From NCBI GenBank assembly GCA_017473345.1, contig JAFULL010000015.1, positions 1-45,384 of the forward strand: DNA of 45,384 bases, given 5' to 3'. The DNA comes from Clostridia bacterium (lineage in GTDB: Bacteria > Bacillota > Clostridia > Christensenellales > Aristaeellaceae). This document shows, one piece after another, positions 1 to 45,384 of this stretch; within the stretch, counting starts at the first letter, position 1; the number at the start of each line of letters is the position of its first letter. Position numbers and translations under genes: made by a program. Below the pieces are notes generated by a model, which had not been told where the DNA came from, made no database searches, and saw nothing but the letters and a program-made list of their open reading frames with translations.

Positions 1-488
1 GTGGCGGGGTACTCGTATAAGAAACGGGCGCAGCCTTTGCCATCGGCATCGGCGGCCTTGAGGATGCTCATCTTGTAGCTGCCGTCGCCTGCCTGAATGC
101 CGGAGATACGTGGCGTCCATTTGGGACGGTCGTCCTCAAACTGGCGGGTACGCAGGGCGGCTTCCCAGCTTTCGCCACGGGCCAGATACTCCCAGATGGT
201 GTCGGTCTGGTCGCCGTTGGTTACGATCAGGCCGCAGCCCGCTTCGCGAACGGGATGGTAAATGATCAGGTGCGGATCGACCATCTTGCTGGGATCGTGG
301 GCTTCGGTGCGGATACCGTCAGGTTCCTGCACAAAAACGCGGTTGCGGCTGTTGACGCTGCGGCCCATGATAAAGTAGGCAGCGACAGCCTTCTTGCCAT
401 CCTCGGTCACGCCCAGCACAATGCCGCGGCCAGGATAGGTGTTGCCATTCAGGCGCTCCTGCATGGTTTTCACTTCGTAAACATTCAT
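1..488 (-). CDS. purO: PurO-like IMP cyclohydrolase (partial, 3' end outside window)
   Basis: Likely closes the last ring of IMP (FAICAR to IMP) in de novo purine synthesis. The 162 visible codons start MNVYEVKTMQERLNGN and carry the family-like stretches NTYPGRGIVLGVTEDGKKAV and FIMGRSVNSRNRVF. These resemble archaeal PurO-type cyclohydrolases (PF07826) rather than the bifunctional PurH fold. The ATG at 488 has a clear upstream AGGAGA ribosome site. It lies 15 bp after purN as the last visible gene of the purE-C-F-M-N operon, which fits a purine role. The C-terminus is off the left edge, so I cannot check the whole fold. The formyltransferase step that normally accompanies it is not in the window. 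Family call is from recall of the sequence pattern. Confidence 0.75.
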   Translation of the reverse strand, partial: MNVYEVKTMQERLNGNTYPGRGIVLGVTEDGKKAVAAYFIMGRSVNSRNRVFVQEPDGIRTEAHDPSKMVDPHLIIYHPVREAGCGLIVTNGDQTDTIWEYLARGESWEAALRTRQFEDDRPKWTPRISGIQAGDGSYKMSILKAADADGKGCARFLYEYPA

Positions 489-503
489 GCTTGTATCTCT
501 CCT

Positions 504-1130
504 TTATTTGATCCTGACCTTGCGGCCTTCTACAGACAAACGCCCCTGACAGAACAGCGACACCGCTTCGGGAAGCAGCTTCCATTCCGCTTCCTCCATG
601 ATGCGCTTTTGCAGCGTTTCGGGGGTATCATCCTCATGAATGGCAACAGCCCTCTGTGCGATGATGGGACCGCCGTCGCATTCTTCACTGACAAAATGCA
701 CAGTAGCGCCGGAAAGCTTGACGCCGTATGCAAGCGCAGCTTCATGCACATGCAGGCCATAGAAGCCCTTGCCGCAGAAGGAAGGAATCAGTGCGGGGTG
801 CACATTCATGATGGCGTTGGGATAGGCATCCACCAGCTCGTTGGTGAAGATCACCATGCAGCCAGCCAATACAACCAGCTGGATGTCCAGCTCCTTCAGC
901 TTTGCAACCATCGCCTGCGTCATGGAGCGGTTATCAGCATAGGCCTTGCGCGGCACCAGATAGCCGGGAATACCCGCCTTGGCAGCACGTTCAAGAGCGT
1001 ACGCTCCCTCCTTGGTAGAGATGACAGCGGTGATTTCGCCGCCGCCCAGTTCACCACGCTGCTGCGCGTCAATCAGCGCCTGCAGGTTTGTTCCGCCGCC
1101 GGAAACGAGGACAGCAATATTGGTTTTCAT
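504..1130 (-). CDS. purN: Phosphoribosylglycinamide formyltransferase
   Basis: Transfers the formyl group of 10-formyl-tetrahydrofolate to GAR (third step of purine synthesis) in the cytoplasm. The 208-residue protein has normal PurN length. It starts [19 protein letters not shown], with the glycine-rich phosphate-binding loop. The catalytic Asn-x-His segment appears as [17 protein letters not shown] near residue 106, and the Asp-containing [13 protein letters not shown] follows near residue 140. Its ATG overlaps the purM stop codon by 4 bp (ATGA), so translation is probably coupled. Its cofactor is the product of the divergent fhs gene a few kilobases away. Confidence 0.96.
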
Positions 1131-2179
1131 TCCAGAATCACCTTTTCCTCGCCTTCGATGATCTCACCGATCACATAGGCGTCAATGCCGTTGTCCTTGA
1201 GAATTGCCAAAGCAGTATCAACTTCTGCAGCGGGTACCACAACGCTCATACCAACGCCCATGTTGTAGGTATTGAACATATCGCGCTCAGGGATGTTGCC
1301 CCAGCTGGCGATGAGATCGAAGATGGGAAGAATCTTCACGGCGCTCTTGTCGATCTTCGCGCACAGACCATCAGGAATGGAACGCGGAATATTCTCGTAG
1401 AAGCCGCCGCCGGTGATGTGGCTGATGCCCTTCACATCTACCTTTTCCAGCAGAGCCAGAACAGGCTTGACATAAATCTTGGTGGGGGTCAGCAGGGTTT
1501 CGGCAATGGTCTTGCCGCCCAACTCTTCGCGGGGCACATAGAGCTCAGGATTGTTGTTGTCGATATCGAATACCTTGCGGCACAGGGAGAAGCCGTTGGA
1601 ATGAATGCCGGTAGAGGGCAGGGCGATGACCACATCGCCGGCAGCCATGCGGGTGTTGTCGAGGATCTTTTTCTTATCCACGATACCCACCGCAAAACCG
1701 GCCAGATCGTAATCCTCCACGGGCATCATACCGGGATGCTCAGCCGTCTCGCCGCCGATCAGTGCCGCGCCGGACTGCACGCAGCCCTCGGCCACACCGG
1801 CAACGATGGAAGCGATCTTCTCGGGAATGTTTTTGCCGCAGGCAATATAGTCCAGGAAGAACAGGGGCTTTGCGCCCACGCAGATGATGTCGTTAACGCA
1901 CATAGCCACGGCGTCAACGCCGATGGTGTCATGCTTGTCCATCAGAATGGCCATTTTGACCTTGGTGCCGCAGCCATCGGTGCCGGAAACCAGCACGGGT
2001 TCTTCCATGCCGGCAATGGGCAGTCCGAAGCAGCCGCCAAAGCCGCCTACATCGTCCAGACAGCCCTCATTGCGGGTGCGGGCAACGTGCTTCTTCATCA
2101 GTTCCACGGCCTTGTAGCCTGCAGTGATATCTACACCTGCAGCGGCGTAGCTTTCGGACTTGGAAATCTCGTGTGCCAT
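1127..2179 (-). CDS. purM: Phosphoribosylformylglycinamidine cyclo-ligase (AIR synthetase)
   Basis: ATP-dependent ring closure of FGAM to AIR. The 350-residue length is typical. Recognisable PurM segments in order are [20 protein letters not shown] near the N-terminus, [14 protein letters not shown] (ATP/Mg region, about 64-77), [34 protein letters not shown], and [32 protein letters not shown]-type ribosome site lies just before the ATG. The gene sits 15 bp after purF and overlaps purN. PurL, the preceding enzyme (FGAM synthase), is not in this window. Confidence 0.97.
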
Positions 2180-2194
2180 GGGTCGTTCCTCCTC

Positions 2195-3619
2195 TTAACC
2201 TTTTCCGTTCCAGCAGTAGGTACAAACTTTGCAAGGCTCAAGGCCGATTGCTTCAAAAATGCCTTCCAGCGACTGATATTCCAGAGAAGAAAAATGGAGC
2301 TTCCTGCAGATGGCATCGCGCATTCTGCGTCCGCGCTCGCTCTCTCCGTCGCAGTATTCATCCAGGTGTTCGAATCCCTCTTCTCCCTCAAGCTCCTTGA
2401 TGGTAGCTCGCGCAAGCAAATCCATATCGGAGGTGGAGCGGGAGAAATTCAGATATTTGCAGCCATAAAGGATAGGCGGACAGGCCGAACGGATGTGAAC
2501 TTCCTTTGCGCCGTTTTCGTAAAGGAAATCGACCGTTTCCCGCAGCTGTGTTCCGCGAACGATGCTGTCATCCACAAACAGGAGTTTTTTGTCCTGAATC
2601 AGTTCGTGGACGGGAATCTGTTTCATCTTGGCAACCATGTTGCGCTCACGCTGAGTTGCGGGCATAAAGCTGCGCGGCCAGGTGGGCGTATATTTAATGA
2701 AGGGACGGGCAAAGGGCTTGCCGAACGCATTGGCATAACCGATCGCATGAGGCGTGCCGGAATCGGGAACGCCGCCGACATAGTCAATATCCAGCGCAAG
2801 CCCCTTCTCCTTATCGTTCTTGGCCATGATCTCGCCGTTGCGGCAGCGCATGACTTCTACGTTGGAGCCTTCATAGCTGGAGGTTGGATAGCCGTAATAG
2901 GACCACAGGAAGGCGCAGATCTTCATTTCTTTGCCGGGAGCCTGCAGCACTGTTTCTGAATCCGGAGTCAGCTCAACAATTTCACCGGGGCCAAGGTCAC
3001 GTACATACTCATAGCCAAGCTTCATGCCGGCAAAGGATTCAAAGCTAACGCAGTAGCCTTCATCGTCTTTCCCCAGAATAATCGGAATACGGCCTACTCG
3101 ATCACGCGCGGCGATGAGGTTTCCGTTTTCTCTGAGAAGCAGAATAGAGGCGCTGCCGTCAATCACGCTCTGTGCAAAGCGGATGCCTTCGGCGAAACTG
3201 CTTTTTTGATCGATCAGCGCTGCGATCAGCTCGTTGCTGTTGATACGGCCGTGGGTCATGGCGTCAAAGTGACCGCCGCTAAAGGATAAATATTGATTAA
3301 TCAATTCATCGGCATTGTTGATAACGCCAATGGTTGAGATTGCATACGTACCTAAGTTGGAGCGAATCAGCAAAGGCTGCGGATCGCTGTCACTGATGCA
3401 GCCGATGGCGGATGTGCCGCTCATGTGGTCCAGAATATGTTCAAACTTCGTGCGGAAGGGAGAGTTTTCAATGTTATGGATTTCACGCTGCAGACCGATT
3501 TCCGGATCGTATGCAGCCACGCCGCCCCGGCGCGTTCCCAGGTGAGAATGATAGTCGGTACCAAAAAACACATCAAGAATACAGTTTCTGCGGGACGTTA
3601 CCCCAAAAAAACCGCTCAT
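2195..3619 (-). CDS. purF: Amidophosphoribosyltransferase PurF, glutaminase site degenerate
   Basis: By family the first committed step of purine synthesis (PRPP to phosphoribosylamine). I take the ATG at 3619 (MSGFFGVTSRR), which has a GAGGA ribosome site, giving 474 residues. The longer upstream reading frame would run through an intercistronic hairpin. The PRPP-binding loop LLFVDDSIVRGTQLRE (around 347-361) is intact. Cysteines expected to hold a [4Fe-4S] cluster are present (KICAF, GCKYL, and CKVCTYCW at the C-terminus). The N-terminal Ntn-glutaminase domain is not normal: the nucleophile Cys after Met is Ser2, the HNGN oxyanion motif reads STIGVINN (95-102), the HVRYST arginine region reads IGCISDSD (72-79) and SDSE reads NSNE (127-130). 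Either ammonia is the direct donor or a partner glutaminase supplies it. Confidence 0.9.
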   Translation of the reverse strand: MSGFFGVTSRRNCILDVFFGTDYHSHLGTRRGGVAAYDPEIGLQREIHNIENSPFRTKFEHILDHMSGTSAIGCISDSDPQPLLIRSNLGTYAISTIGVINNADELINQYLSFSGGHFDAMTHGRINSNELIAALIDQKSSFAEGIRFAQSVIDGSASILLLRENGNLIAARDRVGRIPIILGKDDEGYCVSFESFAGMKLGYEYVRDLGPGEIVELTPDSETVLQAPGKEMKICAFLWSYYGYPTSSYEGSNVEVMRCRNGEIMAKNDKEKGLALDIDYVGGVPDSGTPHAIGYANAFGKPFARPFIKYTPTWPRSFMPATQRERNMVAKMKQIPVHELIQDKKLLFVDDSIVRGTQLRETVDFLYENGAKEVHIRSACPPILYGCKYLNFSRSTSDMDLLARATIKELEGEEGFEHLDEYCDGESERGRRMRDAICRKLHFSSLEYQSLEGIFEAIGLEPCKVCTYCWNGKG

Positions 3620-3650
3620 GTGAACGTCCTCCTCGTTGGATGTAGACCAC

Positions 3651-3685
3651 AAACCGGGACAGATTGTGATAACCTGTCCCGGTTT
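3651..3685 (-). other. Intercistronic hairpin between purC and purF
   Basis: A perfect 12-bp inverted repeat (AAACCGGGACAG at 3651-3662 with its complement at 3674-3685) around an 11-base loop. It lies in the 75-bp gap between the purC stop and the purF start. On the transcribed strand it is followed by only three or four T residues, so it is at best a weak terminator. A processing or attenuation hairpin is equally possible. Confidence 0.6.
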
Positions 3686-3694
3686 GATCATTGC

Positions 3695-4384
3695 TTAGGC
3701 AAAAAACAGCTTGGAGAGAGTCATGGGGTCGATGTACTGGCCGTCCTTGTAAACGCGCATGTTTCCGGAAGCAATTTCGTCGATGAGCATGACTTTGCCG
3801 TCGGCGTCATAGCCATATTCGAATTTGATGTCGTAAAGAACCAGACCCTTTTCCTTCAGGTCATCAGCAACGATCTGGGTGATCTTCTGGGTCATGGCCT
3901 TCATGGTGTCATACTGCTCGTCGGTCATCACGCCCAGCGCAACCAGCGCGTCCTTGGTGACCAGCGGATCGCCCTTGGCGTCATCCTTGAAGGTCATCTC
4001 CACATAAGCGGGCAGGTCTGCACCCTCTTCAATGTAGGAGCCATAGCGGCGGATGAAGCTTCCCACAGCCTTGTGGCGGCAGATGACTTCCAGGCCCTGA
4101 CCGAAGGGCTTGGCCTTGAGAACCTCCATGGTGGTGTTGGCCAGGTCGGCGGAAACGTAGTGGGTGTAGATGCCGGCAGCGTTGATCTTCTCAAAGAAGT
4201 AGATGGACATGCGCAGGTTGACGTCGCCCACGCCTTCGATGGTCAGCCCCACGGAGTTCTCGCCGGGATCAAACACGCCATCTTTGCCGGTGCAGTCATC
4301 CTTGAACTTCAGCAGGCAGTTGCCGTTATCCAGAGCATACACATTCTTGGTCTTGCCAGTGTAAACAAGCTTCAGATTCTCCAT
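3695..4384 (-). CDS. purC: Phosphoribosylaminoimidazole-succinocarboxamide (SAICAR) synthase
   Basis: Joins CAIR and aspartate with ATP to give SAICAR. The 229-residue length matches the short bacterial PurC. Visible motifs are [20 protein letters not shown] near the N-terminus (ATP-binding beta hairpin), [20 protein letters not shown] (about 92-110), and the C-terminal catalytic/Mg segment [20 protein letters not shown], in which the IKFE and LIDE acidic residues are conserved. It lies 53 bp after purE, with a GGAGA-type ribosome site before the ATG. Confidence 0.97.
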
Positions 4385-4437
4385 TGCGATGATCTCCTTT
4401 ATGTTTTAGTCTCATTCTCTGTTTTGCAGAGAACAGG

Positions 4438-4935
4438 TTAACCGTTATACTTGGCTTCCGCTTCCGCATTGGCAGCGAGAACCTTCTTCGTATCGGCTGC
4501 GCGCTTCTGGGCCAGCTTTTCAGCCAGAGCGTCGTCGCTGACGGCAAGAATCTCAATCGCCAGAAGGGCGGCGTTCACCGCACCGTCTACCGCAACCGTC
4601 GCAACCGGAATACCGGAAGGCATCTGTACGGTGGAAAGCAGAGCGTCAAGGCCATTGGCAAAAGTGGTAGACTTCATCGGAATGCCGATGACAGGCAAAG
4701 TGGTATTGGCAGCGACGCTGCCTGCAAGATGGGCAGCCATGCCCGCAGCAGCGATGATAACGCCATAACCATTTTTTCGGGCGTTGGAAGAAAATGCATG
4801 TGCTTCTTCCGGCGTACGGTGCGCAGAGTATACGTGAACCTCATGGGGCACGTCGAATTCCTGCAGCGTTTTGATGGCCTTTTCCACAACAGGCAGATCA
4901 CTCGCGCTGCCCATAACGATGGCCACTTTCTTCAT
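4438..4935 (-). CDS. purE: N5-carboxyaminoimidazole ribonucleotide mutase
   Basis: First gene of the pur operon; converts N5-CAIR to CAIR. The 165 residues are the usual PurE length. It carries the phosphate/carboxylate-binding motif [13 protein letters not shown] at the N-terminus, the SAHRTPEEA loop (catalytic His, about 39-47), and [20 protein letters not shown]. The sequence resembles class I PurE (partnered by PurK) rather than the CO2-using class II, but no purK lies in the window. An AGGAGG-like ribosome site precedes the ATG, about 60 bp downstream of a sigma-A-like promoter. Confidence 0.96.
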
Positions 4936-4994
4936 TAGCGCATACCTCCTGAATGTTGCATGGAACAGGGGCTACAAAAAGAAAACCATTTTTA

Positions 4995-5023
4995 AGTATA
5001 ATGCATATTTGACGAAAAAACAA
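4995..5023 (-). promoter_or_regulatory. Promoter of the pur operon
   Basis: Read on the minus strand: -35 TTGTTT (5018-5023), a 17-bp spacer, and -10 TATACT (4995-5000). It lies about 60 bp before the purE start. The leader is too short for a purine riboswitch and I see none. Confidence 0.7.
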
Positions 5024-5072
5024 GTAGGAAAGCTCGTTTTGCCGTATAATTTTCTTGCAATAATAAAAAACG

Positions 5073-5094
5073 TTCAGCTTTTTGGCTGAATTTT
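5073..5094. terminator. Short AT-flanked hairpin in the pur/fhs divergent region
   Basis: A 6-bp stem (TTCAGC / GCTGAA) followed by TTTT on the plus strand and preceded by an A-run, so it could act weakly in both directions. It ends no visible gene, and may instead shape the control region between the divergent pur and fhs promoters. Confidence 0.3.
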
Positions 5095-5169
5095 ACTCGC
5101 TTCATGAAAAAAGCAGGACAGAAGCAAGTGAACTGCGGCATGTTCTTATATAGTGAAAAAGGAACTTCC

Positions 5170-5189
5170 GGATGACGGAACCGTCATCC
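5170..5189. promoter_or_regulatory. Perfect 9-2-9 palindrome, possible operator
   Basis: GGATGACGG-AA-CCGTCATCC is an exact inverted repeat with a 2-bp centre and no T-run. It lies 65 bp upstream of the fhs -35 box and about 150 bp upstream of the pur promoter. The tight centre favours a dimeric protein site over an RNA hairpin. I do not recognise the motif. Confidence 0.35.
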
Positions 5190-5253
5190 AGGGGGGACTG
5201 ATGAAGAAAGGGCGCGTTGGTGATCCTGTCGGGTACTCCTTGCCAAAAACGCC

Positions 5254-5282
5254 TTGACGGAATTGGATTTGCGTGATATTCT
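5254..5282 (+). promoter_or_regulatory. Promoter of fhs
   Basis: -35 TTGACG (5254-5259), a 17-bp spacer and -10 TATTCT (5277-5282). Transcription would start near 5289, giving a leader of about 165 nt that contains the ZTP riboswitch. Confidence 0.75.
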
Positions 5283-5310
5283 TAACGTACATGGCGATCA
5301 TTGTCATGTT

Positions 5311-5388
5311 GCGATACGACTGACGGAAGTGGAGTTCACCACATGAAGTATCGCGGCGCGAAAGCGTTTCAATGCCGACCGTCTGGGC
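5311..5388 (+). ncRNA. ZTP/ZMP riboswitch (pfl motif)
   Basis: The leader folds as the pfl aptamer. P1 is GCGATAC (5311-5317) pairing with GTATCGC (5348-5354), followed by the conserved GACTGACGG strand. An internal hairpin GTGG...CCAC comes next, then a linker hairpin (GGCGCGAAAGC...) and the diagnostic 3' element CCGTCTGGGC (5379-5388; consensus CCGCCUGGGC). This class senses AICAR mono/triphosphate, which builds up when 10-formyl-THF is scarce. Here it precedes fhs, which makes that cofactor. The 3' element overlaps the terminator that follows, so ligand binding should turn the gene on. Confidence 0.92.
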
Positions 5389-5419
5389 GCACCGTTGTTT
5401 GCGGTGTGCCCTTTTTGTG
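5385..5419 (+). terminator. Riboswitch expression-platform terminator
   Basis: GGGCGCACCG (5385-5394) pairs with CGGTGTGCCC (5402-5411; one G-U) and is followed by TTTTT. Its first bases are the GGGC of the aptamer's 3' element, so ligand-bound aptamer and terminator are mutually exclusive. Confidence 0.9.
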
Positions 5420-5455
5420 TACTCAACGACACAACAACGAGGAGGTCATGTCATC

Positions 5456-7135
5456 ATGGAATTCAAAACAGACATCGAAATTGCCCAGAGCTGTCAGATG
5501 AAGAACATTCACGAGATCGCCGCTACCGCCGGTGTGCCGGAGCGCTATCTTGAAACCTACGGAAACTACAAAGCCAAAGTGGACTACAGTCTGCTTAATG
5601 ATGACCCCACTCCTGATGGAAAGCTGATTCTGGTGACCGCCATTTCTCCCACGCCTGCCGGCGAAGGCAAGACCACGACCTCCGTTGGTCTGGCTGATGG
5701 CCTTCGCAAGATTGGCAAGAATGCAATCCTCGCCCTGCGCGAGCCTTCTCTGGGCCCGGTCTTCGGTATCAAGGGTGGCGCTGCCGGCGGCGGCTATGCT
5801 CAGGTTGTGCCCATGGAGGACATCAATCTCCATTTTACCGGCGACTTCCATGCCATCGGCGCGGCCAACAATCTGCTGGCTGCCATGCTGGACAATCACA
5901 TTCAGCAGGGCAATGCGCTGGGCATTGACACCAAGAAGATCACCTGGAAGCGCTGCGTGGATATGAATGACCGTCAGCTGCGCAACGTGGTGGACGGCCT
6001 TGGCGGCAGAATGCAGGGCGTGCCCCGCGAGGATGGCTTTGATATTACGGTTGCCAGCGAAGTCATGGCTGTATTCTGCATGTCTTCCAGCATTTCCGAT
6101 CTGAAGCAGCGTCTCTCCAGCATCATCGTGGCTTACACCTACGATGACAAGCCTGTCACGGCTGGTGATCTGAAGGCTGCCGGTGCGATGACCGCTCTGC
6201 TCAAGGATGCGCTCAAGCCCAATCTGGTGCAGACCCTGGAAGGCACGCCCGCTTTCATTCATGGCGGTCCTTTCGCTAATATTGCACATGGCTGCAACTC
6301 CATCATGGCAACCCGCATGGCCATGAAGCTGGGCGACTACTGCGTGACCGAAGCCGGCTTCGGCGCGGATCTGGGTGCGGAGAAGTTCCTGGATATCAAG
6401 TGCCGCAAGGCTGGTCTGGTTCCCTCTGCCGTGGTCGTGGTTGCGACCGTTCGTGCCCTCAAGCATCACGGCGGCGTAGCCAAGGCTGACCTGAACAACG
6501 AAAACCTGGCAGCGCTTGAAAAGGGCCTGCCCAACCTGCTGCGTCACGTGGAGAATGTGACCAACGTGTACGGTCTGCCCTGCGTGGTGGCCATCAACCG
6601 TTTCCCCGCCGATACCGAGGCCGAACTGGAGCTGATCCGCACCAAGTGCAAGGAACTGGGCGTGAATGTTGCCCTGTCTGAAGTCTGGGGCAAGGGCGGC
6701 GACGGCGGCGTAGAGCTGGCTGAAGAAGTTGTGCGCCTGTGCGAAAATAATCATGCGAGCAACTTCCGCTATGCTTATGAAGATGAACTGACGATTGAAG
6801 AAAAGCTTCAGGCCATCGTCACCAAGGTCTATCATGGCAAGGATGTTGTGCTGACTCCCAATGCCAAGAAGCAGGCGCAGCAGCTTACCGATCTGGGCTT
6901 TGCCTCCATGCCGATCTGCATGGCCAAGACGCAGTATTCTTTCTCCGACGATCAGACCCTGCTTGGCGCGCCCGAAGGCTTCACCGTAACCGTCCGCAAT
7001 CTGAAGGTTTCTGCCGGTGCCGGCTTCATCGTAGCTCTGACTGGCGACATCATGACCATGCCCGGTCTTCCCAAGGTTCCCGCCGCTGAGAAGATCGACG
7101 TTGACGAAAACGGTCGCATCATCGGTCTGTTCTAA
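5456..7135 (+). CDS. fhs: Formate-tetrahydrofolate ligase
   Basis: ATP-dependent synthesis of 10-formyl-THF from formate and THF, feeding PurN and the AICAR formylation step. The start is the ATG at 5456 ([11 protein letters not shown]) with an AGGAGGT site 9 bp upstream, giving 559 residues, the family's usual length. It contains the P-loop TPAGEGKTT (66-74), [20 protein letters not shown], and a C-terminal [18 protein letters not shown] segment, all typical of Fhs. It is transcribed away from the pur operon and followed by a strong terminator. A ZTP riboswitch in the leader controls it. Confidence 0.98.
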
Positions 7136-7154
7136 TCACCTCAACCATTTGCTT

Positions 7155-7188
7155 CACCCACCGATTGAATACAATCGGTGGGTGTTTT
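7155..7188 (+). terminator. Rho-independent terminator of fhs
   Basis: Perfect 13-bp stem (CACCCACCGATTG at 7155-7167 with its complement at 7172-7184), 4-base loop, then TTTT. Confidence 0.92.
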
Positions 7189-7220
7189 ATCTTGGCTCTG
7201 CGTGAAAACCGTTTTGGGGA

Positions 7221-7249
7221 TTGATTTTCCGCTGCAAGTAGTGTATATT
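7221..7249 (+). promoter_or_regulatory. Promoter of the glycine-riboswitch transporter gene
   Basis: -35 TTGATT (7221-7226), 17-bp spacer, -10 TATATT (7244-7249). It lies just upstream of the glycine riboswitch. Confidence 0.75.
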
Positions 7250-7280
7250 GATTCGGCAACTTAATACTCGACAAGTGAAG

Positions 7281-7446
7281 TTCTTAGGGGAATGGCCTTG
7301 TGCCTACCGAAGGAGTAAAACTCTCAGGTGCCTGATATCAGGTGGGGACTAAGAATGGATGTAGCTCTGGAGAATCTCAGTAAATGAGTACCGAAGGTGA
7401 AAGGCAGCTGCTGCCGAATCTCTCAGGTAAAAGGACAGAGTGAGAT
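7281..7446 (+). ncRNA. Tandem glycine riboswitch
   Basis: Two consecutive glycine aptamers. Aptamer 1 is closed by TTCTTAG (7281-7287) with CTAAGAA (7349-7355) and contains TACCGAAGGAGTAAAACTCT followed by CAGGTG. Aptamer 2 is closed by CTCTG (7365-7369) with CAGAG (7436-7440) and contains GTACCGAAGGTGAAAGGCAG and the class-defining CTCTCAGGTAAAAGGACAGA. The tandem arrangement with a short linker is the classical cooperative form. It precedes a sodium:amino-acid symporter, a known target class of this riboswitch. Confidence 0.95.
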
Positions 7447-7493
7447 ATGACCTCTACAATGTGTAGGGGGATTCTCATTTGTATCGCTTTATT

Positions 7494-7521
7494 CGCCGGA
7501 GCATTTGCGTCCGGCGTTTTT
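7494..7521 (+). terminator. Terminator in the glycine riboswitch leader
   Basis: A 7-bp stem, CGCCGGA (7494-7500) with TCCGGCG (7510-7516), followed by TTTTT, about 30 bp before the ATG of the symporter. A further hairpin (about 7441-7477) lies between aptamer 2 and this stem and may act as the switching element. I could not decide from the sequence whether glycine turns the gene on or off. Confidence 0.75.
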
Positions 7522-7550
7522 GTTTGTCGAAAAGAAATGAGGAGATACAA

Positions 7551-8936
7551 ATGGAAGCTGTATTAACCAATGTTGTAACCGTCATTAACGATCTGCTCTG
7601 GAACAAGTGGCTTCTCCTGCTGTTCCTTCTGTTGGGAAGCGGTGTGTTTTTTTCCTTCCGCACCAGGTTTGTTCAGGTGAGAAAGTTCAGAGAGGGCCTG
7701 CGTCTTGTCTTTGGCAACATCAGCCTGAGAGGTAAAAAAGCGGGCAAGGACGGCATGAGTTCCTTCCAGGCTCTGGCTACGGCTATTGCTGCTCAGGTTG
7801 GTACAGGCAACATTGCCGGCTGTGCTACTGCGTTGGTGTCCGGTGGCCCTGGAGCCGTGTTCTGGATGTGGGTTTCTGCTTTTTTCGGTATGGCTACCAT
7901 CTATGGAGAAGCGGTGCTTGCGCAGCGCTTTAAGAAGGTTGGCAAGGATGGCGAAGTTTTGGGCGGTCCCATCTACTATATCAAGGCAGCTTTTAAAGGA
8001 AAGTTTGGTTCGTTCCTTGCAGTATTCTTTGGCGTTGCCATTATTTTGGCGCTTGGCTTCATGGGCAACATGGTGCAGTCCAACTCCATCGGCGAAGCTT
8101 TCTACACCGCATTTGGTATTCCGAAGCTTTGGACTGGTATTGCAGTAGCCGCATTCTCTGCATTCATCTTTCTGGGCAGCGTCAAGCGCCTTGCCGCCAT
8201 CACTGAGAAGCTTGTTCCTCTGATGGCCGTGTTCTATATTGTAGGCTCTGTGGTATTGATCTTTATGAATTACCAGAACATTCTGCCTGCGTTCAAATCA
8301 ATTTTTGTTGGCGCTTTCAATCCGCAGGCTGTCATGGGCGGCGCTTTGGGCATCGGCATCAAAGAGGCCATGCGCTTCGGCGTCGCGCGCGGCTTGTTCT
8401 CCAATGAGGCTGGTATGGGTTCCACGCCTCATGCTCATGCGCTGGCCAAGGTGAACAAGCCCCAGGATCAGGGCGCTGTTGCCATGATCGGCGTATTCAT
8501 TGATACCTTTATCGTATTGACGATGACGGCTCTGGTGATTCTGACCTCTGGTATGCTGGGCACCACCGGTGCTGATGGAATGATGCTGGACGGCACCGCA
8601 CTGGCACAAGCTGCCTTTACGCACTCCTTTGGAGCTTTCGGTAATGCCTTCGTGGCGATTTGCCTGCTGTTCTTTGCCTTCTCTACCATTATTGGCTGGT
8701 ACTTCTTTGGTGAGAGCAATGTAAAAGCCCTGTTCAAAGGCAGCAAGGTCGCCCGGGTAGTGTATGGAATCATTGCGCTTGCATTCATCGTCATGGGCTC
8801 CTTCCAGAAGGTTTCTCTGGTATGGGATATGTCCGATATGTTTAATGGTTTGATGGTCATTCCCAATCTGCTGGCGGTTATCGCGCTGAGTGGAATTGTG
8901 GCCAAGTTTTCTAAAGACGATCATTTTAGGGGATGA
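7551..8936 (+). CDS. AGCS-family sodium:alanine/glycine symporter
   Basis: Inner-membrane Na+-coupled transporter of small neutral amino acids. The start is the ATG at 7551 (MEAVLTNVVTV), with GAGGAGA upstream and lying just after the leader terminator, giving 461 residues. Family hallmarks are FRTRFVQVRKF after the first membrane segment, SSFQALATAIAAQVGTGNIA (the conserved Na+/substrate region) and ARGLFSNEAGMGSTPHAHA. About ten to eleven hydrophobic segments are visible. The glycine riboswitch makes glycine (or alanine) the most likely substrate. Confidence 0.93.
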   Translation: MEAVLTNVVTVINDLLWNKWLLLLFLLLGSGVFFSFRTRFVQVRKFREGLRLVFGNISLRGKKAGKDGMSSFQALATAIAAQVGTGNIAGCATALVSGGPGAVFWMWVSAFFGMATIYGEAVLAQRFKKVGKDGEVLGGPIYYIKAAFKGKFGSFLAVFFGVAIILALGFMGNMVQSNSIGEAFYTAFGIPKLWTGIAVAAFSAFIFLGSVKRLAAITEKLVPLMAVFYIVGSVVLIFMNYQNILPAFKSIFVGAFNPQAVMGGALGIGIKEAMRFGVARGLFSNEAGMGSTPHAHALAKVNKPQDQGAVAMIGVFIDTFIVLTMTALVILTSGMLGTTGADGMMLDGTALAQAAFTHSFGAFGNAFVAICLLFFAFSTIIGWYFFGESNVKALFKGSKVARVVYGIIALAFIVMGSFQKVSLVWDMSDMFNGLMVIPNLLAVIALSGIVAKFSKDDHFRG

Positions 8937-8966
8937 CTTGTTGCGTTAAAGCAAATGAATCATTGA

Positions 8967-9008
8967 AAGGCACAGGCAAGAGGATTGTGTTCTTCTTACC
9001 TGTGCCTT
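8967..9008 (+). terminator. Terminator-like hairpin after the symporter gene
   Basis: AAGGCACAGG (8967-8976) pairs with CCTGTGCCTT (8999-9008), and an inner AAGAGGA/TCTTCTT stem extends it. The T-run is weak. Confidence 0.7.
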
Positions 9009-9087
9009 CTTAATGTTTCGATTGATCGGGTTTGTCGCGCAGTTATCATACTCATGCTACTGCAATCATCAGAATTCCAACAAACGA

Positions 9088-9543
9088 ATGATTGACCTCA
9101 TCGCGGAAATGCTATCTCCAACAGGAGGTAGTCTAAAGGATGCGCAAGAACTGCTTCAGGGGCTGCAGCTGACGGGGATTGCTTTTAGCCAGAAGTATCC
9201 TGCGACACCCCTTCACTGGATGGTCGCGGATCGCACACAGTGTTTTGTTATCGAAACGCTGGAAAACGGCTTACAGGTTTATGATAATCTCGTCGGCGTT
9301 CTGACGAATACCTCACCTTTTGATGACCAGATGTTTCAGCTTTGTAATTATATGCATCTCTCTCCCCGCCCACCTCACAATCTTTTTTCCCAGACTGTTC
9401 ATTTGAAACCATATAGTCGGGGAATGGGAGCTATCGGCTTGCCAGGGGATTCTTCCTCCCAATCCCGCTTTGCCAGAGCAGCATTCATAAAACTCAATTC
9501 AATCTGCAGCGAGCACGAGAGTCTCAGCCAGTTTTTCATACCC
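9088..9543 (+). pseudogene. Remnant of a choloylglycine hydrolase / penicillin V acylase family gene
   Basis: The reading frame encodes an internal piece of the linear-amide C-N hydrolase family (bile salt hydrolase / penicillin V acylase). It shows TPLHWMVADRTQCFVIETLE, NGLQVYDNLVGVLTNTSPFD and YSRGMGAIGLPGDSSSQSRF followed by ARAAFIKLNS, ending at SLSQFF. The first roughly 85 residues, including the N-terminal nucleophile Cys of the family, are missing. The last roughly 100 residues after SQFF are also gone, and the frame runs straight into a terminator. A normal member is about 320-340 residues. I read it as a decayed gene, although an open frame of 221 codons (9013-9678) persists. No convincing ribosome site precedes the ATG at 9088. 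Confidence 0.75.
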
Positions 9544-9562
9544 TTCCCACCCGAACATCCAC

Positions 9563-9594
9563 CCCGGCTTGATGCATGCAGGCCGGGCGTTTTT
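9563..9594 (+). terminator. Rho-independent terminator after the hydrolase remnant
   Basis: Nine-bp stem (9563-9571 with 9579-9587, one G-T) and TTTTT at 9590-9594. It probably belonged to the lost 3' end of the hydrolase gene. The following 150 bp (9595-9745) is AT-rich and holds no gene that I can see. Confidence 0.75.
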
Positions 9595-9745
9595 ATGTAC
9601 AAAACGGAGATGATCTGGTCTGTTTTTCCATGTTTTGTTATTTTTCCGAAGGCAAAAAACGAAAGTGAGTGTTTGTAAAAACAAAAAGTGCAGAATTTTA
9701 CAAGTGGAAAAGCACGAAAACTGTTAAAAAGTCGGCATTTTGTGA

Positions 9746-9774
9746 ATGACTTTTGAAATTGCGTTTGTTATGCT
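9746..9774 (+). promoter_or_regulatory. Putative promoter of the first sugar ABC importer
   Basis: -35 ATGACT (9746-9751), 17-bp spacer, -10 TATGCT (9769-9774). Both boxes are imperfect, which would fit an activator-dependent promoter. Confidence 0.5.
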
Positions 9775-9870
9775 TGAGACAGTTGGAACGGATGAAATGC
9801 TAAGATGGTTTGGCGACGAAAATCGCTTTGTTTTGCATTTCATTCTCATTCAAAGATGGGAGAGATTCAT

Positions 9871-10842
9871 ATGTCAAGGCCAGAACGGATGCAGGGGGGC
9901 GCAGCGGTACAGAGTGCCCTTCCCCGGAAAAAGGGTTTCCTGGATGAACTCAAGCGCAACAAGATCCTCTTCGTAATGCTCATTCCCACATTTGTGTATT
10001 TCCTGCTCAACAGTTACATGCCCATGGTTGGCATCTACTTTGCATTTACCCGCTATAACTTCCGCGATGGCCTGTTCGGCAGTCCGTTCGTCGGGCTGGA
10101 GAACTTCAAGTTCCTTTATAAGTCCGGCAAGCTGTTTTCCCTTACGGCCAACACCATTGGCTATAACGTGGCCTTCATCCTCATTGCCAATATTCTGCAG
10201 GTGGCCATGGCCATCATCCTCAGCCGTCTGAGCAGCAAGCTGTTCAAGCGCATTACGCAGTCCATCATCTTTCTGCCTTACTTCGTTTCCTACGTCATCC
10301 TCAACGTGATCGTGTACAACATCTTCAACTATGAGGTTGGCTTCCTCAACGGTCTGCTCACAAGGTTTGGCATGGAGCCGTACAATGCCTACGGCGAGCC
10401 GGGCATCTGGCGGTACCTGATGGTCATCTTCTATGTGTGGAAAAACCTCGGCTACGGCATGGTGGTGTACCTGGCCACCATCACAGGCATCAGCAATGAT
10501 TTGTACGAGGCGGCCGAGATCGACGGCGCAAACGTCATTCAGCAGATTCGCTACATCACCATTCCGCTTTTGTTCCCCACGTTCGTCATCCTGCTGATGT
10601 TTGCGCTGGGGCGCATCATGCGCGGCCAGTTCGACCTGTTCTATCAGGTCATCGGCAACAACGGCGTTTTGTATGAAGTGACGGATATTCTGGATACCTT
10701 CGTCTTCCGTACCCTCAAGCAGGACTTTGACGTCGGCATGAGCACGTCCGCAGGCCTGTTCCAGTCCATCGTCGGCTTCTTCATCATCACCACCGTCAAT
10801 GCGCTCATCAAGCGCAAGGACGAAGCCTACGCTCTGTTCTGA
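9871..10842 (+). CDS. Sugar ABC transporter permease (LplB type)
   Basis: One of the two membrane subunits of a binding-protein-dependent oligosaccharide importer. The start is the ATG at 9871 (MSRPERMQGG) with a GGGAGAG site, giving 323 residues. Six membrane segments are visible, the first at about 31-49. The EAA loop that docks the ATPase reads LYEAAEIDGANVIQQIRYIT followed by IPLL (about 211-234). The N-terminal NSYMPMVGIYFAFTRYN stretch is typical of LplB/YteP permeases. It is followed 28 bp later by the second permease and then the binding protein. No ATPase gene is in the operon, so a shared MsmK-like ATPase elsewhere is expected. Confidence 0.92.
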   Translation: MSRPERMQGGAAVQSALPRKKGFLDELKRNKILFVMLIPTFVYFLLNSYMPMVGIYFAFTRYNFRDGLFGSPFVGLENFKFLYKSGKLFSLTANTIGYNVAFILIANILQVAMAIILSRLSSKLFKRITQSIIFLPYFVSYVILNVIVYNIFNYEVGFLNGLLTRFGMEPYNAYGEPGIWRYLMVIFYVWKNLGYGMVVYLATITGISNDLYEAAEIDGANVIQQIRYITIPLLFPTFVILLMFALGRIMRGQFDLFYQVIGNNGVLYEVTDILDTFVFRTLKQDFDVGMSTSAGLFQSIVGFFIITTVNALIKRKDEAYALF

Positions 10843-10870
10843 CCGTTTCAGCAAAGGAGGGTGAAATATT

Positions 10871-11773
10871 ATGAAAACAGCGGTTTCCAACCGTATCAAA
10901 AAAGCCAAGTCGCAAATCGCATTTGAGGCGTTTGGCTACTGTATCATCACGCTGGTAAGCCTGTTTTGCATCTTTCCGCTGGTGCTGATCGTTTCGGGCT
11001 CGCTTACGGAAAACTCCATCCTCATGCGCGAGGGCTACAAACTGTGGCCGGCGGAATTTTCCACCAGCGCCTACAAGCAGCTGTTTGAGTACCCCGAGGG
11101 CATCATTGCCGCCTACTCCAACACCATCGTCATCACCATTGTGGGTACGGCGCTGGGCCTGTGGTTTATCACCATGACCGGATATGTGCTGCAGCGCAAG
11201 GACTTCCGCTACCGCGGCAAAATTTCCTTCCTTATTTACTTCCCCACCATCTTCAGCGGCGGCCTGGTGCCGTGGTACATGATGCTGTCGAAGTACCTGC
11301 ACTTCACCAATTCCTGGTGGGCGCGCGTATTCCCGCTGCTGATGACGCCGTTCCTCATCATTTTGATGCGTACGTTCATCTCCACCTCCGTGCCCGGCGA
11401 GATCATTGAATCGGCCAAGATCGACGGCGCGGGAGATTTCAAGATCTACTACGCGATCGTACTACCTGTAATCGGGCCTGCGCTTGCCACGGTCGGACTG
11501 TTCCTGGCACTGGCGTACTGGAACGATTGGTATAATACCTCCCTGTTCATCACCAAAAAGTCGATGTACTCGCTGCAGTATTATCTGTATGATATGCTTA
11601 ACAGCGCAAGGTTTGCACAGGAGATGGGTATTTACACCGGCGACATTCAGCTGCCCACCGAATCCATCAAAATGGCGATGGTGGTGGTTGTTACCGGACC
11701 GATCATCTTCCTGTACCCCTTTGTTCAGCGCTACTTTGTGACCGGCATCACCGTAGGTTCCGTAAAAGGATAA
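10871..11773 (+). CDS. Carbohydrate ABC transporter permease (YtcP/YesQ type)
   Basis: Second membrane subunit of the importer, 300 residues. It has six predicted membrane segments and the EAA loop EIIESAKIDGAGDFKIYYAI followed by VLPV (about 177-200). The C-terminus ends in ITVGSVKG, a feature of this permease group (MIGSIKG in the second importer of this window). A strong AAAGGAGGG ribosome site lies just before the ATG. By neighbourhood the substrate is probably a beta-mannoside oligosaccharide. Confidence 0.93.
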   Translation: MKTAVSNRIKKAKSQIAFEAFGYCIITLVSLFCIFPLVLIVSGSLTENSILMREGYKLWPAEFSTSAYKQLFEYPEGIIAAYSNTIVITIVGTALGLWFITMTGYVLQRKDFRYRGKISFLIYFPTIFSGGLVPWYMMLSKYLHFTNSWWARVFPLLMTPFLIILMRTFISTSVPGEIIESAKIDGAGDFKIYYAIVLPVIGPALATVGLFLALAYWNDWYNTSLFITKKSMYSLQYYLYDMLNSARFAQEMGIYTGDIQLPTESIKMAMVVVVTGPIIFLYPFVQRYFVTGITVGSVKG

Positions 11774-11808
11774 CGTTCATCACATAACAGAACAGGAGGA
11801 AAAAGATC

Positions 11809-13350
11809 ATGACACGCAAAATTCTGTGCGCACTGCTTGCCATCATGATGGTTCTGCTCACTGGTGCGTCTGCCCTGGCTGCTGACGACATGAGCAAGAA
11901 GGTCGACATCACCATGTGGATGACCGGCTCCAGCTCTCCCCGCGATTTCGATCTGGTTGCATCCGAACTGAGCAAGAAGTTTGAGCAGGACCTCAACTGC
12001 ACCCTGAACTTCAACCTCTTCAACGACTCCAACTCCTCTCAGCGCATGACGCTGATGCTGTCCTCCGGCGAACCCATTGACCTGATCTACAGCGCCAACT
12101 ACCTGGGCTACGCCAACTTCGCACACCGCGGCGCCTACATGCCGCTGGAAGACATCCTGCCCGAAGTGGTGCCGGATCTGTGGAACTATGTGTCCGAAGA
12201 GTTCTGGGAGGCTGTGAAGGTTGACGGCCACATCTACATGATCCCCTGCATGTGGCCCGAGTACGTGCCCTACGGCTTCCTGTGGCGCGAGGACCTGCGC
12301 AAGCAGTACGACCTGCCTGTGCCCGTGGACTTTGAAACCATCGAAGCCTACATGGCCGGCATCAAGGCCAACTGCCCCGACATGCAGGTGACCGGCGAGC
12401 TGGTTTCCACCTACAACCCCCTGGGCACCCACTTCACCACCTGGGAGCTGCTGGACGGCAAGTACCAGTGGGCTGACTACCGCGTACCCTATGGCCTCTA
12501 CATCGACTACGCCGATCCTACCAAGGTTCTCAACTGGTGGGAATCTGACGAGTTCCGCGAGGACATGAAGATGTTCAAGCGCTGGGCGGATGCGGGCTAC
12601 TGGTCCAAGAGCGCGCTGGCCACCACCGAAACCAAGACCGACGCCTTCCAGGCCGGCAAGATCGCCTGCGACCTTGGCTACAACAGCCCCAGCGGCTATG
12701 CCAACCTGGTTGCCACCCTCAAGAATTCTCATCCCGACTGGGAAATTGGCTGGCTGCCCTTCTACCGCATGAAGAAGCTGGCGACCCCCAACGATGCTAC
12801 TCAGAACGGCTTCTCCATTCCGATCACTGCCGAGAACCCCGAGCGTGCGCTGAAGGTTCTGGAAAAGCTGATCCTGGACAAGGATTACTTCCGTCTGTCC
12901 CAGTACGGCATCGAAGGCGTGCACTACACCGTGTCTGAGGAGGGCTTCTACGAGTACGTAGGCGACGCCGCCTCCAGCGCCTTCCCGCGTGAGGGTTCCC
13001 GCCTGTGGGGCACCCGCAACACCGAGTTCATGCTCTACCCCGAAGAGACCGGCAAGATCCTGACCGAGCTCAACGAGGAATTCTCTCACTACACTTACCC
13101 CAACATCTGGACCGGCTTCGACGAGGACTACACTGCCTATCAGGCTGAGCGCGCCGCCGTCATGAACGTGCAGACCCAGTATCTGCCCGCCATCCAGGCT
13201 GGCCTGGTGGAGGATGTGGACAAGGCCATCGACGAGTTCATCCAGAAGATGTATGACGCGGGCCTGGAGACCGTGCGCAAGGGCTACACCGAGCAGTGGC
13301 TGGCTTACGTGGAGCGCAAGGGCATCCAGAAGACCGTGATCGCTGAGTAA
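11809..13350 (+). CDS. Extracellular solute-binding protein of sugar importer
   Basis: Captures the oligosaccharide outside the cell and delivers it to the two permeases encoded just upstream. It is 513 residues long. A classical signal peptide (1-24) ends in ASALA before ADD and there is no lipobox Cys, so how it stays at the cell surface is unclear. The mature part has the family-1-like binding-protein pattern (TMWMTGSSSPRDFD, MTLMLSSGEPIDLIYSANYL) and a C-terminal region resembling DUF3502-type proteins (NTEFMLYPEETGKILTELNE). Codon use is strongly biased to C-ending codons compared with its neighbours, as expected for a very abundant protein. A large hairpin follows its stop codon. Confidence 0.9.
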   Translation: MTRKILCALLAIMMVLLTGASALAADDMSKKVDITMWMTGSSSPRDFDLVASELSKKFEQDLNCTLNFNLFNDSNSSQRMTLMLSSGEPIDLIYSANYLGYANFAHRGAYMPLEDILPEVVPDLWNYVSEEFWEAVKVDGHIYMIPCMWPEYVPYGFLWREDLRKQYDLPVPVDFETIEAYMAGIKANCPDMQVTGELVSTYNPLGTHFTTWELLDGKYQWADYRVPYGLYIDYADPTKVLNWWESDEFREDMKMFKRWADAGYWSKSALATTETKTDAFQAGKIACDLGYNSPSGYANLVATLKNSHPDWEIGWLPFYRMKKLATPNDATQNGFSIPITAENPERALKVLEKLILDKDYFRLSQYGIEGVHYTVSEEGFYEYVGDAASSAFPREGSRLWGTRNTEFMLYPEETGKILTELNEEFSHYTYPNIWTGFDEDYTAYQAERAAVMNVQTQYLPAIQAGLVEDVDKAIDEFIQKMYDAGLETVRKGYTEQWLAYVERKGIQKTVIAE

Positions 13351-13386
13351 AGATACTGTAAAAGGTACGTCTCCTTTAGCTTCTCA

Positions 13387-13425
13387 GGGAGACGGCGGCA
13401 GCACAGCTGGCTGCTGCCGTCTCCC
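13387..13425 (+). other. GC-rich hairpin after the first binding-protein gene
   Basis: Sixteen-bp stem (13387-13402 with 13410-13425, one G-T) around a 7-base loop, with no T-run. It more likely protects the 3' end of the binding-protein mRNA or causes partial termination than acts as a full terminator. Confidence 0.7.
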
Positions 13426-13445
13426 GCTTGTGGTTCAAACTGTGG

Positions 13446-13451
13446 TATACT
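13446..13451 (+). promoter_or_regulatory. Extended -10 promoter candidate before the AraC-type regulator
   Basis: TGGTATACT gives a TATACT -10 box with the TGn extension, 35 bp upstream of the regulator's ATG. I see no good -35 box. Confidence 0.45.
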
Positions 13452-13485
13452 GAACGTACATTGAAAAATGGACAGGTGAAGATTC

Positions 13486-15753
13486 ATGAAGTGGCTTTTG
13501 ACAAAGCATAACAGCAGGATCTATGCAACGTTGAGAAATGCGTTGGTTATTCTGGTGATCGTGGCCATTGTGTGCACGACCTTTGTTTCCTACTACGTGA
13601 ATCTGCGTTCCGTGCTGGATACCGCATGGCAGAACGACTGGCAGCTTTTGCAGATGCACAGCGGGCTGATGAAATCCATGAAGGAACTGGCGTTTCAGAT
13701 CGGGCATCAGATCTATGCTGATAACCAGATCGCCAGCCTTTTGTATGGCACCAACCATTCCATTCAGGAAAAATATCTGGCCCATCTGCAGCTGAAAACC
13801 TACCGTATGTCGCTGCCCTACATCGATTCCATCTACGTGTACAACGGCGCCAGCCGTACGCTGGCCATTGGTTCCCAGCATTCCAGCGGGGTGGATATTC
13901 CCTACGAAACCTTTGACCGCATCGACCCGCTGCTTCGCCGGGTGCTTGAAAACGCCACCATTCAGGACCTGCTCAGCCCCTTCCCACACATGATCCGCCA
14001 CGAGGAAAGCTATATTCCGGATACCTTCTGCTATACCTTTGTGGTAAGCGAGCTCTACGGGCAGGAAAAGATCAAGCAGGCAGTGTTCATCAACTTTTCC
14101 GCCGGGTGGGTGCAGCAGATCCTGAAGGAACAGGCCGACAGCCCCTCTGAGACCCTGATGGTGGATGCTGAGGGCAACGTTGTGTTCAGCACGCGTGAAA
14201 AGCATATCTTCCAGAACATCGCCGGCACGGATCTGTTTAACAGCATGCAGCAAAACCACCTGCAAAAGCAGTTCATGGTATGCGAAATTGAGGGCGAAAA
14301 AACCGTGCTCACGCTGCTGCCGCAGGACGAAAGCGGCTGGTACTATGCGCGGCTGACCCCCTACAACGTGGTCAGGCAGGGCAGCTTCCGCAGCCTGAAG
14401 CTGATGCTCACCATCGACGTGGTGCTGCTGCTCATCTATGTGGTGCTGTCGCTGATCGTATCCAAGCGCATTTATTTCCCCATCGACTTTATGAGCCGCC
14501 AGCTCAGCGACGTACAGGGCAAAAACCAGGCGCTGGTGGTCACCAACCAGCGCAAACGGGTGCTGCGCAAGCTGCTGCTGGATGCATCCGCATCCGAACA
14601 GCACGAGGAACTGGTCAATGAGGTGTGCCAGGCCGACGAGGAACTTGGCAACAGCAGCTCGTACTATGTGCTGGTGATGCGCATCGACAAGTACAACCGT
14701 TTCTGCAATACCTATCCGCTGCACGAACGCGCGCAGCGCATGCAGCTGCTCATCGAGATCGGCATGGAGGTGCTGGGCGCAGGCTTTGGCATCCGCACGC
14801 TGGAACTGGGCGAGGGCAGCAACATCGTGTTTGTGCTCACCCGCAATGAAATGCCGCAGGTGTCCCGCGATTGCTGGCTGGGCTACATCGGGCAAATCCG
14901 CCAGCGCGCGCTGGAGCAGCTGTCCATCAAGTTCAGCTGTGCGCTCAGCCTTCAGGGCAGCCATATCGGCGAACTGTCGGCGCTGTACCATCAGGCGCAC
15001 AACGCGCTGAAGTACCGCATCTTCCCCGGCGGAGGCGCCACCCTGTTTGCACAGGACATTCAGGCATTTGAAAACAAAAACTACGCCTATCCTGAAGAAA
15101 CGGAAAGCCGCATGATCACCTGCATCATGAACGGCGACGGCGAAGAGGCACGCGCGCTGGCCAACGAGATCCTCTGGGGCGTGCGCGAGCAGCCGTTTAT
15201 CTCCATCAACCTGACCCTTTCCAAGCTGACGATGGCGCTGCTGATGACCATGCGCAAAACCGAGGTGGGCAACTTTGAATTCCCCTCCGAGGTGAGGGAG
15301 ACGCTGCTGGTGGCTGCGTCGCTGGAGGAGATCGACAGCTTTGAAACCACTGTACAGTATTTTGATTCCGCCATTGAGCAGATGTGCGCAAGCCTGCACG
15401 ACAAGCGCGATACGCGCCATGTGGAGCTGGCCGAGCGCATCCATGAACTGATCGACAAATATTATTCCGACCCCGACTGCAACCTGACCTTCCTGGCGCA
15501 GAAGATCAACATGTCGCCGTCCTACATCACGCGCCTGTACCGCAGCCATACGCTCAAAACCATTCCCGACCGCATCAACGAGGTGCGTATGCAGGCTGCG
15601 CGCACGCTGCTGAGGGAAAAGAGCAGCCTGTCCATCACGGAAATTTCACAGCAGACGGGCTTTTCATCCGTGTCGTATTTCTCCAAAACCTTCCGCAAGG
15701 AACACGGCATGACGCCCAACGAATACCGCAATCGCATTGATCAGGGAGAGTGA
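13486..15753 (+). CDS. Membrane-anchored AraC-family transcriptional regulator
   Basis: A one-component sensor-regulator of 755 residues. TM1 is at about 18-38, followed by an extracytoplasmic sensor region (about 40-303), TM2 at about 305-326 (LMLTIDVVLLLIYVVLSLIV) and a cytoplasmic linker. The C-terminal AraC HTH pair is at about 646-748 (LTFLAQKINMSPSYITRLYR; ISQQTGFSSVSYFSKTFRKE). This architecture is common next to LplB/YtcP-type importers in Clostridia and Bacilli, where it responds to the imported sugar. It lies between the importer and the enzyme genes and probably activates both. The ribosome site is weak (AGGTGAAG). Confidence 0.9.
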   Translation: MKWLLTKHNSRIYATLRNALVILVIVAIVCTTFVSYYVNLRSVLDTAWQNDWQLLQMHSGLMKSMKELAFQIGHQIYADNQIASLLYGTNHSIQEKYLAHLQLKTYRMSLPYIDSIYVYNGASRTLAIGSQHSSGVDIPYETFDRIDPLLRRVLENATIQDLLSPFPHMIRHEESYIPDTFCYTFVVSELYGQEKIKQAVFINFSAGWVQQILKEQADSPSETLMVDAEGNVVFSTREKHIFQNIAGTDLFNSMQQNHLQKQFMVCEIEGEKTVLTLLPQDESGWYYARLTPYNVVRQGSFRSLKLMLTIDVVLLLIYVVLSLIVSKRIYFPIDFMSRQLSDVQGKNQALVVTNQRKRVLRKLLLDASASEQHEELVNEVCQADEELGNSSSYYVLVMRIDKYNRFCNTYPLHERAQRMQLLIEIGMEVLGAGFGIRTLELGEGSNIVFVLTRNEMPQVSRDCWLGYIGQIRQRALEQLSIKFSCALSLQGSHIGELSALYHQAHNALKYRIFPGGGATLFAQDIQAFENKNYAYPEETESRMITCIMNGDGEEARALANEILWGVREQPFISINLTLSKLTMALLMTMRKTEVGNFEFPSEVRETLLVAASLEEIDSFETTVQYFDSAIEQMCASLHDKRDTRHVELAERIHELIDKYYSDPDCNLTFLAQKINMSPSYITRLYRSHTLKTIPDRINEVRMQAARTLLREKSSLSITEISQQTGFSSVSYFSKTFRKEHGMTPNEYRNRIDQGE

Positions 15754-15758
15754 TCGGC

Positions 15759-16958
15759 TTGGAAACGCTGGCCATGAAGCAAAACAACCTTAAACGGGTC
15801 AAACTGACCTTTTCCATTATTTATTTCCTGTTTATGGGTGTCAGAGCCATCTTCACGCCCTTTGTTACCATTTATCTGGAAGAACGCGGCCTGTCGGCCG
15901 ATCTCATCGGTCTGGTCAGCGGCATCAACTCCTTTGCCATCATCCTGTCCCAGCCCATCTGGGGCATTCTGGCGGATAAGATCCGCTCCACGAAAAAAAC
16001 GCTGGTCATCTGCATCGTGGGTCAGGCGCTGTTTGCACTGACGCTGATCTTCACCACCGACTTTTTCATGATCGCCATCGGTTTTTGCCTCTACACCTTC
16101 TTTGCCTCCACCGAGGGTCCGCTGATGGACGTATGGGGGCTGACCAGCGTGAAGGAAGCGGGCGATCCCAACGGCCTTGGCAGCCTGAAAACCTGGGGCT
16201 GCGTGGGCTATGCCATTGCAAGCGTGTCGGCAGGCCTGTTTGTGGCCGGCCGCAAGGCCAGCGACCTGCTGCCCGTGTTTGCCGTGCTGCTGCTGTGCCT
16301 GGCCATTTTCATGTACACGGTCAGGGCTGGCAGCAATGCCCAGGGCACGGGCAAGGCCGCAAGCTTCAAAGAGCTACAGCTGGGCCGCATTGTAAAGGAC
16401 AAGGCGTTTCTGGCTTTTCTGGTGTATGTGTTCTTCATGCAGCTGGGGCACCGCGCCACGTTTACGTTCCAGTCGCTGTATATGCGCACGTTGGGCGGCG
16501 AGATCTCGTGGGCGGGCTATTCCGGCGCCATGATGTTTGTATCGGAAGCCATTATTATGGCGCTGGGAAAAAAGATGCTCAGGCGCTTCAAACCCGTCAC
16601 GCTGGTGATGGCTTCGTCGTTTGCCTTTGCCATCTGGCAGTTCATTCTGCTCATGGCCAACAGTCCCCAGCAGGTGGTGCTGGCCTGCCTGATGGACGGT
16701 CCCGCCTTTGCACTGTTTACGCTGGGCACGCTGTATTATCTGGATGAGGTGGCGCACAAGGAAATTCGCACCACGTATCAGACGGTGGCCTACGGTGTGT
16801 ACTACGGCCTCAGCGGCGTGGTGGGCAATGTGGTCGGCGGCGCGGTGATTGACGCATTCGGCTACAAAACCATGTACGGCCTTGGCGTTACCATTACGCT
16901 GACGGCAACGCTTCTGTACTTCCTTTACACGCGCGTGCGCGCTGCAAAGGAGCGCTGA
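15759..16958 (+). CDS. MFS transporter (sugar-type, MFS_1-like)
   Basis: A twelve-membrane-segment major-facilitator protein of about 400 residues. The N-terminal half has SIIYFLFMGVRAIFTPFVTI and the loop GILADKIRSTKKTLV between TM2 and TM3 (MFS signature). It resembles the LacY / nucleoside:H+ symporter-like MFS group. The start is uncertain: TTG at 15759 has the best-placed site (AGGGAG), while GTG at 15750 and ATG at 15774 (MKQNNLKR) are alternatives in the same frame. It overlaps or abuts the regulator gene. By context it could move a mono- or disaccharide, but the substrate cannot be read from the sequence. Confidence 0.82.
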   Translation: METLAMKQNNLKRVKLTFSIIYFLFMGVRAIFTPFVTIYLEERGLSADLIGLVSGINSFAIILSQPIWGILADKIRSTKKTLVICIVGQALFALTLIFTTDFFMIAIGFCLYTFFASTEGPLMDVWGLTSVKEAGDPNGLGSLKTWGCVGYAIASVSAGLFVAGRKASDLLPVFAVLLLCLAIFMYTVRAGSNAQGTGKAASFKELQLGRIVKDKAFLAFLVYVFFMQLGHRATFTFQSLYMRTLGGEISWAGYSGAMMFVSEAIIMALGKKMLRRFKPVTLVMASSFAFAIWQFILLMANSPQQVVLACLMDGPAFALFTLGTLYYLDEVAHKEIRTTYQTVAYGVYYGLSGVVGNVVGGAVIDAFGYKTMYGLGVTITLTATLLYFLYTRVRAAKER

Positions 16959-16960
16959 AT

Positions 16961-18334
16961 ATGCAAAAACTGAATCGACCTGGGGCGGGCAAGCGCGTGG
17001 ATATGGTCAATGGCAACCCCGTCAAAGCCATTGTTCTGTTTGCTGTACCCCTTTTGCTGGGCAATATCCTGCAGCAGCTGTACAACACGGTCGACTCCAT
17101 TGTGGTGGGCAATCTGGTGGGCAGCGAAGCGCTGGCTGCAGTGGGCACCAGCGGCCCCATCATCCACCTGATGATCGCCTTTTTCATGGGCATTTCAGCA
17201 GGCGCAAGCATCATGGTGTCGCAGGCGGTGGGCGGCGGCAATCATGAGCGGCTGGGGCGCATTGTGCATACCATCCTGACGCTGGCGCTGATGTGCGGCG
17301 CGGCGCTGGGCGTGCTGGGTGTGGCGGTCACACCGGTATTGCTCAGGCTGCTCAATACCCCGCAGGATGTATTCGCCATGGCGGCTGAATATATGCGTGT
17401 GTCGCTCATGGGCATTGTGACGGTGATGCTCTTTAACGTCATCAACGGCATTCTGCAGGGTATGGGTGATTCCAAAACGCCTTTGTACATTCTGATGATC
17501 TGCAGCGCCATGAACGTGGTGCTGGATCTTGTGTTCGTAGCCTGGTTTGGGATGGCGGTGGCAGGCGTGGCATGGGCCACAGTGATCTCGCAGCTGATGA
17601 GCGTGCTGTTTGGCCTGATGCGCTTAAGCCGCCGTGATACAGGGGTCCGGGTACACGTGCGTCAGCTTCGCATCGACCATGCGGAGATGCTGGCCATTCT
17701 TAAACTGGGCGTGCCCACGGGGCTGCAGCAGTCGCTCAACTCCGTTGGCAACATTCTGGTGCAAAGCGTCATCAACAGCTTCGGCGCGGTCATCATGGCG
17801 GCAAACATCGCCGTCATCAAGCTGGATTCCTTCTGCACCATGCCCATGATGACCTTTACCACCGCTGTGACCGTCTTTACCGGGCAGAACATCGGCGCGA
17901 AAAAGACCGACCGCGCCATGCGCGGCATGCGCATCGGGCTTGTGCTGTCGGTAAGCCTGTCTCTGCTGATCTCGCTGTTTTTGGTATGGGCGGGACCGGT
18001 GCTTCTGCGCCTGTTTACACAGGACGCCGCCGTTGTGGCAGCCGGCATGGACAAAATACGTATCATCGCGCCGTTCTACTTCTGTATGGGCGTATTCGGC
18101 ATTGTGGCGGGCGTCATCCGCGGCAGCGGGCAGACACTTGCACCCATGCTCATCGGCGTGACCACCATGTTTCTGGGGCGTGTGCCGGTGGCGTTTTTGC
18201 TGTCAAAGCGCATCGGCGCAAACGGCATTCACTGGTCGCTGTCCATTCAGTGGGGCGCGGAGGCCGTGATCATTCTGGCGTACTATCTGCTGTATTACCG
18301 TCAAAAATTGCTCCGCCGCACGGAGCTGACATAA
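16961..18334 (+). CDS. MATE-family efflux transporter
   Basis: A 457-residue protein with two homologous six-helix halves, typical of MATE (DinF-like) cation-coupled exporters. It has ILQQLYNTVDSIVVGNLVGS and LAAVGTSGPIIHLMIAFFMG in the first half and GLQQSLNSVGNILVQSVINS opening the second. AAAGGAGCG precedes the ATG and overlaps the end of the MFS gene, so it is part of the same transcription unit. A multidrug or metabolite exporter inside a sugar-degradation operon is unusual. It may remove a toxic aglycone or an overflow product, which is only inference. Confidence 0.9.
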   Translation: MQKLNRPGAGKRVDMVNGNPVKAIVLFAVPLLLGNILQQLYNTVDSIVVGNLVGSEALAAVGTSGPIIHLMIAFFMGISAGASIMVSQAVGGGNHERLGRIVHTILTLALMCGAALGVLGVAVTPVLLRLLNTPQDVFAMAAEYMRVSLMGIVTVMLFNVINGILQGMGDSKTPLYILMICSAMNVVLDLVFVAWFGMAVAGVAWATVISQLMSVLFGLMRLSRRDTGVRVHVRQLRIDHAEMLAILKLGVPTGLQQSLNSVGNILVQSVINSFGAVIMAANIAVIKLDSFCTMPMMTFTTAVTVFTGQNIGAKKTDRAMRGMRIGLVLSVSLSLLISLFLVWAGPVLLRLFTQDAAVVAAGMDKIRIIAPFYFCMGVFGIVAGVIRGSGQTLAPMLIGVTTMFLGRVPVAFLLSKRIGANGIHWSLSIQWGAEAVIILAYYLLYYRQKLLRRTELT

Positions 18335-18346
18335 AAGGAGGCAGAC

Positions 18347-18979
18347 ATGAAAAAATTCCTGTTTCTGGGCACCAAGGTCGCGGCCTATCACGGATCGGCC
18401 GGCATTGACGAGCAGGTGAGCCGCCTGCTCAAAGACGAGTGGGAAATGACCTACGCAGAGGACCTTGCGCTGTTCACCCCTGAAGGGCTGGCGCAGTTTG
18501 ACATGGTGGTCTCCTATCTGGAGTTCAACAAGCAGCGCGTCATCACCGACGAGCAGGCGGATGCGCTGGTTAGCTTTGTGGAAAACGGCGGCACGCTGAT
18601 GGGCTTCCACAACGGCATCGCCCTGCAGACACATCCCAGGCTGCACCAGCTGTTCGGCGCGCGCTTCTGCGGACATCCCTATTACGAGGCCATGCCTATT
18701 CTGCCCTACCGCGTGGTGAAACAGCACCCCATCACCGAGGGCGTCAACACCCTGCCGTGGGTATCGCCCGACGAGCCCTACCGCTTTGAAATGCTGGAGG
18801 ACGACAAGGAGATCTTCCTGGTGTACGACTACGAGGGCAAAGAATGGCCGGCAGCCTGGTACCGCCATGTGGGCAAGGGCAAGGTGATCTACTTTGCAAA
18901 CGGCCACTGCCGCTGCGCGTTCTACACAGAGTTTTCCAAACTGATCGTGGGCGCTGCCCGCTGGGCCTTGAACGGCTGA
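18347..18979 (+). CDS. ThuA-like domain protein
   Basis: A 210-residue protein matching the ThuA family (trehalose-utilisation, class-I-glutaminase-like fold, biochemical role unsettled). It starts MKKFLFLGTKVAAYHGSAGI and contains FDMVVSYLEFNKQRVITDEQ, LVSFVENGGTLMGFHNGIA, PVEHPIT-like VVKQHPITEGV (about 124-134) and the C-terminal KGKVIYFANGHCRCAFY. ThuA proteins are commonly encoded with sugar oxidoreductases, and here it precedes two SDR-family genes. An excellent AAAAGGAGG ribosome site is present. Confidence 0.82.
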   Translation: MKKFLFLGTKVAAYHGSAGIDEQVSRLLKDEWEMTYAEDLALFTPEGLAQFDMVVSYLEFNKQRVITDEQADALVSFVENGGTLMGFHNGIALQTHPRLHQLFGARFCGHPYYEAMPILPYRVVKQHPITEGVNTLPWVSPDEPYRFEMLEDDKEIFLVYDYEGKEWPAAWYRHVGKGKVIYFANGHCRCAFYTEFSKLIVGAARWALNG

Positions 18980-18996
18980 TGGAAAGGAGAGGGCCT

Positions 18997-19704
18997 ATGA
19001 AAACTGTATTTGTGACAGGTGCAGACCGCAACATCGGTCTGGAGATCTCGCGTGAATTCCTGCGCCGCGGCTGGTTTGTGTACGCGGGGCGCTACATCAT
19101 GGATCTGGGCTATCTGGACGAACTGAAGGCCGAGTATCCCGAAACGATGCAGATCGTGGATGCAGACGTGGCCAGCATGGAGTCGCTCAAAGCGGCAGCC
19201 GAAGCAGTAAAGCAGACCACCGGCACGCTGGACATGGTCGTGCACAACGCGGCGGCATTCGGCGACCATGCGCCCAATGCGCAGGCGGTGGACTTCAGCC
19301 GCTTCTGGATTCCCTACAATGTCAACGCGCTGGGCGCCATGCGTCTGGTGCAGGCCTTCATGCCGCTGATGCAGCAGGGTATGAAGCGGCTGTGCTTTGT
19401 GTCGTCCGAGGCGGGTGTGGTAAGCGTTGCCCACCGCACGGAGGTTTCCAGCTACTGCATGTCCAAAACGGCGCTGAATATGGCTCTGCGTCTGATGTTC
19501 AACCAGCTGCAGCCTGAAGGCTGGACCTTCCGCCTGTTCCATCCCGGCTGGGTGCGTTCCGCCAAGGACGGCCGCCCTGCGCGCGGCGGAAAGTTTGAGC
19601 CGTGGGAAGCGGCGGCCAGCGCGGTGCCTCAGTTTATCGAGGACAGGGAATGGGAAGACCGCATGGTGCTCATCGATAATGAAGACGCGGCCTGGCCGTT
19701 CTGA
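18997..19704 (+). CDS. SDR-family oxidoreductase
   Basis: Short-chain dehydrogenase/reductase of 235 residues, NAD(P)-dependent, substrate unknown but probably a sugar or sugar derivative by context. The cofactor motif is TGADRNIG (7-14), the NAA motif is at 84-86, the catalytic Ser is in FVSSEAG (136/137), and Tyr153 and Lys157 form YCMSK. The start is the ATG at 18997 with AAGGAGAGGG upstream. It is paired with a second, degenerate SDR 16 bp downstream. Confidence 0.9.
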   Translation: MKTVFVTGADRNIGLEISREFLRRGWFVYAGRYIMDLGYLDELKAEYPETMQIVDADVASMESLKAAAEAVKQTTGTLDMVVHNAAAFGDHAPNAQAVDFSRFWIPYNVNALGAMRLVQAFMPLMQQGMKRLCFVSSEAGVVSVAHRTEVSSYCMSKTALNMALRLMFNQLQPEGWTFRLFHPGWVRSAKDGRPARGGKFEPWEAAASAVPQFIEDREWEDRMVLIDNEDAAWPF

Positions 19705-19719
19705 CAGGAGGGAAAAGCA

Positions 19720-20382
19720 ATGATGAAAAATGTTGTCATCGTAGGCGCTGGCGACGCTGCCGGCGCAAGGATCGCCGCAGACCTGGAAAAGAGAAACTGC
19801 ACGGTCGTGCGCGTAATGCTGCAGGGCGAACAGGGCGTTGTGCTGGATCCCCTCAGTCAGGAAAGCGCCAAAGCAGCCGCCGAGGCTGTTGAAAAGCTCA
19901 TGCCGGCGGTGGATATGCTGGTCGTCAACCTGGACGGCACCGATGCATCTGACAATGCAACCATTCTGGATGAACTGGATTATCAGGACATGATCCGCGC
20001 GTACGAGTACAATGCCGTTGGCCCCATGCGCGTGCTGTATGCTTTCCGCCCGCTTCTGGACAGGGGCGAGGGCAAACGCGTGTGCTTTGTGACCACGGCG
20101 GAGGGCTCCAACCATGCCTGCTATGAGTTTGGCGGGTTTGGCCGCCATATGTCCAAGGCGGCGCTGAACATGGCCGTCAATCAGGAATTCAACGGCATGC
20201 GGCCCGAGGGCTACACCATGCGCATGTACTGCAAGGATCTTGCCTCACCTGCGGAAAAACAGGGCGCGTATGCGGCGGAGTATTTTCTGCGCAACCGCAG
20301 CAACGAGATCGAATCCTACAAGCATTCGGACGAAAACCGTCTTGTGCTTCGCGACGCCTATGCGCGCGAACTGCCGTGGTGA
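19720..20382 (+). CDS. SDR-like protein lacking the catalytic tyrosine
   Basis: A 220-residue Rossmann-fold protein related to the preceding SDR. A glycine-rich loop VGAGDAAGARIA (8-19) and the Lys of the active site (K146, GRHMSKAALNMA) are kept. The Tyr of YxxxK is Arg142, the NAG/NAA motif reads NLD (70-72), and the catalytic Ser region reads VTTAEGS. It is therefore unlikely to catalyse standard SDR hydride transfer. Possible roles are a heterodimer partner of its active neighbour or a cofactor-bound sensor. GGAGGG lies just before the ATG. Confidence 0.75.
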   Translation: MMKNVVIVGAGDAAGARIAADLEKRNCTVVRVMLQGEQGVVLDPLSQESAKAAAEAVEKLMPAVDMLVVNLDGTDASDNATILDELDYQDMIRAYEYNAVGPMRVLYAFRPLLDRGEGKRVCFVTTAEGSNHACYEFGGFGRHMSKAALNMAVNQEFNGMRPEGYTMRMYCKDLASPAEKQGAYAAEYFLRNRSNEIESYKHSDENRLVLRDAYARELPW

Positions 20383-20387
20383 CGCCT

Positions 20388-21827
20388 ATGGAAGTTGTAC
20401 ATACGCTTCAGGGCAGAGTGCGCGGCCTTTATGAAAATGGCATGTGGGTCTACCGGGGCATTCCTTTTGCCCAGTCGCCTGAAGGGGAGCGGCGGTTTAT
20501 GCCGCCGCTCCCGGTTTTTTTTCACGACGGCATCATGGACGCCACGCGCGACGGCATGCGCCCGTGGCAAAAGCCTGCGCCATGGGTCACAGACGCACAT
20601 GAACATACCTACGGAGAGGATTGTCTTAACTTAAACATCTGGACGCCTGCCGCCGACGGTGCAAAGCGCCCGGTGCTGGTGTACTTCTTTGGCGGCGGAC
20701 ACTTTGAAGGCTCCAACTGCGAACAGGGACTTGTGGCGCAGCCGCTTTTGAAGGATGAGAACTGCGTGATGGTCACGCCCAATTACCGCGTGGGTGCGCT
20801 GGGATACCTGTATCTGGGGCATCTGCTTGGCGAAAAATATGCACTCAGCGGGAACCTGGGGTTGCTGGATCAGATCGCAGCGCTGAAATGGGTGCGCGAC
20901 AACATCAGCCGTTTTGGCGGCGACCCGGATCAGGTGACCATCATGGGACAGTCGGCAGGCGCCAAATCGGTGGCGTGTCTGCTGGCGTCGCCCATGGCGC
21001 AGGGACTGTACCGCCGCGCTATTCTCATGAGCGGCGGACTGCAGTGCATTAAGGATATCCAGACAGAGAAGGCGCTTACGCGCAATTTTCTGCAGGCAGC
21101 CGGGCTGGGTGAAGAGCAGGCGGCGCAGCTGTTGAACCTGCCGGTCGAAAAGATCCGCGATGCGCAGGAAAAGGCCAACGAGGTGTACTTCAAGGCGGAA
21201 TCCTACGGCGCAACGGCGGATGGGCTGGTGATTGCGGAGGATTTTGAAGCCGAGCTCAGGCGGCGCCGATTGGATGGCGTGCAGATTTTGATGGGTCATA
21301 CTCTGCAGGAACTGTTCCTGCGGCCGGACGCCGACAAATCTCCTCTGAGCGACGAGGCGATGCAGCAGCGCATGGTGTGGAAGTTTGGCGACAATGCCGG
21401 CCATGTGATGGAAAAATACCGCATGATTCTGGAAGAAAAAGGTTTTGAGCAGGCATGGGGCCAGACCATGACGAACTATACCTATGTGCAGGCCTATCAG
21501 CGCACAGCCCGGCTGTTTGCCGACTGCGGCGCGCAGGTCTTTCTGTACCGCTGGGATGCGCCCGGCGCGCCGGTTGCCAGCCATACATCCGACCTGGAAA
21601 CTTTGTTCGACATGCGCAGCGACATCCTGCCTGATGCAGCAAGCAGGCTCAAGCGAATCTTCACACAGTTTATCCGCACGGGTACGCCGCAGCTGGATGA
21701 ACCATGGGACGCCTGCACGCACGACAGCCTGCCCCAGATGCAGCTGGGGCAGCAGGCGCATATGCAGCGGCTGGAAAACGGCGTGGACGACACCTTCCCG
21801 CTGCAGGTGATGAAACTGGGGGAGTGA
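20388..21827 (+). CDS. Type-B carboxylesterase
   Basis: A serine esterase of the alpha/beta-hydrolase fold, 479 residues, no signal peptide and so cytoplasmic. Signature elements are EDCLNLNIW (77-85), the oxyanion segment FFGGGHFEGSN (100-110), the nucleophile Ser189 in GQSAG, and a C-terminal His in ASHTSDLETLF. The start is the ATG at 20388, 6 bp after the SDR stop. There is no clear ribosome site, so coupled translation is likely, and a GTG at 20376 is the alternative. In a mannoside locus it may remove acetyl groups from imported acetyl-mannan oligosaccharides, which is inference. Confidence 0.88.
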   Translation: MEVVHTLQGRVRGLYENGMWVYRGIPFAQSPEGERRFMPPLPVFFHDGIMDATRDGMRPWQKPAPWVTDAHEHTYGEDCLNLNIWTPAADGAKRPVLVYFFGGGHFEGSNCEQGLVAQPLLKDENCVMVTPNYRVGALGYLYLGHLLGEKYALSGNLGLLDQIAALKWVRDNISRFGGDPDQVTIMGQSAGAKSVACLLASPMAQGLYRRAILMSGGLQCIKDIQTEKALTRNFLQAAGLGEEQAAQLLNLPVEKIRDAQEKANEVYFKAESYGATADGLVIAEDFEAELRRRRLDGVQILMGHTLQELFLRPDADKSPLSDEAMQQRMVWKFGDNAGHVMEKYRMILEEKGFEQAWGQTMTNYTYVQAYQRTARLFADCGAQVFLYRWDAPGAPVASHTSDLETLFDMRSDILPDAASRLKRIFTQFIRTGTPQLDEPWDACTHDSLPQMQLGQQAHMQRLENGVDDTFPLQVMKLGE

Positions 21828-21831
21828 GCAC

Positions 21832-22989
21832 ATGCTTGTCAACGAGCTGGAACGCCACCTGAGGGAAAAAATTCTGCCTTTCTGGGAAAAGCTGGCCGAC
21901 GATGAATACGGCGGTTTTTATGGCTGGGTGGACAAAGACCTGCTGGTCGATCCAAAGGCGCACAAGGGCTGTATTCTCAACAGCCGCATTCTGTGGACCT
22001 TTGCCACCGCCGCGCGCATTCTGGGAGATGGGCATTATTTGCCCTTTGCACAGCGCGCCTACGACTTTCTGCAGCGCTTTTGGGACGAGCCAAACGGCGG
22101 CGTCTACTGGTCGGTAACGCACGACGGAAGGCCGCTTGACACCACCAAGCACACCTACTGTCAGGCCTTTGCCATCTATGGACTGGCAGCCTATGCGCGC
22201 GCCACCGGTTTGCAGGAACCGCTGGAAAAAGCGATGCAGCTGTTTGACGTTATCGAGGAAAAATGTACCGATGCAGGCGGATATGGCGAGGCCTTTATGG
22301 CAGACTTTTCACCTCAAAGCAATGAAAAGCTGTCTGAAAACGGCGTGATGGCTTCCCGTACGATGAACACGCTCATCCATGTGCTGGAGGCGTATGCAGA
22401 ACTCTACCGCGCCGGAGGATCAGAGCGGGTGCGGCGTGCCGGAGCTGCCTGCCTTGAAACGCTGCTTCACAAAGTGTATCACCCGGGCAAGCAGCGGCTG
22501 GAGGTGTTCTTTGACGCGCAGTACGGCTCGCTGCTGAACATGCAGTCCTTCGGGCATGACATCGAGGCTTCGTGGCTCATGTGGGATGCTGTGCAGTGCC
22601 TGCTGCCGCCCGCAGAGCAGCAGCCCTTCCGGCAGATGTGCATTGCGCTGGCGGAGTCTGTGCACCGGCTTGCCATGACCGACCACGGCCTTCGCAATGA
22701 AATGGTGGACGGCGTGATGGATGAGGTGCGCGTATGGTGGGTGCAGGCCGAGGCGCTGTTGGGTTTCCACAATGCCTTTGAACTGACGGGAGACGAGCGT
22801 TTCCGACAGGATGCGCTGATACAGTGGAATGTGATCAAACGCATGATCGTAGATCCGCGTCCCGGCGGAGAGTGGTACTGGTCTGTCCATGAGGACGGAA
22901 CGCCCACCGGCCGTCCCATTGTTGAGGAGTGGAAGTGTCCCTATCACAACAGCCGCATGTGCCTGCGCATGATTGAACAGCTGAAATAA
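21832..22989 (+). CDS. AGE-family epimerase, likely cellobiose/mannobiose 2-epimerase
   Basis: Converts the reducing-end glucose or mannose of beta-1,4-disaccharides (mannobiose to mannosyl-glucose). It has 385 residues with an (alpha/alpha)6-barrel pattern. Cellobiose-2-epimerase features are [16 protein letters not shown] (about 47-62), [20 protein letters not shown] followed by YCQAFAIY, a catalytic His in [29 protein letters not shown], and [12 protein letters not shown] near the C-terminus (second catalytic His). The ATG at 21832 overlaps the esterase end region. The next gene is the phosphorylase that uses its product, which strongly supports the substrate call. Confidence 0.9.
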
Positions 22990-23002
22990 GGAGGGTTTTC
23001 CC

Positions 23003-24175
23003 ATGCAGATTCGTTCCTTTGCATCCCTGATGGATGAGTACGAGCAGCTCATCAGCCGCCGCAACCCTGCGAACACCCGTTTTTACAACGGACTGTTCAC
23101 ACGTTATGAAAACCCCGTGCTGACCCGGCGGCACATTCCGCCCTTCTGGATGTATGACGCCGACCCGGCGCAGAATCCTTACATGATGCAGCGGCTGGGC
23201 GTCAACGCCACCATGAACTCCGGCGCGATCAAGCTGGGGGACAAGTACTGCCTGGTGGTGCGCGTGGAGGGCATGGACCGCAAGTCCTTCTTTGCGGTAG
23301 CCGAGTCCGACAGGCCGACGGAGGGTTTCCGGTTCCGGGATTATCCGGTGGTATTGCCGGACACCTGCGCTGAGGAGACCAATGTATATGACATGCGCCT
23401 TACGCAGCACGAGGACGGCTGGATCTACGGTGTGTTCTGCTCGGAAAGCAAGGATGCCCAAAATACCGACCTGTCCGCCGCGGTCGCCGCTGCCGGCATC
23501 GTGCGCACAAAGGATCTGGAGAACTGGGAGCGCCTGCCCAATCTGGTCACCCTGCGTTCGCCCCAGCAGCGCAATGTGGTGCTGCATCCGGAATTTGTCA
23601 ACGGGCAATATGCCTTCTACACCCGTCCCATGGACGACTTTATCGAAACCGGCAGCGGCGGAGGCATTGGTTTTGGCCTGTGCAAGGACATCACCCATGC
23701 CGTGATCGACGAGGAGAAGATCATCTCTGCGCGCCGCTATCACACCATCACCGAAAGCAAGAACGGTGCAGGCGCAGCGCCCATCAAGTGTGACAAGGGA
23801 TGGATCCATATCGCTCACGGTGTGCGCAATACCGCCGCAGGACTGCGCTATGTGCTGTACGCCTTCATGACCGACCTGAACGATCCGTCCAAAGTGATCG
23901 CTGAACCCGGCGGCATGCTGCTGGGCCCCATGGGTGGCGAACGCGTGGGCGACGTGAGCAACGTGGTGTTTTCCAACGGCGCCATCGCTGATAATGACGG
24001 AAAGGTGTACATCTATTACGCCTCGTCCGACACTCGCCTGCATGTGGCGGAAACCGATATCGGCCGCCTGTGCGATTATCTGCTCAACACGCCCGCCGAT
24101 GCGCTGCGCAGCCCGGACTGCGTACGCCAGCGCTGTGCGCTGATTGAAAAGAACCTGAAGCTGATGGCAAAGTGA
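23003..24175 (+). CDS. GH130 4-O-beta-D-mannosyl-D-glucose phosphorylase
   Basis: Phosphorolysis of mannosyl-beta-1,4-glucose to mannose-1-phosphate and glucose in the cytoplasm. It has 390 residues. GH130 subfamily-1 signatures are [37 protein letters not shown] (about 62-78), [17 protein letters not shown], the catalytic Asp130 in [41 protein letters not shown], and [15 protein letters not shown]. It matches the mannosylglucose-phosphorylase type more closely than mannooligosaccharide phosphorylases. With the epimerase just upstream it completes the known mannobiose route of Bacteroides and Ruminococcus. A GGAGGG site precedes the ATG. Confidence 0.95.
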
Positions 24176-24189
24176 CCGCCCGCTATATC

Positions 24190-24246
24190 AAAAAGATTTT
24201 TGGTAAGGGCGAGGTCACTGGTTCAAATCCGCACGTCAGCTCCATG
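24190..24246 (+). repeat. tRNA-Thr 3'-half remnant, copy A
   Basis: A fragment resembling the 3' half of a tRNA-Thr(GGT). It has an anticodon-loop-like TTTGGTAA, variable loop GAGGTC, T-arm ACTGGTTCAAATCC and acceptor CGTCAGCTCCA with encoded CCA. The D arm and 5' acceptor are absent and the T stem no longer pairs well, so it is not a working tRNA. Roughly 80% identical sequence recurs at 30377-30434, with the same type of terminator downstream. Confidence 0.75.
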
Positions 24247-24276
24247 AACCGACTTGTGAATGCAAGTCGGTTTTTG
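24247..24276 (+). terminator. Terminator following remnant A
   Basis: CCGACTTG (24249-24256) pairs with CAAGTCGG (24263-24270), then TTTTT. It ends the mannoside operon. It probably derives from the terminator of the tRNA gene that donated the remnant. Confidence 0.9.
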
Positions 24277-24334
24277 TTTGTGGAATAAGGGGTTGGTGGC
24301 GCAGAAGGCGGGAGGCCTGTTTCTTATTGTAATA

Positions 24335-24384
24335 AATAAACATCGGGGCAGCCTGTCAGGCAACAGGCTGCCCCGATGTTTATT
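24335..24384. terminator. Bidirectional 22-bp perfect hairpin terminator
   Basis: A perfect 22-bp stem (24335-24356 with 24363-24384) and a 6-base loop, with AT-rich ends on both sides. It begins inside the stop codon of the minus-strand regulator, whose transcript it should end. Confidence 0.85.
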
Positions 24385-25504
24385 CTGTTTTTCCCAGCAA
24401 TTTGTCATACACCTTCAAAAATTCGATCAGGTCCTGCTTTCGTTCGCAGTGGGCCAGCGCCATCATGCGCTTCAGGCGGTAACGCAGCGCGTAGGAGGAC
24501 AGAAACAGGCTTTCCTCCAGCTGAGCGTTGGTTTGGTTTTCAAGCAGGCCCTGAATGAGCCGCTCGTCGGTTTCATCGCTGAGGTTGAGCAGGTCGACGA
24601 TGGACTGGATGGTGCGTGCCTCCTGATCGCAGTAGAGATAAATGCCGTCCGGCTCAGAGTCGGGAATAAACAGATGGGAGGGTTCGACGGCGGAGGGCTG
24701 CTGCATGGCTGTGGACTGACGGATCACCAGCCGGGAGCGAACGCGGACGGAAACGTTTGTGCAGGGCTTCTGGCGGTAAAGCCACGAAAACAGCCGGACG
24801 GCCTGACGGCCGACTTCCTCGTAGTCGAGCGTTACGCCGGTGAGGGAGGGCGTGACCTTGTCTGTGAGCTTTCCGCTGTCAAAAACCGTGAGATACAGAT
24901 CTTCCGGCACGTGGATGCCGTTGCGCTTGAGGTGCTGCAGAAGGGAAATGCCGACCATGCAGTTGGAGCAGATGACCGCGTCATAGGTGCGCGCATGGGG
25001 AAGGAAAGACGCATAGCACTCCGCAAGGGAGGAATAGGCCGGATAGATATGCGCGTCATTGCCGGGCTTCCATGCGCGGAAGAAACTGCTTTTCATGTTG
25101 TCCACAAAATAGGCAGGGTTCACCCCGTACAGCGCAACGCGCCGGCGGCCGCAGCCTTCCAGATACTGCAGCAGCTGGTTCATGGCGTGTACATAGTCCA
25201 TACGCACAATGCCCCGCACAGACGTGGTTTCAGACGGGTTGAACACTACCAGAATGACGGAAATATCCAGCTTTTCAAAGAAGGGTAGTATTTTGGGCGC
25301 CCATGACATGGACGGTGCAAGCACCAGTACCATCCGTTCGCCGCGGTCAAACACGGCGTCCCAGTCCAGGGTTGTGTAATTGTCTGAATTGAGCAGCGTA
25401 ACTTTATATTTGAGCTTGATGCCTTCTGCGCGAATGGCGTTGAGCACAGTCTGCGACCACGTTGAACGAACATATTCCGGTTCGATCAGCACGGGAATAT
25501 GCAT
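24380..25504 (-). CDS. Regulator with N-terminal LacI-like ligand domain and C-terminal helical/HTH region
   Basis: A 374-residue protein. Residues 1 to about 265 look like a periplasmic-binding-protein/LacI sensor fold: MHIPVLIEPEYVRSTWSQTV at the start, RRRVALYGVNPAYFVDNMKS, YDAVICSNCMVGISLLQHLK, HVPEDLYLTVFDSGKL, LTGVTLDYEEVGRQAVRLF. There is no N-terminal LacI HTH. Instead residues 324-350 (NAQLEESLFLSSYALRYRLK) read like a helix-turn-helix at the C-terminus. No signal peptide is present, so it is cytoplasmic. It is divergent from the second sugar importer and is probably its sugar-responsive regulator. The DNA-binding call is inferred from helix pattern only. Confidence 0.72.
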   Translation of the reverse strand: MHIPVLIEPEYVRSTWSQTVLNAIRAEGIKLKYKVTLLNSDNYTTLDWDAVFDRGERMVLVLAPSMSWAPKILPFFEKLDISVILVVFNPSETTSVRGIVRMDYVHAMNQLLQYLEGCGRRRVALYGVNPAYFVDNMKSSFFRAWKPGNDAHIYPAYSSLAECYASFLPHARTYDAVICSNCMVGISLLQHLKRNGIHVPEDLYLTVFDSGKLTDKVTPSLTGVTLDYEEVGRQAVRLFSWLYRQKPCTNVSVRVRSRLVIRQSTAMQQPSAVEPSHLFIPDSEPDGIYLYCDQEARTIQSIVDLLNLSDETDERLIQGLLENQTNAQLEESLFLSSYALRYRLKRMMALAHCERKQDLIEFLKVYDKLLGKTE

Positions 25505-25528
25505 GTCTGATCACCACCTTCTTTTTCC

Positions 25529-25558
25529 ATTATAGCATAGGCTTCCTGAGGTTGGCAA
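25529..25558 (-). promoter_or_regulatory. Promoter of the LacI-like regulator
   Basis: Read on the minus strand: -35 TTGCCA (25553-25558), 18-bp spacer, -10 TATAAT (25529-25534). A GAAGGTGG ribosome site follows before the ATG at 25504. Confidence 0.75.
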
Positions 25559-25595
25559 CACGCTGCCCAGGGTACGGGGAGGGGTTTACTTTTGA

Positions 25596-25606
25596 CGAAA
25601 GTTTCG
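25596..25606. promoter_or_regulatory. Small palindrome, possible operator in divergent region
   Basis: CGAAA-G-TTTCG is a perfect inverted repeat next to TTGACG (25593 region). It lies between the regulator promoter and the importer genes. It is short, so chance occurrence cannot be excluded. The rest of 25561-25737 shows a possible -10 TACACT near 25642 but no clear promoter. Confidence 0.3.
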
Positions 25607-25737
25607 CCCATTTATTGCTTTGCGCCCTCAAATACACAATGCTACACTCAAATTACAGCCAAACCAGAATGGAACAGAATTCAACGGACATACAACAGAT
25701 CGTCAGCAACAAATGGATCGTGGAAGGAGTGGTCGCA

Positions 25738-26688
25738 ATGACCCGTCAGCTGCATCCGGAATCAACTTCGTGGCAGCGCTCTGTCAAAAAGTACTGCCGC
25801 AGGCTTTGGGCAGACCGGTATATGTATTTGATCATTTTGCCGGTGCTGGTTTACTTTGCCCTGTTCAAGTACTGGCCCATGCTGTGGCTCAGGGTTTCGT
25901 TTTATGATTATAAGGTGCTCAAAGGCTTTGATGGCTCAAAATTCGTGGGGCTCAAATATCTGGAGAAGTTCCTCTCCAGCCCGGACTTCTGGGTGATTCT
26001 TGGCAACACGATCGTGCTGAATTTGTACTGCCTGGCCTTTGTGTTTCCGGTGCCCATTCTTTTTGCGCTGCTGCTCAATGAACTTCGCCCGGGAAGGTTT
26101 AAAAAGTTCACGCAGACCATCAGCTATCTGCCGTACTTTATTTCCACCATTGCATTTGCTTCCATGATCATCACGTTCCTTTCGCCCAACGAGGGAACGC
26201 TTGCAGTCATATTCAGAATGTTTGGCAAAGAGCCCATTTACTTTATGGGCGACGCCAAATATTTCAGGCCCATCGTCGTGATCTCGGGCATCTGGCAGCT
26301 GATGGGATGGAATGCGATCGTCTATCTGAGCGCGCTGACGGCCATTGACCCGCAGCTGTACGAGGCGGCTGTGATCGACGGCGCAGGCCGCTGGAAGCAG
26401 ACCTGGCACGTCACCCTGCCCAGCATCCGCACCACGATCGTCATTATGCTGATTCTGCAGATCGGCAAGCTGATGAACGTCAACTTTGAAAAGGTGTATC
26501 TGCTGCAGAACACGGCCAACCTGTCCGCCTCTGAAGTGATTCAGACCTACGTATACAAGCAGGGCATTGTGAATTTCAACTACAGCTACGGTTCGATGAT
26601 CGGCATGTTCAACTCTGTGGTGTCGCTGCTGCTGGTGGCGGGCGCCAACGCGGTGAGCAGGAAGATCTCGGAAGTCAGTCTCTGGTAA
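25738..26688 (+). CDS. Sugar ABC transporter permease (LplB type), second importer
   Basis: Membrane subunit of the second oligosaccharide importer, 316 residues from the ATG at 25738 (MTRQLHPEST), which has an AAGGAG site. The frame remains open further upstream but without a better start. Six membrane segments, first at about 29-45 (YLIILPVLVYFALFKYW). EAA loop LYEAAVIDGAGRWKQTWHVT followed by LPSI near residues 205-229. The order permease-permease-binding protein repeats that of the first importer, again with no ATPase gene. Confidence 0.92.
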   Translation: MTRQLHPESTSWQRSVKKYCRRLWADRYMYLIILPVLVYFALFKYWPMLWLRVSFYDYKVLKGFDGSKFVGLKYLEKFLSSPDFWVILGNTIVLNLYCLAFVFPVPILFALLLNELRPGRFKKFTQTISYLPYFISTIAFASMIITFLSPNEGTLAVIFRMFGKEPIYFMGDAKYFRPIVVISGIWQLMGWNAIVYLSALTAIDPQLYEAAVIDGAGRWKQTWHVTLPSIRTTIVIMLILQIGKLMNVNFEKVYLLQNTANLSASEVIQTYVYKQGIVNFNYSYGSMIGMFNSVVSLLLVAGANAVSRKISEVSLW

Positions 26689-26701
26689 GGCGGTGAAGAA
26701 G

Positions 26702-27571
26702 ATGAGACAGACAAAAGGCCAGCGTATTTTCGGGGTTTTCAATGTCATTTTCATGATCCTGCTGTGCATCGTCATCATATACCCGATTTTGAATCTGTTT
26801 GCACAGTCCGTCAGCGACGACTTGTATCTGCTGCGCGGCGACGTTACGTTCTATCCCATTGGTTTCAGTCTGGATGCGTACGCCAAGTTTTTCAATTCTT
26901 CCTATGTGATGCGGGCCTTCATCAACTCGGTATTTGTGGCGGGCGTTGGCTGCCTGACCAGCCTGACGATGACGCTTTTGGCGGCGTACCCCATTGCGTT
27001 TGGCAGGTTTTCCGGCAAAAAGATCTATACGGTCATCGTGTTCTTTCCCATGTGGTTTGTGGCGGGCATGATTCCGGAATACCTTGTGGTGCAGAAGATG
27101 GGGCTGCTCAACTCCTTTGCATCGCTCATTCTGATTGCGCTGGTAGCGCCGTACCATGTAATCATTCTCAGCACCTTCCTCAAGTCGATCCCCATTTCCC
27201 TGCACGAGTCCGCCCGCATCGACGGCGCGAATGAGCTGACCATTCTCATCCGAATTGTGCTGCCGCTGGCCAAGGCCGCCATGGCGACCATTGCGCTGTG
27301 GGTGATCGTGGGTCACTGGAACGACTATTTCAAGCCGCTGATGTATTTGACAGACTTTGAAAAATATACCTTCCAGCTGGCTTTGAAAGACATTGTGCTT
27401 TCAGCGGATGCGGCGGGTATCTACGGCATCGGCGGTCTGGAGGGTTATGGCCTTTCGCTGCGCCTCAAGAGCGCCATGCTGATCTTCTCCATGCTGCCCA
27501 TGCTGATCCTCTACCCGTTCCTGCAGCAGTACTTTGTCAAGGGCGTCATGATCGGCTCCATCAAAGGGTAA
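26702..27571 (+). CDS. Carbohydrate ABC transporter permease (YtcP type), second importer
   Basis: Second membrane subunit, 289 residues from the ATG at 26702 (MRQTKGQRIFG). The GTG at 26693 in the same frame is too close to the AAGG site to be preferred. Six membrane segments. EAA loop LHESARIDGANELTILIRIV followed by LPLAKA. C-terminus MIGSIKG as in related permeases. It starts 13 bp after the first permease ends. Confidence 0.92.
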   Translation: MRQTKGQRIFGVFNVIFMILLCIVIIYPILNLFAQSVSDDLYLLRGDVTFYPIGFSLDAYAKFFNSSYVMRAFINSVFVAGVGCLTSLTMTLLAAYPIAFGRFSGKKIYTVIVFFPMWFVAGMIPEYLVVQKMGLLNSFASLILIALVAPYHVIILSTFLKSIPISLHESARIDGANELTILIRIVLPLAKAAMATIALWVIVGHWNDYFKPLMYLTDFEKYTFQLALKDIVLSADAAGIYGIGGLEGYGLSLRLKSAMLIFSMLPMLILYPFLQQYFVKGVMIGSIKG

Positions 27572-27621
27572 CCAAAGCAAGTGTGCTTTGAAAATAAAAA
27601 ACATCAAGGAGGTTCCCACAC

Positions 27622-29118
27622 ATGAAACGACTGCTCGCGCTTCTTCTGTCCCTGTGCCTGTTTGTCGGTGCATCTGCATGTGCCGACACGCTCTTCCCGG
27701 AAACGGAAAGCCTGTCCATCTTTGCCAAAATGAGTCAGTTCCTCGAGCCTGGCAACACGCTGCTGACCGATGAAATGCAGAAACTGACCAATACCAAGAT
27801 CGACTTCCAGTGGATCCCCTCCGCCAGCTTCACCGAAAAGCTGAGCGCTGTTGTGGCTTCCGGCAAGCTGCCTGACGTCATCATTGCGCCTGCGGCCAAC
27901 ATTCCCATGCTGGTGGAACAGGGCGTCATCATTCCTTTGGATGATCTGATTGCCCAGCATGCGCCCGACTACCTGTCCTACCTGACCGAGGACGACAAGG
28001 TGATGCTCAAGCAGGCCTCCGACGGCAAGACCTACGGCGTTGCCCGTATCTTTGACTTCCCTTACGCCATGTCCACCATCATCCGCGAGGACTGGCTGAA
28101 GAACGTTGGCAAGGAAGCCCCCACCACCTGGGAAGAGTGGCTGGACGTGCTGCGCGCCTTCCGCGACAACGACCCCAACGGCGACGGCGCTGCCAACGAA
28201 ATTCCCCTCACCTTCTTCGATATGGGCCATATGCTCAACATCTTCGGCATCAAGGCGACGGCTGACGACGCGTTCTGCGTGACCGACGACGGCCAGTACA
28301 CGCTGGTGAGCGAACATCCCGCTTATAAGGACTTCCTTGAAGGAATGCGCCTGTTGTACAGCGAAAAACTGATCAACCAGGAATACCAGACTGTGGTGAT
28401 GAACAGCGCCTATCAGCAGATGAACGACAACCTGGCCGGCGCCATCATCGCCTGGGCACAGGAATGCCGCACCTTCACCACCACCAACCGCGCCACCATT
28501 CCCGATGCCAAGGCCGTCTGCGTGCCGCCCATCATGGGCCCTGCCGGCACCCAGCTGATCCCCGCCCGCGCCAAGCTGGACGTGCAGTACTGCATCACCG
28601 TGGCCGGCGAAGCCAAGGCTGAAAAGCTGATCAAGCTGGTCAACTGGTTCTTCACCGAGGAAGGCATCAAGCTGTGGAACTACGGCATTGAAGGCGTCCA
28701 TCATGAAGTGAAGGACGGCAAGCCTGCCATCATCGCGCCCCATGTCACCGACTTCGTCAGCGCCTACGGCGACGGTTTGTTCCTGAACTCCTTCCCCATT
28801 TACTGGGCTGCCGACGCTTACGAACAGGTCATGTGCAGCGGCCTGGACCGCAGCCAGCTGGATGAGCTCAACCAGGAGTTCGTCAAGGGCCTGTTCCTCA
28901 ACGAGGAATACTTCTACGTTCAGATGCCCACCTTCGCTACCGAAGCCTACATCGAGTATCAGGCTGACCTGCTGCCCAAGGTGGCGCAGATCCGCGACGA
29001 ATACATCACCGGCAAGATCGACATGGCGACCTACGACGCCGAATACCAGAAGCTGCTCGACGGCGGTCTGGATGAGGTGATCAAGCAGGCTGGCGAAATC
29101 TACAGCAGCCTGAAGTAA
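27622..29118 (+). CDS. Extracellular solute-binding protein, second importer
   Basis: A family-1-like binding protein of 498 residues. The signal peptide spans residues 1 to about 20. A Cys follows in GASACADT, which could be a weak lipobox or simply a type-I site, so lipidation is undecided. The mature part has TNTKIDFQWIPSASFTEKLS, VASGKLPDVIIAPA, REDWLKNVGKEAPTTWEEWL (domain hinge typical of LipO-type proteins) and the DPNGDGAANEIPLTF calcium-like loop shared by this group. Strong C-ending codon bias indicates high expression. It is followed by a GC-rich hairpin and then a hydrolase gene. Confidence 0.92.
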   Translation: MKRLLALLLSLCLFVGASACADTLFPETESLSIFAKMSQFLEPGNTLLTDEMQKLTNTKIDFQWIPSASFTEKLSAVVASGKLPDVIIAPAANIPMLVEQGVIIPLDDLIAQHAPDYLSYLTEDDKVMLKQASDGKTYGVARIFDFPYAMSTIIREDWLKNVGKEAPTTWEEWLDVLRAFRDNDPNGDGAANEIPLTFFDMGHMLNIFGIKATADDAFCVTDDGQYTLVSEHPAYKDFLEGMRLLYSEKLINQEYQTVVMNSAYQQMNDNLAGAIIAWAQECRTFTTTNRATIPDAKAVCVPPIMGPAGTQLIPARAKLDVQYCITVAGEAKAEKLIKLVNWFFTEEGIKLWNYGIEGVHHEVKDGKPAIIAPHVTDFVSAYGDGLFLNSFPIYWAADAYEQVMCSGLDRSQLDELNQEFVKGLFLNEEYFYVQMPTFATEAYIEYQADLLPKVAQIRDEYITGKIDMATYDAEYQKLLDGGLDEVIKQAGEIYSSLK

Positions 29119-29130
29119 TGCCTTTGGCGA

Positions 29131-29159
29131 GGCAGTCCGGTCTGTGCGGCCGGACTGCC
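29131..29159 (+). other. GC-rich hairpin after the second binding-protein gene
   Basis: Ten-bp perfect stem (GGCAGTCCGG at 29131-29140 with 29150-29159) and no T-run. Same position relative to the binding-protein gene as the hairpins at 13387 and 31695. Confidence 0.65.
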
Positions 29160-29225
29160 CTCCATCAGGCCCTTCTCTGATCTGGTGCTTTCCCAACATC
29201 ACAAACAAGGCGGGATGAAAACAAT

Positions 29226-30290
29226 ATGCTTGAACCAAAAGAAAAATCCCGGCAGTACAGAGAAGCATATCGGGATGGGATCAGAGACCTGATTCACCGC
29301 ATGCAGGAAAACGGACGCCTGGAGAGAACACAGTGGATGCCTCCCTGCAAGGCGAAGGAAGAGCAGGAAGCTTACCGGGAAGAGCTGCGCAGGCTGCTGG
29401 GATGGCCGCTGACGCAGCCGCTGAGCGGCACGGCACCGCAAATGACCGTGAAAGAGACGATCCGGCTGGAAAACCACTGCCTGCTGCGCGTGCAGTTTGA
29501 GGTGTTTCCGGGGCTGCCCTACTACGGCCTTTTGTACGTGCCCGAGCATGCCAGTCAGCCGCTGCCACTGATCATCTGCCAGCACGGAGGCCAGGGAACA
29601 CCGGAACTGTGCTCTGATTTTCACGGGAACAACAACTACTCCCACATTGTCACAAACCTGCTGAAAACAGACGCGGTCGTGTTTGCGCCGCAGATGCTTC
29701 TGTGGTGCGAGGCCGAAGAGGACAAACCCTGTTTTCCGGGTTACGGGCTGCCGTACAACCGCAATGAAACCGATGCGGCGCTCAGACAGCTGGGCGGGTC
29801 GCTGGCTGCGCTGGAAGTGTTTTGCCTGATGCGTGCGCTGGATACGCTCTGCCTGATGGAAGAGATCGATGCCCAGCGTATTGCAATGCTTGGCCTGTCC
29901 TACGGCGGCTTTTACACGCAACTGACGGCGGCGCTGGATACGCGCATTCGCTGCGCGCATTCATCAGCCTTCTTCAGCCAGCGCGAAAGCTACTGCTGGC
30001 CGGACTTTGCATGGCAAAACGCCGCCCGGCGCATGCAGGACGCCGAGATCTGCGCGCTGATCGCCCCCAGGCCTTTGACCATCGAAATCGGCACGATGGA
30101 CAACCGGTTTGACTACCGGCTGACCCAGCAGGAGTTTGAACGGTTGATTCCATACTACGAAGCGCACGGCGCTGCCGACCGGTTGAGACTGCAGATTGTG
30201 CAGACCAATCACCAGTATGGCGATGTGGAAGGCATCATCAACTGGCTGATGGACGGGATGAAGGGTGATGCTATTGCATGGCCAGATTAA
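29226..30290 (+). CDS. Alpha/beta-hydrolase (acetylesterase-like)
   Basis: A 354-residue hydrolase with no signal peptide. It has PLPLIICQHGGQGTPEL (oxyanion HGG, about 113-129), the nucleophile Ser225 in LGLSYGGFYTQL, an Asp in EIGTMDNRFDYR and a His in IVQTNHQYGDVEG. The pattern resembles dienelactone-hydrolase/acetyl-xylan-esterase-like proteins. It follows the second importer, so it probably acts on the imported, ester-decorated sugar. The ribosome site is modest (GGCGGG). Substrate unknown. Confidence 0.78.
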   Translation: MLEPKEKSRQYREAYRDGIRDLIHRMQENGRLERTQWMPPCKAKEEQEAYREELRRLLGWPLTQPLSGTAPQMTVKETIRLENHCLLRVQFEVFPGLPYYGLLYVPEHASQPLPLIICQHGGQGTPELCSDFHGNNNYSHIVTNLLKTDAVVFAPQMLLWCEAEEDKPCFPGYGLPYNRNETDAALRQLGGSLAALEVFCLMRALDTLCLMEEIDAQRIAMLGLSYGGFYTQLTAALDTRIRCAHSSAFFSQRESYCWPDFAWQNAARRMQDAEICALIAPRPLTIEIGTMDNRFDYRLTQQEFERLIPYYEAHGAADRLRLQIVQTNHQYGDVEGIINWLMDGMKGDAIAWPD

Positions 30291-30376
30291 TGAAAATGGA
30301 GACGGGGTGGCAAAGAGTGCTGCCGCAGTCATGCTTGTGTAAAAATTTCATTCTGTAAAAACCCCACCCATCATGC

Positions 30377-30434
30377 AAACAGATTTTTGGCAAGGATGAG
30401 GTCGCCTGTTCAAATACGCATGTCATTCCCCAAA
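30377..30434 (+). repeat. tRNA-Thr 3'-half remnant, copy B
   Basis: A diverged copy of the fragment at 24190. ATTTTTGGCAAGG, GAGGTCGCCTGTTCAAATAC and GCATGTCATTCCCC align base for base with copy A, about 6.19 kb upstream. It is more decayed than copy A (the T-arm and the CCA end are altered). Confidence 0.65.
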
Positions 30435-30462
30435 CCGGCTTGTGTTATGCAAGTCGGTTTTT
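30435..30462 (+). terminator. Terminator following remnant B
   Basis: CCGGCTTG (30435-30442) pairs with CAAGTCGG (30450-30457, one G-T) and is followed by TTTTT. It ends the second importer/hydrolase unit. The 3' half is identical to the terminator after copy A. Confidence 0.88.
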
Positions 30463-30632
30463 GTGTTCTGATGTCGCTGAATGGAGCTGCTAGTCACGAT
30501 AAGGAAACCTCTATCCACATACCTCCTTGTTCTTTCAGGCCTTTGTCTTTCCTTTTTCTGCAAAAAAGTCGGAAATACAGGATATTTTCACTTGTTTTTC
30601 GGATGGCGTGCAGAGCCCTTTATCCTATATAA

Positions 30633-30638
30633 TGGAAA
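30633..30638 (+). promoter_or_regulatory. -10 box upstream of the third importer
   Basis: TATAAT (within CCTATATAATGG) lies about 30 bp before the binding-protein ATG. No acceptable -35 is found at 16-18 bp, so activation by the response regulator encoded downstream is plausible. The rest of the gap 30463-30630 holds no gene that I can see. Confidence 0.5.
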
Positions 30639-30667
30639 CAACATAAAACTGAAAGGAGCTTATCCTT

Positions 30668-31675
30668 ATGAAAAAGCTCATCGCTCTGGTCCTGGTTATG
30701 ATCCTGTGCCTGGCCTGCGTGCCCGCCATGGCCGAGGACAACACCCTGGTACTGATCACCGCTACCGCCGCTGACAACCTGGACGTGGTCATTCCCGCCT
30801 TTGAAGCCGCTACCGGCATCAAGGTCGAGATCATCACTGCCGGCACCGGCGAGGTGTACAGCCGCATTCAGAATGAAACCAACAACCCCTCTGCCGACGT
30901 GACCTGGATCTCCGCCAGCTACGTCATGCGCGACACCAGCTACTTCACCCCCTACGTGTCTGTGAACGACGCCGACCTGCCCGAAGCGTTCCGCGCCGGC
31001 GAAGGCTACATCAACTTCACCAACTTCACCGTGCCCGTCATCCTGGTCAACAAGAACCTGGTCGACGTAGAAATCAAGGGCTACAAGGATCTGCTGGATC
31101 CCTCCCTGTTTGGCAAGATCGCCCATGGCGACTCCGCCTCCTCCTCTTCCGCCTACAACCACCTCGAAAATATGCTCTACTCCATCGGCAACGGCGACAT
31201 GTTCGCCGAGGAAGCCTGGGAGTACGTTGAAGCGTTCCTCAAGCAGCTGGACGGCCGCATCGTCAACAGCTCCGGCACCATCTACAAGGGCACCGAGTCC
31301 GGCGAATATGCCGTTGGCATGAGCTGGGATACCCCCGCGCTGGGCTACCTGGCCCAGGGCATCGACTACCTGGAAATGGTTACCATGGAAGAGGGCGCTC
31401 TGTGCTCTCCCAGCGGCGTTGCCATCATCAAGAACTGCAAGCATGAGGAAAACGCCAAGAAGTTCGTTGACTTCATGACCAGCAAGGAATGCCAGTCTCT
31501 GCTGGGCACCCAGGTTCCCGGCGCCAATCCCCTGCGCACCGACGTGGAACTGGCTCCCTACAAGACCGGCCTGGCCGACATGAACGCCATGGTTATCAGC
31601 CCCGTGACCTCCAGCGAGAACAAGCCCCTGGTTCTGGAGCGTTATCAGGATCTGTACCTGGAGATCTTCGAATAA
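30668..31675 (+). CDS. ABC transporter substrate-binding protein (AfuA/FbpA-like)
   Basis: Periplasmic-type binding protein of the Fe3+/putrescine/2-aminoethylphosphonate/phospho-compound group, 335 residues. Signal peptide 1-22 ends in PAMA before EDN. It has VVIPAFEAATGIKVEIITAG, GEVYSRIQNETNNPSADVTW (domain-1 ligand loop) and NFTVPVILVNKNLV (hinge). It lacks obvious paired Tyr residues expected for a ferric-binding FbpA, so the ligand may be an organic anion (sugar-phosphate-like) rather than iron. AAAGGAG ribosome site. Codon bias marks high expression. Confidence 0.85.
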   Translation: MKKLIALVLVMILCLACVPAMAEDNTLVLITATAADNLDVVIPAFEAATGIKVEIITAGTGEVYSRIQNETNNPSADVTWISASYVMRDTSYFTPYVSVNDADLPEAFRAGEGYINFTNFTVPVILVNKNLVDVEIKGYKDLLDPSLFGKIAHGDSASSSSAYNHLENMLYSIGNGDMFAEEAWEYVEAFLKQLDGRIVNSSGTIYKGTESGEYAVGMSWDTPALGYLAQGIDYLEMVTMEEGALCSPSGVAIIKNCKHEENAKKFVDFMTSKECQSLLGTQVPGANPLRTDVELAPYKTGLADMNAMVISPVTSSENKPLVLERYQDLYLEIFE

Positions 31676-31694
31676 TTTTTGAAGGAAATCCCGC

Positions 31695-31730
31695 GCAGAA
31701 TCCCTCCCGTTTTCCCGGGAGGGATTCTGC
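31695..31730 (+). other. Intercistronic hairpin after the third binding-protein gene
   Basis: A perfect 15-bp stem (GCAGAATCCCTCCCG at 31695-31709 with 31716-31730) and a 6-base loop, with no T-run, between the binding-protein and ATPase genes. It should limit read-through or stabilise the upstream mRNA, so that binding protein exceeds transporter. Confidence 0.75.
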
Positions 31731-31765
31731 ATAAAGACAGCCTTTTGAAAAAGGAGCTCGAGTAT

Positions 31766-32857
31766 ATGAGCGTTACGATCAAAATTGAGCATGCGGTAAA
31801 GAAATTCGGCAGCAACACCGTCATCAAGGACCTTTCCCTCACCGTTGAGCAGGGCGAGTTTTTTACCCTGCTGGGTTCCTCCGGCTGCGGCAAGACCACC
31901 CTGCTGCGCATGATCGCGGGCTTCAACAGCATTGAAGGCGGCGACTTTTATTTCAACGACAAGCGCATCAACGACATGCCTCCCTACAAGCGCAATATCG
32001 GCATGGTGTTCCAGAACTATGCCATTTTCCCGCATATGAACACGTTCAATAACGTCGCCTTCGGCCTCAAGCAGCAGAAGGTGCGTGAACCTGAGCTTTC
32101 CCGCCGCGTGAATGAAATGTTGGAAACCGTGCAGATTTCCGAGCTGCGCGACAGAATGCCCAAAAATATGTCCGGCGGCCAGCAGCAGCGCATCGCGCTG
32201 GCGCGCGCCATCGTGATGCAGCCTGACGTGCTGCTGATGGACGAGCCGCTCAGTAACCTCGACGCCAAGCTGCGCGTGGAAATGCGCACAGCCATCAAAC
32301 ATATTCAGAACGCCTGCAAGATCACCACCATTTACGTCACTCACGACCAGGAGGAGGCGCTGGCCATCTCCGACCGCATCGCGGTCATGCGCGAGGGCGT
32401 CATTCAGCAGGTGGGTGCGCCCATCACCATTTATCAGCATCCCGCCAACCTGTTCGTGGCCACCTTCATCGGCCAGAGCAGCCTGATGGACGCCACCGCC
32501 CTGCATGTGGACGGCCAGCCCGCTGTGAAGCTTTATGACGGCAGCGTGCGCGTGCTGCCCGGCATGCGCGCCGATATTGCCGATGGCACGGCGCTCAAGC
32601 TGTGCATCCGTCCCAATGAATTCCACTTTGCTGATGAAGGCCTGAACGCTTCCGTGGAAGAGCGCGTGTTCTTCGGCGATACCATGCGCTACACCCTCAG
32701 GCTGGACAACGGCCAGGTGATCGAGATCAAGCAGGACATCCACCAGCCCCTTGCGCAGATCGGCGAAAAGGTGAAGCTGTCCTTCCGCAGCGACGTGGTC
32801 AATGCCTTTGATGCACACAGCGAGGTGTCTGTCATGAAGGAAGTGGTGCAGGCATGA
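31766..32857 (+). CDS. ABC transporter ATP-binding protein (PotA/FbpC-like)
   Basis: Energises the third importer. It has 363 residues from the ATG at 31766 (MSVTIKIEHA) with AAGGAG upstream. Walker A GSSGCGKTT (37-45), Q-loop MVFQNYAIFPH, signature MSGGQQQRIALARAI, Walker B VLLMDEPLSNLDAKLR, H-loop YVTHDQEEAL, and a C-terminal TOBE-like regulatory region (LCIRPNEFHF onward). The stop overlaps the permease start by 4 bp. Confidence 0.96.
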   Translation: MSVTIKIEHAVKKFGSNTVIKDLSLTVEQGEFFTLLGSSGCGKTTLLRMIAGFNSIEGGDFYFNDKRINDMPPYKRNIGMVFQNYAIFPHMNTFNNVAFGLKQQKVREPELSRRVNEMLETVQISELRDRMPKNMSGGQQQRIALARAIVMQPDVLLMDEPLSNLDAKLRVEMRTAIKHIQNACKITTIYVTHDQEEALAISDRIAVMREGVIQQVGAPITIYQHPANLFVATFIGQSSLMDATALHVDGQPAVKLYDGSVRVLPGMRADIADGTALKLCIRPNEFHFADEGLNASVEERVFFGDTMRYTLRLDNGQVIEIKQDIHQPLAQIGEKVKLSFRSDVVNAFDAHSEVSVMKEVVQA

Positions 32858-34506
32858 AAAAGCGCCGCTTTCTCAACGGCTGGACGCTGATCACCGCCGC
32901 ATGCTTCCTGTTCTTCCTGTTCTTCTTCCTGTATCCCATCTCGCGCATTTTCATCAACAGCGTGTATAACTTCGAGACCGGCGCGTTCTCGATGAAGTCG
33001 TTTGTGAAGTTCTTCACCAAGCGCTACTACACCAATACCGTGTGGAACAGCCTGAAGGTCACGTCGCTGGCCACGCTGTCGACGGCGTTCTTCGGCGGCA
33101 CGCTGGCCTACCTGGCGCGCACCATCCGCCTGCGCGGCAAGCGCGTGCTGGATATCGTGATGCTCATCTCCGTGCTGTCGCCGCCCTTCATCGGCGCATA
33201 TTCGTGGATCGTGCTGCTGGGCCGCGCGGGCGTGGTGACCGAGTTCATCAACAAGCTGTTTGGCATCCAGTTTGAGGGCATCTACGGCTTCTCCGGCATT
33301 CTGCTGGTGTTCACCATCAAGCTGTCGCCGCTGGTGTATCTGTATGTATCCGGTGCTTTGAAAAACCTGGACAACTCCCTCAACGAAGCCAGCGAAAGCA
33401 TGGGCTGCCGCGGCGTTCGCAAGATCGTTACCGTCATCCTGCCGCTGATCCTGCCCACGCTGCTGGCGTCGGCCCTGCTGGTGTTCATGCGCGCTCTGGC
33501 GGACTTCGGCACCCCCATGCTCATCGGCGAGGGCTACCGCACACTGCCGGTGCTCATCTACAACAGCTTCATCGGCGAGGTTTCGCAGGACCATTCCTTT
33601 GCTGCCGCCATCAGCGTGATCATCGTGGCGTTCACCACGGCCATCTTCCTGCTGCAGCGCTGGGTGGCCGGCCGTGTCAACATCGAAATGAGCTCCATGA
33701 ACCCCCTGGAGCCCAAAAAGGCCACCGGCATCCGCAATGTGCTGGCGCATGCATATGCGTATGTGTTCATCCTGCTGGAGCTGCTGCCCATCATCGTGGT
33801 CACGTTCAACTCGTTCCAGAACACGCAGGGCAGCATGTTTGTGGAGGGCTTCTCGCTGACCAGCTATGTGAAGGCCTTCAACTCGATGGGCTCGTCCATC
33901 GCAAACACCTACATGTACTCCATCGCAGCGCTGTTCATCATTCTGGTGATCGGCATTCTGGTGTCCTACAGCTCTGTGCGCCGCCCCAGCGTGCTCACAG
34001 CTGTGCTTGATACCACCACCATGTTCCCCTACATCATCCCTGGCTCGGTACTGGGCATTTCGATGCTGCTGGCCTTCAACAAGCCTCCGCTCACCCTGTC
34101 GGGTACAGCGATGATCATCATCGCGGCGTACGTCATCCGCCGACTGCCGTATACCATCCGCTCCTCCAGCGCGATTCTGCGGCAGATCAGCCCAAGCGTC
34201 GAGGAGGCCTCGCAGAGCCTGGGCGCAAACGGCGCCGAGACCTTTGTGAAGGTCACCGTGCCCATGATGATCTCGGGCGTGCTGCCCGGCGCACTGATGA
34301 GCTGGATGTCCATCATCAGCGAGCTGAGTGCGTCCATCATGCTGTATGTGGGCACCACCAAGACGATGACCATCTCCATCTATACCGAGGTCATCCGCGG
34401 CAACTTCGGCGTGGCAAGCGCGCTGTCGACCATCCTGATCCTGTCGACCATCGTGGTGCTGCTGACTTTCTTCAAGCTCACCGGCCGGTCTGAGATCGAA
34501 CTGTAA
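32854..34506 (+). CDS. Fused ABC transporter permease (FbpB/AfuB-like)
   Basis: A 550-residue permease with two six-helix halves fused in one chain, as in ferric/organophosphate-type importers. Two EAA loops dock the ATPase dimer: NEASESMGCRGVRKIVTVIL followed by PLIL (about 175-200), and VEEASQSLGANGAETFVKVT followed by VPMM (about 449-474). The ATG overlaps the ATPase stop. A terminator follows, so the importer forms a three-gene unit separate from the downstream two-component system. Confidence 0.93.
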   Translation: MKKRRFLNGWTLITAACFLFFLFFFLYPISRIFINSVYNFETGAFSMKSFVKFFTKRYYTNTVWNSLKVTSLATLSTAFFGGTLAYLARTIRLRGKRVLDIVMLISVLSPPFIGAYSWIVLLGRAGVVTEFINKLFGIQFEGIYGFSGILLVFTIKLSPLVYLYVSGALKNLDNSLNEASESMGCRGVRKIVTVILPLILPTLLASALLVFMRALADFGTPMLIGEGYRTLPVLIYNSFIGEVSQDHSFAAAISVIIVAFTTAIFLLQRWVAGRVNIEMSSMNPLEPKKATGIRNVLAHAYAYVFILLELLPIIVVTFNSFQNTQGSMFVEGFSLTSYVKAFNSMGSSIANTYMYSIAALFIILVIGILVSYSSVRRPSVLTAVLDTTTMFPYIIPGSVLGISMLLAFNKPPLTLSGTAMIIIAAYVIRRLPYTIRSSSAILRQISPSVEEASQSLGANGAETFVKVTVPMMISGVLPGALMSWMSIISELSASIMLYVGTTKTMTISIYTEVIRGNFGVASALSTILILSTIVVLLTFFKLTGRSEIEL

Positions 34507-34515
34507 AACACAGCT

Positions 34516-34554
34516 GCCCCGTGTGCCTGGATGGCATGCGGGGCTTTTCCTTTT
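34516..34554 (+). terminator. Terminator of the third importer
   Basis: Twelve-bp stem with two G-T pairs (34516-34527 with 34533-34544) followed by TTTTCCTTTT. Confidence 0.8.
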
Positions 34555-34567
34555 AACGCAAAAGCGG

Positions 34568-34573
34568 TATAAT
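34568..34573 (+). promoter_or_regulatory. -10 box of the two-component system
   Basis: TATAAT at 34568-34573, 31 bp before the kinase ATG and just after a terminator. No clear -35 box. Confidence 0.5.
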
Positions 34574-34604
34574 CAGGGTACAGATGTGAAAGGAACCATA
34601 TATC

Positions 34605-36311
34605 ATGAATCCGCGCTATTCATTTCCCTACCAGCGCGCGCTGCACAGTCGCATGATGCGCACGACGCTCAAGCCTGTGCTCATCATCGGGCTTTGCATT
34701 CTGATCGCGCTGCCGGTGTTTTTAACGGCCATTCTGAGCACGCAGGGCAGCCAGCAGTGTCGCAGCTTTGCCGACGATTTTTCTGCGGAGGTATCTGCCT
34801 GTACGGCAAGGCTGACTGCGCTCAGCTCCGACGAACTGGCGCTGATGAACGGCTTTCTCAAAGACGGGAGGCACAGCGTGGCTGTTTATGAGCTGCTCTA
34901 TGCTCTGCGTAATCACTATGCACCCGGGGCCTATTTCGAGCTGACCACGCCCGACGGCGCACACCGCGCGTTCAATCTGCCTGCGCACAGTCTCGGCGGT
35001 GTGCACGGCGATGCGCTTTTGTGGAAAAAACTGCGTGAGGGCGGTGGGGTAGTAGAGGGCGTGCATGTGCCTGTGCCCGGCGACGACGACGCGCCGGTGC
35101 TTACGCTGGCCGTGCCTGTGATGGACGGAGGTACGCTCGCCGGTACGCTTGCGCTGATGTGGCTGCCCTCCTGGCTGGACGAGACCGCTGCCAGCGGCCG
35201 CTGGGCCACGCTGCTGACATCAGATACGGGGCGCATGGTATATCAGAGCAGCACATTCTGGCAGCACTTGAGCAAACGCTTTGAATACGAGAAGCTGGCC
35301 GGGCCGCTGGTGCGGTTTGCAGGCGGACTGTATCTGGCTGGCAGTGCGCCGGTGGCGGGCACGTCCCTCACAGCGCATGTGCTGACGGGGTTTGACTTCA
35401 TCATTCCGGTGATGCTGTTCTCGGTTCTGTTCATGGCGGCGCTGGTGGGCATGATGGTGCTGCTCATCAACCGGCTGAGCTATCAGGTGGCCACTGGCCC
35501 ATTGCTTGAGCCGTTTGACAAGCTGTTCACCGCCCTGAAGCGCTACGGCGAGGGCGATACCCTAAGCCGTATCGCCGTGGACGCGTCCGACGACGCAGCG
35601 CCGTACCTGTCGCAGTTCAACGCCGTGCTTGACGAGGTGGAGCAGCTGCTTTGCAACAACCGCGAGCTTGCGCGGGTGACCAGTGCGACGGAGCTGAAAA
35701 TGCTGGAGGCGCAGTTTCAGCCGCATTTCATGTTCAATATGCTCGACATGATCAAATACACCATCCGCGACGATCCTGATCAGGCTGTGCAGATGGTGCT
35801 GACCCTTGCGCACATGCTGCGCTACACGCTGGACGTGCGGTTTGATCAGGTGAGCGTGCGCGAGGATCTGGGCTATCTGAAGGACTACCTGCATATGCAG
35901 GAGCTCAGGCTGGGCGAGTGGTTCGCCTACGAGATTAACTGCCCTGACGACGTGCTGGAACTGCCCATTCCAAAGCTCATCATGCAGCCGCTGGTGGAAA
36001 ACAGCGTGAAGTACGGCTTTACCGGCGAAAAGCCGTTTTTGCTGAGTATCATGCTTGAAAGAACGCAGACCGGCATGCTCATCACCATCCGCGACAACGG
36101 TGCGGGCATGGAGCGCGCCCAGCTGGAAAGCCTGCGCGCCGCTCTTAGCCGCGACGAACAGACCGGCGTGCACGTGGGCCTGTTCAACACTCACCGCAGA
36201 CTGGTGCTGGCCTATGGCAGCGGCGCGGGTCTGCACATTGAATCTCAGCCGGGCGGCGGCACCTGTGTGACCATGCGGCTTGCGCCGTCAGAAACGGGGG
36301 AACGGATATGA
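34605..36311 (+). CDS. Sensor histidine kinase (YesM/LytS-type, His_kinase domain)
   Basis: A 568-residue membrane sensor kinase. TM1 at about 25-45, an extracytoplasmic sensor domain (about 46-262), TM2 at about 263-290 (FIIPVMLFSVLFMAALVGMM), a HAMP-like linker, then the phospho-acceptor His374 in EAQFQPHFMFNMLDMIKYTI. The ATPase region has IMQPLVENSVKYGF (N box) and ITIRDNGAGM (G1). This family pairs with AraC-type response regulators and controls sugar or organic-acid importers. It overlaps the regulator gene by 4 bp and probably senses the ligand of the importer upstream. Confidence 0.94.
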   Translation: MNPRYSFPYQRALHSRMMRTTLKPVLIIGLCILIALPVFLTAILSTQGSQQCRSFADDFSAEVSACTARLTALSSDELALMNGFLKDGRHSVAVYELLYALRNHYAPGAYFELTTPDGAHRAFNLPAHSLGGVHGDALLWKKLREGGGVVEGVHVPVPGDDDAPVLTLAVPVMDGGTLAGTLALMWLPSWLDETAASGRWATLLTSDTGRMVYQSSTFWQHLSKRFEYEKLAGPLVRFAGGLYLAGSAPVAGTSLTAHVLTGFDFIIPVMLFSVLFMAALVGMMVLLINRLSYQVATGPLLEPFDKLFTALKRYGEGDTLSRIAVDASDDAAPYLSQFNAVLDEVEQLLCNNRELARVTSATELKMLEAQFQPHFMFNMLDMIKYTIRDDPDQAVQMVLTLAHMLRYTLDVRFDQVSVREDLGYLKDYLHMQELRLGEWFAYEINCPDDVLELPIPKLIMQPLVENSVKYGFTGEKPFLLSIMLERTQTGMLITIRDNGAGMERAQLESLRAALSRDEQTGVHVGLFNTHRRLVLAYGSGAGLHIESQPGGGTCVTMRLAPSETGERI

Positions 36312-37033
36312 TCAGCGTTTTGATCGTGGAGGACGAGCAGATCCTGCGGCGTGGGCTGGTTCGGCAGGTCAACTGGGAAAGGTGCGGCTGCATCGTATGC
36401 GGCGAGGCAAGAAACGGCCAGGAAGGCCTGCAGATGATGCGCAGCCTCAGGCCGCAGATCGTGATCACCGACGTGCGCATGCCTTTGATGGACGGGCTGG
36501 AAATGCTGCGCCAGGGCAAGGCGGAATGCGGCTGCGAGGCGGTGATCCTGTCCGGCTTTGGCGAATTTGAGTATGCCCGCAGCGCCATGGCGCTGGGCGT
36601 GGCCGATTACCTGCTCAAGCCTGTCGACCTTGCCCAGCTGGAAGAGGCGGTCACGCGCCTGAGCCAGCGCATTGCGCAGAAGGCCGGGCCCGAGGCGTCG
36701 TCGCTCACCCGGCAGGCGGCGGACTACATTGCTGCCCATCTGGCCGAGGACCTGACCGCCGCGCAGGTGGCGCAGGCGCTGGGGGTGTCGCCCGACCATC
36801 TCAGCCGCCTGATGAAGCGCGACTGGTCGATGCCGCTGCATGAATACCTCACCGGCGTGCGCCTGATGACTGCCTGCGCACTGCTGAAGAACTCACCCTC
36901 GCTGAAGGTATACGAGGTGGCCCAGCGCGTGGGTTACCCGGATTACAAGTATTTTCATACCGTTTTTACGCGCCATGTGGGCGTGTCGCCCTCTGAATTC
37001 AAGAAAAACCCCATTCCCTACCCGAAAGGATGA
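36308..37033 (+). CDS. AraC-type response regulator
   Basis: Partner of the kinase just upstream. It has 241 residues, shorter than most YesN-type regulators because there is no long middle region. The receiver domain (1-118) has the acidic pair in VEDEQ, phospho-acceptor Asp55 in VITDVRMPLMDG, and Lys in DYLLKPVDL. The AraC double HTH (about 138-236) contains LTAAQVAQALGVSPDHLSRL and VYEVAQRVGYPDYKYFHTVF. Likely target: the importer promoter near 30633, which lacks a -35 box. Confidence 0.95.
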   Translation: MISVLIVEDEQILRRGLVRQVNWERCGCIVCGEARNGQEGLQMMRSLRPQIVITDVRMPLMDGLEMLRQGKAECGCEAVILSGFGEFEYARSAMALGVADYLLKPVDLAQLEEAVTRLSQRIAQKAGPEASSLTRQAADYIAAHLAEDLTAAQVAQALGVSPDHLSRLMKRDWSMPLHEYLTGVRLMTACALLKNSPSLKVYEVAQRVGYPDYKYFHTVFTRHVGVSPSEFKKNPIPYPKG

Positions 37034-38055
37034 AACGGCTGATGAAGTTTTACAATGCGCTTATGCCGCCCTTCAGCGTGCACGGTCTGGTGGAGGGTTT
37101 TCGACGCCTGCCTGAAAGCCTGCCCGTCAGGCCGAAAGTCGCCCATCTGGCGCAGCAGACCAGCGGCGGACGCATCCGCTTTGCCACCAATGCACAGGAG
37201 ATAGCCATAGCCATCACGCTGACGGACACGGTGATCAAAACGCACATGACGCCGCTCAACATGGCGGGTGCGGAGCTGTATGTCGGCACGAAGCGTGCGG
37301 CTGTGCTAAGACCCCAGGCGCTGGGCGCGGGTACGCTGCCCTTTGAACGGCTGGACGGCTACGGCATCTGCAAGGAAACGCAGCATACGATCCCCCTGAA
37401 CGGAGAGATGCAGACCTATACCCTCTACCTGCCCATCTTTGCTGGGGTGCAGGAGGTGCGCATCGGTCTGCCGGACGACGCTGTGCTTCAGAGCGCTCAG
37501 CCCTATGCCATTTCCAGGCCGGTGGTGTTCTATGGGTCGTCCATTACCCATGGCGCGTGCGCGGGCAGACCGTCGCTGACTTATCCGGCAAGGGTGTGCG
37601 CTGCGCTGGATGCCGATTTTATCAACCTGGGCTTTGCCGGAAACGCGCTGGGCGACATGGAAATTGCGGAGTACATTGCAGCCCTTGACATGAGCGCCTT
37701 CGTGATGGACTACGACTGGAACGCGCCCGACCCCGATCATCTGCGCCGCACGCATAAGCCGTTTTTTGATACGGTGCGCCAAAAGAACCCCGACCTGCCC
37801 ATCCTGATCCTCAGCCGCATCGGTTCGGACCAGAACGATCCGCAGGACACTGCCGAACGCTTTGCGGTGATCCGCCATACATACGAAAGCGCGCTGGCAC
37901 AGGGCGATACTCATGTGGCCCTGCTGGATGGAGGCACCCTGTTTGCACCCGGTGAGTGGGACCTGTGCCTGATGGACTTTGTGCATCCGAATGATTATGG
38001 GTTTCACCGGATGACGCAGGGAATTTTGCCGCTTCTTGAACGGATGCTGAGCTGA
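37030..38055 (+). CDS. SGNH/GDSL-type hydrolase with N-terminal GxDLY-like domain
   Basis: Probable carbohydrate esterase of 341 residues, no signal peptide. The N-terminal beta domain (about 1-160) is followed by the SGNH catalytic core: nucleophile Ser in VFYGSSITHGACAG, block II Gly in INLGFAGNALGD, and the Asp-His pair in MDFVHPNDYGFHRM. The ATG overlaps the response-regulator stop by 4 bp. Another in-frame ATG lies 12 bp further on. It is co-transcribed with the two-component system, which suggests that the sensed compound is an esterified sugar. Substrate unproven. Confidence 0.85.
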   Translation: MKRLMKFYNALMPPFSVHGLVEGFRRLPESLPVRPKVAHLAQQTSGGRIRFATNAQEIAIAITLTDTVIKTHMTPLNMAGAELYVGTKRAAVLRPQALGAGTLPFERLDGYGICKETQHTIPLNGEMQTYTLYLPIFAGVQEVRIGLPDDAVLQSAQPYAISRPVVFYGSSITHGACAGRPSLTYPARVCAALDADFINLGFAGNALGDMEIAEYIAALDMSAFVMDYDWNAPDPDHLRRTHKPFFDTVRQKNPDLPILILSRIGSDQNDPQDTAERFAVIRHTYESALAQGDTHVALLDGGTLFAPGEWDLCLMDFVHPNDYGFHRMTQGILPLLERMLS

Positions 38056-38060
38056 AAATG

Positions 38061-38098
38061 AAAACAACCCGACCTGCAGATGCAGGCCGGGTTGTTTT
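38061..38098. terminator. Bidirectional terminator between convergent genes
   Basis: AAAACAACCCG...CGGGTTGTTTT: a 15-bp stem with one mismatch, A-run on the left and T-run on the right. It serves both the SGNH hydrolase gene (plus) and the beta-lactamase-like gene (minus). Confidence 0.9.
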
Positions 38099-38112
38099 AC
38101 GGATAAAGGTTG

Positions 38113-38874
38113 TTATACCAAGCCAAGCACGCAGGGGCTCAGCTCCTGCAGCAGGGCGATGCACTGGTTGAAGTCGGGCGCGGTCACCAGCGCGGCAAAG
38201 ATCACCGTGCGGTTGTCGCCATACAGGATGCCAGCGTCGTGGGCGATGTCACTGAGACCACCGGTTTTGTGTGCTGCCTTGCGGGCAGGATCGGCAAACA
38301 TGAGCAGTTCCTTGTCGTGCTGGCGCAGCAGGATGGGCAGCGCAGTTTCGCACATGAAGGGGGTGAGCACTTCGCCCTTGTGCAGCAGCGTGTACAGGCG
38401 CAGCATGTCGGCGGCGCTGGTCAGGTTCTCGTTACCCTGACGGGCGGCTTCGTAGTCCAGCATGTGGCGGCGCAGCAGCGTGTCGTTGAGCCCGGTGCGG
38501 CGGCTGAAGGCGTTCACCTTGTCCATGCCCAGCAGGTCGATCAGCACATTGGTGGCGCTGTTGTTGCTGTCGGTGATCATGTACTCCAGCAGCACGGAAA
38601 GCGGCACATCTGTGCCGTTCTGAATGACAGGAGTCTCGTCGCCCACGCAGTGGCAGGGCTGGACGGGGATTGTCTGCTCCAGCGAAAGCAGTCCCTTTTC
38701 CACCTCTTCAAGGGCACAGAGCATGATGGGCGTCTTGATGAGGCTGGCGCTTTTGAAAACCAGATCCTCGCGGTAGTTGGCAAGCACTTCGCCGCTTTGG
38801 GCGTTGCGGATGGCACAGGCAGCGGTGCAGCCATACTTTTCTTCCAGCTGACGAATTTTATCGTTAAGAAGCAT
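38113..38874 (-). CDS. Class-A beta-lactamase-like serine hydrolase (cytoplasmic)
   Basis: A 253-residue protein of the beta-lactamase/transpeptidase fold. Start at 38874 (MLLNDKIRQLEEKYG). There is no signal peptide, unlike true beta-lactamases. Motifs: SLIK (Ser44-Lys47), SNN (103-105) in place of SDN, an Omega-loop-like LDYEAARQGNENLTSAADM with Glu142, and HKTGGLSD. All three active-site elements are therefore present, but with an Asn in motif 2. Whether it hydrolyses beta-lactams cannot be told. A peptidase/esterase role on cytosolic substrates is possible. It is transcribed alone. Confidence 0.88.
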   Translation of the reverse strand: MLLNDKIRQLEEKYGCTAACAIRNAQSGEVLANYREDLVFKSASLIKTPIMLCALEEVEKGLLSLEQTIPVQPCHCVGDETPVIQNGTDVPLSVLLEYMITDSNNSATNVLIDLLGMDKVNAFSRRTGLNDTLLRRHMLDYEAARQGNENLTSAADMLRLYTLLHKGEVLTPFMCETALPILLRQHDKELLMFADPARKAAHKTGGLSDIAHDAGILYGDNRTVIFAALVTAPDFNQCIALLQELSPCVLGLV

Positions 38875-38901
38875 GGGATAAGCCTTCTTTCGTTTTTTCT
38901 C

Positions 38902-38910
38902 ATTATAGCA
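38902..38910 (-). promoter_or_regulatory. Extended -10 promoter of the beta-lactamase-like gene
   Basis: On the minus strand TGCTATAAT gives a perfect TATAAT with the TGn extension. The -35 is poor (TTTATG at 17 bp). Confidence 0.6.
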
Positions 38911-38950
38911 TACTGCACGAACTTCATAAAGCACAAAAAACGTCCTTTGC

Positions 38951-38979
38951 TTGTAAGCGCATCGGGCAGGTGCTATACT
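38951..38979 (+). promoter_or_regulatory. Promoter of the DUF1349 / metallo-hydrolase pair
   Basis: -35 TTGTAA (38951-38956), 17-bp spacer, -10 TATACT (38974-38979) with a TGC extension. It is divergent from, and about 40 bp away from, the beta-lactamase-like gene promoter. Confidence 0.75.
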
Positions 38980-39009
38980 TGAAACAGCTTTCGCTGGAGG
39001 ATGATTTTC

Positions 39010-39618
39010 ATGAAGATCAACCCATCTGATATGGTATGGACCAGACCGCCCCGGCAGTATCAGGTTTCGCAGGAGAACGTGACCATCATGACCGATCCGC
39101 ATACGGACCTGTGGCAGCGGACTTATTACCATTTCCGCAATGACAACGCGCCGGTGCTGCAGCTGGAAACAGCGGAGGAGTACTTCTCCTTTGTGGTCAG
39201 GGCGCAGTTTGATTCCAAGGTGCGCTTTGATCAGGCCGGCGTGGCGGTTTATCTGGACAGCGACAACTGGCTGAAGGCATCCGTGGAGTACGAAAACGAG
39301 CACATCCAGCGCCTGGGCAGCGTGGTCACCAACAACGGCTATTCGGACTGGGCGTCGGTGGATATCGACGCCTCCATCAAATACATGTGGTTCCGCTTGA
39401 GCCACCGCGGACAGGATTTCTGCGTGGAAAATTCCACCGATGGCGTCCATTTCGGGCAAATGCGCATCTGCCACCTGTTTAACGCCGAACAGAACATCCG
39501 CTTTGGCATTTATGCCTGCAGCCCGGAGGCGTCGTCGTTTGAAGCGGTCTTTACCCATCTGGAAATGACGGACTGCAAGTGGCTGGCGCACGACGGTCAG
39601 GCCCCGGACGAGGAATAA
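39010..39618 (+). CDS. DUF1349 (concanavalin-like) domain protein
   Basis: A 202-residue protein almost entirely covered by a DUF1349-type beta-sandwich: ETAEEYFSFVVRAQFDSKVR, FDQAGVAVYLDSDNWLKASV, RLGSVVTNNGYSDWASV, FRLSHRGQDFCVENSTDGVH, and IRFGIYACSPEASSFEAVF. I prefer the ATG at 39010 (MKINPSDMVW), which is 9 bp after GGAGG. The ATG at 39001 is too close. Proteins of this family accompany carbohydrate-metabolism genes but have no settled function. It forms an operon with the metallo-hydrolase downstream. Confidence 0.85.
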   Translation: MKINPSDMVWTRPPRQYQVSQENVTIMTDPHTDLWQRTYYHFRNDNAPVLQLETAEEYFSFVVRAQFDSKVRFDQAGVAVYLDSDNWLKASVEYENEHIQRLGSVVTNNGYSDWASVDIDASIKYMWFRLSHRGQDFCVENSTDGVHFGQMRICHLFNAEQNIRFGIYACSPEASSFEAVFTHLEMTDCKWLAHDGQAPDEE

Positions 39619-39631
39619 AGGAGACATACCT

Positions 39632-40492
39632 ATGCTCATCGGACAGTTCTTTGGTACCAGCGCGGCGGAGGGCATTCCCGCCCCGTTTTGCCAGTGCGAG
39701 GTGTGCCGGCAGGCGCGGGAAAAAAAGGGCGTTTACCGCCGCAGACGTTCGTGCTTTCGGCTGAGTGACAAGATCATGCTGGATCTGGGAGCGGATGCGG
39801 TGAGCCAGTGCGAGGAATACGGCGATATCACGGCGGTCGATCATGTGCTGATCACGCACACACACGACGACCATCTCAATCCTCACATGATGATGGAGGC
39901 CTTCTGGAGCCGAAAGGACCGAGACGGCCCGCTGCACTATTACTTCACGGATCAGGCCTTTGATATGGTGCGGCACTGGCGCGAAAACGAGTGGATCCTC
40001 AAGGGAAAGGTGCCTGAATGGGAGCACGACGGCGTGGTGGCGTTTCATCAGCTGCATTACGGGCAGCGCACGCAGGTGGAGGACGTGTTCGTCACACCCT
40101 TCCGCGGCAACCACAAGGGCAATGTGGGGGAGAATACCGCGCTGTATCTGATCGAACTGCCGGATGGGCGCAGCCTGTTTTACGGGCTGGACAGCGGACG
40201 CTATCTTCCTGAAACCATTGAGGCGCTCAGGGAGCACCGCATCGACCTGTTCATCAGCGAATGCACTGCGGGCGCAAGCACCATCAGCTATCCCGGAACC
40301 CACATGGGCATTCGGGACGTGTGCGACCTGACCAACACGCTCTACCGTCAGGGCACGCTTCATGACGACAGCACCGTGTGGCTTACGCACATTAACCACA
40401 GAACCGGGCATGACCAGATGCTTAAAGCCGCCGCAAGCATGCCCTTCCCTGTAAAGACGGTCGTGGCTTTTGACGGTCTGCGCATTTTGTGA
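39632..40492 (+). CDS. MBL-fold metallo-hydrolase, PhnP-like
   Basis: A 286-residue metallo-beta-lactamase-fold hydrolase. The metal motif HTHDDH (in LITHTHDDHLNPH, about 75-87) is complete. An N-terminal Cys cluster CQCEVCRQAR (about 22-31) resembles the zinc-binding loop of PhnP phosphodiesterases (CxCxxC). Later metal ligands appear as FRGNHKG and YGLDSGRY. PhnP acts on cyclic ribose phosphates, so a cyclic or phosphodiester sugar substrate is conceivable, but the rest of a phosphonate pathway is absent here. AAAGGAG ribosome site, 14 bp after the DUF1349 gene. Confidence 0.85.
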   Translation: MLIGQFFGTSAAEGIPAPFCQCEVCRQAREKKGVYRRRRSCFRLSDKIMLDLGADAVSQCEEYGDITAVDHVLITHTHDDHLNPHMMMEAFWSRKDRDGPLHYYFTDQAFDMVRHWRENEWILKGKVPEWEHDGVVAFHQLHYGQRTQVEDVFVTPFRGNHKGNVGENTALYLIELPDGRSLFYGLDSGRYLPETIEALREHRIDLFISECTAGASTISYPGTHMGIRDVCDLTNTLYRQGTLHDDSTVWLTHINHRTGHDQMLKAAASMPFPVKTVVAFDGLRIL

Positions 40493-40495
40493 ATA

Positions 40496-40530
40496 CATCC
40501 CCCTCCGTTTCAGGAGGGGGATGCTGTTTT
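40496..40530. terminator. Terminator between convergent genes
   Basis: Perfect 11-bp stem (CATCCCCCTCC at 40496-40506 with 40513-40523) followed by CTGTTTT on the plus strand. It sits between the metallo-hydrolase and the minus-strand gene. Confidence 0.85.
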
Positions 40531-42463
40531 ATTGGACTTTTACATAGCGCAGCGACATGGCAGGAACGCTGAGTTCAGCAAGCGATTCGCCGTTGAAGGC
40601 GTCATACATGCCGCCGGGTGCGTCAAGTTGGACATCCTCTGCATCGTCCAGCGAGGGGTTGAGCAGCGCGACCAGCGTATCTGTATCCCCCTTCAGCACG
40701 ATGGGCATCACGTTCAGGCCGCCGGAGACTGCCCATGTGGGCTTTTCGCGCAGGAGCCACTGCACGATGGCGCGCACCTGCCCGGCACGGCATTTGTACA
40801 GCCAGTTGCGGTCGGGCACGATGGCGGAGGCAAAGGTGCATATGCGCGCGCCAAATTCGTTTTCATACAGCCACACGGCGGGTGCAAAGGGTTTTTTGGC
40901 GCAGTCGATGAAGTGCGACGCAGCCAGCGCGCCTTCACAGGGCTCAAACAGCACAGGCATGTTGCGCTCGTCGCCCACATTGCGGCCAAAGGCGGCTACA
41001 TACTGTCCGGGACAGCCGCCGTCAAAGCCGGGCACATCAAAGCATTCATAGCAGGCCTGATTCAGCCGGCGCGGGTTGTGCAGGCCGATCTGTGCGCCAA
41101 AGCCGCGGGTGCACAGCGCGATGGCGGCGTACATGTCCAGCATCAGCGGCTTGTGCAGCAGGCGCTGGATGTCTTCATCGGTCAGGCAGTTGACCATGTC
41201 GCCGTCGATGAAGTTGATATCGCCCTCGCCAAAAGCTACCGGCACGCCCATGCGCGCCATCACGGCGGCGGGATCAGCGATGGTGGAATGAGGGTACAGC
41301 CCGCGCACGGCGCCTGTGCGGTCGTCGATATGGCGCGAGATATCCCAGCTCCACAGAAAGTGAACGCCCTGCGGCGTGCGGCCCTGACGCAAAGCCTGCA
41401 CCTGATCGTACAATGCGCGGCGCGTGCGCAGCATGTCGGCGTATTCCTGACAGTAGGTAAACGGCGTTTCAAAATGGTCAAACAGGTTGAGCGTGGCCTG
41501 TGTGCATCCGGCCAGCGCGTGCAGCTGAATGTGCAGATCGGTCTGGCGCACGCTCTTGCTCATCACCGTGCGGGGGTAGGAATCCACCTCGCTTACGGCA
41601 AACAGCTCGCCCGGGATGGCGCTGAGCGACCGGGCGGTGCCCAGATACATATTGCACACGCCGTCCAGCAGCACGTCGGAATAGGCGCCGCCGGCCGGGC
41701 GGGCAAGCATCGTGCGGCCTTCGCCGGCAAAGGTCTGCAGAAGGCGCGGCAGATCGCGGCCCTGATAGCTGCTGGATGCATTGGAGCAGCACATCAGGCC
41801 GATCTGCACGTCCGGATCCACCGCGTGCACGGCCTGTTCCACCATGCGGCCTGTCTGCAGCTGGTTTTCAAAATTGACGTCCATCCATGCCTGACGGATG
41901 CGCAGGTCGTCCGGGCTGTTGCCGCATACATGGGCGCGCAGGGTTTCGGGGGTGAGCTCTACGCCGCAGCGGCGGGACGTGGCCTTCACGTGCAGGTCAC
42001 AGAAACACCCAGCCCTGCCCTGAAAATGATTGTCCGACCGGAAGTCGTCATCCAGATACAGCCGTGCAAAGCCCGCGCGGGCGCAGTCGGCGCACACGCG
42101 GCTGATGTAGCGCTGCCAGGCGGGGTCCATGCCGCAGGGAGCGGCGGGCGAAGGCTGCAGATCATCGCCCACGAAACGCGAAAAAGAGGGCATGTTTTCG
42201 ACGTAGCCCTCATAGTGGCCCATGCTCACCTTGATGTACATCGACGGAATAAGCCCCTCCGCCTTGAGAATGGGCACGATCTCGCAGTAGGCGTCGGCTA
42301 CGCGGTGAAAAAAATCCTCGCTTTGCACGACGGTGGCGATATGGTAGCTTTCCTCGCTGAGAAGCACTTCGTCGATATGCGCTTCATGGCAGAAGCGGAT
42401 GAGCTCCGGCAGGAAGGAACGCCATGTGTCCGGATGGATATTCGTACGCAGACCGTATTGCAT
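40529..42463 (-). CDS. Large uncharacterised protein, glycosidase-like TIM barrel suspected
   Basis: A 644-residue cytoplasmic protein I cannot assign to a named family. Start ATG at 42463 (MQYGLRTNIHPDTWRSFLPE) with GGAGGGG upstream. The N-terminal half (RFCHEAHIDEVLLSEESYHI, FARLYLDDDFRSDNHF) has the rhythm of a (beta/alpha)8 glycoside hydrolase. The LYLDDDFR segment is a candidate acidic active site. The middle has ALAGCTQATLNLFDHFETPF and WSWDISRHIDDRTG, followed by a region GVPVAFGEGDINFIDGDM resembling a glutaminase-like or beta-galactosidase trimerisation domain. The C-terminus ends as a beta sandwich (LVALLNPSLDDAEDVQLDAP). GH42-like architecture is the best guess. Confidence 0.6.
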   Translation of the reverse strand: MQYGLRTNIHPDTWRSFLPELIRFCHEAHIDEVLLSEESYHIATVVQSEDFFHRVADAYCEIVPILKAEGLIPSMYIKVSMGHYEGYVENMPSFSRFVGDDLQPSPAAPCGMDPAWQRYISRVCADCARAGFARLYLDDDFRSDNHFQGRAGCFCDLHVKATSRRCGVELTPETLRAHVCGNSPDDLRIRQAWMDVNFENQLQTGRMVEQAVHAVDPDVQIGLMCCSNASSSYQGRDLPRLLQTFAGEGRTMLARPAGGAYSDVLLDGVCNMYLGTARSLSAIPGELFAVSEVDSYPRTVMSKSVRQTDLHIQLHALAGCTQATLNLFDHFETPFTYCQEYADMLRTRRALYDQVQALRQGRTPQGVHFLWSWDISRHIDDRTGAVRGLYPHSTIADPAAVMARMGVPVAFGEGDINFIDGDMVNCLTDEDIQRLLHKPLMLDMYAAIALCTRGFGAQIGLHNPRRLNQACYECFDVPGFDGGCPGQYVAAFGRNVGDERNMPVLFEPCEGALAASHFIDCAKKPFAPAVWLYENEFGARICTFASAIVPDRNWLYKCRAGQVRAIVQWLLREKPTWAVSGGLNVMPIVLKGDTDTLVALLNPSLDDAEDVQLDAPGGMYDAFNGESLAELSVPAMSLRYVKVQ

Positions 42464-42584
42464 CAAACCCCTCCAGTGAATATGCTGCTTTTATGATACA
42501 ACCATTATAAATTCGCATGCCTTTGAAATCCACAAAAAAGCAAAAGGAAACATCAAAAATCGTCCTTTTTTCAAACTCTACTTT

Positions 42585-42613
42585 TTGTGGGTGTTCACGG
42601 GGCGGGTTATGCT
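42585..42613 (+). promoter_or_regulatory. Promoter of the XRE/superoxide-reductase-like fusion gene
   Basis: -35 TTGTGG (42585-42590), 17-bp spacer, -10 TATGCT (42608-42613). GGAGGTGA follows, 6-7 bp before the ATG. On the opposite strand a TATAAT near 42509 may serve the minus-strand gene, without a good -35. Confidence 0.6.
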
Positions 42614-42640
42614 TTATGATGGTATCGGAGGTGACGAACC

Positions 42641-43312
42641 ATGAATCAGTATGTGACCGGCGCGGTCATCCGGGAGCTTCGCGAAAAAAAAGGCATGACG
42701 CAGGCCGAACTGGCCCAGCGGCTGTTTGTGTCCGACAAAACGGTGTCCAAGTGGGAAAACGGGAAGGGCTATCCGGATATTTCTTTGCTCGATCCCATTG
42801 CCAAGCTGTTTGGCGTGTCCATCGCCGAACTGGTCAGCGGCGAAGTGGTGAGCAACGTCAATGTGTCGGGCAATATGCTCAGGTCCAAGTTTTATGTGTG
42901 CCCGATGTGCGGCAATGTGATCCACACCATGGGTGAGGCGGCCATCAGCTGCCACGGCGTGCAGCTGACCCCTGCCCAGCCGGAGGAGACCGACGAAAAC
43001 CACATGATCTTCGTTGAAGGCGTGGAGGACGAGTATTATGTGCGCATTGAGCATGACATGACCAAAACGCATTATATTTCCTTCATCGCGGCCCTTTCGC
43101 CGGACCGGCTGCAGCTGGTGAAGCTGTACCCTGAGGGGAATGCCGAGGCGCGTTTTCAGGTGCGCGGTGTAAAGCAGCTGTTTTTTTACTGCAACCGCGA
43201 CGGATTGTTCCGCCTGAATGTGAAGCCGTCCATCGATGCAAGGCACGCATCCTATGACGACACGGCCCAAAGGCGTGCGCTGGAGCAGACGGCCGCCAAA
43301 ATTTTTGGATAA
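42641..43312 (+). CDS. XRE-family HTH fused to desulfoferrodoxin/superoxide-reductase-like domain
   Basis: A 223-residue protein in three parts. An XRE helix-turn-helix spans about 6-66 (MTQAELAQRLFVSDKTVSKW). A small metal-ribbon resembling desulforedoxin (83-106) has C87, C90, C104 and His105 where a fourth Cys is usual. A superoxide-reductase-like domain (117-195) follows. Expected iron-centre residues there: ENH with Glu119/His121, H138-x5-H144 in EHDMTKTHYISF, and Cys184 in YCNRDGLF. The last His (normally CxxH) is Asp187. It may be a redox- or metal-sensing repressor evolved from the enzyme. Monocistronic, with its own promoter and terminator. Confidence 0.85.
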   Translation: MNQYVTGAVIRELREKKGMTQAELAQRLFVSDKTVSKWENGKGYPDISLLDPIAKLFGVSIAELVSGEVVSNVNVSGNMLRSKFYVCPMCGNVIHTMGEAAISCHGVQLTPAQPEETDENHMIFVEGVEDEYYVRIEHDMTKTHYISFIAALSPDRLQLVKLYPEGNAEARFQVRGVKQLFFYCNRDGLFRLNVKPSIDARHASYDDTAQRRALEQTAAKIFG

Positions 43313-43313
43313 A

Positions 43314-43352
43314 GCAACACGCATCAGCCAGTGTGAGGCTGATGCGTGTTGC
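43314..43352. terminator. Bidirectional hairpin terminator
   Basis: Perfect 16-bp stem (43314-43329 with 43337-43352) followed by TTGTTG. It lies between the XRE fusion gene and the convergent small secreted-protein gene. Confidence 0.8.
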
Positions 43353-43386
43353 TTGTTGTATGGAAAACGCCCGGCCCAGCCGGTGA

Positions 43387-43962
43387 CTATTTGGTGCCGG
43401 GTACGAAGGTGATCAGCAGTGTTTCCATGGCTGCCAGCGCTTCTTCGGTCAGGGGGACATTTTCCAGATAGTACACGCCATAGTTGCCGCTTGATGCGTA
43501 GCACAGCGCCACGAAAATACCCTGTTCCATGTTTTCGGTCTCGTAGATATACAGCAGGGAAACGGCGCGGCTTTCGTCGATCTCAATCGCGGTAGCGGTA
43601 TAGGTGGGGTCGGTGAAGTCGGGCGCAAAGCTTGCCAATGCAGCATTGGCAAGGGCGTTGATGTGGTCCTGCAGGGAGCTGCCTTCCGGGAACTGACTGG
43701 GCCGCATGCCGTTCATGGTGAGCAGCACGCCCGACAGGGGAGATTCGCTCATGCACATGTACTGGCAGTAGCCGATGGTGTTCATCATTTCTTCCACCTG
43801 TTCCTGCGTGATGTTGGTGGAGGTGAAGTTGTAAAACAGGTCGTCAGTGGTAAGGTAACCGGCGATCTCGTTGCCAAGTGCCAGGGTGGTCTGGGCGGCG
43901 CAGGCTGGTATGCACAGGCATACCAGCACAAGGATCAGCGCAGCGATGCGTGTGATTTTCAT
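43387..43962 (-). CDS. Small secreted or lipoprotein of unknown function
   Basis: A 191-residue protein. Start at 43962 (MKITRIAALILVLVCLCIPA) with GGAGG upstream. Residues 1 to about 21 form a signal peptide. The site may be type I (ACAAQ) or a weak lipobox at IPAC. The mature part is acidic, with no motif I recognise (ITQEQVEEMMNTIGYCQYMC; IEIDESRAVSLLYIYETE; LTEEALAAMETLLITFVPG). The pattern resembles the small exported stress/turnover proteins common in gut Clostridia, but I cannot name a family. Confidence 0.75.
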   Translation of the reverse strand: MKITRIAALILVLVCLCIPACAAQTTLALGNEIAGYLTTDDLFYNFTSTNITQEQVEEMMNTIGYCQYMCMSESPLSGVLLTMNGMRPSQFPEGSSLQDHINALANAALASFAPDFTDPTYTATAIEIDESRAVSLLYIYETENMEQGIFVALCYASSGNYGVYYLENVPLTEEALAAMETLLITFVPGTK

Positions 43963-44068
43963 GATGAAGGCCTCCTGAAGGTAAACTGTATACATAAAAT
44001 AGCATATTTATTGGAAGAAAACAATGCAAACGTATCAAAACAGCCGCAAGAGAAAGCTTGTTAAATAC

Positions 44069-44097
44069 TTGACAATATAACCCTGCAGTGGTATGAT
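44069..44097 (+). promoter_or_regulatory. Strong promoter of the flavoprotein gene
   Basis: -35 TTGACA (44069-44074, perfect), 17-bp spacer, -10 TATGAT (44092-44097) with a TGG extension: the best promoter in the window. Confidence 0.9.
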
Positions 44098-44105
44098 GCA
44101 AAAGT

Positions 44106-44120
44106 AGACCGGTCGTCTAG
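44106..44120. promoter_or_regulatory. TetR-like operator overlapping the transcription start
   Basis: TAGAC-CGGTC-GTCTA, an inverted repeat with a 5-bp centre, begins 9 bp after the -10 box. The half-sites and the CGGTC centre resemble operators of TetR/AcrR-family repressors. A bound protein would block initiation. Confidence 0.6.
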
Positions 44121-44157
44121 TAACGGCCGGCAGAAGAAAACGAGGAGGAAATATCCC

Positions 44158-45384
44158 ATGAAGAAGATTCTTGCTCTGGTCATGGCGCTGCTGATGATGC
44201 TGTCCAGCTTCGCCTATGCCGAAGGCATGACCCCCGGCACCTACGAAGTGGCTGCCAAGGGTTTCCACGGCGACGTGAAGCTCGCTGTGACCGTCGACGC
44301 TGAGAAGATCACCGCCATCGAAGTGATCGAGCACAGCGAGACCGAAGGCATCGGCTCTGTGGCCCTGCCCCAGCTGGTTGAGGCCGTGCTGGCCAGCCAG
44401 ACCATCGGCGTTGACTCCGTGTCCGGCGCCACCATCACCTCTGACGCCTTCAAGGCTGCTGTGACCGACGCTCTCACCCAGGCCGGTGCGGACATGGAAA
44501 AGATGACCGCCGCCGTCGTCAAGGGCGAGCTGGTTGAAGAAGCCCTCGAGGCTGACATCGTTGTTGTGGGCGGCGGCGCTGCCGGCCTCACTGCTGGCAT
44601 CAAGGCCCTGCAGAACGGCGCCAGCGTCATCCTGCTGGAAAAGACCGGCATGACCGGCGGTGCTTCCGCCATGGCCGGCGCCGGCACCAAGGCCACCGGT
44701 TCCAAGTGGTCCATCGAGTCCGGCAGCACCGAGACTGCTGAGGACTTCATCGCTCAGATCACCACCAACGGCCACAACAAGAACCATATGCCCACCGTTG
44801 AAAACTTCGCCAAGACCCTGGGCACCGCCTTTGACTGGCTGGTCGCCGAGGATGGCGCTGCTGTTCCCTACGTCAAGAAGGACGGCCCTTCCGCCTCTTT
44901 CTCCGGCGAAGGCCGCGGTGCCGGCGTTGTGAAGAACCTGACTGCCAAGTTCGAGGCTGAAGGCGGCAAGCTGATGCTGTCTACCCCCGCCACCGAGCTG
45001 GTCATCGACAACGGCGCTGTTGTGGGCGTGAAGGCTGAAGGCAACGGCAAGGCTTACACCATCAATGCCAAGGCTGTCATCCTGGCCACCGGCGGCTACG
45101 GCGCCAACAAGGACCTGGTGCCCGACGAGTACGAAGTGTTCGTGTACGCCGGCCACGCCGGTGCTGAAGGCGACGCCATCAAGATGGTTGAGCCCCTCAA
45201 CGCCGACCTGATCTCCATGGAACTGATCAACACCCAGCCCAACTCCATGGTGCTGCCCAGCGGCCTGGGCCAGTACTGCAACCCCGGCGTGAGCAAGGCT
45301 TATGCTGCCGGCGGCTTCATGGTCAACCAGAACGGCGAGCGCTTCGTCAACGAAGTGGCCAGCGCCTGGGACATCATGCAGGAA
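44158..45384 (+). CDS. Exported FMN-binding / FAD-dependent oxidoreductase (fumarate-reductase-like), partial
   Basis: The first 409 residues are visible; the gene runs off the right edge. Signal peptide 1-21 (FAYA before EGM). An FMN-binding domain at about 24-100 has the ApbE flavinylation motif SGATITS (89-95, Thr92 the likely covalent FMN site). An FAD_binding_2 domain starts at about 132 (ADIVVVGGGAAGLTAGIKAL), with LEKTGMTGGASAMAGAGTKA and VILATGGYGANKDL. This is the layout of extracytoplasmic flavin-based reductases (urocanate/fumarate/acrylate-type) used in anaerobic electron disposal. The natural acceptor cannot be told because the catalytic region is cut. GAGGAGG site before the ATG; strong codon bias. 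Confidence 0.92.
   Translation, partial: MKKILALVMALLMMLSSFAYAEGMTPGTYEVAAKGFHGDVKLAVTVDAEKITAIEVIEHSETEGIGSVALPQLVEAVLASQTIGVDSVSGATITSDAFKAAVTDALTQAGADMEKMTAAVVKGELVEEALEADIVVVGGGAAGLTAGIKALQNGASVILLEKTGMTGGASAMAGAGTKATGSKWSIESGSTETAEDFIAQITTNGHNKNHMPTVENFAKTLGTAFDWLVAEDGAAVPYVKKDGPSASFSGEGRGAGVVKNLTAKFEAEGGKLMLSTPATELVIDNGAVVGVKAEGNGKAYTINAKAVILATGGYGANKDLVPDEYEVFVYAGHAGAEGDAIKMVEPLNADLISMELINTQPNSMVLPSGLGQYCNPGVSKAYAAGGFMVNQNGERFVNEVASAWDIMQE

Follow-up and report, generated by a model that had tools for sequence, protein, structure and literature searches.

A putative Xre-type autoregulator with a remodelled superoxide reductase domain in Clostridia

What is the function of a protein in which an HTH domain is fused to a superoxide reductase (SOR)-like module with two altered metal sites? 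This question is raised by one gene of the window (the whole stretch of 45,384 nucleotides analysed, from a Clostridia bacterium). SORs are iron enzymes of anaerobes, and the preliminary description had viewed this protein as an oxygen-defence enzyme converted into a DNA-binding sensor of superoxide, iron or redox state. The gene and its parts are as follows:

42627-42633, + strand: ribosome-binding site GGAGGTG (from the sequence)
42641-43312, + strand: HTH-Dx-SOR-like protein of 223 aa, ATG start (ORF and profile matches)
42668-42832, + strand: Xre/Cro-C1 type HTH, residues 10-64 (PF01381, E 7.5e-17)
42884-42958, + strand: desulforedoxin-like ribbon, residues 82-106, with C87, C90, C104 and H105 (TIGR00320 and alignment)
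42986-43213, + strand: SOR-like domain, residues 116-191, with H121, H138, H144, C184 and D187 (TIGR00320, 2ji2 match and alignment)
43214-43309, + strand: C-terminal tail, residues 192-223 (alignment)
43312-43354, + strand: 18-pair hairpin directly 3' of the stop, a probable (bidirectional) terminator before the convergent gene (folding)

A longer antisense ORF (42614-43504, - strand, 296 aa) overlaps this gene and is taken as spurious, since the homologs match the sense frame. The hairpin is stable (-34.9 kcal/mol, z -8.05), its tail is only TGTTGT, and it was not among the matches of a consensus terminator scan. The 5' gene is divergent and the 3' gene is convergent; the neighbours at 40529-42466 (- strand, 645 aa) and 43387-43995 (- strand, 202 aa) have no Pfam match at E 0.001. 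Further away, 39632-40492 (+ strand) encodes a beta-lactamase-superfamily fold protein (PF12706), and 44158-45384 (+ strand), which runs off the window end, carries FMN_bind and FAD_binding_2 domains, judging from which it is a flavocytochrome/fumarate-reductase-like flavoprotein.

The SOR-derived part is recognizable and remote. TIGR00320 matches residues 82-191 (E 2.6e-9) with 37.3 bits, far under the curated cut-off of 146.9, and PF01880 (E 0.014) reaches 16.3 bits, under its cut-off of 22.2 bits, while the desulfoferrodoxin structure 2ji2 matches at E 4.2e-7. In PMC11980386, the ribbon is written C(xx)C(x)15CC and the SOR site (E)(K)H(x)19-27H(x)5H(x)40-63C(x)2H. The window protein reads H121-x16-H138-x5-H144-x39-C184-x2-D187, so that its H-x16-H and H-x39-C spacings are shorter than the published x19-27 and x40-63, and the last SOR histidine is replaced by Asp187; instead of the four His and one Cys of centre II, three His and the Cys are kept. 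In the ribbon (C87-x2-C90-x13-C104-H105), His105 replaces the fourth desulforedoxin cysteine. When aligned to 2ji2, whose residue numbers were counted by hand from the alignment, E119, H121, H138, H144, C184 and D187 stand opposite E47, H49, H69, H75, C116 and H119. The residues named in the preliminary description (E119, H121, H138, H144 and C184 kept, Asp187 in place of His) all read correctly in the ORF, and the Cys-to-His change that it reported in the ribbon is borne out by C104-H105; it had missed that the lysine of the EKH motif is replaced by Asn120.

Are these altered residues accidents of one gene? They are more than chance, since they are conserved in homologs. The survey covered the window's order, in which 36 of 297 genomes have a relative reaching into the SOR part, and a named-genome sample (mostly Lachnospiraceae and other Clostridia, with isolates of cultured Butyrivibrio and further Lachnospiraceae among them) made of the best 80 of 591 relatives, so that the counts lean toward near kin of the window protein. 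The residue counts omit L021, which has an internal stop, and L066, the frame of which differs at the end. Two relatives, L101 and L106, lie on contigs labelled as Treponema metagenome-assembled genomes, through transfer or mis-binning. Among 108 sampled rows of the alignment, position 105 is His in 52 and Asn in 1 (these 53 rows being the H105 clade) and Cys in 55 (the C105 type). Position 187 is Asp in 50, Ser in 1, Glu in 1 and His in 1 of the H105-clade rows, versus His in 49, Asp in 5 and Glu in 1 of the C105-type rows. The 105/187 pairs are 49 H/D, 49 C/H and 5 C/D, with C/E, H/S, H/E, H/H and N/D found once each; L074 and L210 have His105 but not Asp187, and 5 of the 108 rows have Asp187 but not His105. 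The 53 H105-clade rows group together in the tree (support 91); when the ligand columns are removed, 49 of them still group (support 96) and the other four rows of that part fall unplaced. The His105/Asp187 combination marks essentially one clade (53 of the 108 sampled rows). Asp187 is not a random defect, because it is conserved within its clade; whether it is conserved had been put forward as a check, and the answer is that it is kept in 50 of 53 clade rows, is not unique to the window protein and also arose outside the clade. The pair counts are striking, but joint evolution of positions 105 and 187 was rejected: nearly all pairs come from one origin and the tree contains only one independent pair, so that nothing beyond shared ancestry is demonstrated.

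The two metal sites have different histories. Over 127 rows, the ribbon cysteines 87, 90 and 104 and the HTH residue W38 are invariant (127/127 each), and the SOR ligands are kept in 116 (H121), 120 (H144) and 120 (C184). The Y163-P164-E165 motif is family-specific, its tyrosine being present in 127/127 rows and in none of the eight residue kinds listed for stand-alone SORs. The C-terminal tail (192-223) recurs in most of the near relatives that belong to the H105 clade; the sampled C105-type proteins lack it. The ribbon being the most conserved metal site, and Cys3His ligand sets being typical of zinc sites, one could imagine that it holds a structural zinc, and that the second centre, which varies and is fully lost in 7 rows, is empty or relaxed in a domain that serves to hold the HTH as a dimer or to bind some other ligand. 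We find this improbable, as the H105 clade keeps H121, H138, H144 and C184 in 53/53 rows and D187 in 50/53, which is too strict for an unused site.

The rows without the SOR site came from a search of 81 genomes belonging to the same family as G286, which yielded 22 full-length loci. They form a clade of seven (L025, L212, L213, L215, L216, L218 and L219; support 90), in which H121 is changed to E, Q or K, H144 to D, C184 to S or D, and residue 187 to E, R, D or Q. All seven keep the HTH, the four ribbon cysteines and the YPE motif, and the upstream site described below scores above 12 in six of them and 10.5 in L215. In four other relatives (L022, L028, L214 and L217), H121 is the only ligand lost.

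The DNA upstream of the gene holds the site through which it very probably, as judged from sequence, controls its own production:

42574-42597, + strand: putative autoregulatory operator AACTCTACTTTTTGTGGGTGTTCA, palindrome CTAC-N5-GTGG with a degenerate right half (matrix score and register)
42592-42597, + strand: -35 position TGTTCA, a poor match that overlaps the operator end (register from 100 aligned promoters)
42615-42620, + strand: -10 box TATGAT (23 nt after operator T18)

The family consensus of the operator is ACTCTAC-KNWS-CGTAGGT, and its palindrome reads TCTAC-N4-CGTAGGT. When the position weight matrix is scored on its own training set, sites above 12 occur in 100 of 106 family upstream regions versus 0 of 530 shuffles, and the operator is found in 79 of 80 named-genome loci (best 80 of 591; the exception is a locus beginning at the gene) and in 0 of 30 stand-alone SOR loci. 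The 106 regions omit L020, L063, L087 and L106, of which L063 and L106 do carry sites; no clear site was seen in L009, L024, L026, L214 and L217, and in L051, L054 and L073 the operator lies more than 150 nt upstream. Two tests were held out. First, matrices trained on one ligand type scored above 8 in the other type in 43/51 and 44/52 regions (shuffles 2/255 and 0/260). Second, in a leave-one-out scan, the window operator scored 12.0, the best value on both strands of the 45 kb, the next being 10.5, and none of 2000 shuffles scored as high. It is nevertheless a weak copy, with -2.5 under the matrix trained on C105-type genes alone, and a sigma-70 consensus scan listed no + strand promoter at this place.

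In 82 of 100 family promoters, the distance from operator T18 to the start of the -10 box is exactly 23 nt (3/100 for shuffles). With this fixed spacing, the operator ends on the base that opens the -35, and the operator centre lies near -43. The window operator has the same -10 register as its relatives, its centre falling about 43 nt upstream of the position where transcription should start. An operator over the -35 would suit repression, but an activator would also be compatible with a weak -35 and an operator centred near -43. The operator core is TTTCC in the H105 clade versus GNAGC in the C105 type. The -35 starts with TTG in 4/49 H105-clade versus 36/49 C105-type promoters, counts that ignore kinship, so that a switch to activation in the H105 clade, which the weaker -35 might suggest, is only an idea and was not retained. 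The DNA-binding role proposed in the preliminary description gains support from the HTH and from this conserved, promoter-locked operator at nearly all sampled members.

Another Xre protein might bind here, because sites of this kind can also precede related genes with an HTH only, and the fused HTH would then not be the one that recognises the operator. Similar palindromes (CTAC/CGAC...GTAG/GTCG) indeed precede L224, an HTH-only Xre locus (like sites were seen in 1 of 8 such loci), and L196, an Xre-HTH protein with a membrane segment and Cys pairs. We consider this possibility very improbable: the site stands in the same promoter register at nearly every sampled family gene, and the site-bearing genes span many families and scattered genome places, as autoregulation predicts.

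How far does the regulation reach? In 22 genomes, the exact operator pattern has 19 matches (in 16 genomes), 17 of which lead to the HTH-SOR gene, in one case by way of a preceding flavoprotein-like gene, while the remaining 2 lead to other genes; the reversed pattern gave 3 matches in the same genomes. A stricter pattern has 8 matches in the 297 genomes of the order, 7 of them at the HTH-SOR gene (control, 0). When one mismatch is allowed, the reversed pattern outnumbers the operator pattern in all 14 of 14 genomes, so that there is no excess of sites. A wider regulon was thus not found with the exact pattern in 22 genomes, the stricter one in 297 or one-mismatch sites in 14, and the regulation looks local and self-directed, as there is no one-mismatch excess and exact sites occur almost only at the protein's own gene. 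The two exact matches of G307 (L152 and L159) precede genes resembling GNAT acetyltransferases by eye, and they may be due to chance since the reversed control gave 3 matches. A conserved operon partner was likewise not found among the 80 loci (best 80 of 591): none of the 14 largest neighbour families shown directly adjoins HTH-SOR in more than 2/80 loci, and the downstream gene is on the + strand in 45 and on the - strand in 29 by crude gene calling. A terminator-like hairpin follows the gene in 23/80 loci (2/240 shuffles), so that for most loci the evidence does not establish transcription of the gene by itself. In L073 (about 7239-8588), the operator is followed by a 227 aa flavoprotein-like gene and, 3 nt further, by HTH-SOR, the only such operon noticed.

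A gene that stands alone, with exact sites almost only before itself and metal ligands mostly kept, could also encode an enzyme that mainly scavenges superoxide or binds iron, the HTH merely adjusting its supply. This explanation is unlikely in our estimate; it stays the main rival because no regulon was seen, and it is strongest for the C105 type. Three lines of evidence weigh against it. First, the EKH lysine is present in 0/55 C105-type and 9/53 H105-clade rows, versus 30/30 stand-alone SORs of the order; the latter, which also have C105 and H187 in 30/30, were selected with a pattern containing EKH, yet 30/30 loci passed. The glutamate (Glu119) is kept in 21/55 C105-type and 44/53 H105-clade rows. 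Some archaeal SORs without the lysine or the glutamate are still active, so that the loss of the lysine is not proof of inactivity. Second, the clade of seven lacks the SOR site and keeps everything else. Third, a separate SOR is present in 17/36 order genomes with HTH-SOR (106/297 overall; Fisher p 0.14) and in 13/19 H105-clade genomes, the G313 copy having an internal stop. Conversely, no stand-alone SOR was found in 19/36 of those order genomes, in favour of an enzyme. In the genome from which the window comes, which is 65 percent complete, TIGR00320 matches the HTH-SOR gene only and PF01880 nothing.

From this evidence, we think it somewhat probable that the gene encodes an autoregulatory Xre-type transcription factor, which uses a former class I SOR (ribbon plus SOR domain) as a metal or redox sensor. 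The domains, conserved ligands, operator and its fixed register are read directly in the DNA; we infer that the operator is bound by this protein, that metal is bound and which signal is sensed, and also any preference for repression over activation. The protein, as a dimer, would bind the palindrome near -43 that abuts its own -35 and would set its own level. Metal bound by the ribbon, whose ligands are Cys3His here and Cys4 elsewhere, and by the remodelled SOR centre, with three His, one Cys and one Asp here, would report redox state, superoxide or iron, and the metal state of both would alter DNA binding. The ribbon is presumably needed for function in all types, because it is always kept, and the SOR centre can be retuned or lost, something that catalysis would not allow. 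Counted against a sensor are the SOR ligands, which most family members retain as one would expect of a functional metal site or enzyme, and the little visible output that a pure sensor would have, since no regulon was seen. The conversion of an enzyme, as first described, is supported in part, by the loss of the EKH lysine, the dismantled clade of seven and the separate SOR of 13/19 H105-clade genomes; against it weigh the lack of a defence-gene regulon and the possibility of a self-regulated enzyme, and the fusion class itself was already published in 2011.

A broader proposal, to which we give slightly less than even credence, is that anaerobes built regulators from SOR, each controlling its own single promoter, in which the ribbon is the always-kept sensor and the iron centre was retuned in the window's clade and discarded in another. 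Intact, retuned and dismantled centres behind one operator would illustrate the stepwise change of a defence enzyme into a regulator, and a named DNA site makes the sensor idea directly testable.

What was known already is the HTH-Dx-SOR fusion type; the clade-specific metal sites, the operator and the dismantled clade were found here. In the accessible part of PMC3116461, SORGOdb (2011) lists this fusion class with 19 proteins and files mutated CxxC...CC sets under Atypical-SOR, and the text there on the class describes no operator or function test; our literature search, with most subscription journals outside its reach, returned only this paper as naming the class. The Treponema denticola protein TrtA, as described in the accessible part of PMC12724145, is not a match, being a 104 aa Xre protein without SOR domain. 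The window protein has the domain order of the SORGOdb class (HTH, desulforedoxin, SOR), its N-terminal HTH preceding the Dx-SOR module, but it differs in the ribbon, where His105 breaks the CxxC-x15-CC set, and in the SOR-centre His changed to Asp. Residues 81-192 align with class I SOR/desulfoferrodoxin (Dx-SOR; 2ji2, 1vzg and 1dfx; profile E 3.1e-14), from which the window protein is distinguished by the extra HTH and by the C105 to His, H187 to Asp and Lys120 to Asn changes. With the Xre/Cro-C1 autoregulators (P22 C2, SinR and PezA; profile match), it shares an Xre-type HTH and a conserved palindrome over its own promoter, whereas its sensor would be an SOR-derived metal domain. We call it a variant of the HTH-Dx-SOR architecture that, judging from these likenesses, would work like an Xre autoregulator.
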